NCBI GenBank assembly: GCA_913047625.1
Contig: CAJWUJ010000008.1
Coordinates: forward strand, 1-53,253
Source: an uncultured Dehalococcoidia bacterium
Lineage (GTDB): Bacteria > Chloroflexota > Dehalococcoidia > Lucifugimonadales > CAJWUJ01
Direction: 5' to 3'
DNA: 53,253 nt
Shown one piece after another: positions 1-53,253 of this stretch. Position numbers and translations under genes: made by a program. The notes under the pieces were generated by a model, which was given only the letters and a program-made list of their open reading frames with translations, was not told the origin of the DNA and searched no databases. Numbering within the stretch: position 1 is the first letter of the stretch; the number at the start of each line of letters is the position of its first letter.

Positions 1-449
1 TTCTTATAAAAAAATTTTTTAGCTTGAGATATTTAGGTCAAGAACATGCTCTTGATGTTGAAATCCTAGAAAGTGACTCTATCGAAAGTTTAAAATTAAA
101 ATTTGGAGATATTCATGAAGAAAGGTATGGTCACAAATTCGATGAAGAAGTTGAAGTAGTATCTGTTAGAACAAAAGTTATTGCAGAAGTATCAAAACCA
201 AATCTCTCTCAAATGAATGAAAAATATGTTTTGAATAATAATCCACAAAAAACGAGAATTTATAGTTTTTCAAAAAATGATTTTGTTGAGGCTTCATTGC
301 TAAATAGAAATAATTTAGCAACAAATAATTGGTTAAATGGTCCACTTATCGTAAAGGAAAATACCTCAATTACAGTTATTGATATAGGGCAGAAGGTAAT
401 GACAAATGAACATGGTTTGATGGTTATAAAGAAAGATAATGAGAAGTAA
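1..449 (+). CDS. Hydantoinase/oxoprolinase subunit A (HyuA), C-terminal end only
   Basis: The frame is open from base 3 at the window edge to the stop at 447-449, so this is the 3' end of a gene that begins outside the window. The visible piece, with the RYLGQEH motif followed by a FGDIHEERYGH segment, matches the C-terminal region of N-methylhydantoinase A / 5-oxoprolinase alpha subunits, which hydrolyse cyclic amides with ATP. The stop overlaps the HyuB start by 11 bases, which implies translational coupling of the two subunits. An internal TTG at 24 could be mistaken for a start, but the homology runs through it. The ATP-binding half is not visible, so substrate cannot be judged. Confidence 0.8.
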   Translation, partial: LIKKFFSLRYLGQEHALDVEILESDSIESLKLKFGDIHEERYGHKFDEEVEVVSVRTKVIAEVSKPNLSQMNEKYVLNNNPQKTRIYSFSKNDFVEASLLNRNNLATNNWLNGPLIVKENTSITVIDIGQKVMTNEHGLMVIKKDNEK

Positions 450-2157
450 TAATCCTAATCCAGCAGACATTGAAATAATTAGGAATCTTTTTCTTTCTGC
501 AGCAGAACAAATGCGCAGGACATTGGTCAGAACGGCTTTTAATGCTGTAATTTATGAGGTTTTAGATTTTGGTATTTCTATTGCCGATAGATCAAGAAGA
601 ATGATTTCTGAAGCAGCTGGTATTACTTCTTTTATTGGAGCCAATGATTTTGCACTTAATAAACTTGTTGATTATCTTGGAGTAGACTGTTTTGAAGATG
701 GTGATATAGTCATTTTAAATTATCCTTATTGGAATTCAGCACATGCGCCGGATGCCCTGTTAATGGCACCTGTCTTTATTGATGGGATAGAAGAGCCTGA
801 AATTTATTTATGCGTGAGGGCACATTGGCTTGATATAGGAGCAAAAGATGGTGGTTATGTGATTGATTCAGACAATATTCATCAGGAAGGTTTGATATTG
901 CCTGGAGTTAAACTTGTAAAGAAAGGTGTTATTGACGAAGAAATACTAAATATAATTAAATTTAACTCTCGTTTGCCCGATCTTATAGTTGGTGATTTTA
1001 ATGCTCAAATTTCAGCTATTAAGACGGGCGAGAAGTGTGTTAGAGATGCGTATGATAAATATGGAGTAGATACGGTACGCGAATCTCTTCAGGTGTTGAT
1101 AGAACATTCAGAAAATGAGGCAAAGGAGGCTGTAACTAAATTACCGAATGGGTCATGGGAAGCCGAAGAGTGGTTGGATGATGACGGTATATCGGATGAT
1201 ATGATTCGTATGGCGGTCAAGGTTACAATAGATGGGGATCGTTTTGTCGCAGACTATAGTAAGTCAGATCCTATGGTTTCTGGCCCTGTGAATATGCCTT
1301 TCGGAGCAACCAAGACTATGGCTAAAACATATTTTAAGTATCTAACAACTCCAGATATCCCTAATAATCACGGTCATTATTCTCCTCTAGAAGTTATAGC
1401 TCCTGAAGGTAATTTGTTTCATGCAGTTTATCCTTCTGCGACATATATGCTTTGGACTAAAATGGTAGCATTTGAGTTGATAGCAAAAGCTCTATCACAG
1501 GCATTAGAAACTATACCAGCCTCATCAGGTGGAGATGAACCAGGATTTATGTCTATGGGTACCCATGTTCGTACGGGTAAGAATTTTGTTGTAAGCAACA
1601 ACGAAGGTATTGGTTGGGGTGCTACATATCAACATGATGGTGCAAATGCTCTCCAGCATCCTTCTACAAGTTCTGTTAGAAATACCTCTGTTGAAGTTTT
1701 AGAGCATATATCGAATATTTTCCATGATAGATTGGAGCTTATAACTGATTCAGCTGGAGCAGGCAGGTTCCGTGGTGGAGTAGGTATTCGCAGGGATGTT
1801 TCATTTATAGCGGATTCAGAAATTATTTCTATGAAGAAGAAAACAAAAACTTCTGGTTGGGGTCTCAATGGAGGGCGTGCTGATAGCAAAAACAAAATGA
1901 TTATATGGCCTGGAACAGATAAAGAGAAGCATGTCGGTATGTACAGGACATTTATGAAAAAAGGAGAATCATTCCAGAATTATAGTGCTGGAGGAGGTGG
2001 ATGGGGTAATCCTAAGGAACGTGATCCAGGTTTAGTCTTGGATGACGTTATTGCGGAGAAGGTTTCAGTGGAGCGCGCAGAAAAAGTTTATGGGGTTATA
2101 ATTGAACCTTCTACCAGAGTGATCGATTACGATAAGACTCGGAAGATCAGGAAATAG
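439..2157 (+). CDS. Hydantoinase/oxoprolinase subunit B (HyuB)
   Basis: A 572-residue protein of the HyuB family, the partner of HyuA in ATP-dependent hydrolysis of hydantoins, 5-oxoproline or related lactams in the cytoplasm. The N-terminus (PADIEIIRNLFLSAAEQM then RRTLVRTAF), the GDIVILNYPYWNSAHAPD block near residue 95 and the glycine-rich GGGGWGNPKERDP block near residue 520 are family signatures, and the length is normal. It starts inside the end of the upstream HyuA gene, so the two form an operon. A second complete HyuA lies at 30731-32809 without its own HyuB. The family cannot be assigned to a substrate from sequence alone. Confidence 0.9.
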   Translation: MRSNNPNPADIEIIRNLFLSAAEQMRRTLVRTAFNAVIYEVLDFGISIADRSRRMISEAAGITSFIGANDFALNKLVDYLGVDCFEDGDIVILNYPYWNSAHAPDALLMAPVFIDGIEEPEIYLCVRAHWLDIGAKDGGYVIDSDNIHQEGLILPGVKLVKKGVIDEEILNIIKFNSRLPDLIVGDFNAQISAIKTGEKCVRDAYDKYGVDTVRESLQVLIEHSENEAKEAVTKLPNGSWEAEEWLDDDGISDDMIRMAVKVTIDGDRFVADYSKSDPMVSGPVNMPFGATKTMAKTYFKYLTTPDIPNNHGHYSPLEVIAPEGNLFHAVYPSATYMLWTKMVAFELIAKALSQALETIPASSGGDEPGFMSMGTHVRTGKNFVVSNNEGIGWGATYQHDGANALQHPSTSSVRNTSVEVLEHISNIFHDRLELITDSAGAGRFRGGVGIRRDVSFIADSEIISMKKKTKTSGWGLNGGRADSKNKMIIWPGTDKEKHVGMYRTFMKKGESFQNYSAGGGGWGNPKERDPGLVLDDVIAEKVSVERAEKVYGVIIEPSTRVIDYDKTRKIRK

Positions 2158-2176
2158 GTAAGATATTATTGAGATA

Positions 2177-2185
2177 TGCTATAAT
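2177..2185 (+). promoter_or_regulatory. Extended -10 promoter for the FmdB-like gene and dtd
   Basis: TGCTATAAT is a perfect extended -10 element (TG-n-TATAAT) about 115 bases upstream of the zinc-ribbon gene, in the gap after HyuB. No convincing -35 hexamer sits 17 bases upstream, which is usual for extended -10 promoters. The call is from sequence only. Confidence 0.5.
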
Positions 2186-2299
2186 GACCGTGCCTATGTT
2201 AGTCTTTTGTTTCGGAAGAAGTTCTGAATATCTGGTCTAGTTTACAGCTTTCCTGGATGGGTTAGTCGGTTTTGTGTTCTTACGTTATGGAGGTTTCAT

Positions 2300-2614
2300 T
2301 TGCCAACTTATGATTATCAATGTACTGTTTGCGGAGTAATTTTTGAAATGCGACAGGGGTTTGATGCTGAGCCTACTCAAAGTTGTACAGAATGCGGTAG
2401 TCCATCGAGAAGACGATTCCACCCTGTAGGAGTTATCTACAAAGGTACCGGGTTTTATACCACTGACTACAAAAGAAAGAATGCAGATGTTCCATCTTCT
2501 TCTAGTAGTGATGTAAAATCTTCTGAAAAATCAGAGACTCCGAAGCCTGCCGACAGTACTCCATCCAAAGATTCCAATAGCCAAACATCTACGAACCCCT
2601 CTAAGAGCGAATAA
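2300..2614 (+). CDS. FmdB-family zinc ribbon protein
   Basis: A 104-residue protein starting MPTYDYQCTVCG, with a second pair CTECG, so two CxxC knuckles within the first 36 residues, as in the FmdB/CxxC_CxxC_SSSS putative regulatory family. The ribbon is followed by the usual GTGFYTTDYK segment and then a low-complexity Ser/Lys/Thr/Pro tail of about 45 residues that is likely disordered. The start is TTG at 2300, supported by GGAGG at 2289-2293. It is followed one base later by dtd, so both are probably co-transcribed. The molecular role of the family is not settled. Confidence 0.85.
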   Translation: MPTYDYQCTVCGVIFEMRQGFDAEPTQSCTECGSPSRRRFHPVGVIYKGTGFYTTDYKRKNADVPSSSSSDVKSSEKSETPKPADSTPSKDSNSQTSTNPSKSE

Positions 2615-2615
2615 A

Positions 2616-3086
2616 TTGAGGGCCTTTATTCAAAGGGTCGTTCAGGCTAAAGTTACCGTTCAATCGATTGTCCATGCACAGATAGAGTCAGGACTGGTGG
2701 TCTTTGTGGGCGTAGCTCACGGAGATACTGATGAAGATATTGATTTTATTGTTAACAAAACTGTGAATCTCCGCATTTTCTCTGATATTGATGGGAAGTT
2801 TAACTTTTCTTGTAAAGAAGTAAACGCCCAAATTTTAGTAGTTAGTCAATTTACATTATTTGCAGAGATTCGTAAGGGTAACAGACCTAGCTTCTTTTCA
2901 GCAGCGCCACCTGACGAAGCGAAGCGCATGTTTTGTAAAGTGGTGGACCGTTTTACAGCTACCGGGTTGACTACAAAGACTGGGCAATTCCAAGAACATA
3001 TGATGGTTGACTTAAGCAATGATGGCCCTGTCAGTTTACTGGTTGATTCAGTGGTGAGGCATCATCCTAGAAGGCCTGCTAGTTGA
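2616..3086 (+). CDS. dtd: D-aminoacyl-tRNA deacylase
   Basis: A 156-residue enzyme that hydrolyses D-amino acids (and glycine mischarged on tRNA-Ala) from tRNA, a proofreading step in the cytoplasm. The start MRAFIQRVVQAKVTV, the SQFTLFAEIRKGNRPSF block near residue 77 and the C-terminal NDGPVSLLVDS motif, which carries the Gly-Pro pair used for chiral rejection, are all family hallmarks. Length is normal. The start is TTG at 2616, one base after the stop of the zinc-ribbon gene, so translation is probably coupled. The gene converges on nadC, 88 bases away. Confidence 0.93.
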   Translation: MRAFIQRVVQAKVTVQSIVHAQIESGLVVFVGVAHGDTDEDIDFIVNKTVNLRIFSDIDGKFNFSCKEVNAQILVVSQFTLFAEIRKGNRPSFFSAAPPDEAKRMFCKVVDRFTATGLTTKTGQFQEHMMVDLSNDGPVSLLVDSVVRHHPRRPAS

Positions 3087-3174
3087 GCGCACATGTTGTG
3101 GTTCACTTACTCGCCTTTGCTGGTGTGTGTGATAAATTCAGATATATAGTCTGATTCCCACTTATCCTTAAATG

Positions 3175-4065
3175 CTAGATCTCATCGGCTATTTTCAGAC
3201 TCATATCGAGCGCTTGTACAGAATGGGTTAATTTCCCAATGGAAATTATGTCTACTCCTGCTTTAGCAATAGCTACTATTGAAGATTCGTTGATGCCTCC
3301 CGACGCTTCTATTAGCGACCGGTTCTTTGCGAGAACTGTTACCTGAGACATCTGTTCTGCAGTCATATTATCAAGTAATATAAGATCTGCTCCTGCCTCT
3401 ATCGCTGTGGTTGCGTCCTCGACAGATTCGACTTCGATTTCAACTTTAATTGTATGAGGAGCATTATGCTTAGCCTGTTCAATTATATCCGCAAGGGAAT
3501 AGCCCCGATTCCTCATTATTTTGATATGGGTGTCCTTTATCAGGATACCGTCTCCTAAATGCAATCTGTGGTTTTTGCCACCACCTATTTCTACAGCATA
3601 CTTATCTAGTTTGCGAAATCCTGGAAGGGTTTTTCTCGTATCAACGACTGATACTGAGTAGTCTTTTACTAGTTCTACGTACTTATTTGTTACTGAAGCT
3701 ATACCACTCATTCGTTGTAAAAAGTTTAGAGCTGTTCTTTCAGCTGCCAAAATACTTGGGAGTGACCCGTAGATTTGTCCAATTATATCTCCAGGTTTGA
3801 TACGGGATCCGTCGCCTCCTTGTGGCAGTGGGATACCCTCAGGGGTTTCAAGAAGAGGTTTGGTAGACAAGGAGCTGTCCAGGGTTTTAAACACTTCAAG
3901 TGCAACGTCTGTTCCTGCAAGAATACCTTTTCCTTTGGTTACGATATAAGCTGTTCCTACTATGCCTGCAGGAAGAAGAGATTTGCTAGTGGCGTCCCAG
4001 GAGGCTTGATCTTCTTCGAGAGCGTTGCATATGAGTCGGTAGACTTCGGGTGATTTGTGTAGCAT
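3175..4065 (-). CDS. nadC: Nicotinate-nucleotide diphosphorylase (quinolinate phosphoribosyltransferase)
   Basis: A 296-residue enzyme that converts quinolinate and PRPP to nicotinate mononucleotide, CO2 and pyrophosphate in NAD synthesis. The ERTALNFLQRMSGIA block (about residue 109), the VVDTRKTLPGFRKLDKYAV segment and the GGGKNHRLHLGDGILIKD segment carry the conserved Arg, His and Lys residues of the active site. The late LILLDNMT motif and the EASGGI motif complete the type II PRTase barrel. It lies 17 bases downstream of miaB on the same strand, so the two may share a transcript. No nadA or nadB is seen in the window. Confidence 0.95.
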   Translation of the reverse strand: MLHKSPEVYRLICNALEEDQASWDATSKSLLPAGIVGTAYIVTKGKGILAGTDVALEVFKTLDSSLSTKPLLETPEGIPLPQGGDGSRIKPGDIIGQIYGSLPSILAAERTALNFLQRMSGIASVTNKYVELVKDYSVSVVDTRKTLPGFRKLDKYAVEIGGGKNHRLHLGDGILIKDTHIKIMRNRGYSLADIIEQAKHNAPHTIKVEIEVESVEDATTAIEAGADLILLDNMTAEQMSQVTVLAKNRSLIEASGGINESSIVAIAKAGVDIISIGKLTHSVQALDMSLKIADEI

Positions 4066-4082
4066 AGTAGTAATTGGAATAT

Positions 4083-5408
4083 TTACTTCAAGGCAATCGG
4101 AAATGTGGTTTTCCTGGAAGTTATATTAGGAGTATTGATTAGTTTTCCCTGAAGTGACCATGGACCAGTAGAGGAAATATGGACATTTACAAGTTGGCCA
4201 GTGAAGTCATTATGATGTTCGAAGAATACCAATTTGTCGGTTCGTGTTCTACCTTGCCATTTGCCTTTATTTTGTGTTTCTACTAATACTTCCACTGTAG
4301 TTCCAAGTAGACGCTGATTATTTCGTATAGCAACGTCTTTTTGGAGTTCTTCAATCTTCCTCACTCGTTCTTTTTTCTCCAGTTGAGGGACATCGTCTTG
4401 AAGCTTTCTGTCAGCAATAGTGCCCTTTCGAGTTGAGTAGGGGGAGACATGGACTTTGTCGAATTTCATGTCTCGAATCATTTCATGTGACTTTGTGAAT
4501 TCAGCATCAGTTTCACTGCAAAAGCCAACAATTAAGTCTGTGGTGATAGAAACGTCAGGGATTTGACTTCTTATTGATTTCACCAAGCGTCGGTATTGAT
4601 CATTGGTATATCCTCTTCGCATGATTTCAAGAATCCTATCAGCTCCTGCCTGAAACGGTAAATTAAAGTGTTCACAGACTTTCGGAAGAGTAGCAACTGC
4701 TTCAATTATGTCTGGGCTCATATCATTGGGATGCGATGTTAAGAATCGAATTCTAAGGAGATTGGGAATTTCGTTAATGGCATAAAGCAAGTCTGCCAAA
4801 CTTTTCTTCTGAGTAAAATCATGGCCGTATGAATCGACGTTTTGACCAAGTAGTGTGATTTCTCGAACGCCCCTGTCAACCAGGAGTTCGCACTCATGGG
4901 TTAGTTCTTCAATAGTGCGACTTTTCTCTCTCCCTCTTCGGTAAGGGATGATGCAAAAACTGCAGAATTTGTCACATCCGTGGATGATTGGTACATATGC
5001 TGAAATCTGAGGTCTGACTGGAGTAAGATTCTTAATACAGCTTTCTATATCCATATTCAGACGATTTGCTACACTTTCGATGAGTGGCTCAAATTGCTGA
5101 GGACGCATAAACAAGTCTACGTGTGGAAATCGTTCCTTAAGATTTTTGTTGTCTGGTCCAACCATACAACCCATAACTGCAAATAGTTTTTCTGGATTTG
5201 CACGCTTGTAGCTTTTAAACGAGTCAATGAAGCCAGAAGCTTTATCTTCAGAACTTTGGCGTACTACGCAGGTGTTTGCTACTACAATATCAGCTGATTT
5301 AGTATCGCTTATGTGGCGTAACCCGAGTTGCTCTAACCCCGAAGATAAGCGTTCCGAGTCAGCCTTATTCATTTGGCAGCCGGTTGTCCAGATATTGAAT
5401 GATTCCAC
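4083..5408 (-). CDS. miaB: tRNA-2-methylthio-N6-dimethylallyladenosine synthase
   Basis: A 441-residue radical-SAM methylthiotransferase that adds a methylthio group to i6A37 of tRNA. The N-terminal MTTase domain has the three cluster cysteines (C11, C47, C81). The radical-SAM triad CDKFCSFC is at residues 145-152. The C-terminal 70 residues look like a TRAM RNA-binding domain. Architecture and length fit MiaB rather than MtaB or RimO (start MESFNIWTTGCQMN, HGCDKFCSFCIIPYRRGRE). The gene sits directly downstream of a tRNA-Ser gene on the same strand. Assignment to MiaB rather than another MTTase is by overall motif similarity. Confidence 0.93.
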   Translation of the reverse strand: MESFNIWTTGCQMNKADSERLSSGLEQLGLRHISDTKSADIVVANTCVVRQSSEDKASGFIDSFKSYKRANPEKLFAVMGCMVGPDNKNLKERFPHVDLFMRPQQFEPLIESVANRLNMDIESCIKNLTPVRPQISAYVPIIHGCDKFCSFCIIPYRRGREKSRTIEELTHECELLVDRGVREITLLGQNVDSYGHDFTQKKSLADLLYAINEIPNLLRIRFLTSHPNDMSPDIIEAVATLPKVCEHFNLPFQAGADRILEIMRRGYTNDQYRRLVKSIRSQIPDVSITTDLIVGFCSETDAEFTKSHEMIRDMKFDKVHVSPYSTRKGTIADRKLQDDVPQLEKKERVRKIEELQKDVAIRNNQRLLGTTVEVLVETQNKGKWQGRTRTDKLVFFEHHNDFTGQLVNVHISSTGPWSLQGKLINTPNITSRKTTFPIALK

Positions 5409-5444
5409 TGTCGGTATCCGTATTAATCTATTGTTGTTATAAAA

Positions 5445-5534
5445 TGGCGGAGGGAATGGGATTCGAACCCATGTGGGGGGTTACCCCTCCCGCTTAGCAG
5501 GCGGGCGCACTAGACCAGACTATGCGATCCCTCC
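5445..5534 (-). tRNA. tRNA-Ser (anticodon GCT)
   Basis: On the minus strand the 5' arm GGAGGGA (5528-5534) pairs with TCCCTCC (5449-5455), followed by discriminator G and an encoded CCA (5445-5447). The anticodon stem CCCGC/GCGGG encloses the loop CTGCTAA, giving anticodon GCT. The T-loop reads GGTTCGAATCCC. A long variable arm (GAGGGGTAACCCCCC region) marks a class II serine tRNA. It reads AGC/AGT codons. It lies 36 bases upstream of miaB. Confidence 0.95.
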
Positions 5535-5548
5535 TCCGCTTTGATGCA

Positions 5549-5577
5549 ATGATATCAACGCTGAATATGCTAAGCAA
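5549..5577 (-). promoter_or_regulatory. Promoter of the tRNA-Ser gene
   Basis: On the minus strand TTGCTT (5572-5577) and TATCAT (5549-5554) are separated by 17 bases and lie about 15 bases upstream of the tRNA 5' end. This is a good sigma-70-type match with the spacing expected for a short-leader stable RNA gene. Confidence 0.5.
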
Positions 5578-5597
5578 CTATAATCAAAGAAAACTGG

Positions 5598-6296
5598 TCA
5601 GACTGTGCTCGAAGAATGATTAATTTCGCAGGCCACCCACTCCTGTCTATTTTCAAATACTTCCTTTTTCCATATAGGAACATCTGTCTTGATTTTGTCG
5701 ACTATCCAGGGTATTGCTAAGAATGATGCTCTCCTATGAGGAGAACTAACGCAGACGACTAAACTGGTTTCCTGTGACTTAACAATCCCTATGCGATGCT
5801 GGATGATTACTTGATCGATTTGGAACTTATTTTTTGCTTCTGCAATAATTTGATTAATGAGTTTTTCTGCCATTTCATTGTATGCTTCATACTCCAGATG
5901 AATCACTTTATCCTCATTTGTATATTTGCGGGCGACGCCTTGGAAACACAAAATCGAACCGTTGTAATCTGATTTTAGGGATCTGCTTATAACTTCAACA
6001 TCAATTTTGTCAGTCGTAATAATATCCATACTTCCTCCACTTACAGGTGGTATTAATGCCAGTTCATCATGTGCTCGTAACAGATGGTTATGTTCTGCAT
6101 AACTTTGGTTGACAGCTACAACTGTACTGGATCTGCCTGGTGATAGGCTTGGATGTTCGTTAAATAGCAGTTCCAGAACATCACTCACTGAAGACGAATT
6201 CGGAATTAACATATTAATCGTAGACTTACCCGTAGCTTCTCTGTATTGTGCAAAAAGACGTACTGTTATTGGGATTTCTCCACTATTTTGGCCCAT
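5598..6296 (-). CDS. Fused molybdopterin synthase, MoaD-MoaE
   Basis: A 232-residue fusion of the two subunits of molybdopterin synthase, which inserts sulfur into precursor Z (cPMP). Residues 1-88 are a MoaD/ThiS-like ubiquitin fold ending in Gly87-Gly88; in free MoaD this diglycine is the C-terminus that carries the thiocarboxylate. Residues 92-232 are MoaE, with HRIGIVKSQETSLVV and the HRRASF then DVPIWKKE motifs containing the active-site lysines. I chose the ATG at 6296, preceded by AGAGG; a longer reading from 6362 would run through a TATAAT box and adds residues not found in MoaD. The fusion resembles mycobacterial MoaX. No other molybdenum cofactor gene is in the window. Confidence 0.88.
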   Translation of the reverse strand: MGQNSGEIPITVRLFAQYREATGKSTINMLIPNSSSVSDVLELLFNEHPSLSPGRSSTVVAVNQSYAEHNHLLRAHDELALIPPVSGGSMDIITTDKIDVEVISRSLKSDYNGSILCFQGVARKYTNEDKVIHLEYEAYNEMAEKLINQIIAEAKNKFQIDQVIIQHRIGIVKSQETSLVVCVSSPHRRASFLAIPWIVDKIKTDVPIWKKEVFENRQEWVACEINHSSSTV

Positions 6297-6350
6297 TAAA
6301 TGCCTCTGTTTTATAAGATTCAAAAATCCTTGAGCGAATATTTGTAGTGA

Positions 6351-6356
6351 ATTATA
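6351..6356 (-). promoter_or_regulatory. Possible -10 box for moaD-moaE
   Basis: A perfect TATAAT on the minus strand lies about 55 bases upstream of the preferred MoaD-MoaE start. No good -35 is found at 16-18 bases, so this is a weak call, but it argues against the longer reading frame starting at 6362. Confidence 0.3.
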
Positions 6357-6414
6357 CCCCAATTACCTACGAAAATTAATCAATTAAGAAAATGTTTGCT
6401 ACTTGTCTGTTAAG

Positions 6415-6444
6415 TTGACATCTGTTTTGGATAGCTAATACAAT
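6415..6444 (+). promoter_or_regulatory. Promoter of the rpsP operon
   Basis: TTGACA (6415-6420) and TACAAT (6439-6444) with an 18-base spacer form a strong sigma-70-type promoter. The predicted transcript would carry a leader of roughly 110 bases before rpsP. That leader contains a small hairpin, TTGGAA / TTCCAA with a 7-base loop, around 6482-6500. Confidence 0.65.
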
Positions 6445-6559
6445 GATCCCTGACTTCGGTTTAGTTTGTCACTGATGACATTGGAAAACACACTTCCAAC
6501 TACTGAATTCCTATTGAAATTGATACTCTCGATATATTGATAATTTAAGGTAGAATTTG

Positions 6560-6808
6560 ATGTTAAGGATAAGACTTAGACGTGTAGGCAAGAAGAAACA
6601 ACCTAGTTATAGGGTAGTAGTGGCGGATGCACGCTCCCCCAGAGACGGTAGGTTTGTGGATAAAGTAGGATTTTATAATCCGCTCACTGATCCCCCCACT
6701 GTAAATATTGACCAGGACAAATTGCAGTCATGGATAAAAAAAGGTGCAGTGCCCACTGAATCTGTCCAAAGACTTCTTAGTATTAAGACAGAAGTACCAC
6801 AGTCCTAG
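6560..6808 (+). CDS. rpsP: 30S ribosomal protein S16
   Basis: An 82-residue protein, the usual size of S16, a small-subunit protein needed for 30S assembly. The start MLRIRLRRVGKKKQPSYRVV and the ARSPRDGRFVDKVGFYNP block are diagnostic. I chose ATG 6560 over the adjoining TTG at 6557 because all family members start one residue before the Leu-Arg-Ile pattern; AAGG lies 9 bases upstream. It leads an operon with khpA and rimM, the standard order in many bacteria, and a strong promoter lies about 115 bases upstream. Confidence 0.97.
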   Translation: MLRIRLRRVGKKKQPSYRVVVADARSPRDGRFVDKVGFYNPLTDPPTVNIDQDKLQSWIKKGAVPTESVQRLLSIKTEVPQS

Positions 6809-6811
6809 ATC

Positions 6812-7042
6812 ATGAAAGAACTAGTTGAATACATAGCAAAAAATCTTGTAGACGATCCTGATTCAGTGAAAGTCGAAGAGACTCAAGAGGAACAGGGTTT
6901 TGTGAGTGTGACTCTAGAGGTTAATCCTCAGGATAAAGGGAAGGTTATTGGTCGCCAAGGTCGTGTGGCCAAATCTATGCGAACTCTTTTACGAGTAATG
7001 GCTGTTAAAGATGATGTTCGTGTAAACCTAGAAATCCTCTAG
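6812..7042 (+). CDS. khpA: KH-domain RNA-binding protein KhpA
   Basis: A 76-residue single KH-domain protein with the GxxG loop IGRQGR at about residues 48-53. This is the YlqC/KhpA family, which binds RNA and commonly sits between rpsP and rimM. It starts three bases after the rpsP stop. Family members affect cell division and ribosome-related RNA in Gram-positive bacteria; the role here is inferred from similarity and gene order. Confidence 0.92.
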   Translation: MKELVEYIAKNLVDDPDSVKVEETQEEQGFVSVTLEVNPQDKGKVIGRQGRVAKSMRTLLRVMAVKDDVRVNLEIL

Positions 7043-7048
7043 TTTTGG

Positions 7049-7564
7049 TTGTTTAATAGTCATACGAATTCATATCCCACTTGCATGAATGTCGAAGTCG
7101 CTAAAATTCTTTCTCCGCGTGGACTAAATGGGTCTATCAATGTAGCTGTCTATTCAGATAGAAGTGATAGATTTGAGGTAGGCAATAAGGTAATGCTCCA
7201 AGGAGTTGAACATCGTATTGTTTTTGCTGAAATTAAAGGAAGCCACGGGATAATCAGACTGTCTGGGGTAACGTCTTCTGATGATGTTGACCGATTGAAA
7301 GATAGTCTCATCTATATTGATGAAAAAGATTTAAATGAACTACCGGAAGGCGAGTATTATTATTTCCATATCATAGGAAGCACGGTGATAGATTGTATGG
7401 GTAGGAACTATGGAACGGTTCAGGAAATTTTGACTACTGGGGCAAATGACGTTTATGTAATCCATAATGGGGATAAGGAATTGTTGATTCCAGCAGTTAA
7501 GAGTGTTGTTCAGAAGATAGATATAGCTACAAAAACTATAACGATTACGCCACGTCAGGATTAA
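7049..7564 (+). CDS. rimM: Ribosome maturation factor RimM
   Basis: About 160-171 residues; binds S19 and assists maturation of the 16S rRNA 3' domain. The N-terminal barrel (VEVAKILSPRGLNGSINV) and the PRC-barrel C-terminal half (YYFHIIGSTVIDCMGRNYG, then ELLIPAVKSVV) are typical. Start is uncertain: TTG 7049 gives 171 residues, while ATG 7085 gives MNVEVAKIL, which fits the family N-terminus better; neither has a clear Shine-Dalgarno. It follows khpA by six bases. The usual downstream trmD and rplS are absent here and yebC follows instead. Confidence 0.9.
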   Translation: MFNSHTNSYPTCMNVEVAKILSPRGLNGSINVAVYSDRSDRFEVGNKVMLQGVEHRIVFAEIKGSHGIIRLSGVTSSDDVDRLKDSLIYIDEKDLNELPEGEYYYFHIIGSTVIDCMGRNYGTVQEILTTGANDVYVIHNGDKELLIPAVKSVVQKIDIATKTITITPRQD

Positions 7565-7627
7565 CTGAGATTTTGACCTGAAAATTACAAAATGCTAACA
7601 TTAGGATCTATCTATGGAGCGTTGCTG

Positions 7628-8380
7628 ATGTCTGGTCATTCGAAGTGGAAAACAATCAAGCATAAGAAGGGAGCAGCAGATGCCAAACGGGGTCAGCTGT
7701 TCACTAAAATTGCTAGGGAAATAACAGTAGCTGCCCGCCAAGGGGGACCGGACTCCACAACAAATGTTAGACTCAGGTTCGCTGTCCAGAAGGCAAGGGA
7801 CAATAATATGCCTATGGATAACGTTGAAAGGGCAATAAATAAAGGAGCAGGTCTGACTCAAGATGGATCTACTTTAGAGGAACTTACTTATGAAGGGTAT
7901 GGACCTGGGGGAGCTGCGGTACTAATTCAGGCACTTACTGATAATAGAAATAGAACAGTCTCTGAAATAAAACACGTGTTTTCTAAGTCAGGTGGGAATC
8001 TGGCAGCTACGGGAGCTGTCTCCTGGATTTTTGATTCATCGGGCGTCATGATTGTAGAAAAGTTGGAAACGAATGATGCCGAATCTATCGCCTTGGAAGC
8101 TATAGATTCTGGAGTTGATGATTTTAAAGTTGAGTCTGGTTTACTAGAACTGTATATGGATCCTTCGTACTTTGAATCAGTACGTTCAATAGTGGAATCA
8201 AAAGGATCTGACGTGAGCTCAGCTGAGCTAAGCATGATACCGAAAAATACAATTGCTTTAGGTATTGGTGATTCTCAGAGTACTCTGAGATTGTTGGATG
8301 GCCTTGAAGATCTCGACGATGTTCAGAAAGTTTTTACCAATGCTGATTTTGATGAAACTGCCCTTGAACAGTACATGTGA
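7628..8380 (+). CDS. YebC/PmpR family protein (TACO1-like)
   Basis: A 250-residue protein beginning MSGHSKWKTIKHKKGAADAK, the invariant start of the YebC/TACO1 family. I chose ATG 7628, with GGAG 8 bases upstream, over an in-frame TTG/ATG reading from 7592. Internal signatures include GPGGAAVLIQALTDNRNRT and the FSKSGGNLAATGAVSWIF segment. Family members have been described as transcriptional regulators and as factors relieving ribosome stalling at proline stretches. It overlaps no gene but ruvC starts two bases after its stop, and the yebC-ruvC-ruvA order is common. Confidence 0.94.
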   Translation: MSGHSKWKTIKHKKGAADAKRGQLFTKIAREITVAARQGGPDSTTNVRLRFAVQKARDNNMPMDNVERAINKGAGLTQDGSTLEELTYEGYGPGGAAVLIQALTDNRNRTVSEIKHVFSKSGGNLAATGAVSWIFDSSGVMIVEKLETNDAESIALEAIDSGVDDFKVESGLLELYMDPSYFESVRSIVESKGSDVSSAELSMIPKNTIALGIGDSQSTLRLLDGLEDLDDVQKVFTNADFDETALEQYM

Positions 8381-8381
8381 A

Positions 8382-8879
8382 ATGCAAAGTGTTGAGCCCT
8401 ACGATATTGTCCGAGTTATTGGAATAGACCCTGGGACTGTTGCCATGGGTTACGGGATTATTGACTGGGATGGACAAAATTTTGACTATGTGGAGAGCGG
8501 TGTTATTCTTCCTAAAGAGTCAGATTCACTTCCTTTGCGCCTGCATGCCATCCATCAAGAAATTACTGACATAATTGATCGATACCTCCCTAGTGAATTA
8601 GCGGTTGAAGATCCATTTGTAGGGAATAACGTTCGGTCAGCGTTTGCTATTGGGCAGGCTCAGTCTTTAGCTTTTATTTCTGCAGCACGCGTAGGAATTG
8701 GTGTTTGGCGATATTCTCCAGCTACTATCAAACAGTCTGTTACTGATTATGGACGAAGTTCTAAGGATCAAGTAAAGGAAATGGTGTTATCCTTATTGCG
8801 AATGGAATTGGTGACCAATAGAGATGATGAAGCTGATGCTTTAGCGGTAGCTTTATGCCACATACAGCAGAGGTCTTGA
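8382..8879 (+). CDS. ruvC: Crossover junction endodeoxyribonuclease RuvC
   Basis: A 165-residue Holliday-junction resolvase. The first catalytic Asp is D16 in IGIDPGTVAMGYG; the second acidic site is in LAVEDPFVGNNVRSA; the C-terminal acidic pair is in DEADALAVALCH. I chose the ATG at 8382 (giving MQSVEPYDIVRVIG) because the longer frame from 8298 overlaps yebC and adds residues not found in RuvC. It is followed by ruvA 28 bases later; ruvB is separate at 29687. Confidence 0.95.
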   Translation: MQSVEPYDIVRVIGIDPGTVAMGYGIIDWDGQNFDYVESGVILPKESDSLPLRLHAIHQEITDIIDRYLPSELAVEDPFVGNNVRSAFAIGQAQSLAFISAARVGIGVWRYSPATIKQSVTDYGRSSKDQVKEMVLSLLRMELVTNRDDEADALAVALCHIQQRS

Positions 8880-8907
8880 ATATTTAAAGGGGATAATTGT
8901 AAGGCTC

Positions 8908-9486
8908 ATGATTTTTTCTATTAGAGGTATTTTAGGGTACTACGAGCTTGGCTTTGTAATAGTGGACATAAATGGGATTAGTTTGCATGTCTTTGTTCCC
9001 AATAGCATGATGAGCAAATTACCTTCAGTTGGTGAAGAAGTTTTTCTGTACACGCACTTTATCGTACGACAAGAAGAACTGTCTTTGTACGGTTTTATGA
9101 ATGCACAAGATAAAGCTATTTTTTCATTGCTCTTATCGGTTAATGGTGTTGGTCCAAAATCTGCTCTCGGTCTCCTTTCTATATTTGACAGTGTATCCAT
9201 AGCTGAAGCCGTAGTAGCTGGTGATATTGATACCATCAGTAAGGCTCCAGGACTTGGGAAAAAGACCGCTAGTAGGGTTGTTTTAGAGTTGCAAAGCAAA
9301 TTAAGCGGCAGTTCGGGATTTGAAGTACTGTCAGGAAGTACGACTGAGAAAAATGAGATTGTTGGGGCGTTGTTGGCGCTTGGTTATTCCAGTATGGAAA
9401 TCAGGCAGGCAATTGACGATGACCTTGACTCTGATGCGCCTCTGGAAGAGCAGCTTAGAATTGTGCTGCAACGATTAGGGAGATAG
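8908..9486 (+). CDS. ruvA: Holliday junction branch migration protein RuvA
   Basis: A 192-residue protein that binds four-way junctions and loads RuvB. It has the OB-fold start MIFSIRGILGYYELGF, a domain II with two helix-hairpin-helix motifs (VNGVGPKSALGLLS at about residue 78 and APGLGKKTASRVVLEL at about residue 113), and a short C-terminal domain III ending in QRLGR that contacts RuvB. Length is normal. The next gene starts two bases after its stop, so the methyltransferase is co-transcribed. Confidence 0.95.
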   Translation: MIFSIRGILGYYELGFVIVDINGISLHVFVPNSMMSKLPSVGEEVFLYTHFIVRQEELSLYGFMNAQDKAIFSLLLSVNGVGPKSALGLLSIFDSVSIAEAVVAGDIDTISKAPGLGKKTASRVVLELQSKLSGSSGFEVLSGSTTEKNEIVGALLALGYSSMEIRQAIDDDLDSDAPLEEQLRIVLQRLGR

Positions 9487-9488
9487 AA

Positions 9489-10259
9489 ATGGATATCGAG
9501 AATGATTGGCCAGCATTTTATGATTGGGCTCATGCGAGTTTTACGGATGATGTGGAGTTTTATTTAGAAGAATTGAAGGACGTTAAAGGGCCAGTATTGG
9601 AACTCGGTTGTGGTACAGGAAGAGTAACAATACCTCTCGCAAAGCAGGGAATTGCAGTTACAGCGCTTGATATTTCTCCTGATATGGTGGAATCTGCTAA
9701 AAAGAAAGCTGCTTTGGACGGAGTAACTTCGGATCAAGCCAACTTCATCGTTGGAGACATGAGAGATTTTGACTTAGATCGTACATTTGGTGCAGTCCTT
9801 ATGCCGTATCGATCCTTTCAATGGCTTCTTTCTATTGTTGATCAGCGCTGTGCTTTGTTAAATGCATGGCATCATTTACTTCCCGAAGGAAAACTTATTT
9901 TTGATGTTTTTAATCCTACTACTGATGTTTTACGTGACGATGGAGAAGAACCGTTCTTGGTGAAAGACGTTCCTGGTGAGAAAAAAGGTCATAAATTTCA
10001 GTTACTTTTTCAAAATCAGTGGGATCATAATTATCAGATTAATAATGCTTCTTTGATAGCGAGAGAGCTTGGCCCTGGAGGTAAGGAAATCAAGAAGGTG
10101 AGTCAGTCTATTCAAGTCAGATATACCTATAGATATGAAATGATGCATCTATTAGAGCTGAGTGGATTTCAGCCCTTGGAATTGTACGGATCCTTTGCTC
10201 GTGACGATTATCAGGATGCTAGCGAGCACATGATTTGGATCGCACAACGACTTACATGA
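9489..10259 (+). CDS. SAM-dependent methyltransferase, class I
   Basis: A 256-residue Rossmann-fold methyltransferase. Motif I is VLELGCGTGRVTIPLA (about residues 35-50), the acidic end of strand 2 is ALDISPDMV, and the post-I segment NFIVGDMRDFDL follows. The C-terminal part is long and beta-rich, as in small-molecule methyltransferases of the Methyltransf_25 type. The substrate cannot be told. It begins two bases after ruvA and is 26 bases before uvrB, so it lies inside a repair gene run, but a link to repair is only positional. Confidence 0.85.
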   Translation: MDIENDWPAFYDWAHASFTDDVEFYLEELKDVKGPVLELGCGTGRVTIPLAKQGIAVTALDISPDMVESAKKKAALDGVTSDQANFIVGDMRDFDLDRTFGAVLMPYRSFQWLLSIVDQRCALLNAWHHLLPEGKLIFDVFNPTTDVLRDDGEEPFLVKDVPGEKKGHKFQLLFQNQWDHNYQINNASLIARELGPGGKEIKKVSQSIQVRYTYRYEMMHLLELSGFQPLELYGSFARDDYQDASEHMIWIAQRLT

Positions 10260-10285
10260 GATATCACAATAGGTATTTTATTTAA

Positions 10286-12289
10286 ATGTTAGATGAAAAA
10301 ACCCTTAAAGCAGTATCTGAGTTTTCGCCAACTGGGGATCAGCCTTTTGCTATCGAGAAAGTTGTCGAAGGTATCCAGCAGGGATATAAATCTCAAGTCT
10401 TGGTAGGGGTAACTGGGAGCGGAAAAACTTTTACTATGGCGAAGATAGCAGAGGCTGTTCAGAAACCTGTCTTAGTAATTGCTCATAATAAAACGTTGGC
10501 GGCACAACTAGCTACCGAGTTCAGAGAGTTTTTCCCTAATAATGCAGTTGAATATTTTGTTTCGTACTATGACTATTATCAACCAGAAGCATATGTTCCT
10601 AGAACTGATACATATATCGAAAAAGATGCATCAATTAATGACGAAATTGATAAACTCCGACATTCTGCTACTAGAGCATTGATGACTCGGCGAGATGTCA
10701 TTATTGTATCGTCGGTTTCCTGTATTTACGGGCTAGGAGAACCTGAAGAGTATTACAGTTTTGTCCAAGACCTGAGAATAGGGCAAACTGTTTCTCTAAA
10801 CCGACTTGCTAGGCGTTTAATTGAAATGCAATATGACAGGAATGATTTTGAAATCAGTAGGGGATCTTTTCGCATAAGAGGAGATACACTCGAGATAATG
10901 CCTTCCTACGAAGAGCTTGCGACAAAGATTATGTTTTTTGGAGATCAAGTTGAAAAAATCCTTCAATTTGATCATGTGACAGGAGAAATAATTAAGGAAA
11001 GTGAGGAGATTCATATCTATCCTGCCAAGCACTTTGTTACGTCTAGAGAAAAACTTGAATTGGCGATTGAAAATATACAGGAAGAACTCGCTGTGCAATT
11101 AGTGGCATTAAAAGAAGCTGGTAAGCTACTGGAGTCGCAGAGATTAGAATCACGTACACTGTACGATTTAGAGATGTTAAGGGAAGTTGGATACTGTTCA
11201 GGTATTGAAAATTACTCCCGACATATAGGCCAAAGGCCAAAAGGCAGTGCGCCTTGGACGTTGCTTGACTATTTTCCAGATGACTTTTTGATATTCATAG
11301 ATGAAGCACATATGACAATTCCTCAACTTAACGGGATGTACCATGGTGATATGTCTAGGAAAAGAACATTAGTTGAGTTTGGCTTTCGTTTGCCGTCTGC
11401 TCTGGATAATCGTCCGTTGAGTTTTCAGGAATTTGAAAAAGTGGTTAATCAGGTTGTTCATGTTTCGGCTACCCCAGGCCCATATGAAAGTAGTCGTGCA
11501 GAGCAAGTTGTGGAACAAGTCATAAGGCCCACAGGTTTGATCGATCCAAGTATTGAAGTTAAACCAACTTTAAATCAAATAGATGACCTGCTGCATCAGA
11601 TTAAGATATGTATTAGTAAAGAGGAACGGGTATTGGTAACTACATTAACTAAACGTATGTCTGAGGAACTTGCCGAATATCTACGAGAGGAAGGAATCAA
11701 AGTTCACTATATTCACTCTGAGATTCATACACTTGAGCGTAGTGAAATACTTAGAGATCTTAGATCAGGAACATATGACGTCCTAGTGGGCATTAATTTA
11801 CTCCGGGAGGGGTTAGATTTACCAGAAGTAAGTCTTGTCGCGATCCTTGATGCAGATAAGGAAGGATATCTTCGATCAAGTTCAGCTTTAATACAGACTG
11901 TGGGAAGAGCTGCACGACATGTTGATGGGCGTGTCATAATGTATGCCGATCGGATCACTGGTTCCATGGAACAAACAATTAACGAAACTCAGAGAAGACG
12001 GGAGATTCAGCACGAATACAATAAAAAGCATGGGATTACCCCCCAGAGCATTAAGAAAACCATTAAAGATATCAACGACAGGGTGAAGACAATAAAAATT
12101 CCTGATACTACGTCCATAAAAACTGAAGATATCAATCCTGAAGAGTTATCGAAAGTTATTAAAGGGCTTGAGAATCAAATGAGACGCGCAGCAAAGGATC
12201 TGGATTTCGAGAAAGCTGCTCTTTTTAGGGATGAAATACAAGAGTTAAAAAAACTTGCTAAATCTAGTTATTCATGGCACGGTATATAA
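10286..12289 (+). CDS. uvrB: Excinuclease ABC subunit B
   Basis: A 667-residue UvrB, the damage-verifying helicase-like subunit of nucleotide excision repair. Seen in order: Walker [16 protein letters not shown] (about residue 40), the beta-hairpin region [20 protein letters not shown], the DEAH-like motif [11 protein letters not shown], helicase motif [21 protein letters not shown], and a C-terminal UVR domain (about residues 625-660, [18 protein letters not shown]) that binds UvrC. Length is normal for the family. No uvrA or uvrC is present in the window. Confidence 0.97.
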
Positions 12290-12337
12290 GCTTTACGTAC
12301 TAACTCAATCAATTAGGTTTTAAAAAGGAGAGTCTTT

Positions 12338-12643
12338 ATGGGAAAGATTACACATGATGAAGTGGTGGGAGCACTTAAAGAGGTGTATGATCCAGAAATC
12401 CCAGTTAATGTTGTCGATCTTGGTTTAATTTACGATGTCGATATTAATGATGACAACGTGAACATTGTGATGACTTTGACTGCACCAGGATGTGGTATGG
12501 GTCCATACATAGCTCAACAGGCCGAATGGGCAGTTGCTGAAGTAGAAGGGGTCAAAGATGTTAGTGTTGATATCACTTTCGATCCCCCATGGAATCCTGA
12601 TCGGATTACTGATGACGGTAAGATGGCTCTTGGATTAGATTAA
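12338..12643 (+). CDS. DUF59/MIP18-family iron-sulfur assembly protein
   Basis: A 101-residue protein of the MIP18 (DUF59, SufT/PaaD-like) family, which helps mature iron-sulfur proteins. The VYDPEIPVNVVDLGLIYDV block and the TLTAPGCGMGPYIAQQ segment with its single conserved Cys are typical. A strong Shine-Dalgarno AAGGAG precedes the ATG. It is followed 26 bases later by an Mrp-type ATPase, a frequent partner. It could be called SufT, but no suf operon is present here to support that name. Confidence 0.9.
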   Translation: MGKITHDEVVGALKEVYDPEIPVNVVDLGLIYDVDINDDNVNIVMTLTAPGCGMGPYIAQQAEWAVAEVEGVKDVSVDITFDPPWNPDRITDDGKMALGLD

Positions 12644-12669
12644 ATAACAGTGTTGAGAAAAGGAGCAAC

Positions 12670-13494
12670 ATGGTGGATGAACAAAGTAAGCCATCCCCTC
12701 AGGCTGCACAGGCAAAGGCTAGAATTGAAGCAGTCAAACGGGGTTTTGAACAACGAAGAAATATCAATCAAAAACTAGAGAATATCGGATATAAGATTGG
12801 TGTTTATAGCGGCAAAGGAGGAGTTGGGAAGACGTCTGTCGCTGTAAATTTGGCTTGCTATTTAGCTAAGCAAGGTCACTCGGTTGGCATATTGGATGTT
12901 GATATTGACTGCCCTAACGTGACTAAAGCGATGGGTATGACGGAGCGAGCAACTATTGAGGATGGTACTGTAACTCCTGGAGAGCAGTATGGGGTTAAAG
13001 TGGTATCCATGTCCTATTTTCAAAAAAGTGAAGATGAGGCAATTATCTGGAGAGGGCCCATGATTCATAATGCAATTAACCAGTTTCTTCAGATGACTGA
13101 ATGGGGTCAATTAGATTACTTGATCGTGGATCTTCCTCCTGGTACCTCCGATGGTCCTTTGACAGTTATGCAGACAATTACTCTTGATGGTTTCGTGGTA
13201 GTTACTACACCGCATTTCCTCTCTGCTCTAGATGCTAAGAGATCTATAAATATGATCCGCAAATTGAATGTTAATGTCTTAGGAATTGTTGAGAATTTTG
13301 TTGGTGATATATTTGGAAAAGGAGCTGGTGAAACACTAGCAACGGAACTGCAACTTTCATTCTTGGGTGGTATAGAACTTCGATCAGAATATAGAATGGT
13401 CGATATTCCTCCTGTCCTTAGGGTTGATGAAATTGAAAAAGAGTATGAAGCAATCGTTGCGGCTATCAATACAGCTATAGCTTCAAAGAATTGA
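12670..13494 (+). CDS. Mrp/NBP35-family P-loop ATPase lacking the CxxC motif
   Basis: A 274-residue ParA/MinD-type ATPase with a deviant Walker A, GKGGVGKT at residues 48-55, and the VDLPPGTSDGPLT block that marks the Mrp/ApbC/Nbp35 group of iron-sulfur cluster carriers. In those carriers the segment after the VENM motif contains a CPxC pair that bridges a cluster in the dimer. Here the sequence passes straight from IVENFVGD to IFGKGAGE, so that pair is missing. The upstream DUF59 gene still points to iron-sulfur work. It may act as a non-cluster-binding partner, or have another role. Confidence 0.88.
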   Translation: MVDEQSKPSPQAAQAKARIEAVKRGFEQRRNINQKLENIGYKIGVYSGKGGVGKTSVAVNLACYLAKQGHSVGILDVDIDCPNVTKAMGMTERATIEDGTVTPGEQYGVKVVSMSYFQKSEDEAIIWRGPMIHNAINQFLQMTEWGQLDYLIVDLPPGTSDGPLTVMQTITLDGFVVVTTPHFLSALDAKRSINMIRKLNVNVLGIVENFVGDIFGKGAGETLATELQLSFLGGIELRSEYRMVDIPPVLRVDEIEKEYEAIVAAINTAIASKN

Positions 13495-13526
13495 TTTTCC
13501 GGACTGTCGTGGCTTAAGGTTTTAAT

Positions 13527-14828
13527 ATGGTCTTAATTACCCAGAAAGCCATGAATTTTGTTACTGAGGAACTACACGTGGGTTATCGTGGTATTCGATC
13601 GTCCCTAGCAAGGTTTCTTACTTTCTTCTTATTACTCCAGATTTTTTTATTCACAGCTGGCTGTGGTAATCAGGAACAAGTCCAAAAAGAAGAAAGTTCT
13701 ACTGACGTTAGTACTGAAACTCTTTCTGATCATGATCGTTCTTCCGACGCTAAGTCAGAAACCAGTGATCTCACTGATGCAGTATCTGTACCCGAACTGA
13801 AAGGAACAGATCAATGGATAAACTCGAATCCTTTTACATTGGAATCCCAAAAAGGAAAAGTCGTGCTCATAGATTTTTGGACCTATACTTGTGTGAATTG
13901 TATCCGAACGCTTCCATATCTCCGACTGTGGCACGAAGCCTATGCTGATGCTGGATTGGTAATTCTTGGTGTCCATACTCCCGAGTTTGAGTTTGAGAAA
14001 GTTTACGAGAATTTATTGCGTGCTACCCAAGATTTTAGCTTGGAATATCCTATTGTACAGGATAACCAATTTGAAACTTGGAAAGCTTTTGGCAATTCTG
14101 TCTGGCCTGCGAAATATTTGATTGATCAGGAAGGAGTCATACGTTATACCCATTTTGGGGAAGGGAAATACGAAGAAACTGAACAAGCTATTCGAAAGCT
14201 TCTTGCTGAGACCGCTACGGATTTACAAGAACCTGTGACTTCTTCTATTCACTCTTATCACCTAGATAGTGCTGCCCGTGTAACAGATGTCATGTTGAGT
14301 CAAACTCGAGAACTCTATGCAGGATATTTAAGAAACTATGGTGTTTTAGCTAGTGGCCAAATGCCACCGTATATTCTTAACACCGAGTATTACGAGGCCA
14401 GCAACGAGGAGTTACTGTATTCAGACCCAGGTGATCACGTGAACCATTTTCTCTATATAGAGGGGCTTTGGCGCAATGAGGGAGAATATCTAGTTCATGC
14501 ACGGACAACCTTAGATTATGAAGATTATGTTGCTGTGAAATTTTATGGTTCCAGCGTTAATGCTGTTATGGATACGGTATCGGGAGATGCTGTTAAGGTT
14601 CAGATTACAATTGATAACCAACCTATTAATGTTCATCAGGCGGGCTTTGATATAGAGTTTGATACTAATGGTAATAGTTATGTGAACGTTACCAATGCTC
14701 GTATGTACAACCTCATCAATAAAGATGAATTCGGCACTGGGGAACTTCAATTGAGCTCTAATTCCCCTGAATTTTCTTTGTATGCATTTACATTTGGGTC
14801 TTACCTGGGTGGTGAACGGGAGTTTTAA
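13527..14828 (+). CDS. Thioredoxin-fold lipoprotein, DipZ C-terminal-like
   Basis: A 433-residue predicted lipoprotein. A hydrophobic stretch (about residues 30-44) ends in FTAGC, placing the lipidated Cys at residue 46. A Ser/Thr/Asp-rich linker follows, then a TlpA-like thioredoxin domain with the active site CVNC at residues 122-125 in DFWTYTCVNCIRTLPYL. The last 200 residues resemble the beta-sandwich, carbohydrate-binding-like C-terminal domain of DipZ. It lacks the DipZ membrane domain, so it would need another electron donor. It is likely an extracytoplasmic thiol-disulfide protein and sits four bases from another such lipoprotein. Confidence 0.8.
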   Translation: MVLITQKAMNFVTEELHVGYRGIRSSLARFLTFFLLLQIFLFTAGCGNQEQVQKEESSTDVSTETLSDHDRSSDAKSETSDLTDAVSVPELKGTDQWINSNPFTLESQKGKVVLIDFWTYTCVNCIRTLPYLRLWHEAYADAGLVILGVHTPEFEFEKVYENLLRATQDFSLEYPIVQDNQFETWKAFGNSVWPAKYLIDQEGVIRYTHFGEGKYEETEQAIRKLLAETATDLQEPVTSSIHSYHLDSAARVTDVMLSQTRELYAGYLRNYGVLASGQMPPYILNTEYYEASNEELLYSDPGDHVNHFLYIEGLWRNEGEYLVHARTTLDYEDYVAVKFYGSSVNAVMDTVSGDAVKVQITIDNQPINVHQAGFDIEFDTNGNSYVNVTNARMYNLINKDEFGTGELQLSSNSPEFSLYAFTFGSYLGGEREF

Positions 14829-14831
14829 CCA

Positions 14832-15764
14832 ATGTTCCGAATAGGGAATACGGTAAGCATATGTTTAATACTACTTTTAGTAGGATTATTTGGCTGTTCT
14901 AGTCATGATACTGATATCTCTGTAAAGACTGCCTCTTCTGCTGTTGAAACATTTGTTCCTGCAAAAGGCCCCGTTTCAGCTAATGGATTCCAGGGAATTT
15001 TGATAACTAACGACCTTGCTATTGGACACAATAGAATTGCGTTTTTTGTGATTAATAAGGACGGTTTTGTGGATAAACCTATTACTAGGGTGAAATCGTA
15101 TTATGTAGATAGACTAACCAAAGAAAAGATAGAGAAAGATGTACGTATAGCTATATTTAAACCGTGGCTATACGGACGCGGAAGTTACGTTACGACGTTA
15201 GGGTTTCATCAAGCAGGTCTTTGGGAACTGGAAATTGAAATATTAAACCCCGCTGATGAACCCCAGCCCATTGTTTTACCCTTTGCGGTAAACACAGGTT
15301 TTCAAGCTCCAGGTGTTGGGAGCATGCCAAAACCAATAAATAATAAAACCTTAGCGCAGGTATCTTCGATAGAGGAACTTACAAGCGGATCTGTACAGTT
15401 TCCGCGCTTATACCAGATCAGTGTTGCTGAAGCACTTATGACCAAGACACCTATTGTCATCTCCATTTACAGTCCTGCTTTTTGCCAAAGTATTATCTGC
15501 GGGCCTCAAGTGGAAGTCATGAACGGATTGGAAAACAAGTACAAAGGTATGTTTCATTTTATACATATTGACGTTTATAGTAATCCTCATGAGATGCGAA
15601 GTGATCTAGGGAAATCTGTCTTGTCTTCTGTTGTTACCGATTGGCAATTACCCAGCGTCCCTTGGACCTTCATTATTGATGGTAATGGGGTTGTGATAGC
15701 GCGCTTTGAAGGGTTCGCCCTAATAAGCGAGGTTGAAGAAGCATTGCAAGAATTAATAGCTTAA
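14832..15764 (+). CDS. Lipoprotein with C-terminal thioredoxin-like domain
   Basis: A 310-residue predicted lipoprotein; the signal peptide ends in LFGC with the lipidated Cys at residue 22. Residues 50-155 look like an all-beta domain. Residues 195-308 look like a thioredoxin fold, with IVISIYSPAFCQSIICGPQ carrying Cys218 and Cys223. The spacing is CxxxxC, not CxxC, a pattern I know from some actinobacterial and chloroflexal thioredoxin-like proteins. A cis-Pro-like VPWTFIIDGNG follows. It starts four bases after the DipZ-like gene, so the two are an operon. Substrate unknown. Confidence 0.72.
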   Translation: MFRIGNTVSICLILLLVGLFGCSSHDTDISVKTASSAVETFVPAKGPVSANGFQGILITNDLAIGHNRIAFFVINKDGFVDKPITRVKSYYVDRLTKEKIEKDVRIAIFKPWLYGRGSYVTTLGFHQAGLWELEIEILNPADEPQPIVLPFAVNTGFQAPGVGSMPKPINNKTLAQVSSIEELTSGSVQFPRLYQISVAEALMTKTPIVISIYSPAFCQSIICGPQVEVMNGLENKYKGMFHFIHIDVYSNPHEMRSDLGKSVLSSVVTDWQLPSVPWTFIIDGNGVVIARFEGFALISEVEEALQELIA

Positions 15765-15829
15765 TGCAAAGTGCTTGGATGATATAAGACGTTTGTGTTA
15801 GATGCTGGGAATAGCGAGCCTTAACTGGT

Positions 15830-17599
15830 TTATGGCTGTTCAGATCTGATGAATTTAATATATTCCTTGAAGTTAGTAACTTCTTTTTTAACGGCCAGTC
15901 GGAAATGAGAACTATATTCTCCAATGTTGCGGAACTTCTTGTACCGTAATCGCAAGAGCCTTCTCATTGATTGTTTTTGCAAGGTAGAAAGAGCCTTGAT
16001 CAGTTCGCGGTCAAGTCGATGGGCAGCTTCAGTATGGTTGAGGTGTGCTCCTCCCTTGGGTTCTCTTACGATGGTGTCAATTATGCCCAGGTGGTGAGCA
16101 TCTGCAGATGTTAATTTTAGGGTTTTGGCAACTTCCGCTGCTAGCCCTTGGTTGTTGTAAAAAATACTAGCTGCTTTTTCGGGAGACATAGGAGTATAGA
16201 TGGCATTTTCCATCATCAGAATATTATCAGAAATCGTAATAGATAAGGCTCCTTCACCTCCTCCTTCACCAATAATGACTGATACTATACGAGTTTCAAG
16301 TTCTGACATGAGTGATAGCGTGGTTGCAATAGCCGATCCAATTCCGTGACGTTCACTTTGTAACGATGGATCCGCCCCAGAGGTATCGATAAATGTGATA
16401 ATAGGAATACGGAACCTTTCTGCGAGTTTCATGACTCTTTGTGCTTTTCTTAACCCTTCTGGTTTTACGAGTCCTGATGATCTATTCTCCCTATATCCAA
16501 GTTGTCCAATAATACAGACGCTTTGGCCGGCCAGGAATCCGAAGCCGCATATGATGTTTCTGTCGTCAGATAGAGCGCGATCCCCGTGCAGTTCTATGAA
16601 GTTTGAAATAATGCGTTCAATATAGTCGACAGTAGTAGGTCTTTCTTCGTGTCTGGCTAATTGGACGGTATCCCAGGCTTCAGAGGCTGTCTGGCCAATA
16701 TACTTGGCCGTCTTAGTTTTTGTTTTGGCTTCTGTCAGCACAAACTCAGGCATGGTTAATTCAATTAGAGAACCAAGAGACTCTCGTATAAATTCGCGGT
16801 CAACTATTGCATCTATCATCCCATTGGCTAGATGATCCTCGGCTGAGTGGATCTTGCTAATATCCGCTTTGCCTGGAGTGGCTTCCTGCATGATTCTTGT
16901 TGGAGCTAAGCCAATTATAGCTTTTGGTTCAGCGATTATAATATCTGCGAGGTTGGCAAAACTAGCGAAGGTTTGTCCTGTGCAAGGGTTCGCGAGAACC
17001 GAGATGAACGGTATGCCTTTTTTGTGTAATAGACGCGCTGAAGCAGAAGTTTTAGCCATTTGCAGGAGTGATAGCATTCCTTCTTGGATTCTGCTCCCCC
17101 CACTCGTTACAACTGCTATAACAGGTATTTTCTTTTTAGCTCCCTGCTCGAAAGCGAGTGCAATACGTTCCCCTGCAACTGAACTCATGGTACCACCCAT
17201 GAAGCTAAAATCTAATACTACAAGGATTGCTTGGAATCCTTGTATACTACATTGGCCCGTAATAGCAGCCTCTGTTAAACCTGTCCGTTCCTGATCTTGC
17301 TTGAGTGCTGTGTTATAGGGTTGGGAGTGATCAAGGGTAGTTGGTCCTATTGAAGTTACTCTTCGGTTAGATTCTCGAAAGCTGTTTGGATCGGCGATTA
17401 GATTTATACGTTCTCTTGCATTTAATCCGTAATGAAATCGGCATTGCGGGCAGACTCTATATCTGGTGTAGAATGCGTTATCTTGCAAACTGAACTCGCA
17501 GAGGATACAGTTTTCATGCAGGATCGGTTCTACGGTTGGAGTTTTAAACGATTCTGTACTGAAGAATGATGTTAATAGACTTGTGAGATCTTTGACCAT
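15830..17599 (-). CDS. accDA: Acetyl-CoA carboxylase carboxyltransferase, fused beta (AccD) and alpha (AccA)
   Basis: A 589-residue fusion. The first half is AccD-like, with a zinc ribbon of two CxxC pairs (CILC and CPQC, within about residues 31-53) and the GGTMSSVAGERI and SGGSRIQEGMLSLLQMAKTS blocks. The second half, from about residue 295, is AccA-like: RPTTVDYIERIISNFIELHG, IPIITFIDTSGADP, and IGEGGGEGALSI. Together they move the carboxyl group from biotin to acetyl-CoA in fatty-acid synthesis. Start ATG 17599 or GTG 17605; neither has a strong Shine-Dalgarno. No biotin carboxylase or carrier gene lies nearby. The gene is divergent from the epimerase gene. Confidence 0.92.
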   Translation of the reverse strand: MVKDLTSLLTSFFSTESFKTPTVEPILHENCILCEFSLQDNAFYTRYRVCPQCRFHYGLNARERINLIADPNSFRESNRRVTSIGPTTLDHSQPYNTALKQDQERTGLTEAAITGQCSIQGFQAILVVLDFSFMGGTMSSVAGERIALAFEQGAKKKIPVIAVVTSGGSRIQEGMLSLLQMAKTSASARLLHKKGIPFISVLANPCTGQTFASFANLADIIIAEPKAIIGLAPTRIMQEATPGKADISKIHSAEDHLANGMIDAIVDREFIRESLGSLIELTMPEFVLTEAKTKTKTAKYIGQTASEAWDTVQLARHEERPTTVDYIERIISNFIELHGDRALSDDRNIICGFGFLAGQSVCIIGQLGYRENRSSGLVKPEGLRKAQRVMKLAERFRIPIITFIDTSGADPSLQSERHGIGSAIATTLSLMSELETRIVSVIIGEGGGEGALSITISDNILMMENAIYTPMSPEKAASIFYNNQGLAAEVAKTLKLTSADAHHLGIIDTIVREPKGGAHLNHTEAAHRLDRELIKALSTLQKQSMRRLLRLRYKKFRNIGEYSSHFRLAVKKEVTNFKEYIKFIRSEQP

Positions 17600-17658
17600 A
17601 TTCACAAAACCCCGATGAATTAAGGTTATTGTAACATAAGGCTTAAAGGGGAAAACTT

Positions 17659-18627
17659 ATGAAAAATATTCTTGTCACTGGTGCAGCTGGCCAGATAGGT
17701 AGTGAATTAATCCCTGTGTTGCGGGCAAGATATGGGACTGACAATGTTATAGCAGGGCTTAATAGAACCCCTTTGTCTTCAAAAGTATCGAATGCAGGCC
17801 CTTCTATGAAAGTTGATATCACTAACATTAGTGATATTGAAAAAGCAGTTGATAATTTTGAGATCGACTATATATTTCACATGAGTACCTTTCTCTCGGC
17901 TTTGGCTGAGAATAATCCACAAGGAGCTTTTGGTGTCAATATTGCAGGATTGACAAATGTTTTAGACGTAGCTGTTGATAAGAAACTTGAAGGAGTAATG
18001 ATTCCGAGTTCCATTGCAGTTTTTGGCTCAGGCATACCAACCGAAGATACTCCAAACGATGTGATGCTGAAGCCGACCACGTTATATGGTATAGCAAAAG
18101 TATATGGAGAATTATTGGGCAATTACTATTTCCAGAGATATGGGTTGGATGTCAGGGGCTTGCGGCTTCCAGGGATCGTTAGCTGTATGGATGAGATGCC
18201 AACTAACGGGACAACTGATTATGCAGTCCAGATCTTTTATGGGGCTGTTCAAGATTCCTCATACACTTGTTTTCTAAAGCCTGATACCAGGTTACCTATG
18301 GTTTATATGCCTGATGCCGTTAAAGCACTGATTGACCTTGCTGAGTGTCATACTGACAAACTCGTTCATCGGACTGATTTTAATGTGACTGCTATGAGCT
18401 TTACTCCAAGTGATCTCGCACGAGAAATACGGAAGAAGATACCTGATTTTGTTATCAGCTATGATATTGATACCCTAAGGCAATCAATTGCAGACTCATG
18501 GCCTTCTTCACTGGATGACAGTGCGGCAAGATTGGAATGGGGATGGCATCCTGATTATGACATTACTTCGATGGTAGACGAGATGCTTTCCTTAGTATCT
18601 CAACAACTGAATAGTCGTCCGATTTAA
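17659..18627 (+). CDS. NAD-dependent epimerase/dehydratase, threonine 3-dehydrogenase-like
   Basis: A 322-residue extended SDR. NAD-binding motif TGAAGQIG is at residues 7-14, and the catalytic Tyr/Lys pair is in LYGIAKVYGE (about residue 148). The segments NGTTDYAVQIFYGAV and YTCFLKPDTRLPMVYMPDA closely resemble SDR-type L-threonine 3-dehydrogenases, which oxidise threonine to 2-amino-3-ketobutyrate, rather than sugar epimerases. No 2-amino-3-ketobutyrate CoA ligase gene is beside it. A Shine-Dalgarno-like AAAGGGG precedes the ATG. Confidence 0.82.
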   Translation: MKNILVTGAAGQIGSELIPVLRARYGTDNVIAGLNRTPLSSKVSNAGPSMKVDITNISDIEKAVDNFEIDYIFHMSTFLSALAENNPQGAFGVNIAGLTNVLDVAVDKKLEGVMIPSSIAVFGSGIPTEDTPNDVMLKPTTLYGIAKVYGELLGNYYFQRYGLDVRGLRLPGIVSCMDEMPTNGTTDYAVQIFYGAVQDSSYTCFLKPDTRLPMVYMPDAVKALIDLAECHTDKLVHRTDFNVTAMSFTPSDLAREIRKKIPDFVISYDIDTLRQSIADSWPSSLDDSAARLEWGWHPDYDITSMVDEMLSLVSQQLNSRPI

Positions 18628-18635
18628 GCAAAGAA

Positions 18636-18655
18636 GCGGGATTCATTGATCCTGC
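18636..18655 (-). terminator. Possible weak terminator between convergent genes
   Basis: GCGGGAT and ATCCTGC form a 7-pair stem (one G-U) with a 6-base loop. On the minus strand, downstream of ftsK, it is followed by a TTCTTTG tract. It is short and the U-tract is broken, so the call is weak. Confidence 0.3.
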
Positions 18656-18672
18656 AAGAAATATCGTAGCTA

Positions 18673-20937
18673 TTAGTCCTTTTGAGGCAGCATGCCCGAA
18701 TCTTCAAGCTGATCCATCAATCTAGCAGCACGCGGATAGCCAATACGTAATCTTCTTTGTAGAAGAGACGTAGATAGATTTACAGATCTGTTAGCCAGTT
18801 CTATTGCTTGATCAAACAATTCATCGTTTTCGTGAGATAGATTGGTTTTGACAGTTTCTTCAGCAATGAATTCAGCTGATAATTGCGCAAGATGTATCTC
18901 TGGTACCGGAGGTCCTTTCTGAGAAGTCCAATGTGTGACAACTCTGTCTATTTCATCATCATCTACAAAAGTTCCTTGAATACGCATTGCTTTCGCTTCT
19001 GTGGGGGAGGCAAACAACATGTCCCCTCTTCCCAAGAGTTTCTCTGCGCCAGTAGAGTCTAGAATAGTTCGGGAATCAGTTTGAGAAGCAACAGCGAAGC
19101 TGATTCTGCTAGGGAAATTAGCTTTAATTAGACCGGTTATAACATCTACAGATGGTCTTTGAGTTGCAACGATTAGATGGATGCCTGTTGCTCTTCCTAA
19201 TTGAGCTAGTCTTGTTAGGGATTTTTCGACATCATATGGTGCTGTCATCATCAAATCCGCTAGTTCATCAATACACAAAATGAAATAAGGGATAGGTTCA
19301 CTTGATTTTTTGTTATATGTCTGTATGTTTTTAGCTCCCACAGCTTCCATCCGTTTATAACGGGAAAACATTTCTTGAATGACACCTTTTAAGAGAGAAA
19401 CCACGTTATCCAGGTCTGTGATAACAGGCGTTACTAAATGAGGAATACCATTGTAGGCTGTAAGTTCAACACGTTTCGGGTCTATAAGCATCATTCGAGC
19501 ATCCCAGGGACTTATGTGAGTTAGCAAAGAGGTGATAATACTATTTATACAGACACTCTTTCCGCTTCCTGTAGATCCTGCAATTAGAAGATGGGGTAAC
19601 TTGGTGAGGTCTATTGAATGAGCATCCCCACCAGTGCCCTTTCCTAGCGCAATAGGGAGACCTTTTTTGTCAACGATATCTGTAAAGTTAGCACTGCGCA
19701 TTATTGAGGGTAAACTGACTATTTGGGGGTGGGCGTTAGGAACTTCAACCCCTACAAGGGATTCTCCTGGTACGGGAGCTTGAAATCTAAGGCTTGGAAC
19801 AGCTAACGCTAGCGCGAGATCTTTTTCCCGGGCGAGTATAGTATCCACTTTAACCCTTGTTTTCTCCTCTACTTGTTTCAGGATGGGTTTGCCATCAAGG
19901 CCCTTTATAAGATTTCCGTATTGATCCTTTTCTCTTGAATGTTTAGTTTTTGTAATCCAGCCAGGGGTCAATCCGAACATCGTCACAGTTGGTCCGGGGT
20001 TGATTTGCTTAATTTCTACGGGGACTCCAAACTCTAACAGGCATGATTTAATCGTATCTCCTACTTCGGTATGATCATCCGGTAGATTTACGCTATCCTC
20101 ATCATTATTGAATAAATCAAGACTCGGAAGCACCCATTTAGTCCTAGATGTTATTGTGTTTTGTTCTGTTGGATCATTATCATCCTCTATTAGATAACTA
20201 GCCTGTATGGGTATTGGTTGTGAAGGTTCTAAAAGTGATGTTTCTCGACCTTCACTCCCTGTGGATGTTCCGTAAGGTTCTATTGTAGGATCTGGTTCGT
20301 AGTTGTTATCTTTCCCGTCATGAGCTAGAGCAATCTCTTCATACTTGGTTTGAAATCTTTGTTGTCTAAGAGATCGTATTTGACGCAATATGAAGATTAA
20401 ACCTCTTATAGTGGTGATGCCGTATGGTATGGCTTGCCGGAATAGTCTGACTGTCTTTAAACATCCTTGTAAGATAGCTCTGGTGCTTTTCTTCGGGGCA
20501 GTTATACATATGCCTAAGAATAGGAGCAAGAAGCTTGTTAGTGTCCCCACACTAAAGAGTGCAAGGTTTCCTAATCGTACAGTATTTCCTATTAGTCCAC
20601 CAAGCTGTATGTCCTCTAGGTTTTCGATTGAAAGTGTAAACCCAGATAGAAGTCCAAGTGATCCTGTAAGAATCAAGCTACCACTCGTCCAGAATCGCCA
20701 TTTTGTGAATAATGTACTTGGTTTATGTCTAATTGTTAGAACTAAGGCCAATCCACACACACAACTAGGTAAGTATCCTACTCCAAAAAAGTTCCACAGG
20801 AACGTGACAGTAGCATTATAAAAGTCCAAGATCCAAAAGTTTGAAGCAAGAAGGAACAGTACAACTAGAGAGCAGGAAAGGGTGAATTTTAGCCCTAATC
20901 TATTTTTGAATAAAACTTTTACTAGAAAGTTGATCAT
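18673..20937 (-). CDS. ftsK: DNA translocase FtsK/SpoIIIE
   Basis: A 754-residue DNA translocase that moves chromosome ends through the division septum. The N-terminus has several hydrophobic segments (about residues 15-160), followed by a charged linker rich in Glu/Asp (about residues 200-290). The motor domain has Walker A LIAGSTGSGKSVCINS (about residue 450) and Walker B-like ILCIDELADLM. The C-terminal gamma domain (RRLRIGYPRAARLMDQLED) is the DNA-sequence-reading winged helix. Length is typical of the shorter FtsK proteins. It follows the RNase J gene, separated by 239 bases. Confidence 0.95.
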   Translation of the reverse strand: MINFLVKVLFKNRLGLKFTLSCSLVVLFLLASNFWILDFYNATVTFLWNFFGVGYLPSCVCGLALVLTIRHKPSTLFTKWRFWTSGSLILTGSLGLLSGFTLSIENLEDIQLGGLIGNTVRLGNLALFSVGTLTSFLLLFLGICITAPKKSTRAILQGCLKTVRLFRQAIPYGITTIRGLIFILRQIRSLRQQRFQTKYEEIALAHDGKDNNYEPDPTIEPYGTSTGSEGRETSLLEPSQPIPIQASYLIEDDNDPTEQNTITSRTKWVLPSLDLFNNDEDSVNLPDDHTEVGDTIKSCLLEFGVPVEIKQINPGPTVTMFGLTPGWITKTKHSREKDQYGNLIKGLDGKPILKQVEEKTRVKVDTILAREKDLALALAVPSLRFQAPVPGESLVGVEVPNAHPQIVSLPSIMRSANFTDIVDKKGLPIALGKGTGGDAHSIDLTKLPHLLIAGSTGSGKSVCINSIITSLLTHISPWDARMMLIDPKRVELTAYNGIPHLVTPVITDLDNVVSLLKGVIQEMFSRYKRMEAVGAKNIQTYNKKSSEPIPYFILCIDELADLMMTAPYDVEKSLTRLAQLGRATGIHLIVATQRPSVDVITGLIKANFPSRISFAVASQTDSRTILDSTGAEKLLGRGDMLFASPTEAKAMRIQGTFVDDDEIDRVVTHWTSQKGPPVPEIHLAQLSAEFIAEETVKTNLSHENDELFDQAIELANRSVNLSTSLLQRRLRIGYPRAARLMDQLEDSGMLPQKD

Positions 20938-21176
20938 TGCGCGTTTGTCCCTGCCTATGTCTTGAATGCCATACTATATCTAGTGCGAGTATACAATAAT
21001 ATGGCAGTTTCCATACACCAAATGTTTAGGTATGGCGTTGAGTACTTGGATATCGGAGTTTTCCCGAACGTGTATGGTGATTCGTGGGAAACTTATACTC
21101 GGATGGCATGCTTGTGGTTTATCCTGACTTTTCCAACAAGACGGAAGGATACACTGAGAATCAGATTATGAGTTGT
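20938..21176. other. 239-base gap without a supported gene
   Basis: Between ftsK and the RNase J gene. Two short overlapping plus-strand frames exist (20962-21171 and 21084-21290), but neither has a ribosome binding site or recognisable motif. I looked on the minus strand for the missing RNase J C-terminal domain in the other frames and saw nothing similar. Confidence 0.5.
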
Positions 21177-22517
21177 TTAATAGCGTCTATTTGCTATCAG
21201 CCCGGGTTCCAAGTCAATTTTATCAATTATTCCGGCAGAACGATGACCAATCTCAAGCACATCACCATTTTCAATAATAAGGGCATTTAGCGGCGGCACT
21301 GAACATTCAACAGCTAATTCTTGGTGTGCGGTTAGCATTCTATAGTCGCCGTGTATTGGGATAAAATATTTTGGCTTGGTTAAGTTTATCACCAATTTAA
21401 GATCCTCCTGGCTTCCATGCCCATGTACATGTACATCTGCTATTTCGTTATAGAAAACTTTGACACCCTGTCGTAAAAGATTGTCGATTGTCCTTGAGGA
21501 TTCTTTTTCGTTACCAGGTATTGGGGAAGATGACACGATGACTGTATCGGTATCTGAGAGCTCGGCTTGCTTATGCCTTTTATCGGCCAGACGAACTAAA
21601 CCGGATGTGGGTTCACCTTGAGTTCCAGTTGTTATTATCACAAGCTTTTCATCAGGTAATGAACGTGCTGTTTGCCTATTGATTAGCGTATCTGGATGAA
21701 TTGTCAGATGCTCCAGTCTCCGACTGATACTAATGTTTTGTTCCATTTTTCTTCCTAATACAGTGACGTACCGGCCGAACTTTTCAGCGATGTCCATAAT
21801 TTGCTGAATGCGATAAATTGAGGAAGCAAAGGTTGCAAAAATAATTCTTCCTTTAGCTTGGCCAACCATGGATTCAAACGAGGCAGTCAAGATCCTTTCT
21901 GATTCTGTATGACCGCTATGAGTCGCATATGTGGAATCTGATAGAAGTGCCAGTACACCAGATTGTCCCCATTGAGCCAATTTATGGAGATCCGCTTTGG
22001 GGCCATACAGAGGGCTGTGGTCTATTTTAAAATCTCCAGTGTGTATGACAAGACCGGCAGGTGTGTGCAAGGCGATTCCAAGAGAGTCCGGGATACTGTG
22101 ACACATTTGGAATGGTTCGGCTGTGATTCGTCCCAGTTTAATCTTGTCCCCGAGTGAAATAGGGTTTAAGGTAATTGTGTCGAGAAGATGATGTTCTTTG
22201 AGTTTGGATTTGATTAGTTCCATTGCCATGGGAGGCGCGAAAATCGGAACATTGAGTTCTTTTGCTATAAATGGGATAGCCCCAATGTGATCTTCATGAC
22301 CATGGGTGATTAGTATTGCAGATATAGGTTTTTGGGTTGAACGAAGATACTGTATATCAGGTATCTCGAGATCCAACTCACCATCGTCGTTTTTAGAGAA
22401 TAAGACTCCTGCATCTACGATGGTAATATCTTGACTGGACTCAATCACCATCATGTTTTTACCAAAATGGCCTACGCCACCCAGAGGTAATATCTTTATA
22501 GTATCTGAATTAGTCAT
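21177..22517 (-). CDS. Ribonuclease J, short form
   Basis: A 446-residue metallo-beta-lactamase/beta-CASP nuclease. The metal site motif is HGHEDH at residues 72-77. The phosphate-pocket region TTGTQGEPTSGLVRLA and the late motifs VHVHGHGSQEDL and FIPIHGDYRML fit RNase J, which degrades and matures RNA from the 5' end. Typical RNase J is about 550 residues; this one stops shortly after the metallo-lactamase core is closed, at GIIDKIDLEPGLIANRRY, so the C-terminal dimerisation domain is missing. Its ATG overlaps the stop of the uracil-DNA glycosylase gene (ATGA), so the two are coupled. Confidence 0.88.
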   Translation of the reverse strand: MTNSDTIKILPLGGVGHFGKNMMVIESSQDITIVDAGVLFSKNDDGELDLEIPDIQYLRSTQKPISAILITHGHEDHIGAIPFIAKELNVPIFAPPMAMELIKSKLKEHHLLDTITLNPISLGDKIKLGRITAEPFQMCHSIPDSLGIALHTPAGLVIHTGDFKIDHSPLYGPKADLHKLAQWGQSGVLALLSDSTYATHSGHTESERILTASFESMVGQAKGRIIFATFASSIYRIQQIMDIAEKFGRYVTVLGRKMEQNISISRRLEHLTIHPDTLINRQTARSLPDEKLVIITTGTQGEPTSGLVRLADKRHKQAELSDTDTVIVSSSPIPGNEKESSRTIDNLLRQGVKVFYNEIADVHVHGHGSQEDLKLVINLTKPKYFIPIHGDYRMLTAHQELAVECSVPPLNALIIENGDVLEIGHRSAGIIDKIDLEPGLIANRRY

Positions 22518-23113
22518 GAAAACATCGGAAGTTGCCTTGATTCTGGGGTATCGTCGTTTTGGTGTACTTGGTTAGCCATTTCTACTAGCGTTTTGAAATC
22601 TTGTTCAATAGTAGGTCGTAGACTAGGATTTCTCAATATGGCGGCTGGATGATAGGTAGGCAAGATTTTATACCCATTTGTTGATTGCCGGACCTTTCCT
22701 CTAACTTTACTAATAAGTTCATTTGGAAAGAAATTGGATAATGCATGTCGTCCCAATGTCATTATAACCGACGGTTTAATCACGGATAGTTGATGATTTA
22801 AGTGACTGGAACATGTCGCTATTTCATCTGGCGAAGGATCTCTGTTGCTAGGGGGCCTACACTTTACTATATTGGTTATGAATAGGTCGCTTCTTTTGAG
22901 GTTGTTTGACATGATTAATTCATTCAATAGATTGCCTGATGCTCCTACGAAAGGTCGTCCTTGTTGGTCTTCATGGTATCCGGGCCCTTCCCCGAGTAAT
23001 ACTATACCTGAATGAGCTGATCCTTCTCCTGGAACTGCATGATTGCGGGTAGCGTGGAGCGGGCATAGGCTGCAGCGTATAACCGAATCAGCTATATTCT
23101 CTAAGGTGAACAT
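22514..23113 (-). CDS. Uracil-DNA glycosylase, iron-sulfur family 4 type
   Basis: A 199-residue enzyme that removes uracil from DNA. Four cysteines placed as cluster ligands are C14, C17, C85 and C101. The catalytic-region motif is GEGPGYHEDQQGRPFVG (residues 41-57; GEAPG is the usual family 4 form) and the second motif is TYHPAAILRNP. The start ATG at 23113 has AGGAGA five bases upstream. It overlaps the RNase J start by four bases. Length and cysteine layout favour family 4 over family 5. Confidence 0.92.
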   Translation of the reverse strand: MFTLENIADSVIRCSLCPLHATRNHAVPGEGSAHSGIVLLGEGPGYHEDQQGRPFVGASGNLLNELIMSNNLKRSDLFITNIVKCRPPSNRDPSPDEIATCSSHLNHQLSVIKPSVIMTLGRHALSNFFPNELISKVRGKVRQSTNGYKILPTYHPAAILRNPSLRPTIEQDFKTLVEMANQVHQNDDTPESRQLPMFS

Positions 23114-23197
23114 ATTTCTCCTGGATAATTTCTTATTCTTGCGAATACAGATTCGGAAATTGACAATATGGGTACCGTAAGATAACGAGTTGATTTA

Positions 23198-23458
23198 TTA
23201 CGCGTCAGAGATTCCTTTGCCTTTGATATAGTCTACTGCATCTTGGACTGACAATATCTTTTCAGCATCCTCATCAGGTATTTCTATTGTTTCACCGTCA
23301 GATGAAAATTCCTCTTCCATTGCCATGATTAATTCTACTAGGTCGAGAGAATCAGCATTCAGATCTTCTGCAAACGTAGCTTCTGGCTTAATGCTTTCGG
23401 CATCCACGCCGAGTTTATCCACGATAAGTGTGCTTACTCTTTCTAGTACTGTTGCCAT
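23198..23458 (-). CDS. acpP: Acyl carrier protein
   Basis: An 86-residue carrier protein for fatty-acid synthesis. The phosphopantetheine attachment serine is S37 in [22 protein letters not shown] strong GGAGG lies upstream of the ATG. It ends the run rpmF-fabD-nusB-acpP, which ties lipid synthesis to ribosome genes, a known arrangement. No fabF or fabG is present here. Confidence 0.96.
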
Positions 23459-23475
23459 TATTACCTCCGGGTAAA

Positions 23476-23976
23476 TTAATTATTTGCTGTTGGCTCCATG
23501 TTGTATTTAACGCAGGAAGCCAGTACTCCATTAATGAATTTAGGTGAATTTTCTGCAGAGTATAGTTTGGTGAGTTCTATTGCCTCGTTAATGATTGCTT
23601 TATAAGGAGACGTTCCATCTACAAGAAGTTCGTAAATAGATATCCTAAGGATAGAACGATCGACTACTGACAGTTGGTCAACAGGCCAACTCTTCGCATA
23701 CTTTGTAATAATATCATCTGTGAATTCCAAGTTGGCCAAGGATCCTTGAATTAAATACTTTGAAAACTCCTTACTCTCATCGTTTAATCTATTGGAAGAA
23801 GCAAGCCATTCAAGACAAGTCATAGGATCGTGTCCCATTAGATCTACTTCATAGAGTACTTGCAGAGCTGTTACTCGAGCATTCCTACGTGTCCCAAAAC
23901 TAGGACTGTTAACCAAAGTCTCTTGTTCTTCAAGATGGTTCCATGGAAGAATTGTGCTTTCTGTGTGCTGAGACAT
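23476..23976 (-). CDS. nusB: Transcription antitermination factor NusB
   Basis: A 166-residue protein. The block [22 protein letters not shown] (about residues 30-50), [16 protein letters not shown] and [16 protein letters not shown] followed by [10 protein letters not shown] are the standard NusB signatures for antitermination in rRNA operons. An N-terminal extension of about 28 residues precedes the family core. Its ATG overlaps the fabD stop (TAATG), so it is translationally coupled to fabD. Confidence 0.93.
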
Positions 23977-24923
23977 TAATCAGTTATCCTTCTAATACCA
24001 ATAAGGCTATTCAGCGAATGCGTGTAAACTGAAGGATCTATGCGTTTTACCAAGCCGCTAAGTGTTGATCCTGGGCCCATTTCAATAAAGTTGTGAACCC
24101 CTAATGTCACCATGGACTCAATAGACTTTTTCCATTGAACACATGTACAAAGCTGATTGGAAAGTTCTTTGCGAACGTCAGAGGCGGTATAAAGAGGTTC
24201 GCCTGTACAGTTAGCTATAACAGGGATTTCTGGATCTCGAATTGGTGCGTTATCAATCAGGGTTTGCATTTCATCCTGAGCAGGTTGCATGTAGCTTGAA
24301 TGAAAAGCACCGCTAACTTTTAGTGGAATAGCACGTTTTGCGCCTCTTAATAGCGCCATATCCATTGCATGAGCCAACGGTATTTTGGCACCACTGATCA
24401 CTATTTGTTCAGCTGTGTTTACATTGGACATAAAGGTTCCCGTTGCTTGGCATATTTCTGCAATGACTAGTTCTTCAAGCCCAAGAATTGCAGCCATTCC
24501 AGTGGGGATTAGATTCGATGCATCTTGCATCAATCTACCACGTTCTTTTACTAGATGTAATGCGTCCTTAAAATCCAATGAATTGCTCGCTACAAGAGCG
24601 GTGTATTCTCCAAGACTGTGTCCTGCTACAAACATTGCGGGCTTTGGTGTAGTAGAGGGTTTTTGTTGTTGTTTTAGACTTTCGTAGCATGCGATACTCA
24701 TAGTGAAAATTGCTGGTTGTGCATGGACAGTTTGAGTAAGCTCATCTTGAGGACCGTTGAACATGATCTGGGTGAGCTCATAGCCCAGGACGTCATCCGC
24801 TTCAGAAAATATTTCCCTTGCAGGAGGTGAGTCTTGGAAAAGATCTTTTCCCATTCCTAGAATTTGTGCCCCTTGGCCAGGAAAAATATATGCAGTCTCT
24901 GATTTAATTGATGAGGTTGACAT
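23976..24923 (-). CDS. fabD: Malonyl-CoA:ACP transacylase
   Basis: A 315-residue enzyme that loads malonyl groups onto acyl carrier protein. The PGQGAQ motif is at residues 15-20 and the nucleophile Ser103 is in [13 protein letters not shown]. The later [10 protein letters not shown] supplies the active-site His. The gene is followed directly by nusB and then acpP, its substrate carrier. Length is normal. Confidence 0.95.
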
Positions 24924-25010
24924 TAGCTTGGAATTTAACGTTAATCAGATTTCAGAGGATAAGCTGGATTACTAAAGTGAGAAACTGATCGGCTTTCCTT
25001 TCTGAACTGA

Positions 25011-25226
25011 TTAAGATGAGGGATTGTCATCGTTTTGTTCTGATTCGTCCCCTTTACGTAAAACGTCCCATCCGCCATATAGTCCGCATGAGTCGCATAA
25101 ATGATGCGATAACTTCGGCGCACCGCAACTGGGACAGGCAATAATATTCTTAAAGACGATTTTGCTATGGCTATTTCTTTTCTTCTTTTTTGAATTTGAA
25201 GTTTTTCTAGTTGGTAATGCGGGCAT
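25011..25226 (-). CDS. rpmF: 50S ribosomal protein L32
   Basis: A 71-residue L32, with the typical start MPALPTRKTSNSKKKKRNSH and a zinc knuckle of two CxxC pairs (CPSCG and CDSCG). It has a charged C-terminal tail of about 14 residues beyond the usual end. It leads the rpmF-fabD-nusB-acpP run; the plsX and fabH genes often found after rpmF are missing here. Confidence 0.93.
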   Translation of the reverse strand: MPALPTRKTSNSKKKKRNSHSKIVFKNIIACPSCGAPKLSHHLCDSCGLYGGWDVLRKGDESEQNDDNPSS

Positions 25227-25446
25227 ATCGGCTTAAAGCCTCCTGGCTTGTATTACTTGAACAGTTTCACGAAAAGTCTTTTAAAATCAGATTCGGTTAG
25301 AGGGCTACTGTAGAGTTCACTGCTCTGAATTATAGATTTACTTGCTCTAATACGGACTTACATCTAACACATTGTATATAGTGACGAACAAATTAAACGT
25401 CAGCTACTTTCAGTACTATCTACTGAATAGGAAAATAGGCATAGCT

Positions 25447-25476
25447 ATTATAAGAAATCATCAAGTTGGGTGTCAA
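25447..25476 (-). promoter_or_regulatory. Strong promoter for rpmF-fabD-nusB-acpP
   Basis: On the minus strand a perfect TTGACA (25471-25476) and a perfect TATAAT (25447-25452) are separated by 18 bases. The -35 overlaps the stop codon of the upstream methylmalonyl-CoA mutase small-subunit gene. The start would lie near 25440, leaving a leader of about 214 bases before rpmF. Confidence 0.7.
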
Positions 25477-25889
25477 CCTAACCGTTGTTTCAAGACATAG
25501 GATTTGATCTCATTAACTATATCACTGGTTTTGGAACCAGGACCAAATACACTTTTGACGCCTAACCTTTTGAGTTCTTGATGATCAGATTCAGGTATGA
25601 TGCCTCCAGCAAAGAGGAGGATCCCTACCATATTATTTGATGAAAGTAGTTCTGCGATTTTAGTGAAAAGTTCAATATGAGCACCTGAAAGTATACTGAG
25701 TCCAATAGCTTCTACATCTTCTTGAATTGCTGTTTGTACAATAGTTTGAGGGCTTTGCCTTATACCGGTGTAAACTACTTCCATTCCGGAGTCTCGGAGC
25801 GCTCGTACAATGATCTTTGCGCCTCTATCGTGGCCATCCAGTCCTGGTTTGGCAATCAATACTTTGATGGGTCGTTCAGATGTAGTCAT
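25473..25889 (-). CDS. Methylmalonyl-CoA mutase, cobalamin-binding subunit
   Basis: A 138-residue free-standing B12-binding domain. The cobalamin signature DxHxxG is in KPGLDGHDRGAKII, with the cobalt-ligating His at residue 20. The later SILSGAHIELFTKI and LLFAGGIIPESDHQEL blocks are the SxL and GG motifs of the B12 fold. It pairs with the catalytic subunit at 27990-29576 to convert methylmalonyl-CoA to succinyl-CoA, the two-subunit form known in archaea and some bacteria. It lies 20 bases after the epimerase gene. Confidence 0.93.
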   Translation of the reverse strand: MTTSERPIKVLIAKPGLDGHDRGAKIIVRALRDSGMEVVYTGIRQSPQTIVQTAIQEDVEAIGLSILSGAHIELFTKIAELLSSNNMVGILLFAGGIIPESDHQELKRLGVKSVFGPGSKTSDIVNEIKSYVLKQRLG

Positions 25890-25909
25890 TAGGTTACCTC
25901 TTAAAACTA

Positions 25910-26332
25910 CTATTCGTGTTGGGCCAATTCTACTAAGACACCCCTTGAGGATTTAGGATGCAGAAAAGCTACTGGACCAATAAAGCCTTGTCTAGGTGTC
26001 GTGTCGAGAAGTTTGATATCTCTGGCTAATAAAGTGTCAATTGATTTTTGTATGTCATCTACCTCGAAACATAGATGGTGAATTCCCTCTCCCTTTTCCG
26101 CAATAAACTTGGAAATGAGGCTGTCAGGATTAGTTCCTTGGAGAAGTTCAAGATGAACTCCGTTGACCGGAAGGAAGATACCCAAAACTGAAAATTCATG
26201 ATTCTCTAAGGTTGGAGCTTCTTTAATATTGAATGTGGTTTGGTAATACTGGGCTGCTAAGTTGATATCACTCACTGCAATACCGATATGGTGAATGCCT
26301 TTTACTTCGCATGGGGGGATAATATCTATCAT
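25910..26332 (-). CDS. mce: Methylmalonyl-CoA epimerase
   Basis: A 140-residue glyoxalase-fold enzyme that interconverts (S)- and (R)-methylmalonyl-CoA. It has the paired beta-alpha-beta modules with metal ligands in IHHIGIAVSDI, VHLELLQG, GIHHLCFEVDDI and VLVELAQ. Length is normal. It lies between the DUF2784 gene and the mutase small subunit, which settles the specificity better than sequence alone. Confidence 0.93.
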   Translation of the reverse strand: MIDIIPPCEVKGIHHIGIAVSDINLAAQYYQTTFNIKEAPTLENHEFSVLGIFLPVNGVHLELLQGTNPDSLISKFIAEKGEGIHHLCFEVDDIQKSIDTLLARDIKLLDTTPRQGFIGPVAFLHPKSSRGVLVELAQHE

Positions 26333-26353
26333 TTAATTATGCTCCTTTGTTCA

Positions 26354-26743
26354 TTAGGGATTGCTTGCATTTCTTGGTCGATAAGTTTGGATTAATGCTA
26401 TGGCTGAAAGGGCTACCCATGCCAATCCTACACCAAAAAAGAGTTCATAAGGAAGGTCTATCCCTAATATCTTTTCAGCAATTGCTTCAGGTAATGGAGT
26501 GCCAGATGTCCATTCTGGATTGACTTTTAATCGGAGCCATCTTTCAAGTTCAGTTAGTGGACAACCTGGAGCGATTTGCCAAATCATTGCTGCTGAAAGA
26601 TTGGTGAAAAAGAAAAGCGAAAATAATCGTCGATTGCGCATGTAACCAAACAAAGCAAAGAAAGTACCTACGAAAAGGATAATGATGTAGAGAATATGAA
26701 ATCCCAGTAAGAGGTTTGCTAAAGTATCATACAGTTGCAACAC
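26354..26743 (-). CDS. DUF2784 membrane protein
   Basis: A 129-residue protein with about three hydrophobic segments (near residues 10-35, 40-55 and 98-118). The motif GCPLTELERWLR (residues 60-71) is the mark of the DUF2784 family, whose function is not known. It lies between the acyl-CoA dehydrogenase and epimerase genes of the methylmalonyl-CoA operon, with a gap of only 21 bases to the epimerase. The Cys in the GCPLTE motif is kept. Confidence 0.8.
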   Translation of the reverse strand: MLQLYDTLANLLLGFHILYIIILFVGTFFALFGYMRNRRLFSLFFFTNLSAAMIWQIAPGCPLTELERWLRLKVNPEWTSGTPLPEAIAEKILGIDLPYELFFGVGLAWVALSAIALIQTYRPRNASNP

Positions 26744-26799
26744 AGTTTTTAGATATTCCTTGTCTCACACGCAATTAGCGAATTAATGCGGTGGTACCA

Positions 26800-27957
26800 T
26801 TAGATTTGATACAGTTTTAAGATATTACGGGCTATTACTAAGCGTTGGATTTCGCTACTGCCTTCGTAAATTTCAGTAATTTTAGCATCTCTATAATACC
26901 GTTCAACAGGATTATCTTTAAAGAATCCGTACCCACCATGAATTTGGAGGGCTTTATCAGTTACAAAATGAGCGGTTTCTGAAGCGAAAAGTTTCGCCAT
27001 TGCTGACTCTATTGTGTGGGGAAGGTTTTGATCTTTTAGCAAAGCTGCTCGACGAGTTAGTAGACGGGCGGCTTCTATTTTTGTAGCGCAATCCGCTAAC
27101 ATGAATTGAATTGCTTGATGTTGAGCTAGCGGGCGATTGAAAGTTTGGCGTTGCTGACTATAGGACAGTGCTTTTTCTAAAGATCCTTGAGCAATTCCTA
27201 CTGCTTGTGATGCGATAATAATCCGAGATGAATCTAATATTTGCATTGCTATTTTGAAACCATCTTCCTCCTGCCCCAACACGTTAAAGGCAGGCACTTT
27301 AGTATTGTTAAAATCGATTTCAGCAGTGCTAGAGGCTCGTATTCCCATTTTGCCTTTTAAAGGGTTAATCGTTATGCCAGGGGAATGTCTATCTACAACG
27401 AGGCATATGATGCCTTTACTTCCAGGTTGATTGTTTAGACGTGCAAATACCGTGAATAGTGATGCCTCATTGGCATTCGTAATAAAGGTTTTAGTCCCGT
27501 TGATGACGTATGATCCGTTATTCTTCTCCACTTGGCATGACAAAGCAGATGCATCGGAACCACAGTCTGGTTCAGTAAGACACCATGCTCCAATATCCCT
27601 TCCCTCAATCATGCCGGGGACGAATTTCTCCCGTTGATCTGGTCTGCTGAAATTATATATTGTGGCTAAAGTAAGGGATACATGTGCTATAAAGCTTGTG
27701 CTCGTTCCTGCGCATGCTTTGGCTATCTCTTCTACGACAACTGCCAACTCTTGATATCCTCCACTAGATCCGCCTAATTCAGGATCAATACCAGTTCCCA
27801 TGACACCGAGAGAAGCTAAACCCTGAAGATTTTCGGTAGGAAACTGTTCGTTTTGGTCCAAGAGATGAGCGTGTGGCGCAATATGCTTTTGACTAAATTC
27901 TGATAGGGTTTTTTTAAGGAGAAGTTGTTCTTCGGTCAAAAGTAGAGAATTATTCAT
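26800..27957 (-). CDS. Acyl-CoA dehydrogenase
   Basis: A 385-residue FAD-dependent acyl-CoA dehydrogenase. I chose ATG 27957 (MNNSLLLTEEQLLLKKTL), with GGAAGGA upstream; the longer frame to 28077 overlaps the mutase gene and adds unrelated residues. Motifs seen: WCLTEPDCGSDAS, SSTAEIDFNNTKVPA, FNRPLAQHQAIQFMLADC, and the catalytic Glu in YRDAKITEIYEGSSEIQR. Its place between the mutase subunits suggests a short or branched-chain acyl-CoA feeding propionyl-CoA/methylmalonyl-CoA, which is inference. Confidence 0.93.
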   Translation of the reverse strand: MNNSLLLTEEQLLLKKTLSEFSQKHIAPHAHLLDQNEQFPTENLQGLASLGVMGTGIDPELGGSSGGYQELAVVVEEIAKACAGTSTSFIAHVSLTLATIYNFSRPDQREKFVPGMIEGRDIGAWCLTEPDCGSDASALSCQVEKNNGSYVINGTKTFITNANEASLFTVFARLNNQPGSKGIICLVVDRHSPGITINPLKGKMGIRASSTAEIDFNNTKVPAFNVLGQEEDGFKIAMQILDSSRIIIASQAVGIAQGSLEKALSYSQQRQTFNRPLAQHQAIQFMLADCATKIEAARLLTRRAALLKDQNLPHTIESAMAKLFASETAHFVTDKALQIHGGYGFFKDNPVERYYRDAKITEIYEGSSEIQRLVIARNILKLYQI

Positions 27958-27989
27958 TAGAGTTCCTTCCTGTAAACTTCTTTCTGCAA

Positions 27990-29576
27990 TTATATAATAA
28001 CGGTCTCTTGATGTTCTCCAAATACTGATCTTAGAACATCTGATATTTCTCCGACCGTTGCATAAGCTTGAACACATTCCATGATAGGCTCAATGGTATT
28101 GTCATCAGAACTGGCAACTGATTTTAGTTTAAGTAATGATGCTTCAACTTTGGCGTTGTCTCGAGAAGCTTTTATTTTGCTGAGTTTTGTCATTTGACTT
28201 TTTGCAGCTGACGATTCTACTGGTGTTATTTTGGCTGGTTCAAGTTCGGGTTTTTGATATTTGTTCACACCGACTATAATTTGATCTTCGGCTTCAATCG
28301 CCTTTTGAAGGGTGTAAGCACTTTCATGAATTTGAAGTGCTTGGAACCCGTTTTCGATACCAGAAATTGCACCACCGAGGTCTTCAACTTCATCAATCAA
28401 TATTTTGGTTTTTTCATATAATTGATTTGTAAGGTGTTCCACGTAATAAGATCCCGCTAGAGGGTCTACGGTGTTTATGATCCCTGACTCGTGTGCGAGG
28501 ATCTGTTGGGTTCTGAGGGATAGTTCAGCAGATGCTTCAGATGGCAATGAGAGCGCTTCATCTTTCGAATTTACATGGAGAGATTGAGTTCCCCCTAGAA
28601 CAGCTGCAAGAGCTTGAATAGTAGTTCGGATTACATTGTTGTCAATTTGCTGGGCAGTTAGTGTCACACCTGCGGTTTGGGTATGAAATCTGAGCATCAT
28701 AGATTTAGGGTTTTTTGCTTTAAACTTGGTTTTCATGATGTCGGCCCAAATTCTTCTAGCAGCCCTATATTTAGCTATTTCCTCGAATAGGTCTGTTGAA
28801 GCAACAAAAAAGAATGACAGACGGTTAGCGAACTGATCGACATCAAGGCCTGCCTTAAGAGCAGCTTTGACATATTCGATGGCATTAGAGAATGTGAAGG
28901 CTAGTTCTTGTATAGCTGTTGCTCCAGCTTCTCTCATGTGGTAGCCAGAGATGCTTATGGTGTTCCAGTTTGGAACCTGCTCAGCACAAAACGTGAATAT
29001 ATCAGTGACCAATCGCATTGAGTGTTTTGGAGGATAGATATATGTGCCTCTAGCTATATATTCTTTCAATATGTCATTTTGAATAGTCCCGCGTACTTGA
29101 TCAAGCGGTATTCCTTGCTTTTTTGCCACTGACAAATATAGAGCTAACAAAACAGGGGCGGTTGCATTAATAGTCATGGATGTGGTTACTTTTTCAAGAG
29201 GAATATCCCTTAATAAAGTCTCCATATCATCTAATGTATCGATAGGTACGCCAACTTTCCCTACTTCACCAAGCGAAATAGAATGGTCTGAGTCGTAGCC
29301 AGTCTGGGTAGGTAAGTCGAAGGCGATAGAAAGACCTGTTTGCCCTTGATTCAAAAGATAATGGAATCTTTTGTTGGATTCTTCTGGAGTGGAATATCCA
29401 GAATACTGTCGCATAGTCCAAAGGCGAGCACGGTACATTTCTGCTCTTATTCCTCTGGTAAAGGGGTATTCCCCCGGGATCCCTATATGGCTGTCGTAGT
29501 CTAAATTCGAGCAGTCTTCAGGATAATGAATAGGTTTAACAGGGATTCCTGATGCTGTGGTGAGGTCGTCTTCCAT
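27990..29576 (-). CDS. Methylmalonyl-CoA mutase, catalytic subunit
   Basis: A 528-residue TIM-barrel subunit. The N-terminal block YPFTRGIRAEMYRARLWTMR, then QYSGYSTPEESNKRFHYLL, and the DLPTQTGYDSDH segment are diagnostic, and the middle SGYHMREAGATAIQELAF matches the substrate channel. It lacks the fused B12 domain, supplied by the separate gene at 25473-25889. It opens a five-gene minus-strand run (mutase, dehydrogenase, DUF2784, epimerase, B12 subunit). Together they turn propionyl-derived methylmalonyl-CoA into succinyl-CoA. No propionyl-CoA carboxylase is in the window. Confidence 0.95.
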   Translation of the reverse strand: MEDDLTTASGIPVKPIHYPEDCSNLDYDSHIGIPGEYPFTRGIRAEMYRARLWTMRQYSGYSTPEESNKRFHYLLNQGQTGLSIAFDLPTQTGYDSDHSISLGEVGKVGVPIDTLDDMETLLRDIPLEKVTTSMTINATAPVLLALYLSVAKKQGIPLDQVRGTIQNDILKEYIARGTYIYPPKHSMRLVTDIFTFCAEQVPNWNTISISGYHMREAGATAIQELAFTFSNAIEYVKAALKAGLDVDQFANRLSFFFVASTDLFEEIAKYRAARRIWADIMKTKFKAKNPKSMMLRFHTQTAGVTLTAQQIDNNVIRTTIQALAAVLGGTQSLHVNSKDEALSLPSEASAELSLRTQQILAHESGIINTVDPLAGSYYVEHLTNQLYEKTKILIDEVEDLGGAISGIENGFQALQIHESAYTLQKAIEAEDQIIVGVNKYQKPELEPAKITPVESSAAKSQMTKLSKIKASRDNAKVEASLLKLKSVASSDDNTIEPIMECVQAYATVGEISDVLRSVFGEHQETVII

Positions 29577-29618
29577 ATTTTTAACCCTTGCTTGGCAAAT
29601 AATAATCGTTTAAGACTT

Positions 29619-29646
29619 TTGCCTACCAATAATGATATCCTAAGAT
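29619..29646 (+). promoter_or_regulatory. Possible promoter of ruvB
   Basis: TTGCCT (29619-29624) and TAAGAT (29641-29646) have a 16-base spacer in the 110-base divergent gap before ruvB. Both hexamers are moderate matches. Confidence 0.35.
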
Positions 29647-29686
29647 AGGAATGATGCAAACAGTATAGGAGTTATGGGACATTGCT

Positions 29687-30727
29687 ATGAATGATCGACT
29701 CGTTTCCGGGCAGCAAAACAGTGATGAGACTTCCTCTGAATCTGGGTTACGACCTATTTCGCTGAAGGAGTATGTTGGTCAGGATAAGGTTAAGGAGAAT
29801 TTGTCCATTGCCATTGAGGCTACTCAATCTAGAAAAGAACCTCTTGAACACGCATTGTTATACGGTCCCCCGGGTTTGGGTAAAACCACCTTAGCACATA
29901 TCATAGCTAAGGAAATGGATGTGAACATCAAGGTCACATCGGGACCAGCTATTGAAAGGGCTGGTGATATAGCAGCCATTATTACCAAGTTAAAAAAAGG
30001 TGAGGTTCTTTTCATAGATGAAATACACCGTCTTAGCAAAGTGGTAGAGGAAATCTTATATCCTGCAATGGAAGATTTTACATTATCTTGGGTGATGGGC
30101 GAAGGATTGAAAGCTCAAAATATTAATCTCAATGTGGAACCTTTTACTTTAATTGGTGCTACTACGAGATTTGGGATGGTAGGTGCACCTCTCAGGGACA
30201 GATTTGGTCTAACCTACAGGTTAGATTTTTATGATCAGACTGCTATGGAATTAATTATAAAGAGATCTTGTGGGATTTTGGGTGTTGTGGCAGAAGAATC
30301 TGGTATAAGGGAGCTGGCAAAGAGATCTAGGGGCACGCCTCGAGTAGCTAATAGATTGCTTCGAAGAGTAAGGGATTATGCCGAAGTTGTAGGAAACGGA
30401 AAGATTACTGATACAGTTGCTAAAGAGGCACTGGGGAAACTGGAAGTTGATCCGCTAGGCTTAGACGATTTGGACAATCGGATCTTGAGAGCTTTGACGG
30501 ACAAATTTGAAGGTAATCCTGTTGGACTCGATACACTGGCAGCTTCGGTTACAGAGGATCCTGATACGATAATGGATGTTCATGAACCTTACTTGTTGCA
30601 ATTAGGCTTTATAAAGAGAACACCTAGGGGAAGGATCGCAACAAAAAGGGCTTTTGCGCATTTGGGCATCCAACAAAACAAACCTGGAGATCTTAATCAG
30701 CTCAATCTTTGGACAACAGAAGACTAG
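29687..30727 (+). CDS. ruvB: Holliday junction DNA helicase RuvB
   Basis: A 346-residue AAA+ motor of the RuvAB branch-migration complex. Walker A is [18 protein letters not shown] (about residue 58), Walker B is [10 protein letters not shown], and sensor 1 is [20 protein letters not shown]. The C-terminal winged helix has [20 protein letters not shown]. It is about 20 kb away from ruvC-ruvA, so the ruvCAB operon is split. It converges on hyuA with only three bases between the stops. Confidence 0.96.
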
Positions 30728-30730
30728 GCT

Positions 30731-32809
30731 TTAATCCAAACTGATAATTAGGCTTCCGTATGTTTCTACTACGGCATGCTCTTTTGGAGCTATGGGGGTG
30801 GTGGAGTCCATTTGTTCTATGATTGCAGGACCCTCTATTTCGTGACCTTGGAGAAGATCTTCTCGCTGAAATATAGGTGTCTTGGAAGGTCCTTCCTCCC
30901 ACCAAACTTCTCGGAATCCTACTGGAATAGGATCCAGTAAGGCTTCTTTGAGTGGGCTGGGTTTGATTCGAGGCATAAGTGACAGGGCTAAGACTCTAAT
31001 ATTGACCAGTTGGACCTTCTCATTGTTGGATTGATACCCATATTCTCTTTCGTGCGCTTGATGAAATGCCTTTGTTAATTTATCAATTTCTTCAGTTTGC
31101 CATTTTTGGTTGGATGAGGGTATCGTAAGCTCATAATTTTGGCCCGCGTATCTTAAATCCGCCAATATCTGAATAGAACGTTTGTCTTCCTGTACGTCTT
31201 CTGAATCTAACCAGTTAATTGCCTGAGAAAACAGGTCATCTATAATTGAGTTGACCTTGTTTAAATCAGCCTCATCAAGCGAAGTTAAATATGTTTTTGT
31301 ATAATCTGCCCTCATATCTGTATTGAGAAGGCCTAATGCACACAATATGCCAGGATTTGGAGGTATGATTACTCTCGACATATTAAGTTGCTTGGCTACC
31401 GCTGTGCCGTGCAATGGCCCGGCGCCTCCGAATGCAACAAGAGTGAAATCACGTGGGTCATACCCTCTTTGAACAGATACTACTCTGGTTGCCAAAACAG
31501 TGTTGGAATTAATTATATCTAGAATACCTTGTGCAGCCTGTACTGTGTTCAAGCCTAACGGATTAGCTATGCTTTCATCGATTGCCTTTTTCGCAAGATG
31601 TTCTTGGAGAGGCATTCTGCCTTTCAGCAAACCTTGGGCATTGAGACGACCAAGTATTAAGTTAGCATCTGTTAGGGTAGGTTGTTCACCTCCTAAGCCG
31701 TAAGATGCTGGTCCAGGTTTGGCTCCAGCGCTTTTGGGCCCAACTTTGAGTCTTCCTCCTGAATCAATCCAAGCAATGCTTCCTCCGCCAGCTCCTACAG
31801 AATTGACGTCAACCATAGGGGTTCTTACAGGATTGCCAGATATTTCTTTTTCGTAGACCATGGATACGGTGCCGTTGCGAATTAAACATACATCTGTGCT
31901 GGTTCCGCCCATGTCAAGAGTGATAATATCTTTTATGCCTGCTAGTTGAGCTACATGCAGACCACCAATGACACCTCCACTTGGTCCAGAGAACAATGTG
32001 TTAGCAGGTCTCTCGATCGCTCTGCTGGGTGACATTATGCCCCCGCTGGATTGCATTATGTATGGCGGTCGGTTGCAACCGAGCTCAGAAATTCGAGCAG
32101 TTAAGTTAGTCAGGTATGTTTTAGTAACTGGTCCCAGTGCTGCATTGGACACGGTAGTGCTGAGCCTCTCAAACTCTCTGAATTCAGGAAGGATCTTGTG
32201 TGCTAGCCAAATGGAAGCTTCGCAATTTAAAGATTTAGCGATTCGTTCTACTTCAAGCTCATGGGCTGGATTAAGAAAATCGAACAAGAAACAAACTGCA
32301 ATTGCGTCAACTTTTTGATGCATAAGTGTTTGTATGGCTTGTTGGGTGCGCTGTAGATCTAATGGGATCACGATTTCTCCCTTAGAGTTAACTCGTTCAG
32401 GAACTTCGATTCTTAGGCTTCGTGAAACTAAGGGGAGAGGTTTTTCAACGAAAAGATCATATAACTTGTCTCGTTTTTGACGACGCAACTCTAGCAAATC
32501 TCTGAAGCCCTCGGTAGTAATCAATCCTACTTTGGCAGTTTTCCCTTCAATCATGGCATTGATTGCTATGGTACTTCCCTGGGCCAAATACACTACTTCA
32601 GTCGGGGATATTTGGTTTTCATTTATAAGCTCAGAAGTTCCAGAATAAATCCCGTCAGCTTGATTCTGGGGGACAGTAGGTACTTTGTGAACCTTGATTT
32701 CTTGTGAATTTTCTTCGAAAAGGACTAGATCTGTGAATGTGCCACCAACATCCGCTCCAATTTTATAACGATTCAATCTCATTACTCCGTGGTTGTACTG
32801 GTCATCCAC
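30731..32809 (-). CDS. Hydantoinase/oxoprolinase subunit A (HyuA), second copy
   Basis: A 692-residue N-methylhydantoinase A / 5-oxoprolinase alpha-type subunit with an ASKHA ATPase fold. Signatures are IGADVGGTFTDLVLF near the N-terminus, ITLDMGGTSTDVCLI, VNSVGAGGGSIAWID and FGGAGPLHGTAVA. The end has RYAGQNYELTI, equivalent to the RYLGQEH of the partial copy at the window start. Start GTG 32809 or, more in line with the family, ATG 32782. No HyuB follows it, so its partner may be the HyuB at 439-2157 or a gene elsewhere. Confidence 0.92.
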   Translation of the reverse strand: MDDQYNHGVMRLNRYKIGADVGGTFTDLVLFEENSQEIKVHKVPTVPQNQADGIYSGTSELINENQISPTEVVYLAQGSTIAINAMIEGKTAKVGLITTEGFRDLLELRRQKRDKLYDLFVEKPLPLVSRSLRIEVPERVNSKGEIVIPLDLQRTQQAIQTLMHQKVDAIAVCFLFDFLNPAHELEVERIAKSLNCEASIWLAHKILPEFREFERLSTTVSNAALGPVTKTYLTNLTARISELGCNRPPYIMQSSGGIMSPSRAIERPANTLFSGPSGGVIGGLHVAQLAGIKDIITLDMGGTSTDVCLIRNGTVSMVYEKEISGNPVRTPMVDVNSVGAGGGSIAWIDSGGRLKVGPKSAGAKPGPASYGLGGEQPTLTDANLILGRLNAQGLLKGRMPLQEHLAKKAIDESIANPLGLNTVQAAQGILDIINSNTVLATRVVSVQRGYDPRDFTLVAFGGAGPLHGTAVAKQLNMSRVIIPPNPGILCALGLLNTDMRADYTKTYLTSLDEADLNKVNSIIDDLFSQAINWLDSEDVQEDKRSIQILADLRYAGQNYELTIPSSNQKWQTEEIDKLTKAFHQAHEREYGYQSNNEKVQLVNIRVLALSLMPRIKPSPLKEALLDPIPVGFREVWWEEGPSKTPIFQREDLLQGHEIEGPAIIEQMDSTTPIAPKEHAVVETYGSLIISLD

Positions 32810-32860
32810 TTGGACGACGAGCTAATAGGCCAAGACGTCTACCAGAGTGAATATATTAAG

Positions 32861-32887
32861 CTAATAGAATATAGACCAATGTGTCAA
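32861..32887 (-). promoter_or_regulatory. Possible promoter of the second hyuA
   Basis: On the minus strand a perfect TTGACA (32882-32887) precedes TATTAG (32861-32866) by 15 bases, about 50 bases upstream of the gene. The spacing is short and the -10 poor. Confidence 0.35.
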
Positions 32888-32984
32888 TGATTTGCTGCTA
32901 GACTTGCTTGAATATCTATGATAATGCGAGGAATAAACTGGCTATTCGCTATATTTCTTGTTGATGAGTTCTTCCAAACGGAAA

Positions 32985-33776
32985 TTACCAGGGAAAACTT
33001 CCATTAAAAGTGAAATAACAGCTTTGGCCTCCATCAATTACCATTTCAGAACCTGTCATGTAGGATGACGCATCAGACGCAAGGAATAGTGCAGCCTGGG
33101 CTACATCATCAGTTAAACCTACTCTCCCTAATGGGATTGTTTTCTCAAGTTGTTCAAGCTGTTCTTTGTTGTCTAAAGTTGCCGCAGTCATTGGTGAGTA
33201 TATCATCCCTGGATGAATGGAGTTGATCCTTATTCCGTGGCTTCCATATTGAACGGCTGCTGCTTTCGTCAGGCTACGGACAGCTCCTTTGCTTGAGCTA
33301 TAAGCCGCCGCTTTTAGATGTCCCAGTAAACCTGCCACTGACGACATATTGATTATATTTCCGGTTCTGTTTGCAATCATTCTAGGGATAACCGCTGACA
33401 TTCCTAAAAAAACACCGTTAACATTTACATTGATCACTTGCTCCCATTCGGTCAGTGACATTTCTAATAGAGGCTTCCTGATGTTAGTTCCTGCATTGTT
33501 AACTAAAACATCAATAGTTCCAGTCTCGGCTACTACTTTATTAACTAAATCTGTCCACTCTTGTTCAGCTGTTACATTTAGAGATAGGGCAGTACATTTC
33601 CCTCCCTGTCCGACTATTTCTTTTTCAACTGCCCTGGCTTGATCCGTAGCTATATCACCAATAAATAAAGTGGCTCCATGTGTTGCAAATAACTTAGCTA
33701 TGGCTTTTCCGATTCCTTGGGATCCACCAGTAATGAGGATGGTTTTATGTGCAAGTAATCTGTCGTAATCAAGCAT
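32985..33776 (-). CDS. Short-chain dehydrogenase/reductase (intact)
   Basis: A 263-residue classical SDR. The cofactor motif TGGSQGIG is at residues 16-23, NNAG at 93-96, catalytic Ser146, Tyr159 and Lys163 (AYSSSKGAV), and the PG motif HPGMIYSP follows. The ATG at 33776 has GGAGG eight bases upstream and lies eight bases inside the end of the previous gene. It is a paralog of that gene and the two are co-translated. The substrate is unknown; 3-oxoacyl or cyclic-alcohol substrates are typical. Confidence 0.9.
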   Translation of the reverse strand: MLDYDRLLAHKTILITGGSQGIGKAIAKLFATHGATLFIGDIATDQARAVEKEIVGQGGKCTALSLNVTAEQEWTDLVNKVVAETGTIDVLVNNAGTNIRKPLLEMSLTEWEQVINVNVNGVFLGMSAVIPRMIANRTGNIINMSSVAGLLGHLKAAAYSSSKGAVRSLTKAAAVQYGSHGIRINSIHPGMIYSPMTAATLDNKEQLEQLEKTIPLGRVGLTDDVAQAALFLASDASSYMTGSEMVIDGGQSCYFTFNGSFPW

Positions 33777-34485
33777 TACTGAATCCTCCATCCACTATAA
33801 TCTCAGTGCCTGTGATATACCATGAATCTTTGCTTGATAAGTGCAACACGACATGTATGAGTTCCTCAGCGTTGCCTAGTCTCGCCATGGGGATCTGAGA
33901 AGTAGAAACAGTAGTATCGGTGTTTTGTAACCTATCAGTTGCAAACAGGCCCATTAGGATACAGTTACTCCTGATATTGTACTTAGCATACTGGACTGCT
34001 ATTGATTTTGATAAGGTTCTAATTCCCCCGTCACTACTTGCTAGTGCTGAAGAAGCAGGTGACCCTATATTTGCGTACATTGATACCAGATTAACTATCG
34101 AGCCTCCACCAGCTGCTTTGAGATGAGGAATTGTTGACTTTGCTCCCAAGAAGACAGAGTTTAAATAATTATGAACTGTTGAATAGAAAGTTGTATCTAG
34201 ACTGTTCAATGTTTGCTTGGCAGTTGGATGATTAAAGTTGTTGATGAGGACGTCAATTTGTCCAAATTTATTACTGGCCGTCTTGAGGGCATTATCCCAA
34301 GAATTTTCTTCGGTGTATTGGATAGGAACTTCGATACGGTTATCAGTTTGGGCACATTTGGTTCCAGGGGGAACTCCAAGGACAAGTTTCGCACCGTGTT
34401 CTTGGAATAGATCAGAGAGGGCTTTGCCCCAGAAACTTGATCCGTGGGTAATAAATACAACCTTTTCTTCTAGTTTCTTACGCAT
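33769..34485 (-). CDS. SDR-like protein with lost catalytic Tyr and Lys
   Basis: A 238-residue SDR-family protein (ATG 34485, MRKKLEEKVVFITHGSS). Aligned with the intact neighbour, the cofactor motif TGGSQGIG has become THGSSFWG, NNAG has become NNFN, catalytic Ser135 is kept, but Tyr is Leu148 and Lys is Asp152. The C-terminal half remains close to normal (SKSIAVQYAKYNIRSNCILMG, YITGTEIIVDGGF). The frame is open and the fold seems kept, so a non-catalytic partner of the downstream SDR is more likely than a decaying gene, but this is inference. Confidence 0.85.
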   Translation of the reverse strand: MRKKLEEKVVFITHGSSFWGKALSDLFQEHGAKLVLGVPPGTKCAQTDNRIEVPIQYTEENSWDNALKTASNKFGQIDVLINNFNHPTAKQTLNSLDTTFYSTVHNYLNSVFLGAKSTIPHLKAAGGGSIVNLVSMYANIGSPASSALASSDGGIRTLSKSIAVQYAKYNIRSNCILMGLFATDRLQNTDTTVSTSQIPMARLGNAEELIHVVLHLSSKDSWYITGTEIIVDGGFSNA

Positions 34486-34560
34486 AGTAATTAGCCGCAC
34501 GTGTCTATGAGTGCAGTATCGTACACTCAAAAGAATCTATCAAGGTTCAAAGGAATTCGT

Positions 34561-36351
34561 TCAGATATTGTCAAGACCAACATCACATAGCTGCCTGTAT
34601 AGATTTGATTTCAACATCAGTTGATCATGTGTGCCTTCCGCTACTATTTTCCCTTGGTCTACCACTAGAATCCTGTGAGCGTGTCGTACGGTTGATAAGC
34701 GATGGGCTATTATGATGGATGTTCTGGATTTTAGTAAAATACCCAGAGCTTGCTGGATAAGAATTTCTGTTGGTGTATCAACATACGATGTTGCCTCATC
34801 TAGCACGAGTATTTTCGGGTTCTTCACTACAGCTCGTGTAAAACTTAACAACTGTCTGTATCCTGCACTAAGCTCTGTACCTCTTTCTCCGACTGCGGAC
34901 AAATATCCATTGGGTAATTGTTCGATGAACTGATCTGCTCCTAGTAGTTTGGTGATTTCTTTAATTCTTTTTAAAGAAATATCCGGGGTGTTGTATCTAA
35001 TATTATCCAGAATAGTTCCGGAAAAGATATGAGGGTCTTGGGGAACTAGTCCAATATTAGCAGTGTATGAAGATCGAGATAGTTCTTTCACATTATATTG
35101 ATCTACGAAAATGCCTCCATTAGTCACATCGTAAAACCGGAGGAGTAGTTTGATAATAGTAGTTTTACCTGCTCCAGTAGGGCCGACCAAGGCAATATTT
35201 TCCCCAGGATTTATCACAAAGTTAATATTATTCAGTACCGGAATGTTTTCTTTATATTCAAAAGAGACATTCTTGTACTCAATAGTACCAATTAATTGCT
35301 TTATAACCACAGGGCTTGGACGATCAGCCACTGCTGGCTTTTGGTCTAGGAGACTAAATACACGACTTCCTGATGCCATAGCTCTTTGTAACTGTGTGTA
35401 ATGCATTGTAAGGTTTCGAATCGGATCGAAAAAACGTTGAATGTATAATACAAAAGCTATAAGGATTCCAGTTGTTAAATCTCCCCCAGCAATCATTTGA
35501 GCCCCAAATACTACTACTAGGCTTAATCCAACTGCTGTTAACATTTCTACAATTGGCAGAAGTACGTTTGAAATTTTGGAAGTTCGTAGAGTAGAGCTAA
35601 GATAATCGTTATTGGTTTGGCTAAAATGCTCGATGTTAGCTTTTTGTCTATTTACGCTTTGTATTAATCGTATGCCTGATATGTTTTCCTGTAGTTCAGA
35701 GTTCAATGTGGCGAGCTTATAGCGTACCGCTAGAAATTCAGGACGAGCGTACTTTTGCCAAACATAAACAGCTATAAAGAGGAAAGGTATTATCGTTACT
35801 GTAGTCAGAGCCAGTTGAGTGTGCATTAAAATCATTGCGACTGTTATACCAACCAAACTCAAGAGATCTGCAAAACTTAAAATCAAAATAGATAAGAATT
35901 CTTGTAGTTGCTGTATGTCGTTTTGGATGCGGGACATAATTTTACCTGTAGGGTTAGTGTCAAAGAATGAAAGTGACAAACTTTGAATGTGCGAAAAGGT
36001 TTTAAGTCTAAGCTTGTATAAGACTTTTTGGGTGATAATAGCCAGCGAGCGCAGATGAAGATAGTGAAATAGGTACTGAGTTGATGTAACGGAAAAAAAT
36101 ACAATGATCGGGAATGCTACGTTTCCTGAGTTTGCGGAACCAATATGGTCGTCAATTGCGGATTGAATTATCCAAGGGATTCCGACTACTGTCCCAGAGT
36201 AAATAATTAATGACAATAAAGTAGTGGCTAGTAGCTTCTTGTACGGGAGAGCGAAAGCTAAGAGGCGCCAGACCACCGAGTGATCGTATCCAGCACTTAA
36301 TTCAGAGTCGTCTAATCCTACGTGGAAATGGCCAATTCCTGAAACATGCAT
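34561..36351 (-). CDS. ABC exporter half-transporter with degenerate signature motif
   Basis: A 596-residue half-transporter: an N-terminal six-helix membrane domain and an ATPase domain from about residue 355. Walker A is VGPTGAGKTT, Walker B ends in the catalytic Glu519 (LVLDEATS), and the switch His is H550. The signature is LSAGY (residues 494-498) instead of LSGGQ. Its start overlaps the stop of the upstream ABC gene (TAATG), so the two are made together as a heterodimer. Multidrug or lipid export is typical for such pairs; the substrate is unknown. Confidence 0.92.
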   Translation of the reverse strand: MHVSGIGHFHVGLDDSELSAGYDHSVVWRLLAFALPYKKLLATTLLSLIIYSGTVVGIPWIIQSAIDDHIGSANSGNVAFPIIVFFSVTSTQYLFHYLHLRSLAIITQKVLYKLRLKTFSHIQSLSLSFFDTNPTGKIMSRIQNDIQQLQEFLSILILSFADLLSLVGITVAMILMHTQLALTTVTIIPFLFIAVYVWQKYARPEFLAVRYKLATLNSELQENISGIRLIQSVNRQKANIEHFSQTNNDYLSSTLRTSKISNVLLPIVEMLTAVGLSLVVVFGAQMIAGGDLTTGILIAFVLYIQRFFDPIRNLTMHYTQLQRAMASGSRVFSLLDQKPAVADRPSPVVIKQLIGTIEYKNVSFEYKENIPVLNNINFVINPGENIALVGPTGAGKTTIIKLLLRFYDVTNGGIFVDQYNVKELSRSSYTANIGLVPQDPHIFSGTILDNIRYNTPDISLKRIKEITKLLGADQFIEQLPNGYLSAVGERGTELSAGYRQLLSFTRAVVKNPKILVLDEATSYVDTPTEILIQQALGILLKSRTSIIIAHRLSTVRHAHRILVVDQGKIVAEGTHDQLMLKSNLYRQLCDVGLDNI

Positions 36352-38129
36352 TAGAGTAAGCCCTCATCGTGACTTTGTTCTGTTAACTGCTCAGATGATT
36401 TATGCGAATCAGTATTTTGGTAGGCATATAACTGTTTGTAATAGTTGTCTGAAACCATCAATTCTGAATGTGTTCCAACGCTCTGTATGGTCCCGTTTTG
36501 CAGAATGATAATTAGATCAGCAAACTTCGTGGAAGAAAATCGATGAGTGGCGATGATGGTCGTTTTGCCGGTAAGTCTCGCAAATAAGTTTGTGAGAAGC
36601 TTGCTTTCTGTGAGAACATCAATGTTTGATGTGGCATCGTCTAAAAGAATAATCTTTGGATCAGATAGAAGACATCTGGCTATTGCAAGTCTTTGTTTTT
36701 GCCCCCCAGATAGAGTGATGCCTCTCTCTCCTACTAAAGTTTCATATTGTTGGGGCAAGGTCATTACAAATTGATGTAGTTGGGATATTTCTGAAACTGA
36801 TACAACCTCAGCCATAGTGGCATCTTCTTTACCGTATCTAATGTTGTCCAATATGGTGGTCGAGAATAAAAAGGGATCTTGAAATACGATCCCTACATCA
36901 TATCTGAGTGCTATCGGGTCTGTCGAAGCTATTTCGGTTTCATCGATAGTGATCATTCCGGATTGTGGATTGTAGAATTTCAAGAGCAGCTGTAGAAGTG
37001 TGCTTTTCCCTGATCCAGGTTCTCCTGTGATTACTACTGTAGTACCAGCTGGAATTTTCAAATTAAGGTTCTTGAGAATAGCGATGTTGTCACTGTAAGA
37101 AAAATGGACTTTTCCGAGTTCAATTTCTCCGCGAAGATGCTGATTATTAGAAACCTTTGGTGTATCAAAATCATAGGAATCAGCATCAATCACTTTAAAA
37201 AAGCGGTCACCTGCTGCTATTCCTCGGGAGAGTGAGCTAATGATCCAACCTGCCATTCTGACAGACGGAGCTAAAAGGCCTAGATAGAAGATGAACTGGG
37301 CGAGTTGACCAGGTGAAATAGTTTGATCGATATTAATTAACCGAATTCCCAAGAACAAAACTATGCCTGTTATAGATGAGAATATGAAAGTAAAAAAAGC
37401 TCCGTTGCTAGAGTGTACTAAACTTGCCTTTAAACTATGTTGGTAGACTGCGGCAGTAGTTGATTCAAACTTTGCGTGCTCATAAGTTTCAGCATTAAAT
37501 GATTTAGTAGCTTGGATACCTGTAATGCTTTCTTGAAGTACGGTTGTCATTCCCCCTAATGCTTCTTGAGCTTTCAGCCAACATATTCTTAATTGTTTAG
37601 CTATTGTGGTGCCTCTCCAAAGGATAAACGGAATAAAGCTCAAGCTTACTGATGCTAGTTCCCAGCTTATAGCAAATAATATTACTGTTATCCCTAGTAT
37701 CATTGTTATCAACGAAACTCCTCGAAGTATCCCATCACTTACGACCCATCGAATTGCTTCGATGTCAGCGGTCGCTCTGGACATCAAGTCGCCTGTATGC
37801 TGTTGATCATGAAAGGAAAAACTTAGACCCTGATATTTCTGAAAGAGACTGTTCCGTAAATCTTGTGAAATGAGTTGCGAAGTTGACTCTGATAAATAAT
37901 GCTGGCCATACGTGAATAATCCTCTAATCAGGCTAGATGACAATATTAGAAAAGCAAGTACTATGAATTGCATATGCTCTCTATTTTCAAGGGCGCTGTC
38001 TATGGCTAAACCAAGAATCCAGGGAATCAGATAGGTCAACCCAGTCACAATGAGAAGGCAGCAGTATGCTGAAATTAGTCGATATCGATAAGGCTTAGCA
38101 TATTTAAATAGACGGAGGAGGATAGCCAT
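36351..38129 (-). CDS. ABC exporter half-transporter with Walker B Glu-to-Asp
   Basis: A 592-residue half-transporter with a membrane domain of six helices and a C-terminal ATPase. Walker A GEPGSGKS is at residues 369-376, the signature LSGGQ at 473-477, and Walker B ends LLDDATS with Asp498 in place of the catalytic Glu. The neighbour has the opposite defect. One ATP site of the heterodimer is therefore canonical and one degenerate, the known pattern of BmrCD and TM287/288. It opens the two-gene operon. Confidence 0.92.
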   Translation of the reverse strand: MAILLRLFKYAKPYRYRLISAYCCLLIVTGLTYLIPWILGLAIDSALENREHMQFIVLAFLILSSSLIRGLFTYGQHYLSESTSQLISQDLRNSLFQKYQGLSFSFHDQQHTGDLMSRATADIEAIRWVVSDGILRGVSLITMILGITVILFAISWELASVSLSFIPFILWRGTTIAKQLRICWLKAQEALGGMTTVLQESITGIQATKSFNAETYEHAKFESTTAAVYQHSLKASLVHSSNGAFFTFIFSSITGIVLFLGIRLINIDQTISPGQLAQFIFYLGLLAPSVRMAGWIISSLSRGIAAGDRFFKVIDADSYDFDTPKVSNNQHLRGEIELGKVHFSYSDNIAILKNLNLKIPAGTTVVITGEPGSGKSTLLQLLLKFYNPQSGMITIDETEIASTDPIALRYDVGIVFQDPFLFSTTILDNIRYGKEDATMAEVVSVSEISQLHQFVMTLPQQYETLVGERGITLSGGQKQRLAIARCLLSDPKIILLDDATSNIDVLTESKLLTNLFARLTGKTTIIATHRFSSTKFADLIIILQNGTIQSVGTHSELMVSDNYYKQLYAYQNTDSHKSSEQLTEQSHDEGLL

Positions 38130-38273
38130 GCTAAATATAATAGTAGTTGCTGACTAGTATGTATAGTCGACGTTATCAGTGCGGAATCTTATTGATGGTA
38201 TGTATTATTTATGTATTTGAGAATGTCGCACTATGATAAACTCCTTCCTGTCTGGAGCTGAACTGGGCACTAG

Positions 38274-38996
38274 ATGAAAACAACACATAGCAAACCTTTC
38301 CTTATACGTAAGATGAGAAGGCGGGATCTTAATCAGGTTGCATTGATGCAAAGTGAGATGATACCGGGATCGGCGTTTGATAAAGTCTTATTGTCAGTAA
38401 CTAATGAACTTACCAATAATAGCTACTTGTATTTAGTGATTTGTAAAGGCACTGCTTACAAGAATGAGCTTCATGGCACTGAAACGTACAGTCGACTGAA
38501 AATGTTTCCCAAGTTATTCAACGCATGTCTTGGTTTCGGCTTTATTCAGAAATCCATGCGGAACATTTTACGACTTTTTGGTAAAAAGCATGTATCCAAT
38601 GAGATTTTGGGTTTTGTTGGACTATGGTTTGGATATAATGAGGTGCATATTAATAGCATTTATGTTAAGGATTCAATTCGGAGAACAGGACTAGGCGAAC
38701 TTCTGCAGATTGCAGCTATGAATGTTGCAATTAATTCTGGCTCAGATAGGCTGACCTTGGAAGTAAGAGCCTCAAATATATCCGCTCAATCATTGTATCG
38801 GAAATATGGATTGATTCAGGAAGGATTAAGACATAAATATTATCGTGATAATAACGAAGATGCGTTAATAATGACCAATTCAGACATTCAAACCAGCGAA
38901 TATGAAAACTCTTTTAAGGCTTGTATAAAACGGTATGAACTTCGATGGGAAGCTAGCCTTATAGGAAACCGAGTCAGCTCACTGTTGGATATTTAA
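38274..38996 (+). CDS. GNAT-family N-acetyltransferase, RimI-like
   Basis: A 240-residue protein. The acetyl-CoA pyrophosphate loop is RRTGLGELLQIAAM (about residues 140-153), followed by LEVRASNISAQSLYRKYGL and KYYRDNNEDALIM, as in RimI-type ribosomal protein N-acetyltransferases. It is about 80 residues longer than RimI, with a poorly conserved insert around residues 45-110 and a C-terminal tail after residue 205. The substrate is not certain. Confidence 0.82.
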   Translation: MKTTHSKPFLIRKMRRRDLNQVALMQSEMIPGSAFDKVLLSVTNELTNNSYLYLVICKGTAYKNELHGTETYSRLKMFPKLFNACLGFGFIQKSMRNILRLFGKKHVSNEILGFVGLWFGYNEVHINSIYVKDSIRRTGLGELLQIAAMNVAINSGSDRLTLEVRASNISAQSLYRKYGLIQEGLRHKYYRDNNEDALIMTNSDIQTSEYENSFKACIKRYELRWEASLIGNRVSSLLDI

Positions 38997-39033
38997 ATAC
39001 AGTTAGTAGAGAACATAGAATTTAGGAGGGAAT

Positions 39034-40266
39034 ATGGATTTTCGACTTGATGATACGCTAGAGGCAATGAAACTAAATGTTCGTAATATTGTTAAGAATG
39101 AATGCTTACCCCTAGAAAAACAATATTTATCAACTCCACCAGAAACTTATTCGTACGGAGGCCATGAACTTCCTGGGGGATTGGCTGAGGAGCGACTGTC
39201 GTTTGGTAATTTACCACTAGACCAATGGAAAAGATTAGAGAAAATTTCCAAGGAGGCAGGGATTTTCACAATGCACGTGCCTGAAGAATATGGTGGTGGT
39301 GGAACAGGAGCCCTAGGTCATATTGTAGTGGATGAAGAAGTAAGGAGAAGTATTGTGGGTCTTCCTATTGCAGAGGTGCCAGTCATGATGTATGGAAGTA
39401 GTACTCAGGAACAGGTGGATCGATATATTTTGCCTTGTGTAAGAGGAGAAAAGGGGTATGCTTTTGCCCAGACAGAGCCACAAGCAGGATCTGATCCTGG
39501 TGGAATGATGCAAACTAGGGCAATCTCTGACGGCAGTGATTGGATATTAGACGGGACTAAAATGTTTTGTACCGGTGGAGGGACTGCTGATTTTCTTTTG
39601 GTTCAAGCAGTTACTGATACCAATAAGCGTCAGCATGGTGGAGTTACCATGTTTATTGTTGATAAGAATATGTCAGGTTTGTCTTTTGCTCCTATTCAAA
39701 CATGGATTTACCCTGGAAAAGCTCATCAGTATTTCGTTTACTTAGATGGAGTTAGAATTCCGAAAGAAAACATATTGGGGGATATTGGGCAAGGATTTCT
39801 TCTGGGGCAAAAATGGCTGGTTCATCAAGATAGGTTATTGAGAGGCTCTATGGCTCTTGGAATTATGACTAGGGCATTGGAAATGGCGGTCGATTGGGCA
39901 AAAACCCGAATAACCTTTGGGAAGCCAATTGCTGAGCGGCAAGCAATTCAGTGGATGTTAACAGATGTGTATGTGGATATTATGGCCCTGAGGGATATGA
40001 CAAGGCATACTGCTTGGCGAGCAGATCGAGGTGAAGATGTCAGGGTTGAATGTAGTATGATCAAGTACTGCGCTGGGGAATGGGGATGGCGTTCTATCGA
40101 TAAAATTATGCAAATCTTTGGTGGTTTGGGAGAAACGATGGATATGCCGATACCGCATTGGTATCATTCCTTACGACATGCCCGTGTAGGCGGCGGCACT
40201 TCAGAAATCCATAAGTTTGTAATGGCGAGAGGACTACTCCAAGGTCGAATAGCATGGGAAGGATGA
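39034..40266 (+). CDS. Acyl-CoA dehydrogenase with atypical active-site residue
   Basis: A 410-residue acyl-CoA dehydrogenase-family protein. Typical segments are AFAQTEPQAGSDPGG, FGKPIAERQAIQWMLTDV and IFGGLGETMDMPI. The position of the usual catalytic Glu (YEGT) reads RVGGGTSEI, so Gly replaces it. In isovaleryl-CoA-type enzymes that site is also Gly/Ala and the base is on another helix, where this protein has Asp in HQDRLLRG. A strong Shine-Dalgarno (AGGAGGG) precedes the ATG. It heads a run with a MaoC-type hydratase and an HMG-CoA-lyase-like enzyme, so a dicarboxylyl or branched acyl-CoA substrate is possible. Confidence 0.9.
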   Translation: MDFRLDDTLEAMKLNVRNIVKNECLPLEKQYLSTPPETYSYGGHELPGGLAEERLSFGNLPLDQWKRLEKISKEAGIFTMHVPEEYGGGGTGALGHIVVDEEVRRSIVGLPIAEVPVMMYGSSTQEQVDRYILPCVRGEKGYAFAQTEPQAGSDPGGMMQTRAISDGSDWILDGTKMFCTGGGTADFLLVQAVTDTNKRQHGGVTMFIVDKNMSGLSFAPIQTWIYPGKAHQYFVYLDGVRIPKENILGDIGQGFLLGQKWLVHQDRLLRGSMALGIMTRALEMAVDWAKTRITFGKPIAERQAIQWMLTDVYVDIMALRDMTRHTAWRADRGEDVRVECSMIKYCAGEWGWRSIDKIMQIFGGLGETMDMPIPHWYHSLRHARVGGGTSEIHKFVMARGLLQGRIAWEG

Positions 40267-40775
40267 TTTCTGGGGGTGTGAATTTGAAAGATTGTAATCC
40301 CTTGTATTTCGAAAATGTCGTGCTTGGACAAGAACTTCCCGTGGTTCATAAGGGTCCTCTAACAACCGCTCACATAATGAGATGGAGTTCGGCTGTGGAA
40401 AACTGGCATAGGATCCATTATGATGCTCCGTTTGCTCAAAACAATGATGGATTGCCAGATGTTATTTTAAGTGGGAGCGCTAAACAGCAGTTCTTGATTG
40501 AGATGCTCAATTTGTGGGTCGGTGAGACAGGTTGGGTTTGGAAGTTTCAACTGGAACACCGGTCACTAACTCTTCCTGGAGACATATTGTCAACTTGGGG
40601 CATAGCTAAATCAAAGGTGGCGTATTCTAAAGTAGGGATTGTGCTTTGTGAAATTGGCATAAAGGATCAGAACCAACAGGAAGTATGTTTAGGAGGAGCT
40701 ACAGTTGTTCTCCCTTTTAAGAATGGCATGCAAGTTCCCTACCCCTTTGATCCCGGTGCATTAGGGTTACAGTAA
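40263..40775 (+). CDS. MaoC-like acyl dehydratase/hydratase
   Basis: A 170-residue hot-dog-fold protein. The YFENVVLGQELP start and NWHRIHYDAPFAQNNDGLPD segment carry the His and Asp of the (R)-hydratase active site as in MaoC/FAS1-like dehydratases. Its ATG at 40263 overlaps the stop of the dehydrogenase gene (ATGA); an earlier ATG at 40254 and a TTG at 40284 with GGGGG upstream are alternatives. Coupling to the dehydrogenase suggests it hydrates the enoyl-CoA product. Confidence 0.85.
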   Translation: MISGGVNLKDCNPLYFENVVLGQELPVVHKGPLTTAHIMRWSSAVENWHRIHYDAPFAQNNDGLPDVILSGSAKQQFLIEMLNLWVGETGWVWKFQLEHRSLTLPGDILSTWGIAKSKVAYSKVGIVLCEIGIKDQNQQEVCLGGATVVLPFKNGMQVPYPFDPGALGLQ

Positions 40776-40825
40776 GGATAGCTAGGTCGTGGTTGAAGAA
40801 TCTTATATTTGGAAAGGTGAAAAGC

Positions 40826-42004
40826 ATGAAATCTAAATGGCCAAAGATTATTTATAAAGAGGAAGGTATGCGGGAAGGGATGCAAATAGAGTCTGCGAAT
40901 ATTCCTGTGGATTCAAAAATAGAATTACTTGACTCACTCTCTGAAACAGGTTTGAAGTGGATTGTGGTAGGCTCCTTTGTGAGCCCGAGATATACTCCTC
41001 AGATGGCATGTATTGATGAAATTGTAAAAAACTTTCATCCAAAGCCTGGAGTAAAATACACTGCACTTGCATTAAATGAGAAAGGTGTTGAGCGGGCATT
41101 GGAATATGTTCCTCCCTTGACACTTGATATAGATATGTTTCCGAGGCTTCAATGCCATATGTGTGATGTATTTACCCGTCGTAATGCTAATAGATCTCAA
41201 TTTCAGGAAATCGAGACTTGGGCTAGCGTGATTGAATCAGCAGTAACGAATAATGTTACGGAAGTTGGGATTGGCTTACACGCAGCTTGGGGCTCGAACT
41301 TTTTGGGTGAATTTCCGGTTGATTGGACTATGGCAGTTCTGGAGCGTCAGCATACTCTGTGGGAAAAGGCTGAAAGATCGGTTGTTAGTGTCGCGTTGGG
41401 TGATCCAATGAGTTGGTGCATGCCTCACAAAGTTGAAGAAACTCTAATTCAAATTAAAACACGTTGGCCTGATATATCTCATTTTAGATTGCATTTCCAT
41501 AACGCTAGAAATATGGCTTTGGCTTCTATTTACGCAGCTTTAACTGTGTTAGCTCCTGAGGATACGTTGGAATTGGATGGAACAATTGGAGGATTTGGGG
41601 GATGTCCTTATTGTGGCAATGGTCAAATGACTGGACAGGCTCCTACGGAAGACTTGTTGCACATGTTGGAAGATATGGGAATAGATACTGGTGTCGATAT
41701 TGACCGGTTAATAGAGAGTGTGTGGTTGTGTGAGAAAATTGTTGGCCACGAACTTTATGGCCATGTTTCGAAAGCAGGCCCTCGACCTAAGTCTTTTTCC
41801 CAGTTGTATGACATTAACATGCCATTTATTGAAACACGTCACCATGCCTCACACTTTAAATTTGGACAAGAGGTGTACAACGATTCGATTTACCCCTGGA
41901 AAGCTGCAATTGAAAGTGCTTATTATGATAGACTCAAGACTGGTCTTCCTGTCTACGAAGTAGATGGTGACTGGCCTTGGAAACAAGCAGGGTTGTTGGG
42001 CTAG
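40826..42004 (+). CDS. HMG-CoA-lyase-like DRE-TIM carbon-carbon lyase
   Basis: A 392-residue member of the HMG-CoA lyase / DRE-TIM metallolyase group. The metal and catalytic motif near the N-terminus reads MREGMQ (Arg16-Glu17) rather than RDGLQ. The HFHNARNMALASIYAAL segment gives the two metal His, and the GGCPY motif with catalytic Cys260 is intact. It is about 90 residues longer than HMG-CoA lyase, mainly at the C-terminal end (residues 300-392). The start ATG 40826 has AAAGGTG upstream; an in-frame TTG at 40793 is less likely. Cleavage of a 3-hydroxy-3-alkyl dicarboxylyl-CoA is inferred. Confidence 0.85.
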   Translation: MKSKWPKIIYKEEGMREGMQIESANIPVDSKIELLDSLSETGLKWIVVGSFVSPRYTPQMACIDEIVKNFHPKPGVKYTALALNEKGVERALEYVPPLTLDIDMFPRLQCHMCDVFTRRNANRSQFQEIETWASVIESAVTNNVTEVGIGLHAAWGSNFLGEFPVDWTMAVLERQHTLWEKAERSVVSVALGDPMSWCMPHKVEETLIQIKTRWPDISHFRLHFHNARNMALASIYAALTVLAPEDTLELDGTIGGFGGCPYCGNGQMTGQAPTEDLLHMLEDMGIDTGVDIDRLIESVWLCEKIVGHELYGHVSKAGPRPKSFSQLYDINMPFIETRHHASHFKFGQEVYNDSIYPWKAAIESAYYDRLKTGLPVYEVDGDWPWKQAGLLG

Positions 42005-42053
42005 TATCAGGAAGATGTGGTTTTATAAATTAAATTAGGATGGTATCTGAACT

Positions 42054-43784
42054 ATGGGATATATAAAAATGACCGGTGGAGAGGCATTGGTTAGGACACT
42101 TCAAGCTGAAGGGGTTAGGTATGTCTTTGGTAATCCTGGCACTACTGAAATCCCACTGATGGATGCCTTAGAGAACGTAGAGGATATTCAATACGTTACT
42201 GCATTATTCGAAGGAGTTGCTGTTGGTATGGCAGACGCGTATGCGAGATCCACTGGTAAGCCTTCGTTTGTGAACTTACACATATCTGTGGGTATCGCGA
42301 ATGGATTATCACTGATTTACAATGCCTGGAGAGGTGGGACTCCCATGGTCATTACAGCAGGTCAAGCAGATACAAAGATTCATTTACACAATCCCACTCT
42401 GTATTCCAATATGGTGAATGTTATGCGTGAGTATACCAAATGGGCTGGAGAAGTTACCCACCCTGGGGATGTAGCTCCAATAATGAGAAGAGCGTTTAAT
42501 ATTGCGGCAACTCCGCCCACAGGCCCTGTGTTTGTGTCATTACCGTGGAATGCGTTGGTGGGGGAAGATCATATTGCAGTCAATTCTCCACTTGAGGTTT
42601 CAAGGGGTAGGCCGGATTCAGATTTAGTAGGCCAGGCAGCTACGATACTGAAGAACAGTAGTAAACCAATTATTCTTATTGGTGATCGAGTGGCCCAGTC
42701 AATCGGTGCACCTGATGCAATTGCTAAATTTGCTTCTTTACTGGGTGCTCCTGTGTACGCTTTAAGTTATTCAGAGGTGAATATCCCGAGCTCTCATCCT
42801 CTTTATATGGGAAGTGTTTATACAAGTTGGCTATCCCCCCGTTACAAAGCATTGATCGATAACGCGGATGTTGCAATTGCAATCGGCGCTGATTTAGTGA
42901 CACAGATGATGCCAACACCTCCAGTGTTTTCTGAAAGTACTACTCTAGTTCATGTCGATGCACATGCATCAGAAATTGGGAAAACTTATACACCTAAGGT
43001 AGGTATTTCAGGGGATATCAAAGTTGCAGTGGATGAGTTAACTCATCGACTGCAGGGTATATTGCAGGATCAAGACAGGGATGTGATTCGTAAGCGATCT
43101 GAGGCAATTAATGCGAAAAAGTTGGACAGCAAAAGTAATCTGGCTACAAAGGTTTCCTCCAGTCAATCAAAACGCCCTATGAGTCCAGATGTGATGATGT
43201 CCGCTTTGGCCAAGGCTTTACCTAATAATGCAATCGTGTGTAATGACGCAATCTCTAATTCAGGGGCATTATTGACTGCTATCGAAACAGATAATCCAGG
43301 GGACTTATTTTCTACTCGGGGAGGTAGTTTGGGATGGGGCATGCCAGGGGCCTTAGGACTGAAATTGGCATCTCCTGACAGACCTGTGGTAGCAGTGGTT
43401 GGAGATGGTAGTGCCATGTATACCATCCAGTCTCTATGGACTTCGGTAGTTTTTGAAATACCTGTCGTGTACATCATTTGCAACAACAAAAGTTATCGAA
43501 TACTGAAACAAGCGATGGAAAGATATTTGGCACATTCTGAGAAAAAGAGTCAATATATTGGTTTGGATTTTGATAAGAAACCTCTAGATTTTGTCAAAAT
43601 GGCGCAAGCTTTTGATATGAAAGGGGTTCGAGTGGAATCTCCTGACGAATTGATAGCTGCTGTAAAAACGGCATTAGCATCTAAACAGACCGAAATAATT
43701 GATGTGGTCTTAGATGGCGCTATTGATAGTCAGGCCCTGAGGAGTGATTGGAGATCGTGGGAGGATTACGACTTACTTCAGTAA
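42054..43784 (+). CDS. Thiamine diphosphate enzyme, benzoylformate decarboxylase-like
   Basis: A 576-residue ThDP enzyme of the acetolactate synthase/decarboxylase group. The cofactor-activating Glu53 is in TALFEGVAVGMADAYA. NPGTTEIPLMDAL matches the Ser26 region of benzoylformate decarboxylase (Thr30 here), and His76 in VNLHISVGIANG matches its His70. The ThDP-binding GDG...NN motif is GDGSAMYTIQSLWTSV then ICNNKSYRIL. It probably decarboxylates or carboligates a 2-oxoacid. It follows the lyase gene by 49 bases on the same strand. Confidence 0.87.
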   Translation: MGYIKMTGGEALVRTLQAEGVRYVFGNPGTTEIPLMDALENVEDIQYVTALFEGVAVGMADAYARSTGKPSFVNLHISVGIANGLSLIYNAWRGGTPMVITAGQADTKIHLHNPTLYSNMVNVMREYTKWAGEVTHPGDVAPIMRRAFNIAATPPTGPVFVSLPWNALVGEDHIAVNSPLEVSRGRPDSDLVGQAATILKNSSKPIILIGDRVAQSIGAPDAIAKFASLLGAPVYALSYSEVNIPSSHPLYMGSVYTSWLSPRYKALIDNADVAIAIGADLVTQMMPTPPVFSESTTLVHVDAHASEIGKTYTPKVGISGDIKVAVDELTHRLQGILQDQDRDVIRKRSEAINAKKLDSKSNLATKVSSSQSKRPMSPDVMMSALAKALPNNAIVCNDAISNSGALLTAIETDNPGDLFSTRGGSLGWGMPGALGLKLASPDRPVVAVVGDGSAMYTIQSLWTSVVFEIPVVYIICNNKSYRILKQAMERYLAHSEKKSQYIGLDFDKKPLDFVKMAQAFDMKGVRVESPDELIAAVKTALASKQTEIIDVVLDGAIDSQALRSDWRSWEDYDLLQ

Positions 43785-43820
43785 TAGTTCTTCAGTTCCT
43801 TTTATTCCCACTCAGTAAGA

Positions 43821-44504
43821 TTAACATTCGTAGAGTAGGAATAAATCCATGGCATCTTGGATGATCAATGCGTCATTGGTTAGATCAGGTATGCTGGATA
43901 AGTCATCGCAACTTGACTCCTTGAGGTCTGGGTCGACCCCTGTCTCCTCTTGAGCTAAGTCCCCTAATAACATGCCTCGGTCCACTAGGGCTTCAGCATT
44001 TAACGGGTTGTGTCGAATCGCGTCGTTTAGATCAAATAAACCTTGGTTCTTATTGCCTGCAAGTATATGAATTCTTGCCCTTTTGTTAAAGCCTTCTGAA
44101 TTATCGGGTTCTATTTCAATGACTGTGTCAAAATCATTCATTGCAAGTTCCAGATCAGCACTGTCACCTAACGCGAAGGCTCTATTAAAGTAAAAGTTAC
44201 CTCTTTGGAGATATGCATCGACGTATTCTGGATTGATTTCAATTGCCTTGTTGAAGTCAATCAATGAAATATTGGGGTCTATTGTTAAATAAGCTATGCC
44301 TCTGATCACATATGTTTCAGCTTGATTAGGATTGGCATCGATTGCCTGATCGAATATCGCTATAGCCTTTTCCTCTTCTCCTTGCATGAGTAAGTCATTG
44401 CCCTGTTGGATGTAAGTAGATTGACTGGTGTCATCTGAAGAGCAGGATAGCACTGCCAAAGAGAGGACGTTAATTAATAAGCAGACAGTCATCTTTATTT
44501 TCAT
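43821..44504 (-). CDS. TPR-repeat lipoprotein
   Basis: A 227-residue protein. The signal peptide ends in AVLSC, making Cys21 the lipidation site. It then has about four tetratricopeptide repeats (residues 30-175), for example GEEEKAIAIFDQAIDANPNQ and DLELAMNDFDTVIEIEPDN. The acidic C-terminus has another Cys pair. A Shine-Dalgarno AAAGGAGA precedes the ATG. It runs against the surrounding catabolic genes, so it is probably not part of that pathway. It should mediate protein contacts on the outer face of the membrane. Confidence 0.82.
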   Translation of the reverse strand: MKIKMTVCLLINVLSLAVLSCSSDDTSQSTYIQQGNDLLMQGEEEKAIAIFDQAIDANPNQAETYVIRGIAYLTIDPNISLIDFNKAIEINPEYVDAYLQRGNFYFNRAFALGDSADLELAMNDFDTVIEIEPDNSEGFNKRARIHILAGNKNQGLFDLNDAIRHNPLNAEALVDRGMLLGDLAQEETGVDPDLKESSCDDLSSIPDLTNDALIIQDAMDLFLLYEC

Positions 44505-44638
44505 TGTGAATTGGATCTCCTTTAATGGAGCTGGCGCGTTGTATATAAATTAACATTGGGTATCTAATACTGTAAACTGCTGATGTGGTCATTTTAGTAG
44601 ACTGACAAGTAAATAAAATCTTTTATAGGAGATGTGTA

Positions 44639-46387
44639 TTGCGTAGCCAATGGAATTCCTCGAAAACCCAAGTGTCTGCTAAAAATAATGTGGTTACTGC
44701 GATGCATCCTTTGGCGGCTGAAGCTGGGTCGCATATTTTTAGATCAGGTGGCAATGCTGTTGACGCAGCAGTTGCAACGGGATTTGCCATATGCGTCGTG
44801 GAACCGTTTATGGCTAGTATTGGCGGAGTCGGATACATGTTGTTTCATGAACGCAAAAGTGGCAAGACATATTCCATTGATTACGGTCCTAGATCACCTA
44901 TGGATGCTTGGGATAGTATGTATCAACTTGATGATACCGAGTCCTCCCCGTACATAGGACTTGGGGGAGTCAAGGGTCAAGAGAATGTCCGTGGATATCG
45001 GTCTGTCGGTGTCCCTGGTGTCGTTGCGGGATTATGTTATGCCTTAAAGAGGTTTGGGACTTTGCCTATTGGGCAAGTACTTGAACCTGCAATTCATTAT
45101 GCAAAGTACGGTTTTCAGACGAATTGGCATACTACCCTAACGATTGCTAGCTCTATGGATTTAATTAGGAATAATTCCTCTGCTGCAGCAACATATCTGC
45201 CTAATCAACGACCTCCAAGCCATTGGCCATCACCAGAAATATTTAAGCAGGCTTATCTAGCAGACGTCCTGGAATTATTAGTCAAGAAAGGCGTAGATGT
45301 ATTTTACAAAGGAGAGATTGCTGCATCCATAGGGGATGAATTCGCCAATAATGCTGGCTTACTTTCGGTAAAGGACTTAGAGCGGTATCAAGTAGCCTGT
45401 ACTGAAACACTTCAAACAGATTATCGTTCCTTAAAGATTCATGCCGTTCCGCAGGCTAATGGATCTTTAACTGTTTTACAGGCGCTCAAGGTGCTTAGTC
45501 ACTTTGATTTGTCTACCTTAGGGCATAACTCTATAGAATATTTGCATTTAATCTCAGAAACGTTGAGGCATGTATTTGCCGACAGGTATCATTTCATGGG
45601 CGATCCCGAATTTGAATCAGTCCCAATGAAAGGAATGCTAAGCTTGGAATATTCGAAGAAAATAGCGGATTCAGTATCCAAAGATAAGACACAGTTTATG
45701 TTAGGCAAAGATATTGAACCATGGATTGTCTACTCAGATGAAGCGATACACAATCCGTGGGACTTTGAGGGTGTCCAATCAGAATGTTATTCAAAGCAGA
45801 TTTGCTATGGGGATTCGGATCTTGGAGATTGCACAACTCATTTCAATGTTGTGGATAGTGATCGTAATGTTGTGTCTTGCACTCAGACGGCTGTCAGTTT
45901 GTTTGGCTCAGGTATCGTTGTGCCAGATACAGGCATATTAATGAACAATTCGATGATTTGGTTTAATCCTAGACCAGGATATGTTAATTCTATAGCTGGC
46001 TACAAACGGCCTCTGGTTAATATGTCTCCTTTGCTTGCTACAAGTAACAAAGAGCCTGTTTTTGCTTTAGGAGCGCCAGGGGGGAGGAAGATCATTAGTG
46101 CAGTTTTGCAAGTGCTATTAAATATTGTGGATTTCAATTACGAGATTCAAGCGGCTATTGAGAAGCCTCGCATAGATGCCAGTGGGGCGGAAATTCTTAT
46201 AGATATGAGATGCGGGGCCCAAACAGAAAAGAAGCTACGCCAGCTAGGTCATCAGACTAGAAGTGTTGAAGAAACTCCAGGAGATGCGTCATTCGCTAGG
46301 CCATCGGGTGTTATGATAGCTGGCGCAGACGGTTTGTTGACTGCAGGAGTTGATTCTTTCAGGGTAGCTGATGCAATTGGGGATTAA
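44639..46387 (+). CDS. Gamma-glutamyltransferase family protein
   Basis: A 582-residue Ntn-hydrolase of the gamma-glutamyltranspeptidase family. The autocleavage/catalytic residue is Thr399 in DCTTHFNVVDSDRNVVS, followed by QTAVSLFGSG and MLNN-like segments. The N-terminal part has HPLAAEAGSHIFRSGGNAVDA and EPFMASIGGVGYML. Start TTG 44639 has AGGAGA upstream. No signal peptide is seen, unlike secreted GGTs, so it may be a cytoplasmic acylase-like member. It could remove gamma-glutamyl groups or act as a cyclic-amide-related hydrolase. Confidence 0.88.
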   Translation: MRSQWNSSKTQVSAKNNVVTAMHPLAAEAGSHIFRSGGNAVDAAVATGFAICVVEPFMASIGGVGYMLFHERKSGKTYSIDYGPRSPMDAWDSMYQLDDTESSPYIGLGGVKGQENVRGYRSVGVPGVVAGLCYALKRFGTLPIGQVLEPAIHYAKYGFQTNWHTTLTIASSMDLIRNNSSAAATYLPNQRPPSHWPSPEIFKQAYLADVLELLVKKGVDVFYKGEIAASIGDEFANNAGLLSVKDLERYQVACTETLQTDYRSLKIHAVPQANGSLTVLQALKVLSHFDLSTLGHNSIEYLHLISETLRHVFADRYHFMGDPEFESVPMKGMLSLEYSKKIADSVSKDKTQFMLGKDIEPWIVYSDEAIHNPWDFEGVQSECYSKQICYGDSDLGDCTTHFNVVDSDRNVVSCTQTAVSLFGSGIVVPDTGILMNNSMIWFNPRPGYVNSIAGYKRPLVNMSPLLATSNKEPVFALGAPGGRKIISAVLQVLLNIVDFNYEIQAAIEKPRIDASGAEILIDMRCGAQTEKKLRQLGHQTRSVEETPGDASFARPSGVMIAGADGLLTAGVDSFRVADAIGD

Positions 46388-46441
46388 GAATCTCAGTAGC
46401 AGACGATAATTCGAGTGCTGGAGATTGCACTGTGCAAGTGA

Positions 46442-46469
46442 TTGAGTATTTCATTGAGCAAGATATGAT
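46442..46469 (+). promoter_or_regulatory. Possible promoter of the hydrolase/lyase pair
   Basis: TTGAGT (46442-46447) and TATGAT (46464-46469) have a 16-base spacer and lie about 30 bases before the ATG of the alpha/beta hydrolase, which itself has AAGGAGG. Confidence 0.4.
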
Positions 46470-46498
46470 TTGGAAAGAGCATAATAAGGAGGCAACAG

Positions 46499-47413
46499 AT
46501 GCCTAATTCTAGTCAAAAAGGCATGAATCTTTGGGAAGCAGCACGAGTAATTGGTGTTCCTTTCAGCAGACGTGTTTTACCTGAGACTCGAATGATACAA
46601 GGGGAAGAACTATGCTTTAGTTACTTAAATTGGGGAGAGGATACTCCGATTCCTATGCTGCTATTACATGGCCGGAGTCAGACTGCCCATAGTTGGGATT
46701 TTGTTGGATTGTCTTTTGCCAATGAATATAGAATTATTGCGTTAGATCAACGTGGGCATGGAGATAGTGATTGGTCTTCTTCTGCCGATTACTCGATGGG
46801 GGCGTTCCAACGAGATCTCGAGGATATATTGGGAAAACTCAACTTAAACAAAGTTATCCTTGTCGGTTTATCTATGGGAGGTCGAAATGCTTGGATGTTC
46901 GCTTCTAAACATCCGGAACTTGTTAAAGCACTCATTATTGTTGATTCAGGACCTGAGGTTATGGAAACTGGTGTCAAGAGAATACGACAGTTTATTGATC
47001 TACCTGATCAGGTGCCCACTTACGAGGAATTTGTCGAAAGGGTTCACAATTTTAATCCTAGGCGTGATATAGAACAAATCCGTGGTAGTTTACAACATAA
47101 TATTAGACAGACTGATGAAGGTGCATGGACTTGGAAATACGACAAGGTTTTTAGACAGGGCGCATCTTCACTTGACGGTTGGTCTGAAGTTGAATTATGG
47201 GAGGCTTTGCCTCTAATAACATGCCCAACCTTGGTAATTCGGGGAGGGCGTTCCGATATCTTATCAGAGCAAACCACCAAAAAGATGGTGGATATTATTC
47301 CTAATTGTGAATCTATCACTATTGAAGGAGCAGGCCACTTAGTTCCTGGTGATAAACCAGTGGAGTCAATTAATGCCATTAGGGAATTCTTGCGATCATG
47401 CGATTCATCTTAA
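46499..47413 (+). CDS. Alpha/beta hydrolase
   Basis: A 304-residue alpha/beta-hydrolase fold enzyme. The oxyanion motif is LLHGRSQTAHSW, the nucleophile is Ser125 in GLSMGGRNAW, the acid is likely the Asp in IRGGRSDILS, and the His is in IEGAGHLVPG. It may hydrolyse an ester or CoA/amide product of the neighbouring pathway, but specificity cannot be told. It lies 21 bases before an isocitrate-lyase/PEP-mutase-type gene on the same strand. Confidence 0.88.
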   Translation: MPNSSQKGMNLWEAARVIGVPFSRRVLPETRMIQGEELCFSYLNWGEDTPIPMLLLHGRSQTAHSWDFVGLSFANEYRIIALDQRGHGDSDWSSSADYSMGAFQRDLEDILGKLNLNKVILVGLSMGGRNAWMFASKHPELVKALIIVDSGPEVMETGVKRIRQFIDLPDQVPTYEEFVERVHNFNPRRDIEQIRGSLQHNIRQTDEGAWTWKYDKVFRQGASSLDGWSEVELWEALPLITCPTLVIRGGRSDILSEQTTKKMVDIIPNCESITIEGAGHLVPGDKPVESINAIREFLRSCDSS

Positions 47414-47434
47414 TGGCAACATAAGGAGGTTTAA

Positions 47435-48373
47435 GTGAAAAAGAGTACGAGACTGCGAGAATTATTTGATCGCCCAGAGATATTTATTCTTCCGGGTGGT
47501 GGCTGTGCTTTACATGCTAAATTGATTGAAGCAGCAGGTTTCGAAGCTGTGTATATGTCTGGGTCAATGACATCAGCTTATATCTTAGGCATGCCCGATG
47601 CAGGTATGATAGATGCCTCTGAAATGATCAGAAACGCCGCTAATATGGCTAGTATTGTAGACATTCCTTTATTGTCAGATGCCGATACAGGCTTTGGCAA
47701 TGCTATTAATGTTCGTAGAACAGTACAAGGATTCGTAAGTGCAGGTGTTGCTGGAATACATATAGAGGATCAGGTTTCCCCTAAACGTTGTGGCTTTGTA
47801 AAAGGTAAGCAAGTTATACCCATCGACGAGGCCGTCGGTAAGATTCAGGCAGCAGTTGAAGCAAAAAATGAATTGGATAAAGATTTTGTAATAGTGGCAC
47901 GAACGGATGCAAAAGGTGCAGTTGGAGGTAGTTTGGACGAAGCAATTAGTCGTGCCAAGGCCTATGTAAATGTGGGGGCTGATGTTATTTATGTTGAAGG
48001 ACCTGAAACTCGAGAAGATCTAAAAGCTATTCGTGATGCCTTGGAATGTCCTGTTTTTAGTGCCATGTATTTCCTTGATCCCCAGCCTGATATTCAAGAA
48101 TTACAGAACTTAGGACAATCCGCTGCGATTTATCCACGTCTGGCTGCACGTGCAGGTTATATAGCGACATGGAACTTTCTAAGGGATTTTGCCAATAGAG
48201 GTATAGTAGCTGAGGTTGAATTGTTGCATCAGTATAAGACCCATCCGTTAGGTGGATTAAAACTGTTTGATACACTGGGTTTTGCGGAAATTAGGAGACT
48301 TGAAGAAAGATACCTTCCGGAAGATACTTCCCTTAGATATGAACAATCACGAGGTTTATACGAGCCAGAGTAG
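47435..48373 (+). CDS. Isocitrate lyase/PEP mutase superfamily enzyme
   Basis: A 312-residue TIM-barrel enzyme with the Mg-binding LSDADTGFGNAINV motif and the IHIEDQVSPKRCGF loop containing the catalytic-loop Cys. 2-methylisocitrate lyase (PrpB) and dimethylmalate lyase have KRCGH here; this one has KRCGF and then VKGK. It probably cleaves or decarboxylates a 2-oxo- or 2-hydroxy-dicarboxylate. The start is GTG 47435, with AAGGAGG upstream. The next gene, an iron permease, begins 45 bases on. Confidence 0.88.
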   Translation: MKKSTRLRELFDRPEIFILPGGGCALHAKLIEAAGFEAVYMSGSMTSAYILGMPDAGMIDASEMIRNAANMASIVDIPLLSDADTGFGNAINVRRTVQGFVSAGVAGIHIEDQVSPKRCGFVKGKQVIPIDEAVGKIQAAVEAKNELDKDFVIVARTDAKGAVGGSLDEAISRAKAYVNVGADVIYVEGPETREDLKAIRDALECPVFSAMYFLDPQPDIQELQNLGQSAAIYPRLAARAGYIATWNFLRDFANRGIVAEVELLHQYKTHPLGGLKLFDTLGFAEIRRLEERYLPEDTSLRYEQSRGLYEPE

Positions 48374-48418
48374 AGTAGTGTATAAAAATAACTGCATTTG
48401 TTTTTGTGAGCGAGCTTC

Positions 48419-50023
48419 ATGATTAGGATTATATCTTCACTTAGGGTTAATATTTCAACACCGTTTGTCCTCTGGATACCTGTAATCCTAGTTTTAATTT
48501 CATTAGCTTTACCACTTTGCTATTTGGTCTTTCGATCATTAGGCGTGGGATCTGAACTCTGGGAACTTCTTTTCCGTTCTAGGACAGCTATGATCGTGCT
48601 AAGAACCTTTATTTTAGTGGTTAGCGTAACCCTGAGTTCAGTTATATTAGGTGTCTTGCTGGGCTGGCTGACTGTCCGTACGAATTTGTATTGGAAGTCG
48701 TTTTGGTCAATTTGTTTTGTGGTTCCCCTGTGTATTCCGAGTTTTGTTGGAGCGTTTGTTTTTGTGACTTTGTTTTCCCCTAAAGGAATTCTACAAGGTC
48801 TTTTAGAAGGGGTTGGTGTTGATCGCCTGCCTGATTTTATATACGGATTCCCGGGATCTTACGCAGTTTTGGTATTACTCACATTTCCGTATGCATTTTT
48901 AATTATTCGTGCTGGAATACGAGGGGTCGACTCATCATTCGAAGAAACATCTCGTGCTTTAGGTTTAGGGCCTTGGAAAACATTTTTTACTGTTACACTT
49001 CCACTATTAAGACCTTCGCTGGTTTCAGCTGCTCTCGTGATTTCTTTATATACGCTTAGTGACTTCGGTGCAGTGTCTGTGTTGGGTTATGAAACGTTTA
49101 CATGGGCAATATTTCTTCAGTATGAATCGCTTTTAGGAGCAGACTTGGCGGCGAGTTTTTCTTTGGTATTGACGTTATTTGCAATAGCAATAGTGTTATC
49201 TGTGTATAGGAAAGAATTCTCCGATCATTATCACCGTACCGCACCTGGAGTTCGGCATCAACTTGGTGTTAGGAAATTGAATCACTGGCAATGGTGTGCA
49301 CAGGGGATATGTGCTTTGGTATTCTTAGCATCATCGCTATTAATGATTAGTGTTCTATTCAATTGGCTCTTTAAAGGTATCAGTTATACGGACTTTGATT
49401 TATTGTCATTTGATTTGATAGTTAACTCTGTTCTTGTGAGCTTATTAGCAGCAGTGGTGATAACTATTCTTTCTTTAGCTACTGCTGTATTTATCATTCG
49501 GTATAAAGGAAAGCTAGCTAGGATTATAGATGTGATGTCCTACATTGGCTTTGCTCTTCCTGGGATTAGTGTAGCTTTAGCTTTAACCTTCGGGTTTTCT
49601 CAGTTCCTTAGACCACTCCATCAATCATTCTTGGTGTTATTCATGGGGTACCTAATTATTTTCATTGCACCGGTTGTAGGGTCTATAAAAGCTTCTTTGT
49701 TACAGATTAACCCTACGCTAGAGGAAGCTGCTAGATCACTTGGGTTTAGTCGTGCGAAAGTAATTTGGCTAGTTACTGTTCCCCTGGCGGCCCCTTCTTT
49801 GATTTCAGGATTTGCAACAGTTTTCCTGCTGTGTATTAAGGAGTTACCAGTAACCCTTATTCTCAGCCCTATTGGATTCAAGACCTTAGCAACTTCTAGC
49901 TGGATGGCTGCGAGTGAAGCGTATATGACAGAAGCAGCCTTAGCTGGATTATGGATGATTGTATTGGCGAGTATTCCTGTCGCAGTCCTACTTTGGATTG
50001 ATGACCGCTACGCACCAACTTAA
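48419..50023 (+). CDS. Ferric iron ABC transporter permease (FbpB-like)
   Basis: A 534-residue protein with two fused BPD permease halves and about twelve membrane helices. Each half carries an EAA loop that contacts the ATPase: EETSRALGLGPWKTFFTVT in the first half and EEAARSLGFSRAKVIWLVT in the second. This two-in-one layout is that of the FbpB/SfuB/ThiP group. Association with an FbpC-type ATPase and FbpA-type binding proteins downstream favours ferric iron as the cargo. Start ATG 48419. Confidence 0.88.
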   Translation: MIRIISSLRVNISTPFVLWIPVILVLISLALPLCYLVFRSLGVGSELWELLFRSRTAMIVLRTFILVVSVTLSSVILGVLLGWLTVRTNLYWKSFWSICFVVPLCIPSFVGAFVFVTLFSPKGILQGLLEGVGVDRLPDFIYGFPGSYAVLVLLTFPYAFLIIRAGIRGVDSSFEETSRALGLGPWKTFFTVTLPLLRPSLVSAALVISLYTLSDFGAVSVLGYETFTWAIFLQYESLLGADLAASFSLVLTLFAIAIVLSVYRKEFSDHYHRTAPGVRHQLGVRKLNHWQWCAQGICALVFLASSLLMISVLFNWLFKGISYTDFDLLSFDLIVNSVLVSLLAAVVITILSLATAVFIIRYKGKLARIIDVMSYIGFALPGISVALALTFGFSQFLRPLHQSFLVLFMGYLIIFIAPVVGSIKASLLQINPTLEEAARSLGFSRAKVIWLVTVPLAAPSLISGFATVFLLCIKELPVTLILSPIGFKTLATSSWMAASEAYMTEAALAGLWMIVLASIPVAVLLWIDDRYAPT

Positions 50024-50323
50024 TTTAATGGTGACTAATTACGATCAATAAATAATAAACAATAGGAAATTTAATGTCTCTCACCGGGACTGTTTATCCT
50101 TAATAGGTGCTTGCAGTACATCTAATAATGATACTTTTGTTAGATTTACATGCTTATACTTACAATAATTAGTGTTTTTGGACGTCTTAGTAGATTTGTA
50201 AGTCTACAGAAATTGAATATTAATCTGTGTTGACACTAATACTAATCTGGACTAACATACCAATTTGTTCGTACTTACTAAATTAATTAGTTTATCAATA
50301 TTTCGGCATTATTGGAGATTTCA
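50024..50323. other. 300-base regulatory gap before the ATPase gene
   Basis: Very AT-rich. It holds the promoter at 50230-50258, an 18-base imperfect dyad GTAGATTTGTAAGTCTAC at 50190-50207, and a 15-base dyad ACTAAATTAATTAGT at 50277-50291 just before the ribosome binding site. TACTAA-type half-sites recur and also appear at the fbpA promoter. No coding region is seen. Confidence 0.5.
50230..50258 (+). promoter_or_regulatory. Promoter of the iron transporter ATPase gene
   Basis: A perfect TTGACA (50230-50235) and TAACAT (50253-50258) with the ideal 17-base spacer, about 65 bases before the TTG start. ACTAA repeats lie within the spacer and around the -10. Confidence 0.65.
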
Positions 50324-51469
50324 TTGCTAGCAGAAATACTGAGAAAGCCTCTGGTTGGCGTCCAGCATCATGGGCTTCCTGTGGGTATTCCCATGGAAGG
50401 GTGTGAGAATGACCTGGTTTGTCTCCGTAACTTAAGTCGACACTTTGGTAATCCTGATGGTCCGGCAGTTAATAAGGTTGATTTGTGTGTTCACGCCGGT
50501 GAGATATTGGCTATTTTAGGTCCTAGTGGATCCGGTAAAAGCACTTTACTTCGCCTTATTGCAGGATTTGAAACTCCGGATACCGGGAGTGTTCTGATTA
50601 ATCACTTCGTAGCCTCCACTTCTTCTAAAGTTCTTCCACCTGAAACTCGTGGTATTGGCATGGTGTTTCAAGACTATGCCTTATTCCCTCATCTTTCTGT
50701 GGTTAAAAATATATCCTTTGGGTTAAAAGGTAAGTTAAAGGGTGAAGAGAAAAGGATCAGGGTTGCTGAAATGATTAATTTGATGGGACTTAGTGGTTTA
50801 GAACATCGATTTCCCAGCCAGCTTTCTGGAGGTCAGCAGCAACGGGTAGCTCTGGCAAGGGCATTGGCTCCTCAGCCTGTAGCAATAATGCTTGACGAAC
50901 CGTTTAGTAATCTTGATTACAATATGAGGAAAGAAATGCGCAAGGATCTCTCCCGTATTCTCCGTGCTTGTCGTACTACTGCGGTCTTAGTAACTCACGA
51001 CCGAGAAGAGGCTATGAGCGTGGCAGATAGAATTGCAGTTTTGCACGAAGGCAAACTAGTTCAAGTAGATACCCCTCTTCGACTCTACAGTCATCCAGAG
51101 ACCCCTTTTGCAGCTTCGCTTTTAGGCTCAGCTAATTTTATAACAGGGGAAGTTACTGACTCTGGTGTCACTACCTTCTTGGGTGAAATACATGTGGAAA
51201 CCTCACACCTTTCTATGTACTTACAAGGTGAAATAGTTAATGTATTAATGAGACCAGAATGTTTGTTTTTGAAAGAGAATGAGGGTTCTGTCAACGGTGT
51301 TGTTCTCGACGTAGACTATACATCTTCCCAGGCACTCTATGAGGTTCTCATGTATAACAAGGTGAAGATTTTAGTCTCTGCTCCTTTGGATTCTGCAATA
51401 AGAACCGGTGCTGCTGTTGAAGTGTCAGCTGATTTGAAACAAAAATTCAGACTCTTTCCACTCCAGTGA
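50324..51469 (+). CDS. Ferric iron ABC transporter ATPase (FbpC-like)
   Basis: A 381-residue ABC ATPase with Walker A GPSGSGKS at residues 66-73, a Q-loop in GMVFQDYALFP, signature LSGGQQQRVALARAL, Walker B VAIMLDEPFSNLD, and a switch His in LVTHDREEAM. A C-terminal TOBE-like regulatory domain covers about residues 270-380. This is the FbpC/FutC/PotA group; gene order points to ferric iron. I chose TTG 50324, with GGAG six bases upstream; ATG 50393 is an alternative that would drop a poorly conserved N-terminus. Confidence 0.9.
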   Translation: MLAEILRKPLVGVQHHGLPVGIPMEGCENDLVCLRNLSRHFGNPDGPAVNKVDLCVHAGEILAILGPSGSGKSTLLRLIAGFETPDTGSVLINHFVASTSSKVLPPETRGIGMVFQDYALFPHLSVVKNISFGLKGKLKGEEKRIRVAEMINLMGLSGLEHRFPSQLSGGQQQRVALARALAPQPVAIMLDEPFSNLDYNMRKEMRKDLSRILRACRTTAVLVTHDREEAMSVADRIAVLHEGKLVQVDTPLRLYSHPETPFAASLLGSANFITGEVTDSGVTTFLGEIHVETSHLSMYLQGEIVNVLMRPECLFLKENEGSVNGVVLDVDYTSSQALYEVLMYNKVKILVSAPLDSAIRTGAAVEVSADLKQKFRLFPLQ

Positions 51470-51544
51470 CGGTTTAATTCTCCGATAGCATTCTCATATC
51501 CCTTTAATGATGCACTAAAGCTGTAATTATTTATATTATATGTC

Positions 51545-51572
51545 TTTACATTGTATAAAGTTAGTGTATACT
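51545..51572 (+). promoter_or_regulatory. Promoter of the first fbpA gene
   Basis: TTTACA (51545-51550) and TATACT (51567-51572) with a 16-base spacer, about 40 bases before the ATG. The -10 box is the centre of an 18-base dyad. Confidence 0.55.
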
Positions 51573-51576
51573 AACT
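51559..51576. promoter_or_regulatory. 18-base dyad over the fbpA -10 box, likely operator
   Basis: AGTTAGTGTATACTAACT has perfect 7-base arms (AGTTAGT / ACTAACT) around four central bases and covers the whole -10 hexamer. A second inverted repeat, GTGTATACT (51564-51572) / AGTATACAC (51585-51593), overlaps it. A dyad in this position is the usual site of a repressor; the TTAG/CTAA arms recall DtxR/IdeR-type iron boxes, but that match is partial. Confidence 0.5.
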
Positions 51577-51610
51577 GAAAAGTAAGTATACACATTGTAA
51601 GGAGGTATGT

Positions 51611-52774
51611 ATGCATTCAATAGCTCGTAAGATGAGTCTTTTGGCAATCTCGGCTTCTTTGCTGGCCTTGATTTCTATGGCTTGCTCTTCAGAGGTAATT
51701 AAAGAAGTTCCTGTTGAAGTAGAGAAAGTTGTAGAAGTGGTTAAGGAAGTTCCTGTAACCGTCGAGAAAATTGTAGAAGTAGAGAAACAGGTAGTAGTAG
51801 AGAAAGAAGTTGAAAAAGACAATAGGACACTGCTGGTTTATTCTGGAAGAGCAGAAAAACTAGTTGGTAACTTGTTTGAACAGTTTACTGAAGACACTGG
51901 TATCAAAGTCCGGGTTAAGTATGCTAAATCTCCTGCATTGGCTGCTACTCTAACTGAAGAAGGAGAAAATTCTTGGGCTGACCTATTCTATTCTCAAGAT
52001 CCAGCATCGTTAGAAGCTGTTTCCGGAATGTTTACCCAGATCCCTTCCAGTTTACTGAGTTCTGTCCCTGTCTGGGCTAAGTCTTCAAGTGATAATTGGA
52101 TTGGTGTTTCCGGTCGTGCAAGGGTTATCGTTCATAATTCCAATGTGGATCCTGCAGAAATGCCTTCTGATTTGATGGGCTTCACTGATCCTAAGTGGAA
52201 GGGCCGCATAGGGTGGCCTCCTACTAACGGATCTTTCCAGGCAATGGTGACTGCAATGCGTAATATGTGGGGTGATTATAAGACTAAGCAGTGGTTGGAA
52301 GGTATTCAGGCAAATGATCCCAAAGTATATCCAAAGAACACTCCTACTGTAGCTGCTACAGCTGACGAGGAAGTAGATATTGGTTTTGTGAATCACTACT
52401 ATCTACATAGGTTCCAAAATGAGCAAGGTATGGACTTTAATGCTAGTAACCACTACCTGAGTGGTGATGGACCAGGTTCAATCGTCCTTCTATCTGGTAT
52501 TGGGGTAATGAACCATAGTAAGAATAAAGATCTTGCTGAGGCATTTATTGCATACACATTGTCTGATCAGGGTCAGAAGTATTTTATGACAAAGACATTT
52601 GAACATCCTTTGGTACCGGGGACTACGGACGACGTAACAGGTAAGGACTGTCCGATCTGTGAAGTAATACCTGATTTGAACTCTATTGGTACTCAGACTC
52701 CTGACTATGGCGAACAACTTGGAGACCTTGCTGCAACACAGGATCTCCTTCGTATTGTTGGGCTGATCCCGTAA
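51611..52774 (+). CDS. Ferric iron-binding lipoprotein (FbpA/IdiA/FutA-like), copy 1
   Basis: A 387-residue substrate-binding lipoprotein. The signal peptide ends in SMAC, Cys25. Residues 28-69 are a Glu-Val-Pro-Val/Val-Glu-Lys repeat stalk that should hold the binding domain off the membrane. The binding domain starts at TLLVYSGRAEKL (Tyr77) and includes WPPTNGSFQAMVTAMR and GFVNHYYLHR (Tyr263-Tyr264), the tyrosines that bind Fe3+ in FbpA. The C-terminus adds a CPIC pair. The ATG has a full AAGGAGGT. A dyad-controlled promoter lies just upstream. Confidence 0.93.
   Translation: MHSIARKMSLLAISASLLALISMACSSEVIKEVPVEVEKVVEVVKEVPVTVEKIVEVEKQVVVEKEVEKDNRTLLVYSGRAEKLVGNLFEQFTEDTGIKVRVKYAKSPALAATLTEEGENSWADLFYSQDPASLEAVSGMFTQIPSSLLSSVPVWAKSSSDNWIGVSGRARVIVHNSNVDPAEMPSDLMGFTDPKWKGRIGWPPTNGSFQAMVTAMRNMWGDYKTKQWLEGIQANDPKVYPKNTPTVAATADEEVDIGFVNHYYLHRFQNEQGMDFNASNHYLSGDGPGSIVLLSGIGVMNHSKNKDLAEAFIAYTLSDQGQKYFMTKTFEHPLVPGTTDDVTGKDCPICEVIPDLNSIGTQTPDYGEQLGDLAATQDLLRIVGLIP
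51692..51817 (+). repeat. Val-Glu-Lys/Glu-Val-Pro stalk-coding repeat, copy 1
   Basis: Codes residues 28-69 of the first FbpA-like protein, built of degenerate units such as KEVPVEVEKVVEV and KEVPVTVEKIVEV. The same kind of repeat, longer, occurs in the second gene. Confidence 0.8.
51808..51862 (+). repeat. 55-base direct repeat, left copy
   Basis: Identical to 53199-53253. It codes the junction between stalk and binding domain (VEKDNRTLLVYSGRAEKL). The right copy reaches the window edge, so the true repeat may be longer. Confidence 0.95.
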
Positions 52775-52831
52775 GCCTGACATTTCTACTCTCGTCTAAT
52801 TCAACTCCCTCGAATTAGCGTGTACTTGGAG

Positions 52832-52872
52832 AGATGGGGGGATATCTGCCATAGATATCCTCCCATCTTTTA
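52832..52872 (+). terminator. Strong intrinsic terminator between the two fbpA genes
   Basis: AGATGGGGGGATATC (52832-52846) pairs with GATATCCTCCCATCT (52854-52868) over 15 positions with one G-U, with a 7-base loop, followed by a short T-run (TTTTA). It would end or reduce transcription after the first fbpA gene. Confidence 0.85.
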
Positions 52873-52880
52873 GTGTGCTA

Positions 52881-52896
52881 GCCATCTCATGATGGC
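52881..52896 (+). promoter_or_regulatory. Small hairpin in the leader of the second fbpA
   Basis: GCCATC / GATGGC with a TCAT loop, 43 bases before the second fbpA start and 8 bases after the terminator T-run. Its role is unknown; it might be a transcript-end or leader structure. Confidence 0.35.
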
Positions 52897-52938
52897 GGTG
52901 CTTTAAAAAAACAAGAAATATTAGGAGGCCTAAAACAA

Positions 52939-53253
52939 ATGTTTAAGAAAAGTAGTCTATTAATCGGTATTCTTGCGGCAGGGCTAATATCACTTGCATG
53001 TGCTGGAGAAACTGAGACAGTTATCGTAGAAAAAGAAGTGCTGGTTGAAGTACCAGTAGACAAAGTAGTTGAAAAACCAGTTGTTGTAGAAAAAGAAGTT
53101 ATTAAAGAAGTACCTGTAGAGAAACTTGTCGAAGTCGAAGTGGTTAAGGAAGTTCCTGTAACCGTGGAGAAAGTTGTGGAAGTAGAGAAGCAGGTCGTAG
53201 TTGAAAAAGACAATAGGACACTGCTGGTTTATTCTGGAAGAGCAGAAAAACTA
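52939..53253 (+). CDS. Ferric iron-binding lipoprotein (FbpA-like), copy 2, cut by window end
   Basis: Starts at ATG 52939 with AGGAGG ten bases upstream; 105 codons are visible and the frame is open at the edge. The signal peptide MFKKSSLLIGILAAGLISLA ends at Cys21. Residues 28-90 are a Val-Glu-Lys/Glu-Val-Pro stalk, about 20 residues longer than in copy 1. It then enters NRTLLVYSGRAEKL, identical in DNA to copy 1. The binding domain lies outside the window. This frame was found by reading the sequence directly. Confidence 0.88.
   Translation, partial: MFKKSSLLIGILAAGLISLACAGETETVIVEKEVLVEVPVDKVVEKPVVVEKEVIKEVPVEKLVEVEVVKEVPVTVEKVVEVEKQVVVEKDNRTLLVYSGRAEKL
53020..53208 (+). repeat. Val-Glu-Lys/Glu-Val-Pro stalk-coding repeat, copy 2
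   Basis: Codes residues 28-90 of the second FbpA-like protein, with units such as KEVLVEVPVDKVVEK and KEVIKEVPVEKLVEV. It shares nearly identical DNA with copy 1 in its last third. Confidence 0.8.
53199..53253 (+). repeat. 55-base direct repeat, right copy
   Basis: Identical base for base to 51808-51862 at an offset of 1391; runs to the window end. Confidence 0.95.

Follow-up and report, generated by a model that had tools for sequence, protein, structure and literature searches.

A degenerate SDR-fold protein encoded in tandem with an intact SDR: a putative active/pseudoenzyme pair in an uncultured Dehalococcoidia bacterium

The window analysed here, a 53,253-nucleotide stretch of DNA from an uncultured Dehalococcoidia bacterium, contains two overlapping SDR genes on the minus strand. 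One (gene B) codes for an intact classical SDR, and the other (gene A) codes for an SDR-fold protein that has lost the catalytic Tyr and Lys and the cofactor motifs. We lean towards reading the two as a heteromer in which A would be a non-catalytic SDR-fold subunit; the binding of A to B, the stoichiometry, and the role of A are what we infer. The heteromer is favored by the open frame, normal codon usage, and fold of A, the retention of its dimer helices, the overlap with B, a second such pair elsewhere in the genome (contig C4), and the precedent of BbsCD. The locus is laid out as follows.

33769..34485, minus strand: gene A, degenerate SDR-fold protein, 238 aa from ATG 34485 (ORF list)
34530, minus strand: alternative TTG start of gene A, 253 aa
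32985..33776, minus strand: gene B, intact classical SDR, 263 aa from ATG 33776
33791, minus strand: alternative in-frame ATG of gene B, 268 aa
33769..33776, minus strand: overlap of the A end and the B start, 8 bases (ATGCTTGA; sequence)
34561-36351 and 36351-38129, minus strand: two ABC exporter half-transporters, upstream, 75 bases from A
30731-32809: hydantoinase A-type gene, downstream of B

The overlap is 8 bases when B starts at ATG 33776 and 23 bases when it starts at ATG 33791. No bbs-type beta-oxidation cluster surrounds the pair, whose neighbors are the two ABC exporters and the hydantoinase A gene. Further along the window (26800-29576, minus strand), the ORFs for an acyl-CoA dehydrogenase and a methylmalonyl-CoA mutase large subunit overlap by 88 bases as listed, and the true start of the dehydrogenase is probably further downstream than that of the listed ORF.

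Gene A differs from intact SDRs at most of the positions that define the family's active site, as seen in the following residues.

34426..34449, minus strand: A residues 13-20, THGSSFWG, replacing TGxxxGxG (alignment)
34231..34242, minus strand: A residues 82-85, NNFN, replacing NNAG (alignment)
34165..34167, minus strand: A Y107, replacing the tetrad Asn (alignment)
34081..34083, minus strand: A S135, catalytic Ser kept (alignment)
34042..34044, minus strand: A L148 (CTA), replacing the catalytic Tyr (sequence and alignment)
34030..34032, minus strand: A D152 (GAC), replacing the catalytic Lys (sequence and alignment)
33784..33795, minus strand: A VDGG (231-234), C-terminal motif kept, with the protein ending in IIVDGG (alignment)

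Two of the three cofactor glycines are gone from the glycine loop. The coordinates, the 8-base overlap, and every substitution named in the first-pass annotation proved exact when the sequence and alignment were re-read, and further losses were identified: the tetrad Asn (Y107), the Asp at position D60 (now Q), which holds adenine in SDRs, the Val next to it (now Y), and the Pro of the PG motif (M178). The protein is also shortened by an 8-residue deletion after beta-2 and by a shorter substrate loop, with both deletions in frame. At least 10 conserved active-site residues are altered, most of which require at least two nucleotide changes each, and Tyr and Lys are present in all SDR homologs from the first searches; the substitutions in A are therefore beyond chance. 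Neither the Asn-Ser-Tyr-Lys tetrad (Y107, S135, L148, and D152 in A) nor TGxxxGxG nor NNAG is matched, and, judged from its sequence, A is almost certainly a non-redox protein with an SDR fold. Gene B encodes TGGSQGIG, NNAG, Ser, YSSSK, PG, and IDGG, and the alignment places the full Asn-Ser-Tyr-Lys tetrad in it. Scores against Pfam adh_short_C2 are 227.8 bits for B and 117.8 bits for A, and B is ~50% identical to intact SDRs of the order.

The proposal that A is a pseudoenzyme with an intact reading frame was borne out by these losses and by a frame with 0 stops in 238 codons; the other two same-strand frames have 11 and 21 stops. Synonymous codon usage of A (-1.160) compares with -1.08 to -1.16 in neighboring genes and is ~2.5 s.d. 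better than a composition null (-1.232 +/- 0.029). When neutral drift was simulated starting from B, the frame was still open in 20% of runs at 0.05 substitutions/site, in 0.75% at 0.2, and in 0/400 runs at 0.5 and likewise at 0.8, where the drifted sequences were 24–37% identical to the starting sequence. The changed active-site residues of A alone need ~2 changes per codon. An AlphaFold2 model of A has the SDR fold (pLDDT 90, pTM 0.90) and matches SDRs in the PDB with TM values of 0.85–0.93, intact SDRs being the best matches; since intact homologs made up the alignment behind the model, this fold is expected and is no independent evidence. The indirect evidence speaks strongly for A having been kept by selection as a protein after, or during, the loss of catalysis.

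The search for relatives of A covered genome_contigs, viral_contigs, 250 genomes from the order, and a sample of 393 from the class, and no orthologs were found; the best matches in these collections are intact SDRs with 36–40% identity. The window genome (G000) is the sole member of its family among the genomes compared. The nearest kin of A are hydroxysteroid/alcohol-dehydrogenase-like SDRs. The first-pass annotation had B as the active paralog of A; close paralogy is not supported, as the two are 31% identical and stand apart in a tree in which each sits on a long branch. A recent tandem duplication of B was likewise rejected as the origin of A given this identity and the separate tree positions, the latter qualified by the long branches. 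The tree placed A beside L027 and L032 (SH-aLRT 90), a placement we distrust because the terminal branch of A amounts to 4.0 changes per column and those proteins match B and other SDRs of the window genome better than A. In two intact tandem SDR pairs of relatives (G227:C73 and G219:C7), the two members score well against A and B. Kinship to them is not supported, since all four proteins match B better than A and no synteny is conserved between the A-B block and these nearest tandem pairs.

The glycine loop of A resembles a known route by which cofactor binding has been lost in SDRs. In halohydrin dehalogenases this loop has become an anion-binding pocket with motif 1, T-X4-F/Y-X-G, followed by motif 2, S-X12-Y-X3-R (PMC11976700, PMC4989007). 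Residues T13-HGSS-F18-W-G20 of A fit motif 1 exactly, and Ser135 is kept with the x12 spacing, so that A could be pictured as a protein re-purposed for non-redox chemistry on an SDR scaffold. Such an enzyme is very unlikely here: motif 2 calls for Tyr and Arg where A has Leu148 and Asp152, the 60 best PDB sequence matches include no halohydrin dehalogenase, and the nearest kin are the dehydrogenase-like SDRs named above. Because motif 2 fails, A is not classed as a halohydrin dehalogenase.

The statement in the first-pass annotation that only the active and cofactor sites were lost, and cleanly, goes too far. With a 75% conservation cut-off, A keeps 5/15 catalytic or cofactor columns and 58/118 others (Fisher p=0.28, not significant), and losses occur elsewhere too. 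For near-invariant columns (≥95% conserved in 81 family members, a cut-off picked after the 75% test came out non-significant), A keeps 32/46 non-catalytic columns vs 5/15 catalytic or cofactor columns (Fisher p=0.017). As read from the alignment, the loss in A is biased toward catalytic and cofactor residues, yet it is not clean. Region-wise retention indicates a weakened cofactor half, and in the segment after NNAG together with the substrate loop, 1/18 is kept in A vs 6/18 in B.

A young or decaying pseudogene, with its stop codon still to come, could look like this in part: A is found in one genome only, sits on its extreme branch, and has two deletions and losses beyond the active site. 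This explanation is nonetheless improbable given that the active-site changes mostly take two or more nucleotides each, that codon usage is normal and both deletions are in frame, and that no neutral run stayed open at 0.5 or 0.8 substitutions/site, where identity had fallen to 24–37%, whereas A keeps 32 of the 46 near-invariant residues. An assembly, chimera, or sequencing artifact is scarcely credible. The assembly is of metagenome type (42 contigs, 91% complete, 3.3% contamination), but the changes in A are multi-nucleotide, in frame, and spread along a gene with native codon use, and the alternative frames are closed by their 11 and 21 stops.

Helices alpha-E and alpha-F form the dimer interface of SDRs. 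In these segments A and B each keep 20/39, and outside them 48/123 are kept in A vs 71/123 in B. The resulting ratio of helix to remaining retention is 1.31 for A vs a mean of 0.98 (s.d. 0.09, maximum 1.21) for the 81 family members. This pattern fits a protein that may have been kept for assembly, and an A homodimer would also explain it. It is conceivable that A is maintained without catalysis and independently of B, forming homo-oligomers with a ligand-binding or regulatory role, and that B is only its operon neighbor. The data on frame, codons, fold, and residue retention would be the same, a homodimer would also keep the dimer helices, and A and B are not close paralogs. We consider this unlikely, as A overlaps an active SDR gene by 8 bases and as the C4 family described below bears on the same question.

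In the heteromer that we favor, A and B would be made from one transcript with translation coupled through the overlapping frames. A would join B via the conserved helices alpha-E and alpha-F to give a mixed oligomer, probably A2B2, in which B would carry out NAD(P)-dependent chemistry. In the dinucleotide loop, H14 and the bulky side chains of F18/W19 would block normal NAD(P) binding by A, and a Tyr/Lys proton relay would be impossible in A. Its contribution may be to stabilize B, to shape the substrate pocket of B, or to bind an acyl or substrate moiety.

A scan of the genome's other SDRs identified a second pair of one intact and one degenerate gene on contig C4.

G000:C4 15576-17139 (L103 6574-8141), minus strand: i2/p2 tandem pair, intact i2 then degenerate p2
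L103 6574-7317, minus strand: p2, degenerate SDR whose glycine loop reads VSCFDINWI, with NNAG replaced by NAPI, Lys by Gln (AYSASQA), and PG by IGW
L103 7314-8141, minus strand: i2, intact SDR, overlapping p2 by 4 bases

p2 has orthologs across the order; none of A was found in the collections searched. Lys is missing in 30/30 fetched p2 copies, the window genome's own copy included (26 Gln, 3 Glu, 1 His). The third glycine of the loop and the glycine of NNAG are likewise missing in 30/30, and Tyr is missing in 21/30. A partner SDR is adjacent in 25/30, and all 25 of these partners have intact Tyr, Lys, Ser, and glycines. Values of dN/dS for p2 are ~0.03–0.14 in 10 close species pairs, similar to or modestly above those of i2. 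Among 59 relatives, 28 have both genes, 29 have neither, one has i2 only (G058, 84% complete), and one has p2 only (G031, 92% complete; Fisher p=1.5e-14, with genomes taken as independent although related). The p2 copy in the last of these (L139, G031:C9, 4694-5422) is either a solo pseudo-SDR or one whose i2 partner is missing. Conserved substitutions, low dN/dS, and co-occurrence had been set as the test of A and B, and all three are found in the C4 pair. The few genomes of this family that carry the pseudo-SDR away from its partner would be in line with a B-independent A. In three of the five non-adjacent cases (G028, G083, and G231), however, i2 lies elsewhere in the same genome, so that partnership is apparently the rule in the lineage.

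The gene birA precedes i2/p2 in 10 of the 13 neighborhoods read. Three families of the order (L103, L143, and L147) have a run of histidine biosynthesis genes (hisZ, hisG, hisD, and a hisC-like gene) after the birA-i2-p2 block. Apparent intermediate forms that keep Tyr and Lys and have an altered or lost glycine loop or NNAG were identified outside the order within the same class (L154, L157, L160, and L173), and one of the same kind within the order (L208). These p2 relatives suggest that cofactor binding may have been lost ahead of the catalytic Lys. A sample of the phylum yielded no further clear case of the p2 family; the one extra match (L188) is intact. A was also considered as a p2 ortholog and rejected: it scores 83 bits to p2 vs ~150 bits to intact SDRs and has LMGLF plus D152, with no G-W motif and no Gln.

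On comparative grounds, the predicted active/dead SDR pair is established as a device in this lineage, by a family distinct from that of A. The case for an active/pseudo SDR complex is stronger for the C4 pair than for A and B, which alone make a modest single-genome example to which the C4 family adds weight. With purifying selection and near-perfect co-occurrence order-wide, i2/p2 offers many natural variants in which the role of a dead subunit is testable. We tentatively propose, with rather more doubt than for the A-B heteromer, that active/pseudo SDR heteromers arose in this lineage on two or more separate occasions (once as A-B and once as the i2-p2 pair found order-wide beside birA), and that recruitment of a dead paralog may be a recurrent means of diversifying substrate range in SDR-rich genomes. 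Refractory alicyclic alcohols have been proposed as substrates of the SDR expansions known in SAR202-type marine Chloroflexota (PMC5395668). We infer that the window genome belongs with this type, judging by its gene content and by a related SDR labelled Chloroflexi (L021). The pairs are also a caution that not every SDR copy counted in these SDR-rich genomes is an enzyme.

Another SDR of the window genome (L095 1492-2295; G000:C2 ~32472-33236, minus strand) keeps TGGSEGIG and NNAG, and its active site in the alignment has Ser replaced by Ala, Tyr by Thr, and Lys by Arg (PTAISRA). It would be a cofactor-binding SDR with a catalytic site that is lost or shifted.

Few pseudoenzyme subunits of SDR complexes are known, BbsCD being the solved bacterial case. 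In the mitochondrial ketoacyl-ACP reductase HSD17B8/CBR4, two SDR paralogs form a heteromer with divided roles; this system is eukaryotic, and its likeness to A and B would be one of architecture rather than of close sequence kinship. The i2/p2 pair shares with A and B the overlapping same-strand SDR genes, one of them intact and the other lacking Lys and the glycine loop. It differs in having the active gene first, the reverse of A and B, in typically lying beside birA, and in being widely conserved; p2 itself often has Tyr or Phe, always keeps the Gly of the G-W motif, and is 29% identical to A, with no orthology. BbsCD is reportedly a heterotetramer with inactive pseudoenzyme subunits (PMID 34601806, cited in PMC10818641; structure 7pcs). 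The likeness lies in adjacent genes for two SDR-fold proteins, one inactive and one active; A and B are adjacent and co-directional, and one has an intact active site and the other lacks catalytic and cofactor residues. Bbs pathway genes are absent beside A and B. BbsC is outside the best 60 PDB matches of A, and against the C4 pseudo-SDR profile it reaches 160 bits, fewer than the 178 bits of BbsD, so the origins look independent. The bacterial BbsCD is a nearer precedent for A and B than the mitochondrial or plant SDR pairs to which they had been compared.
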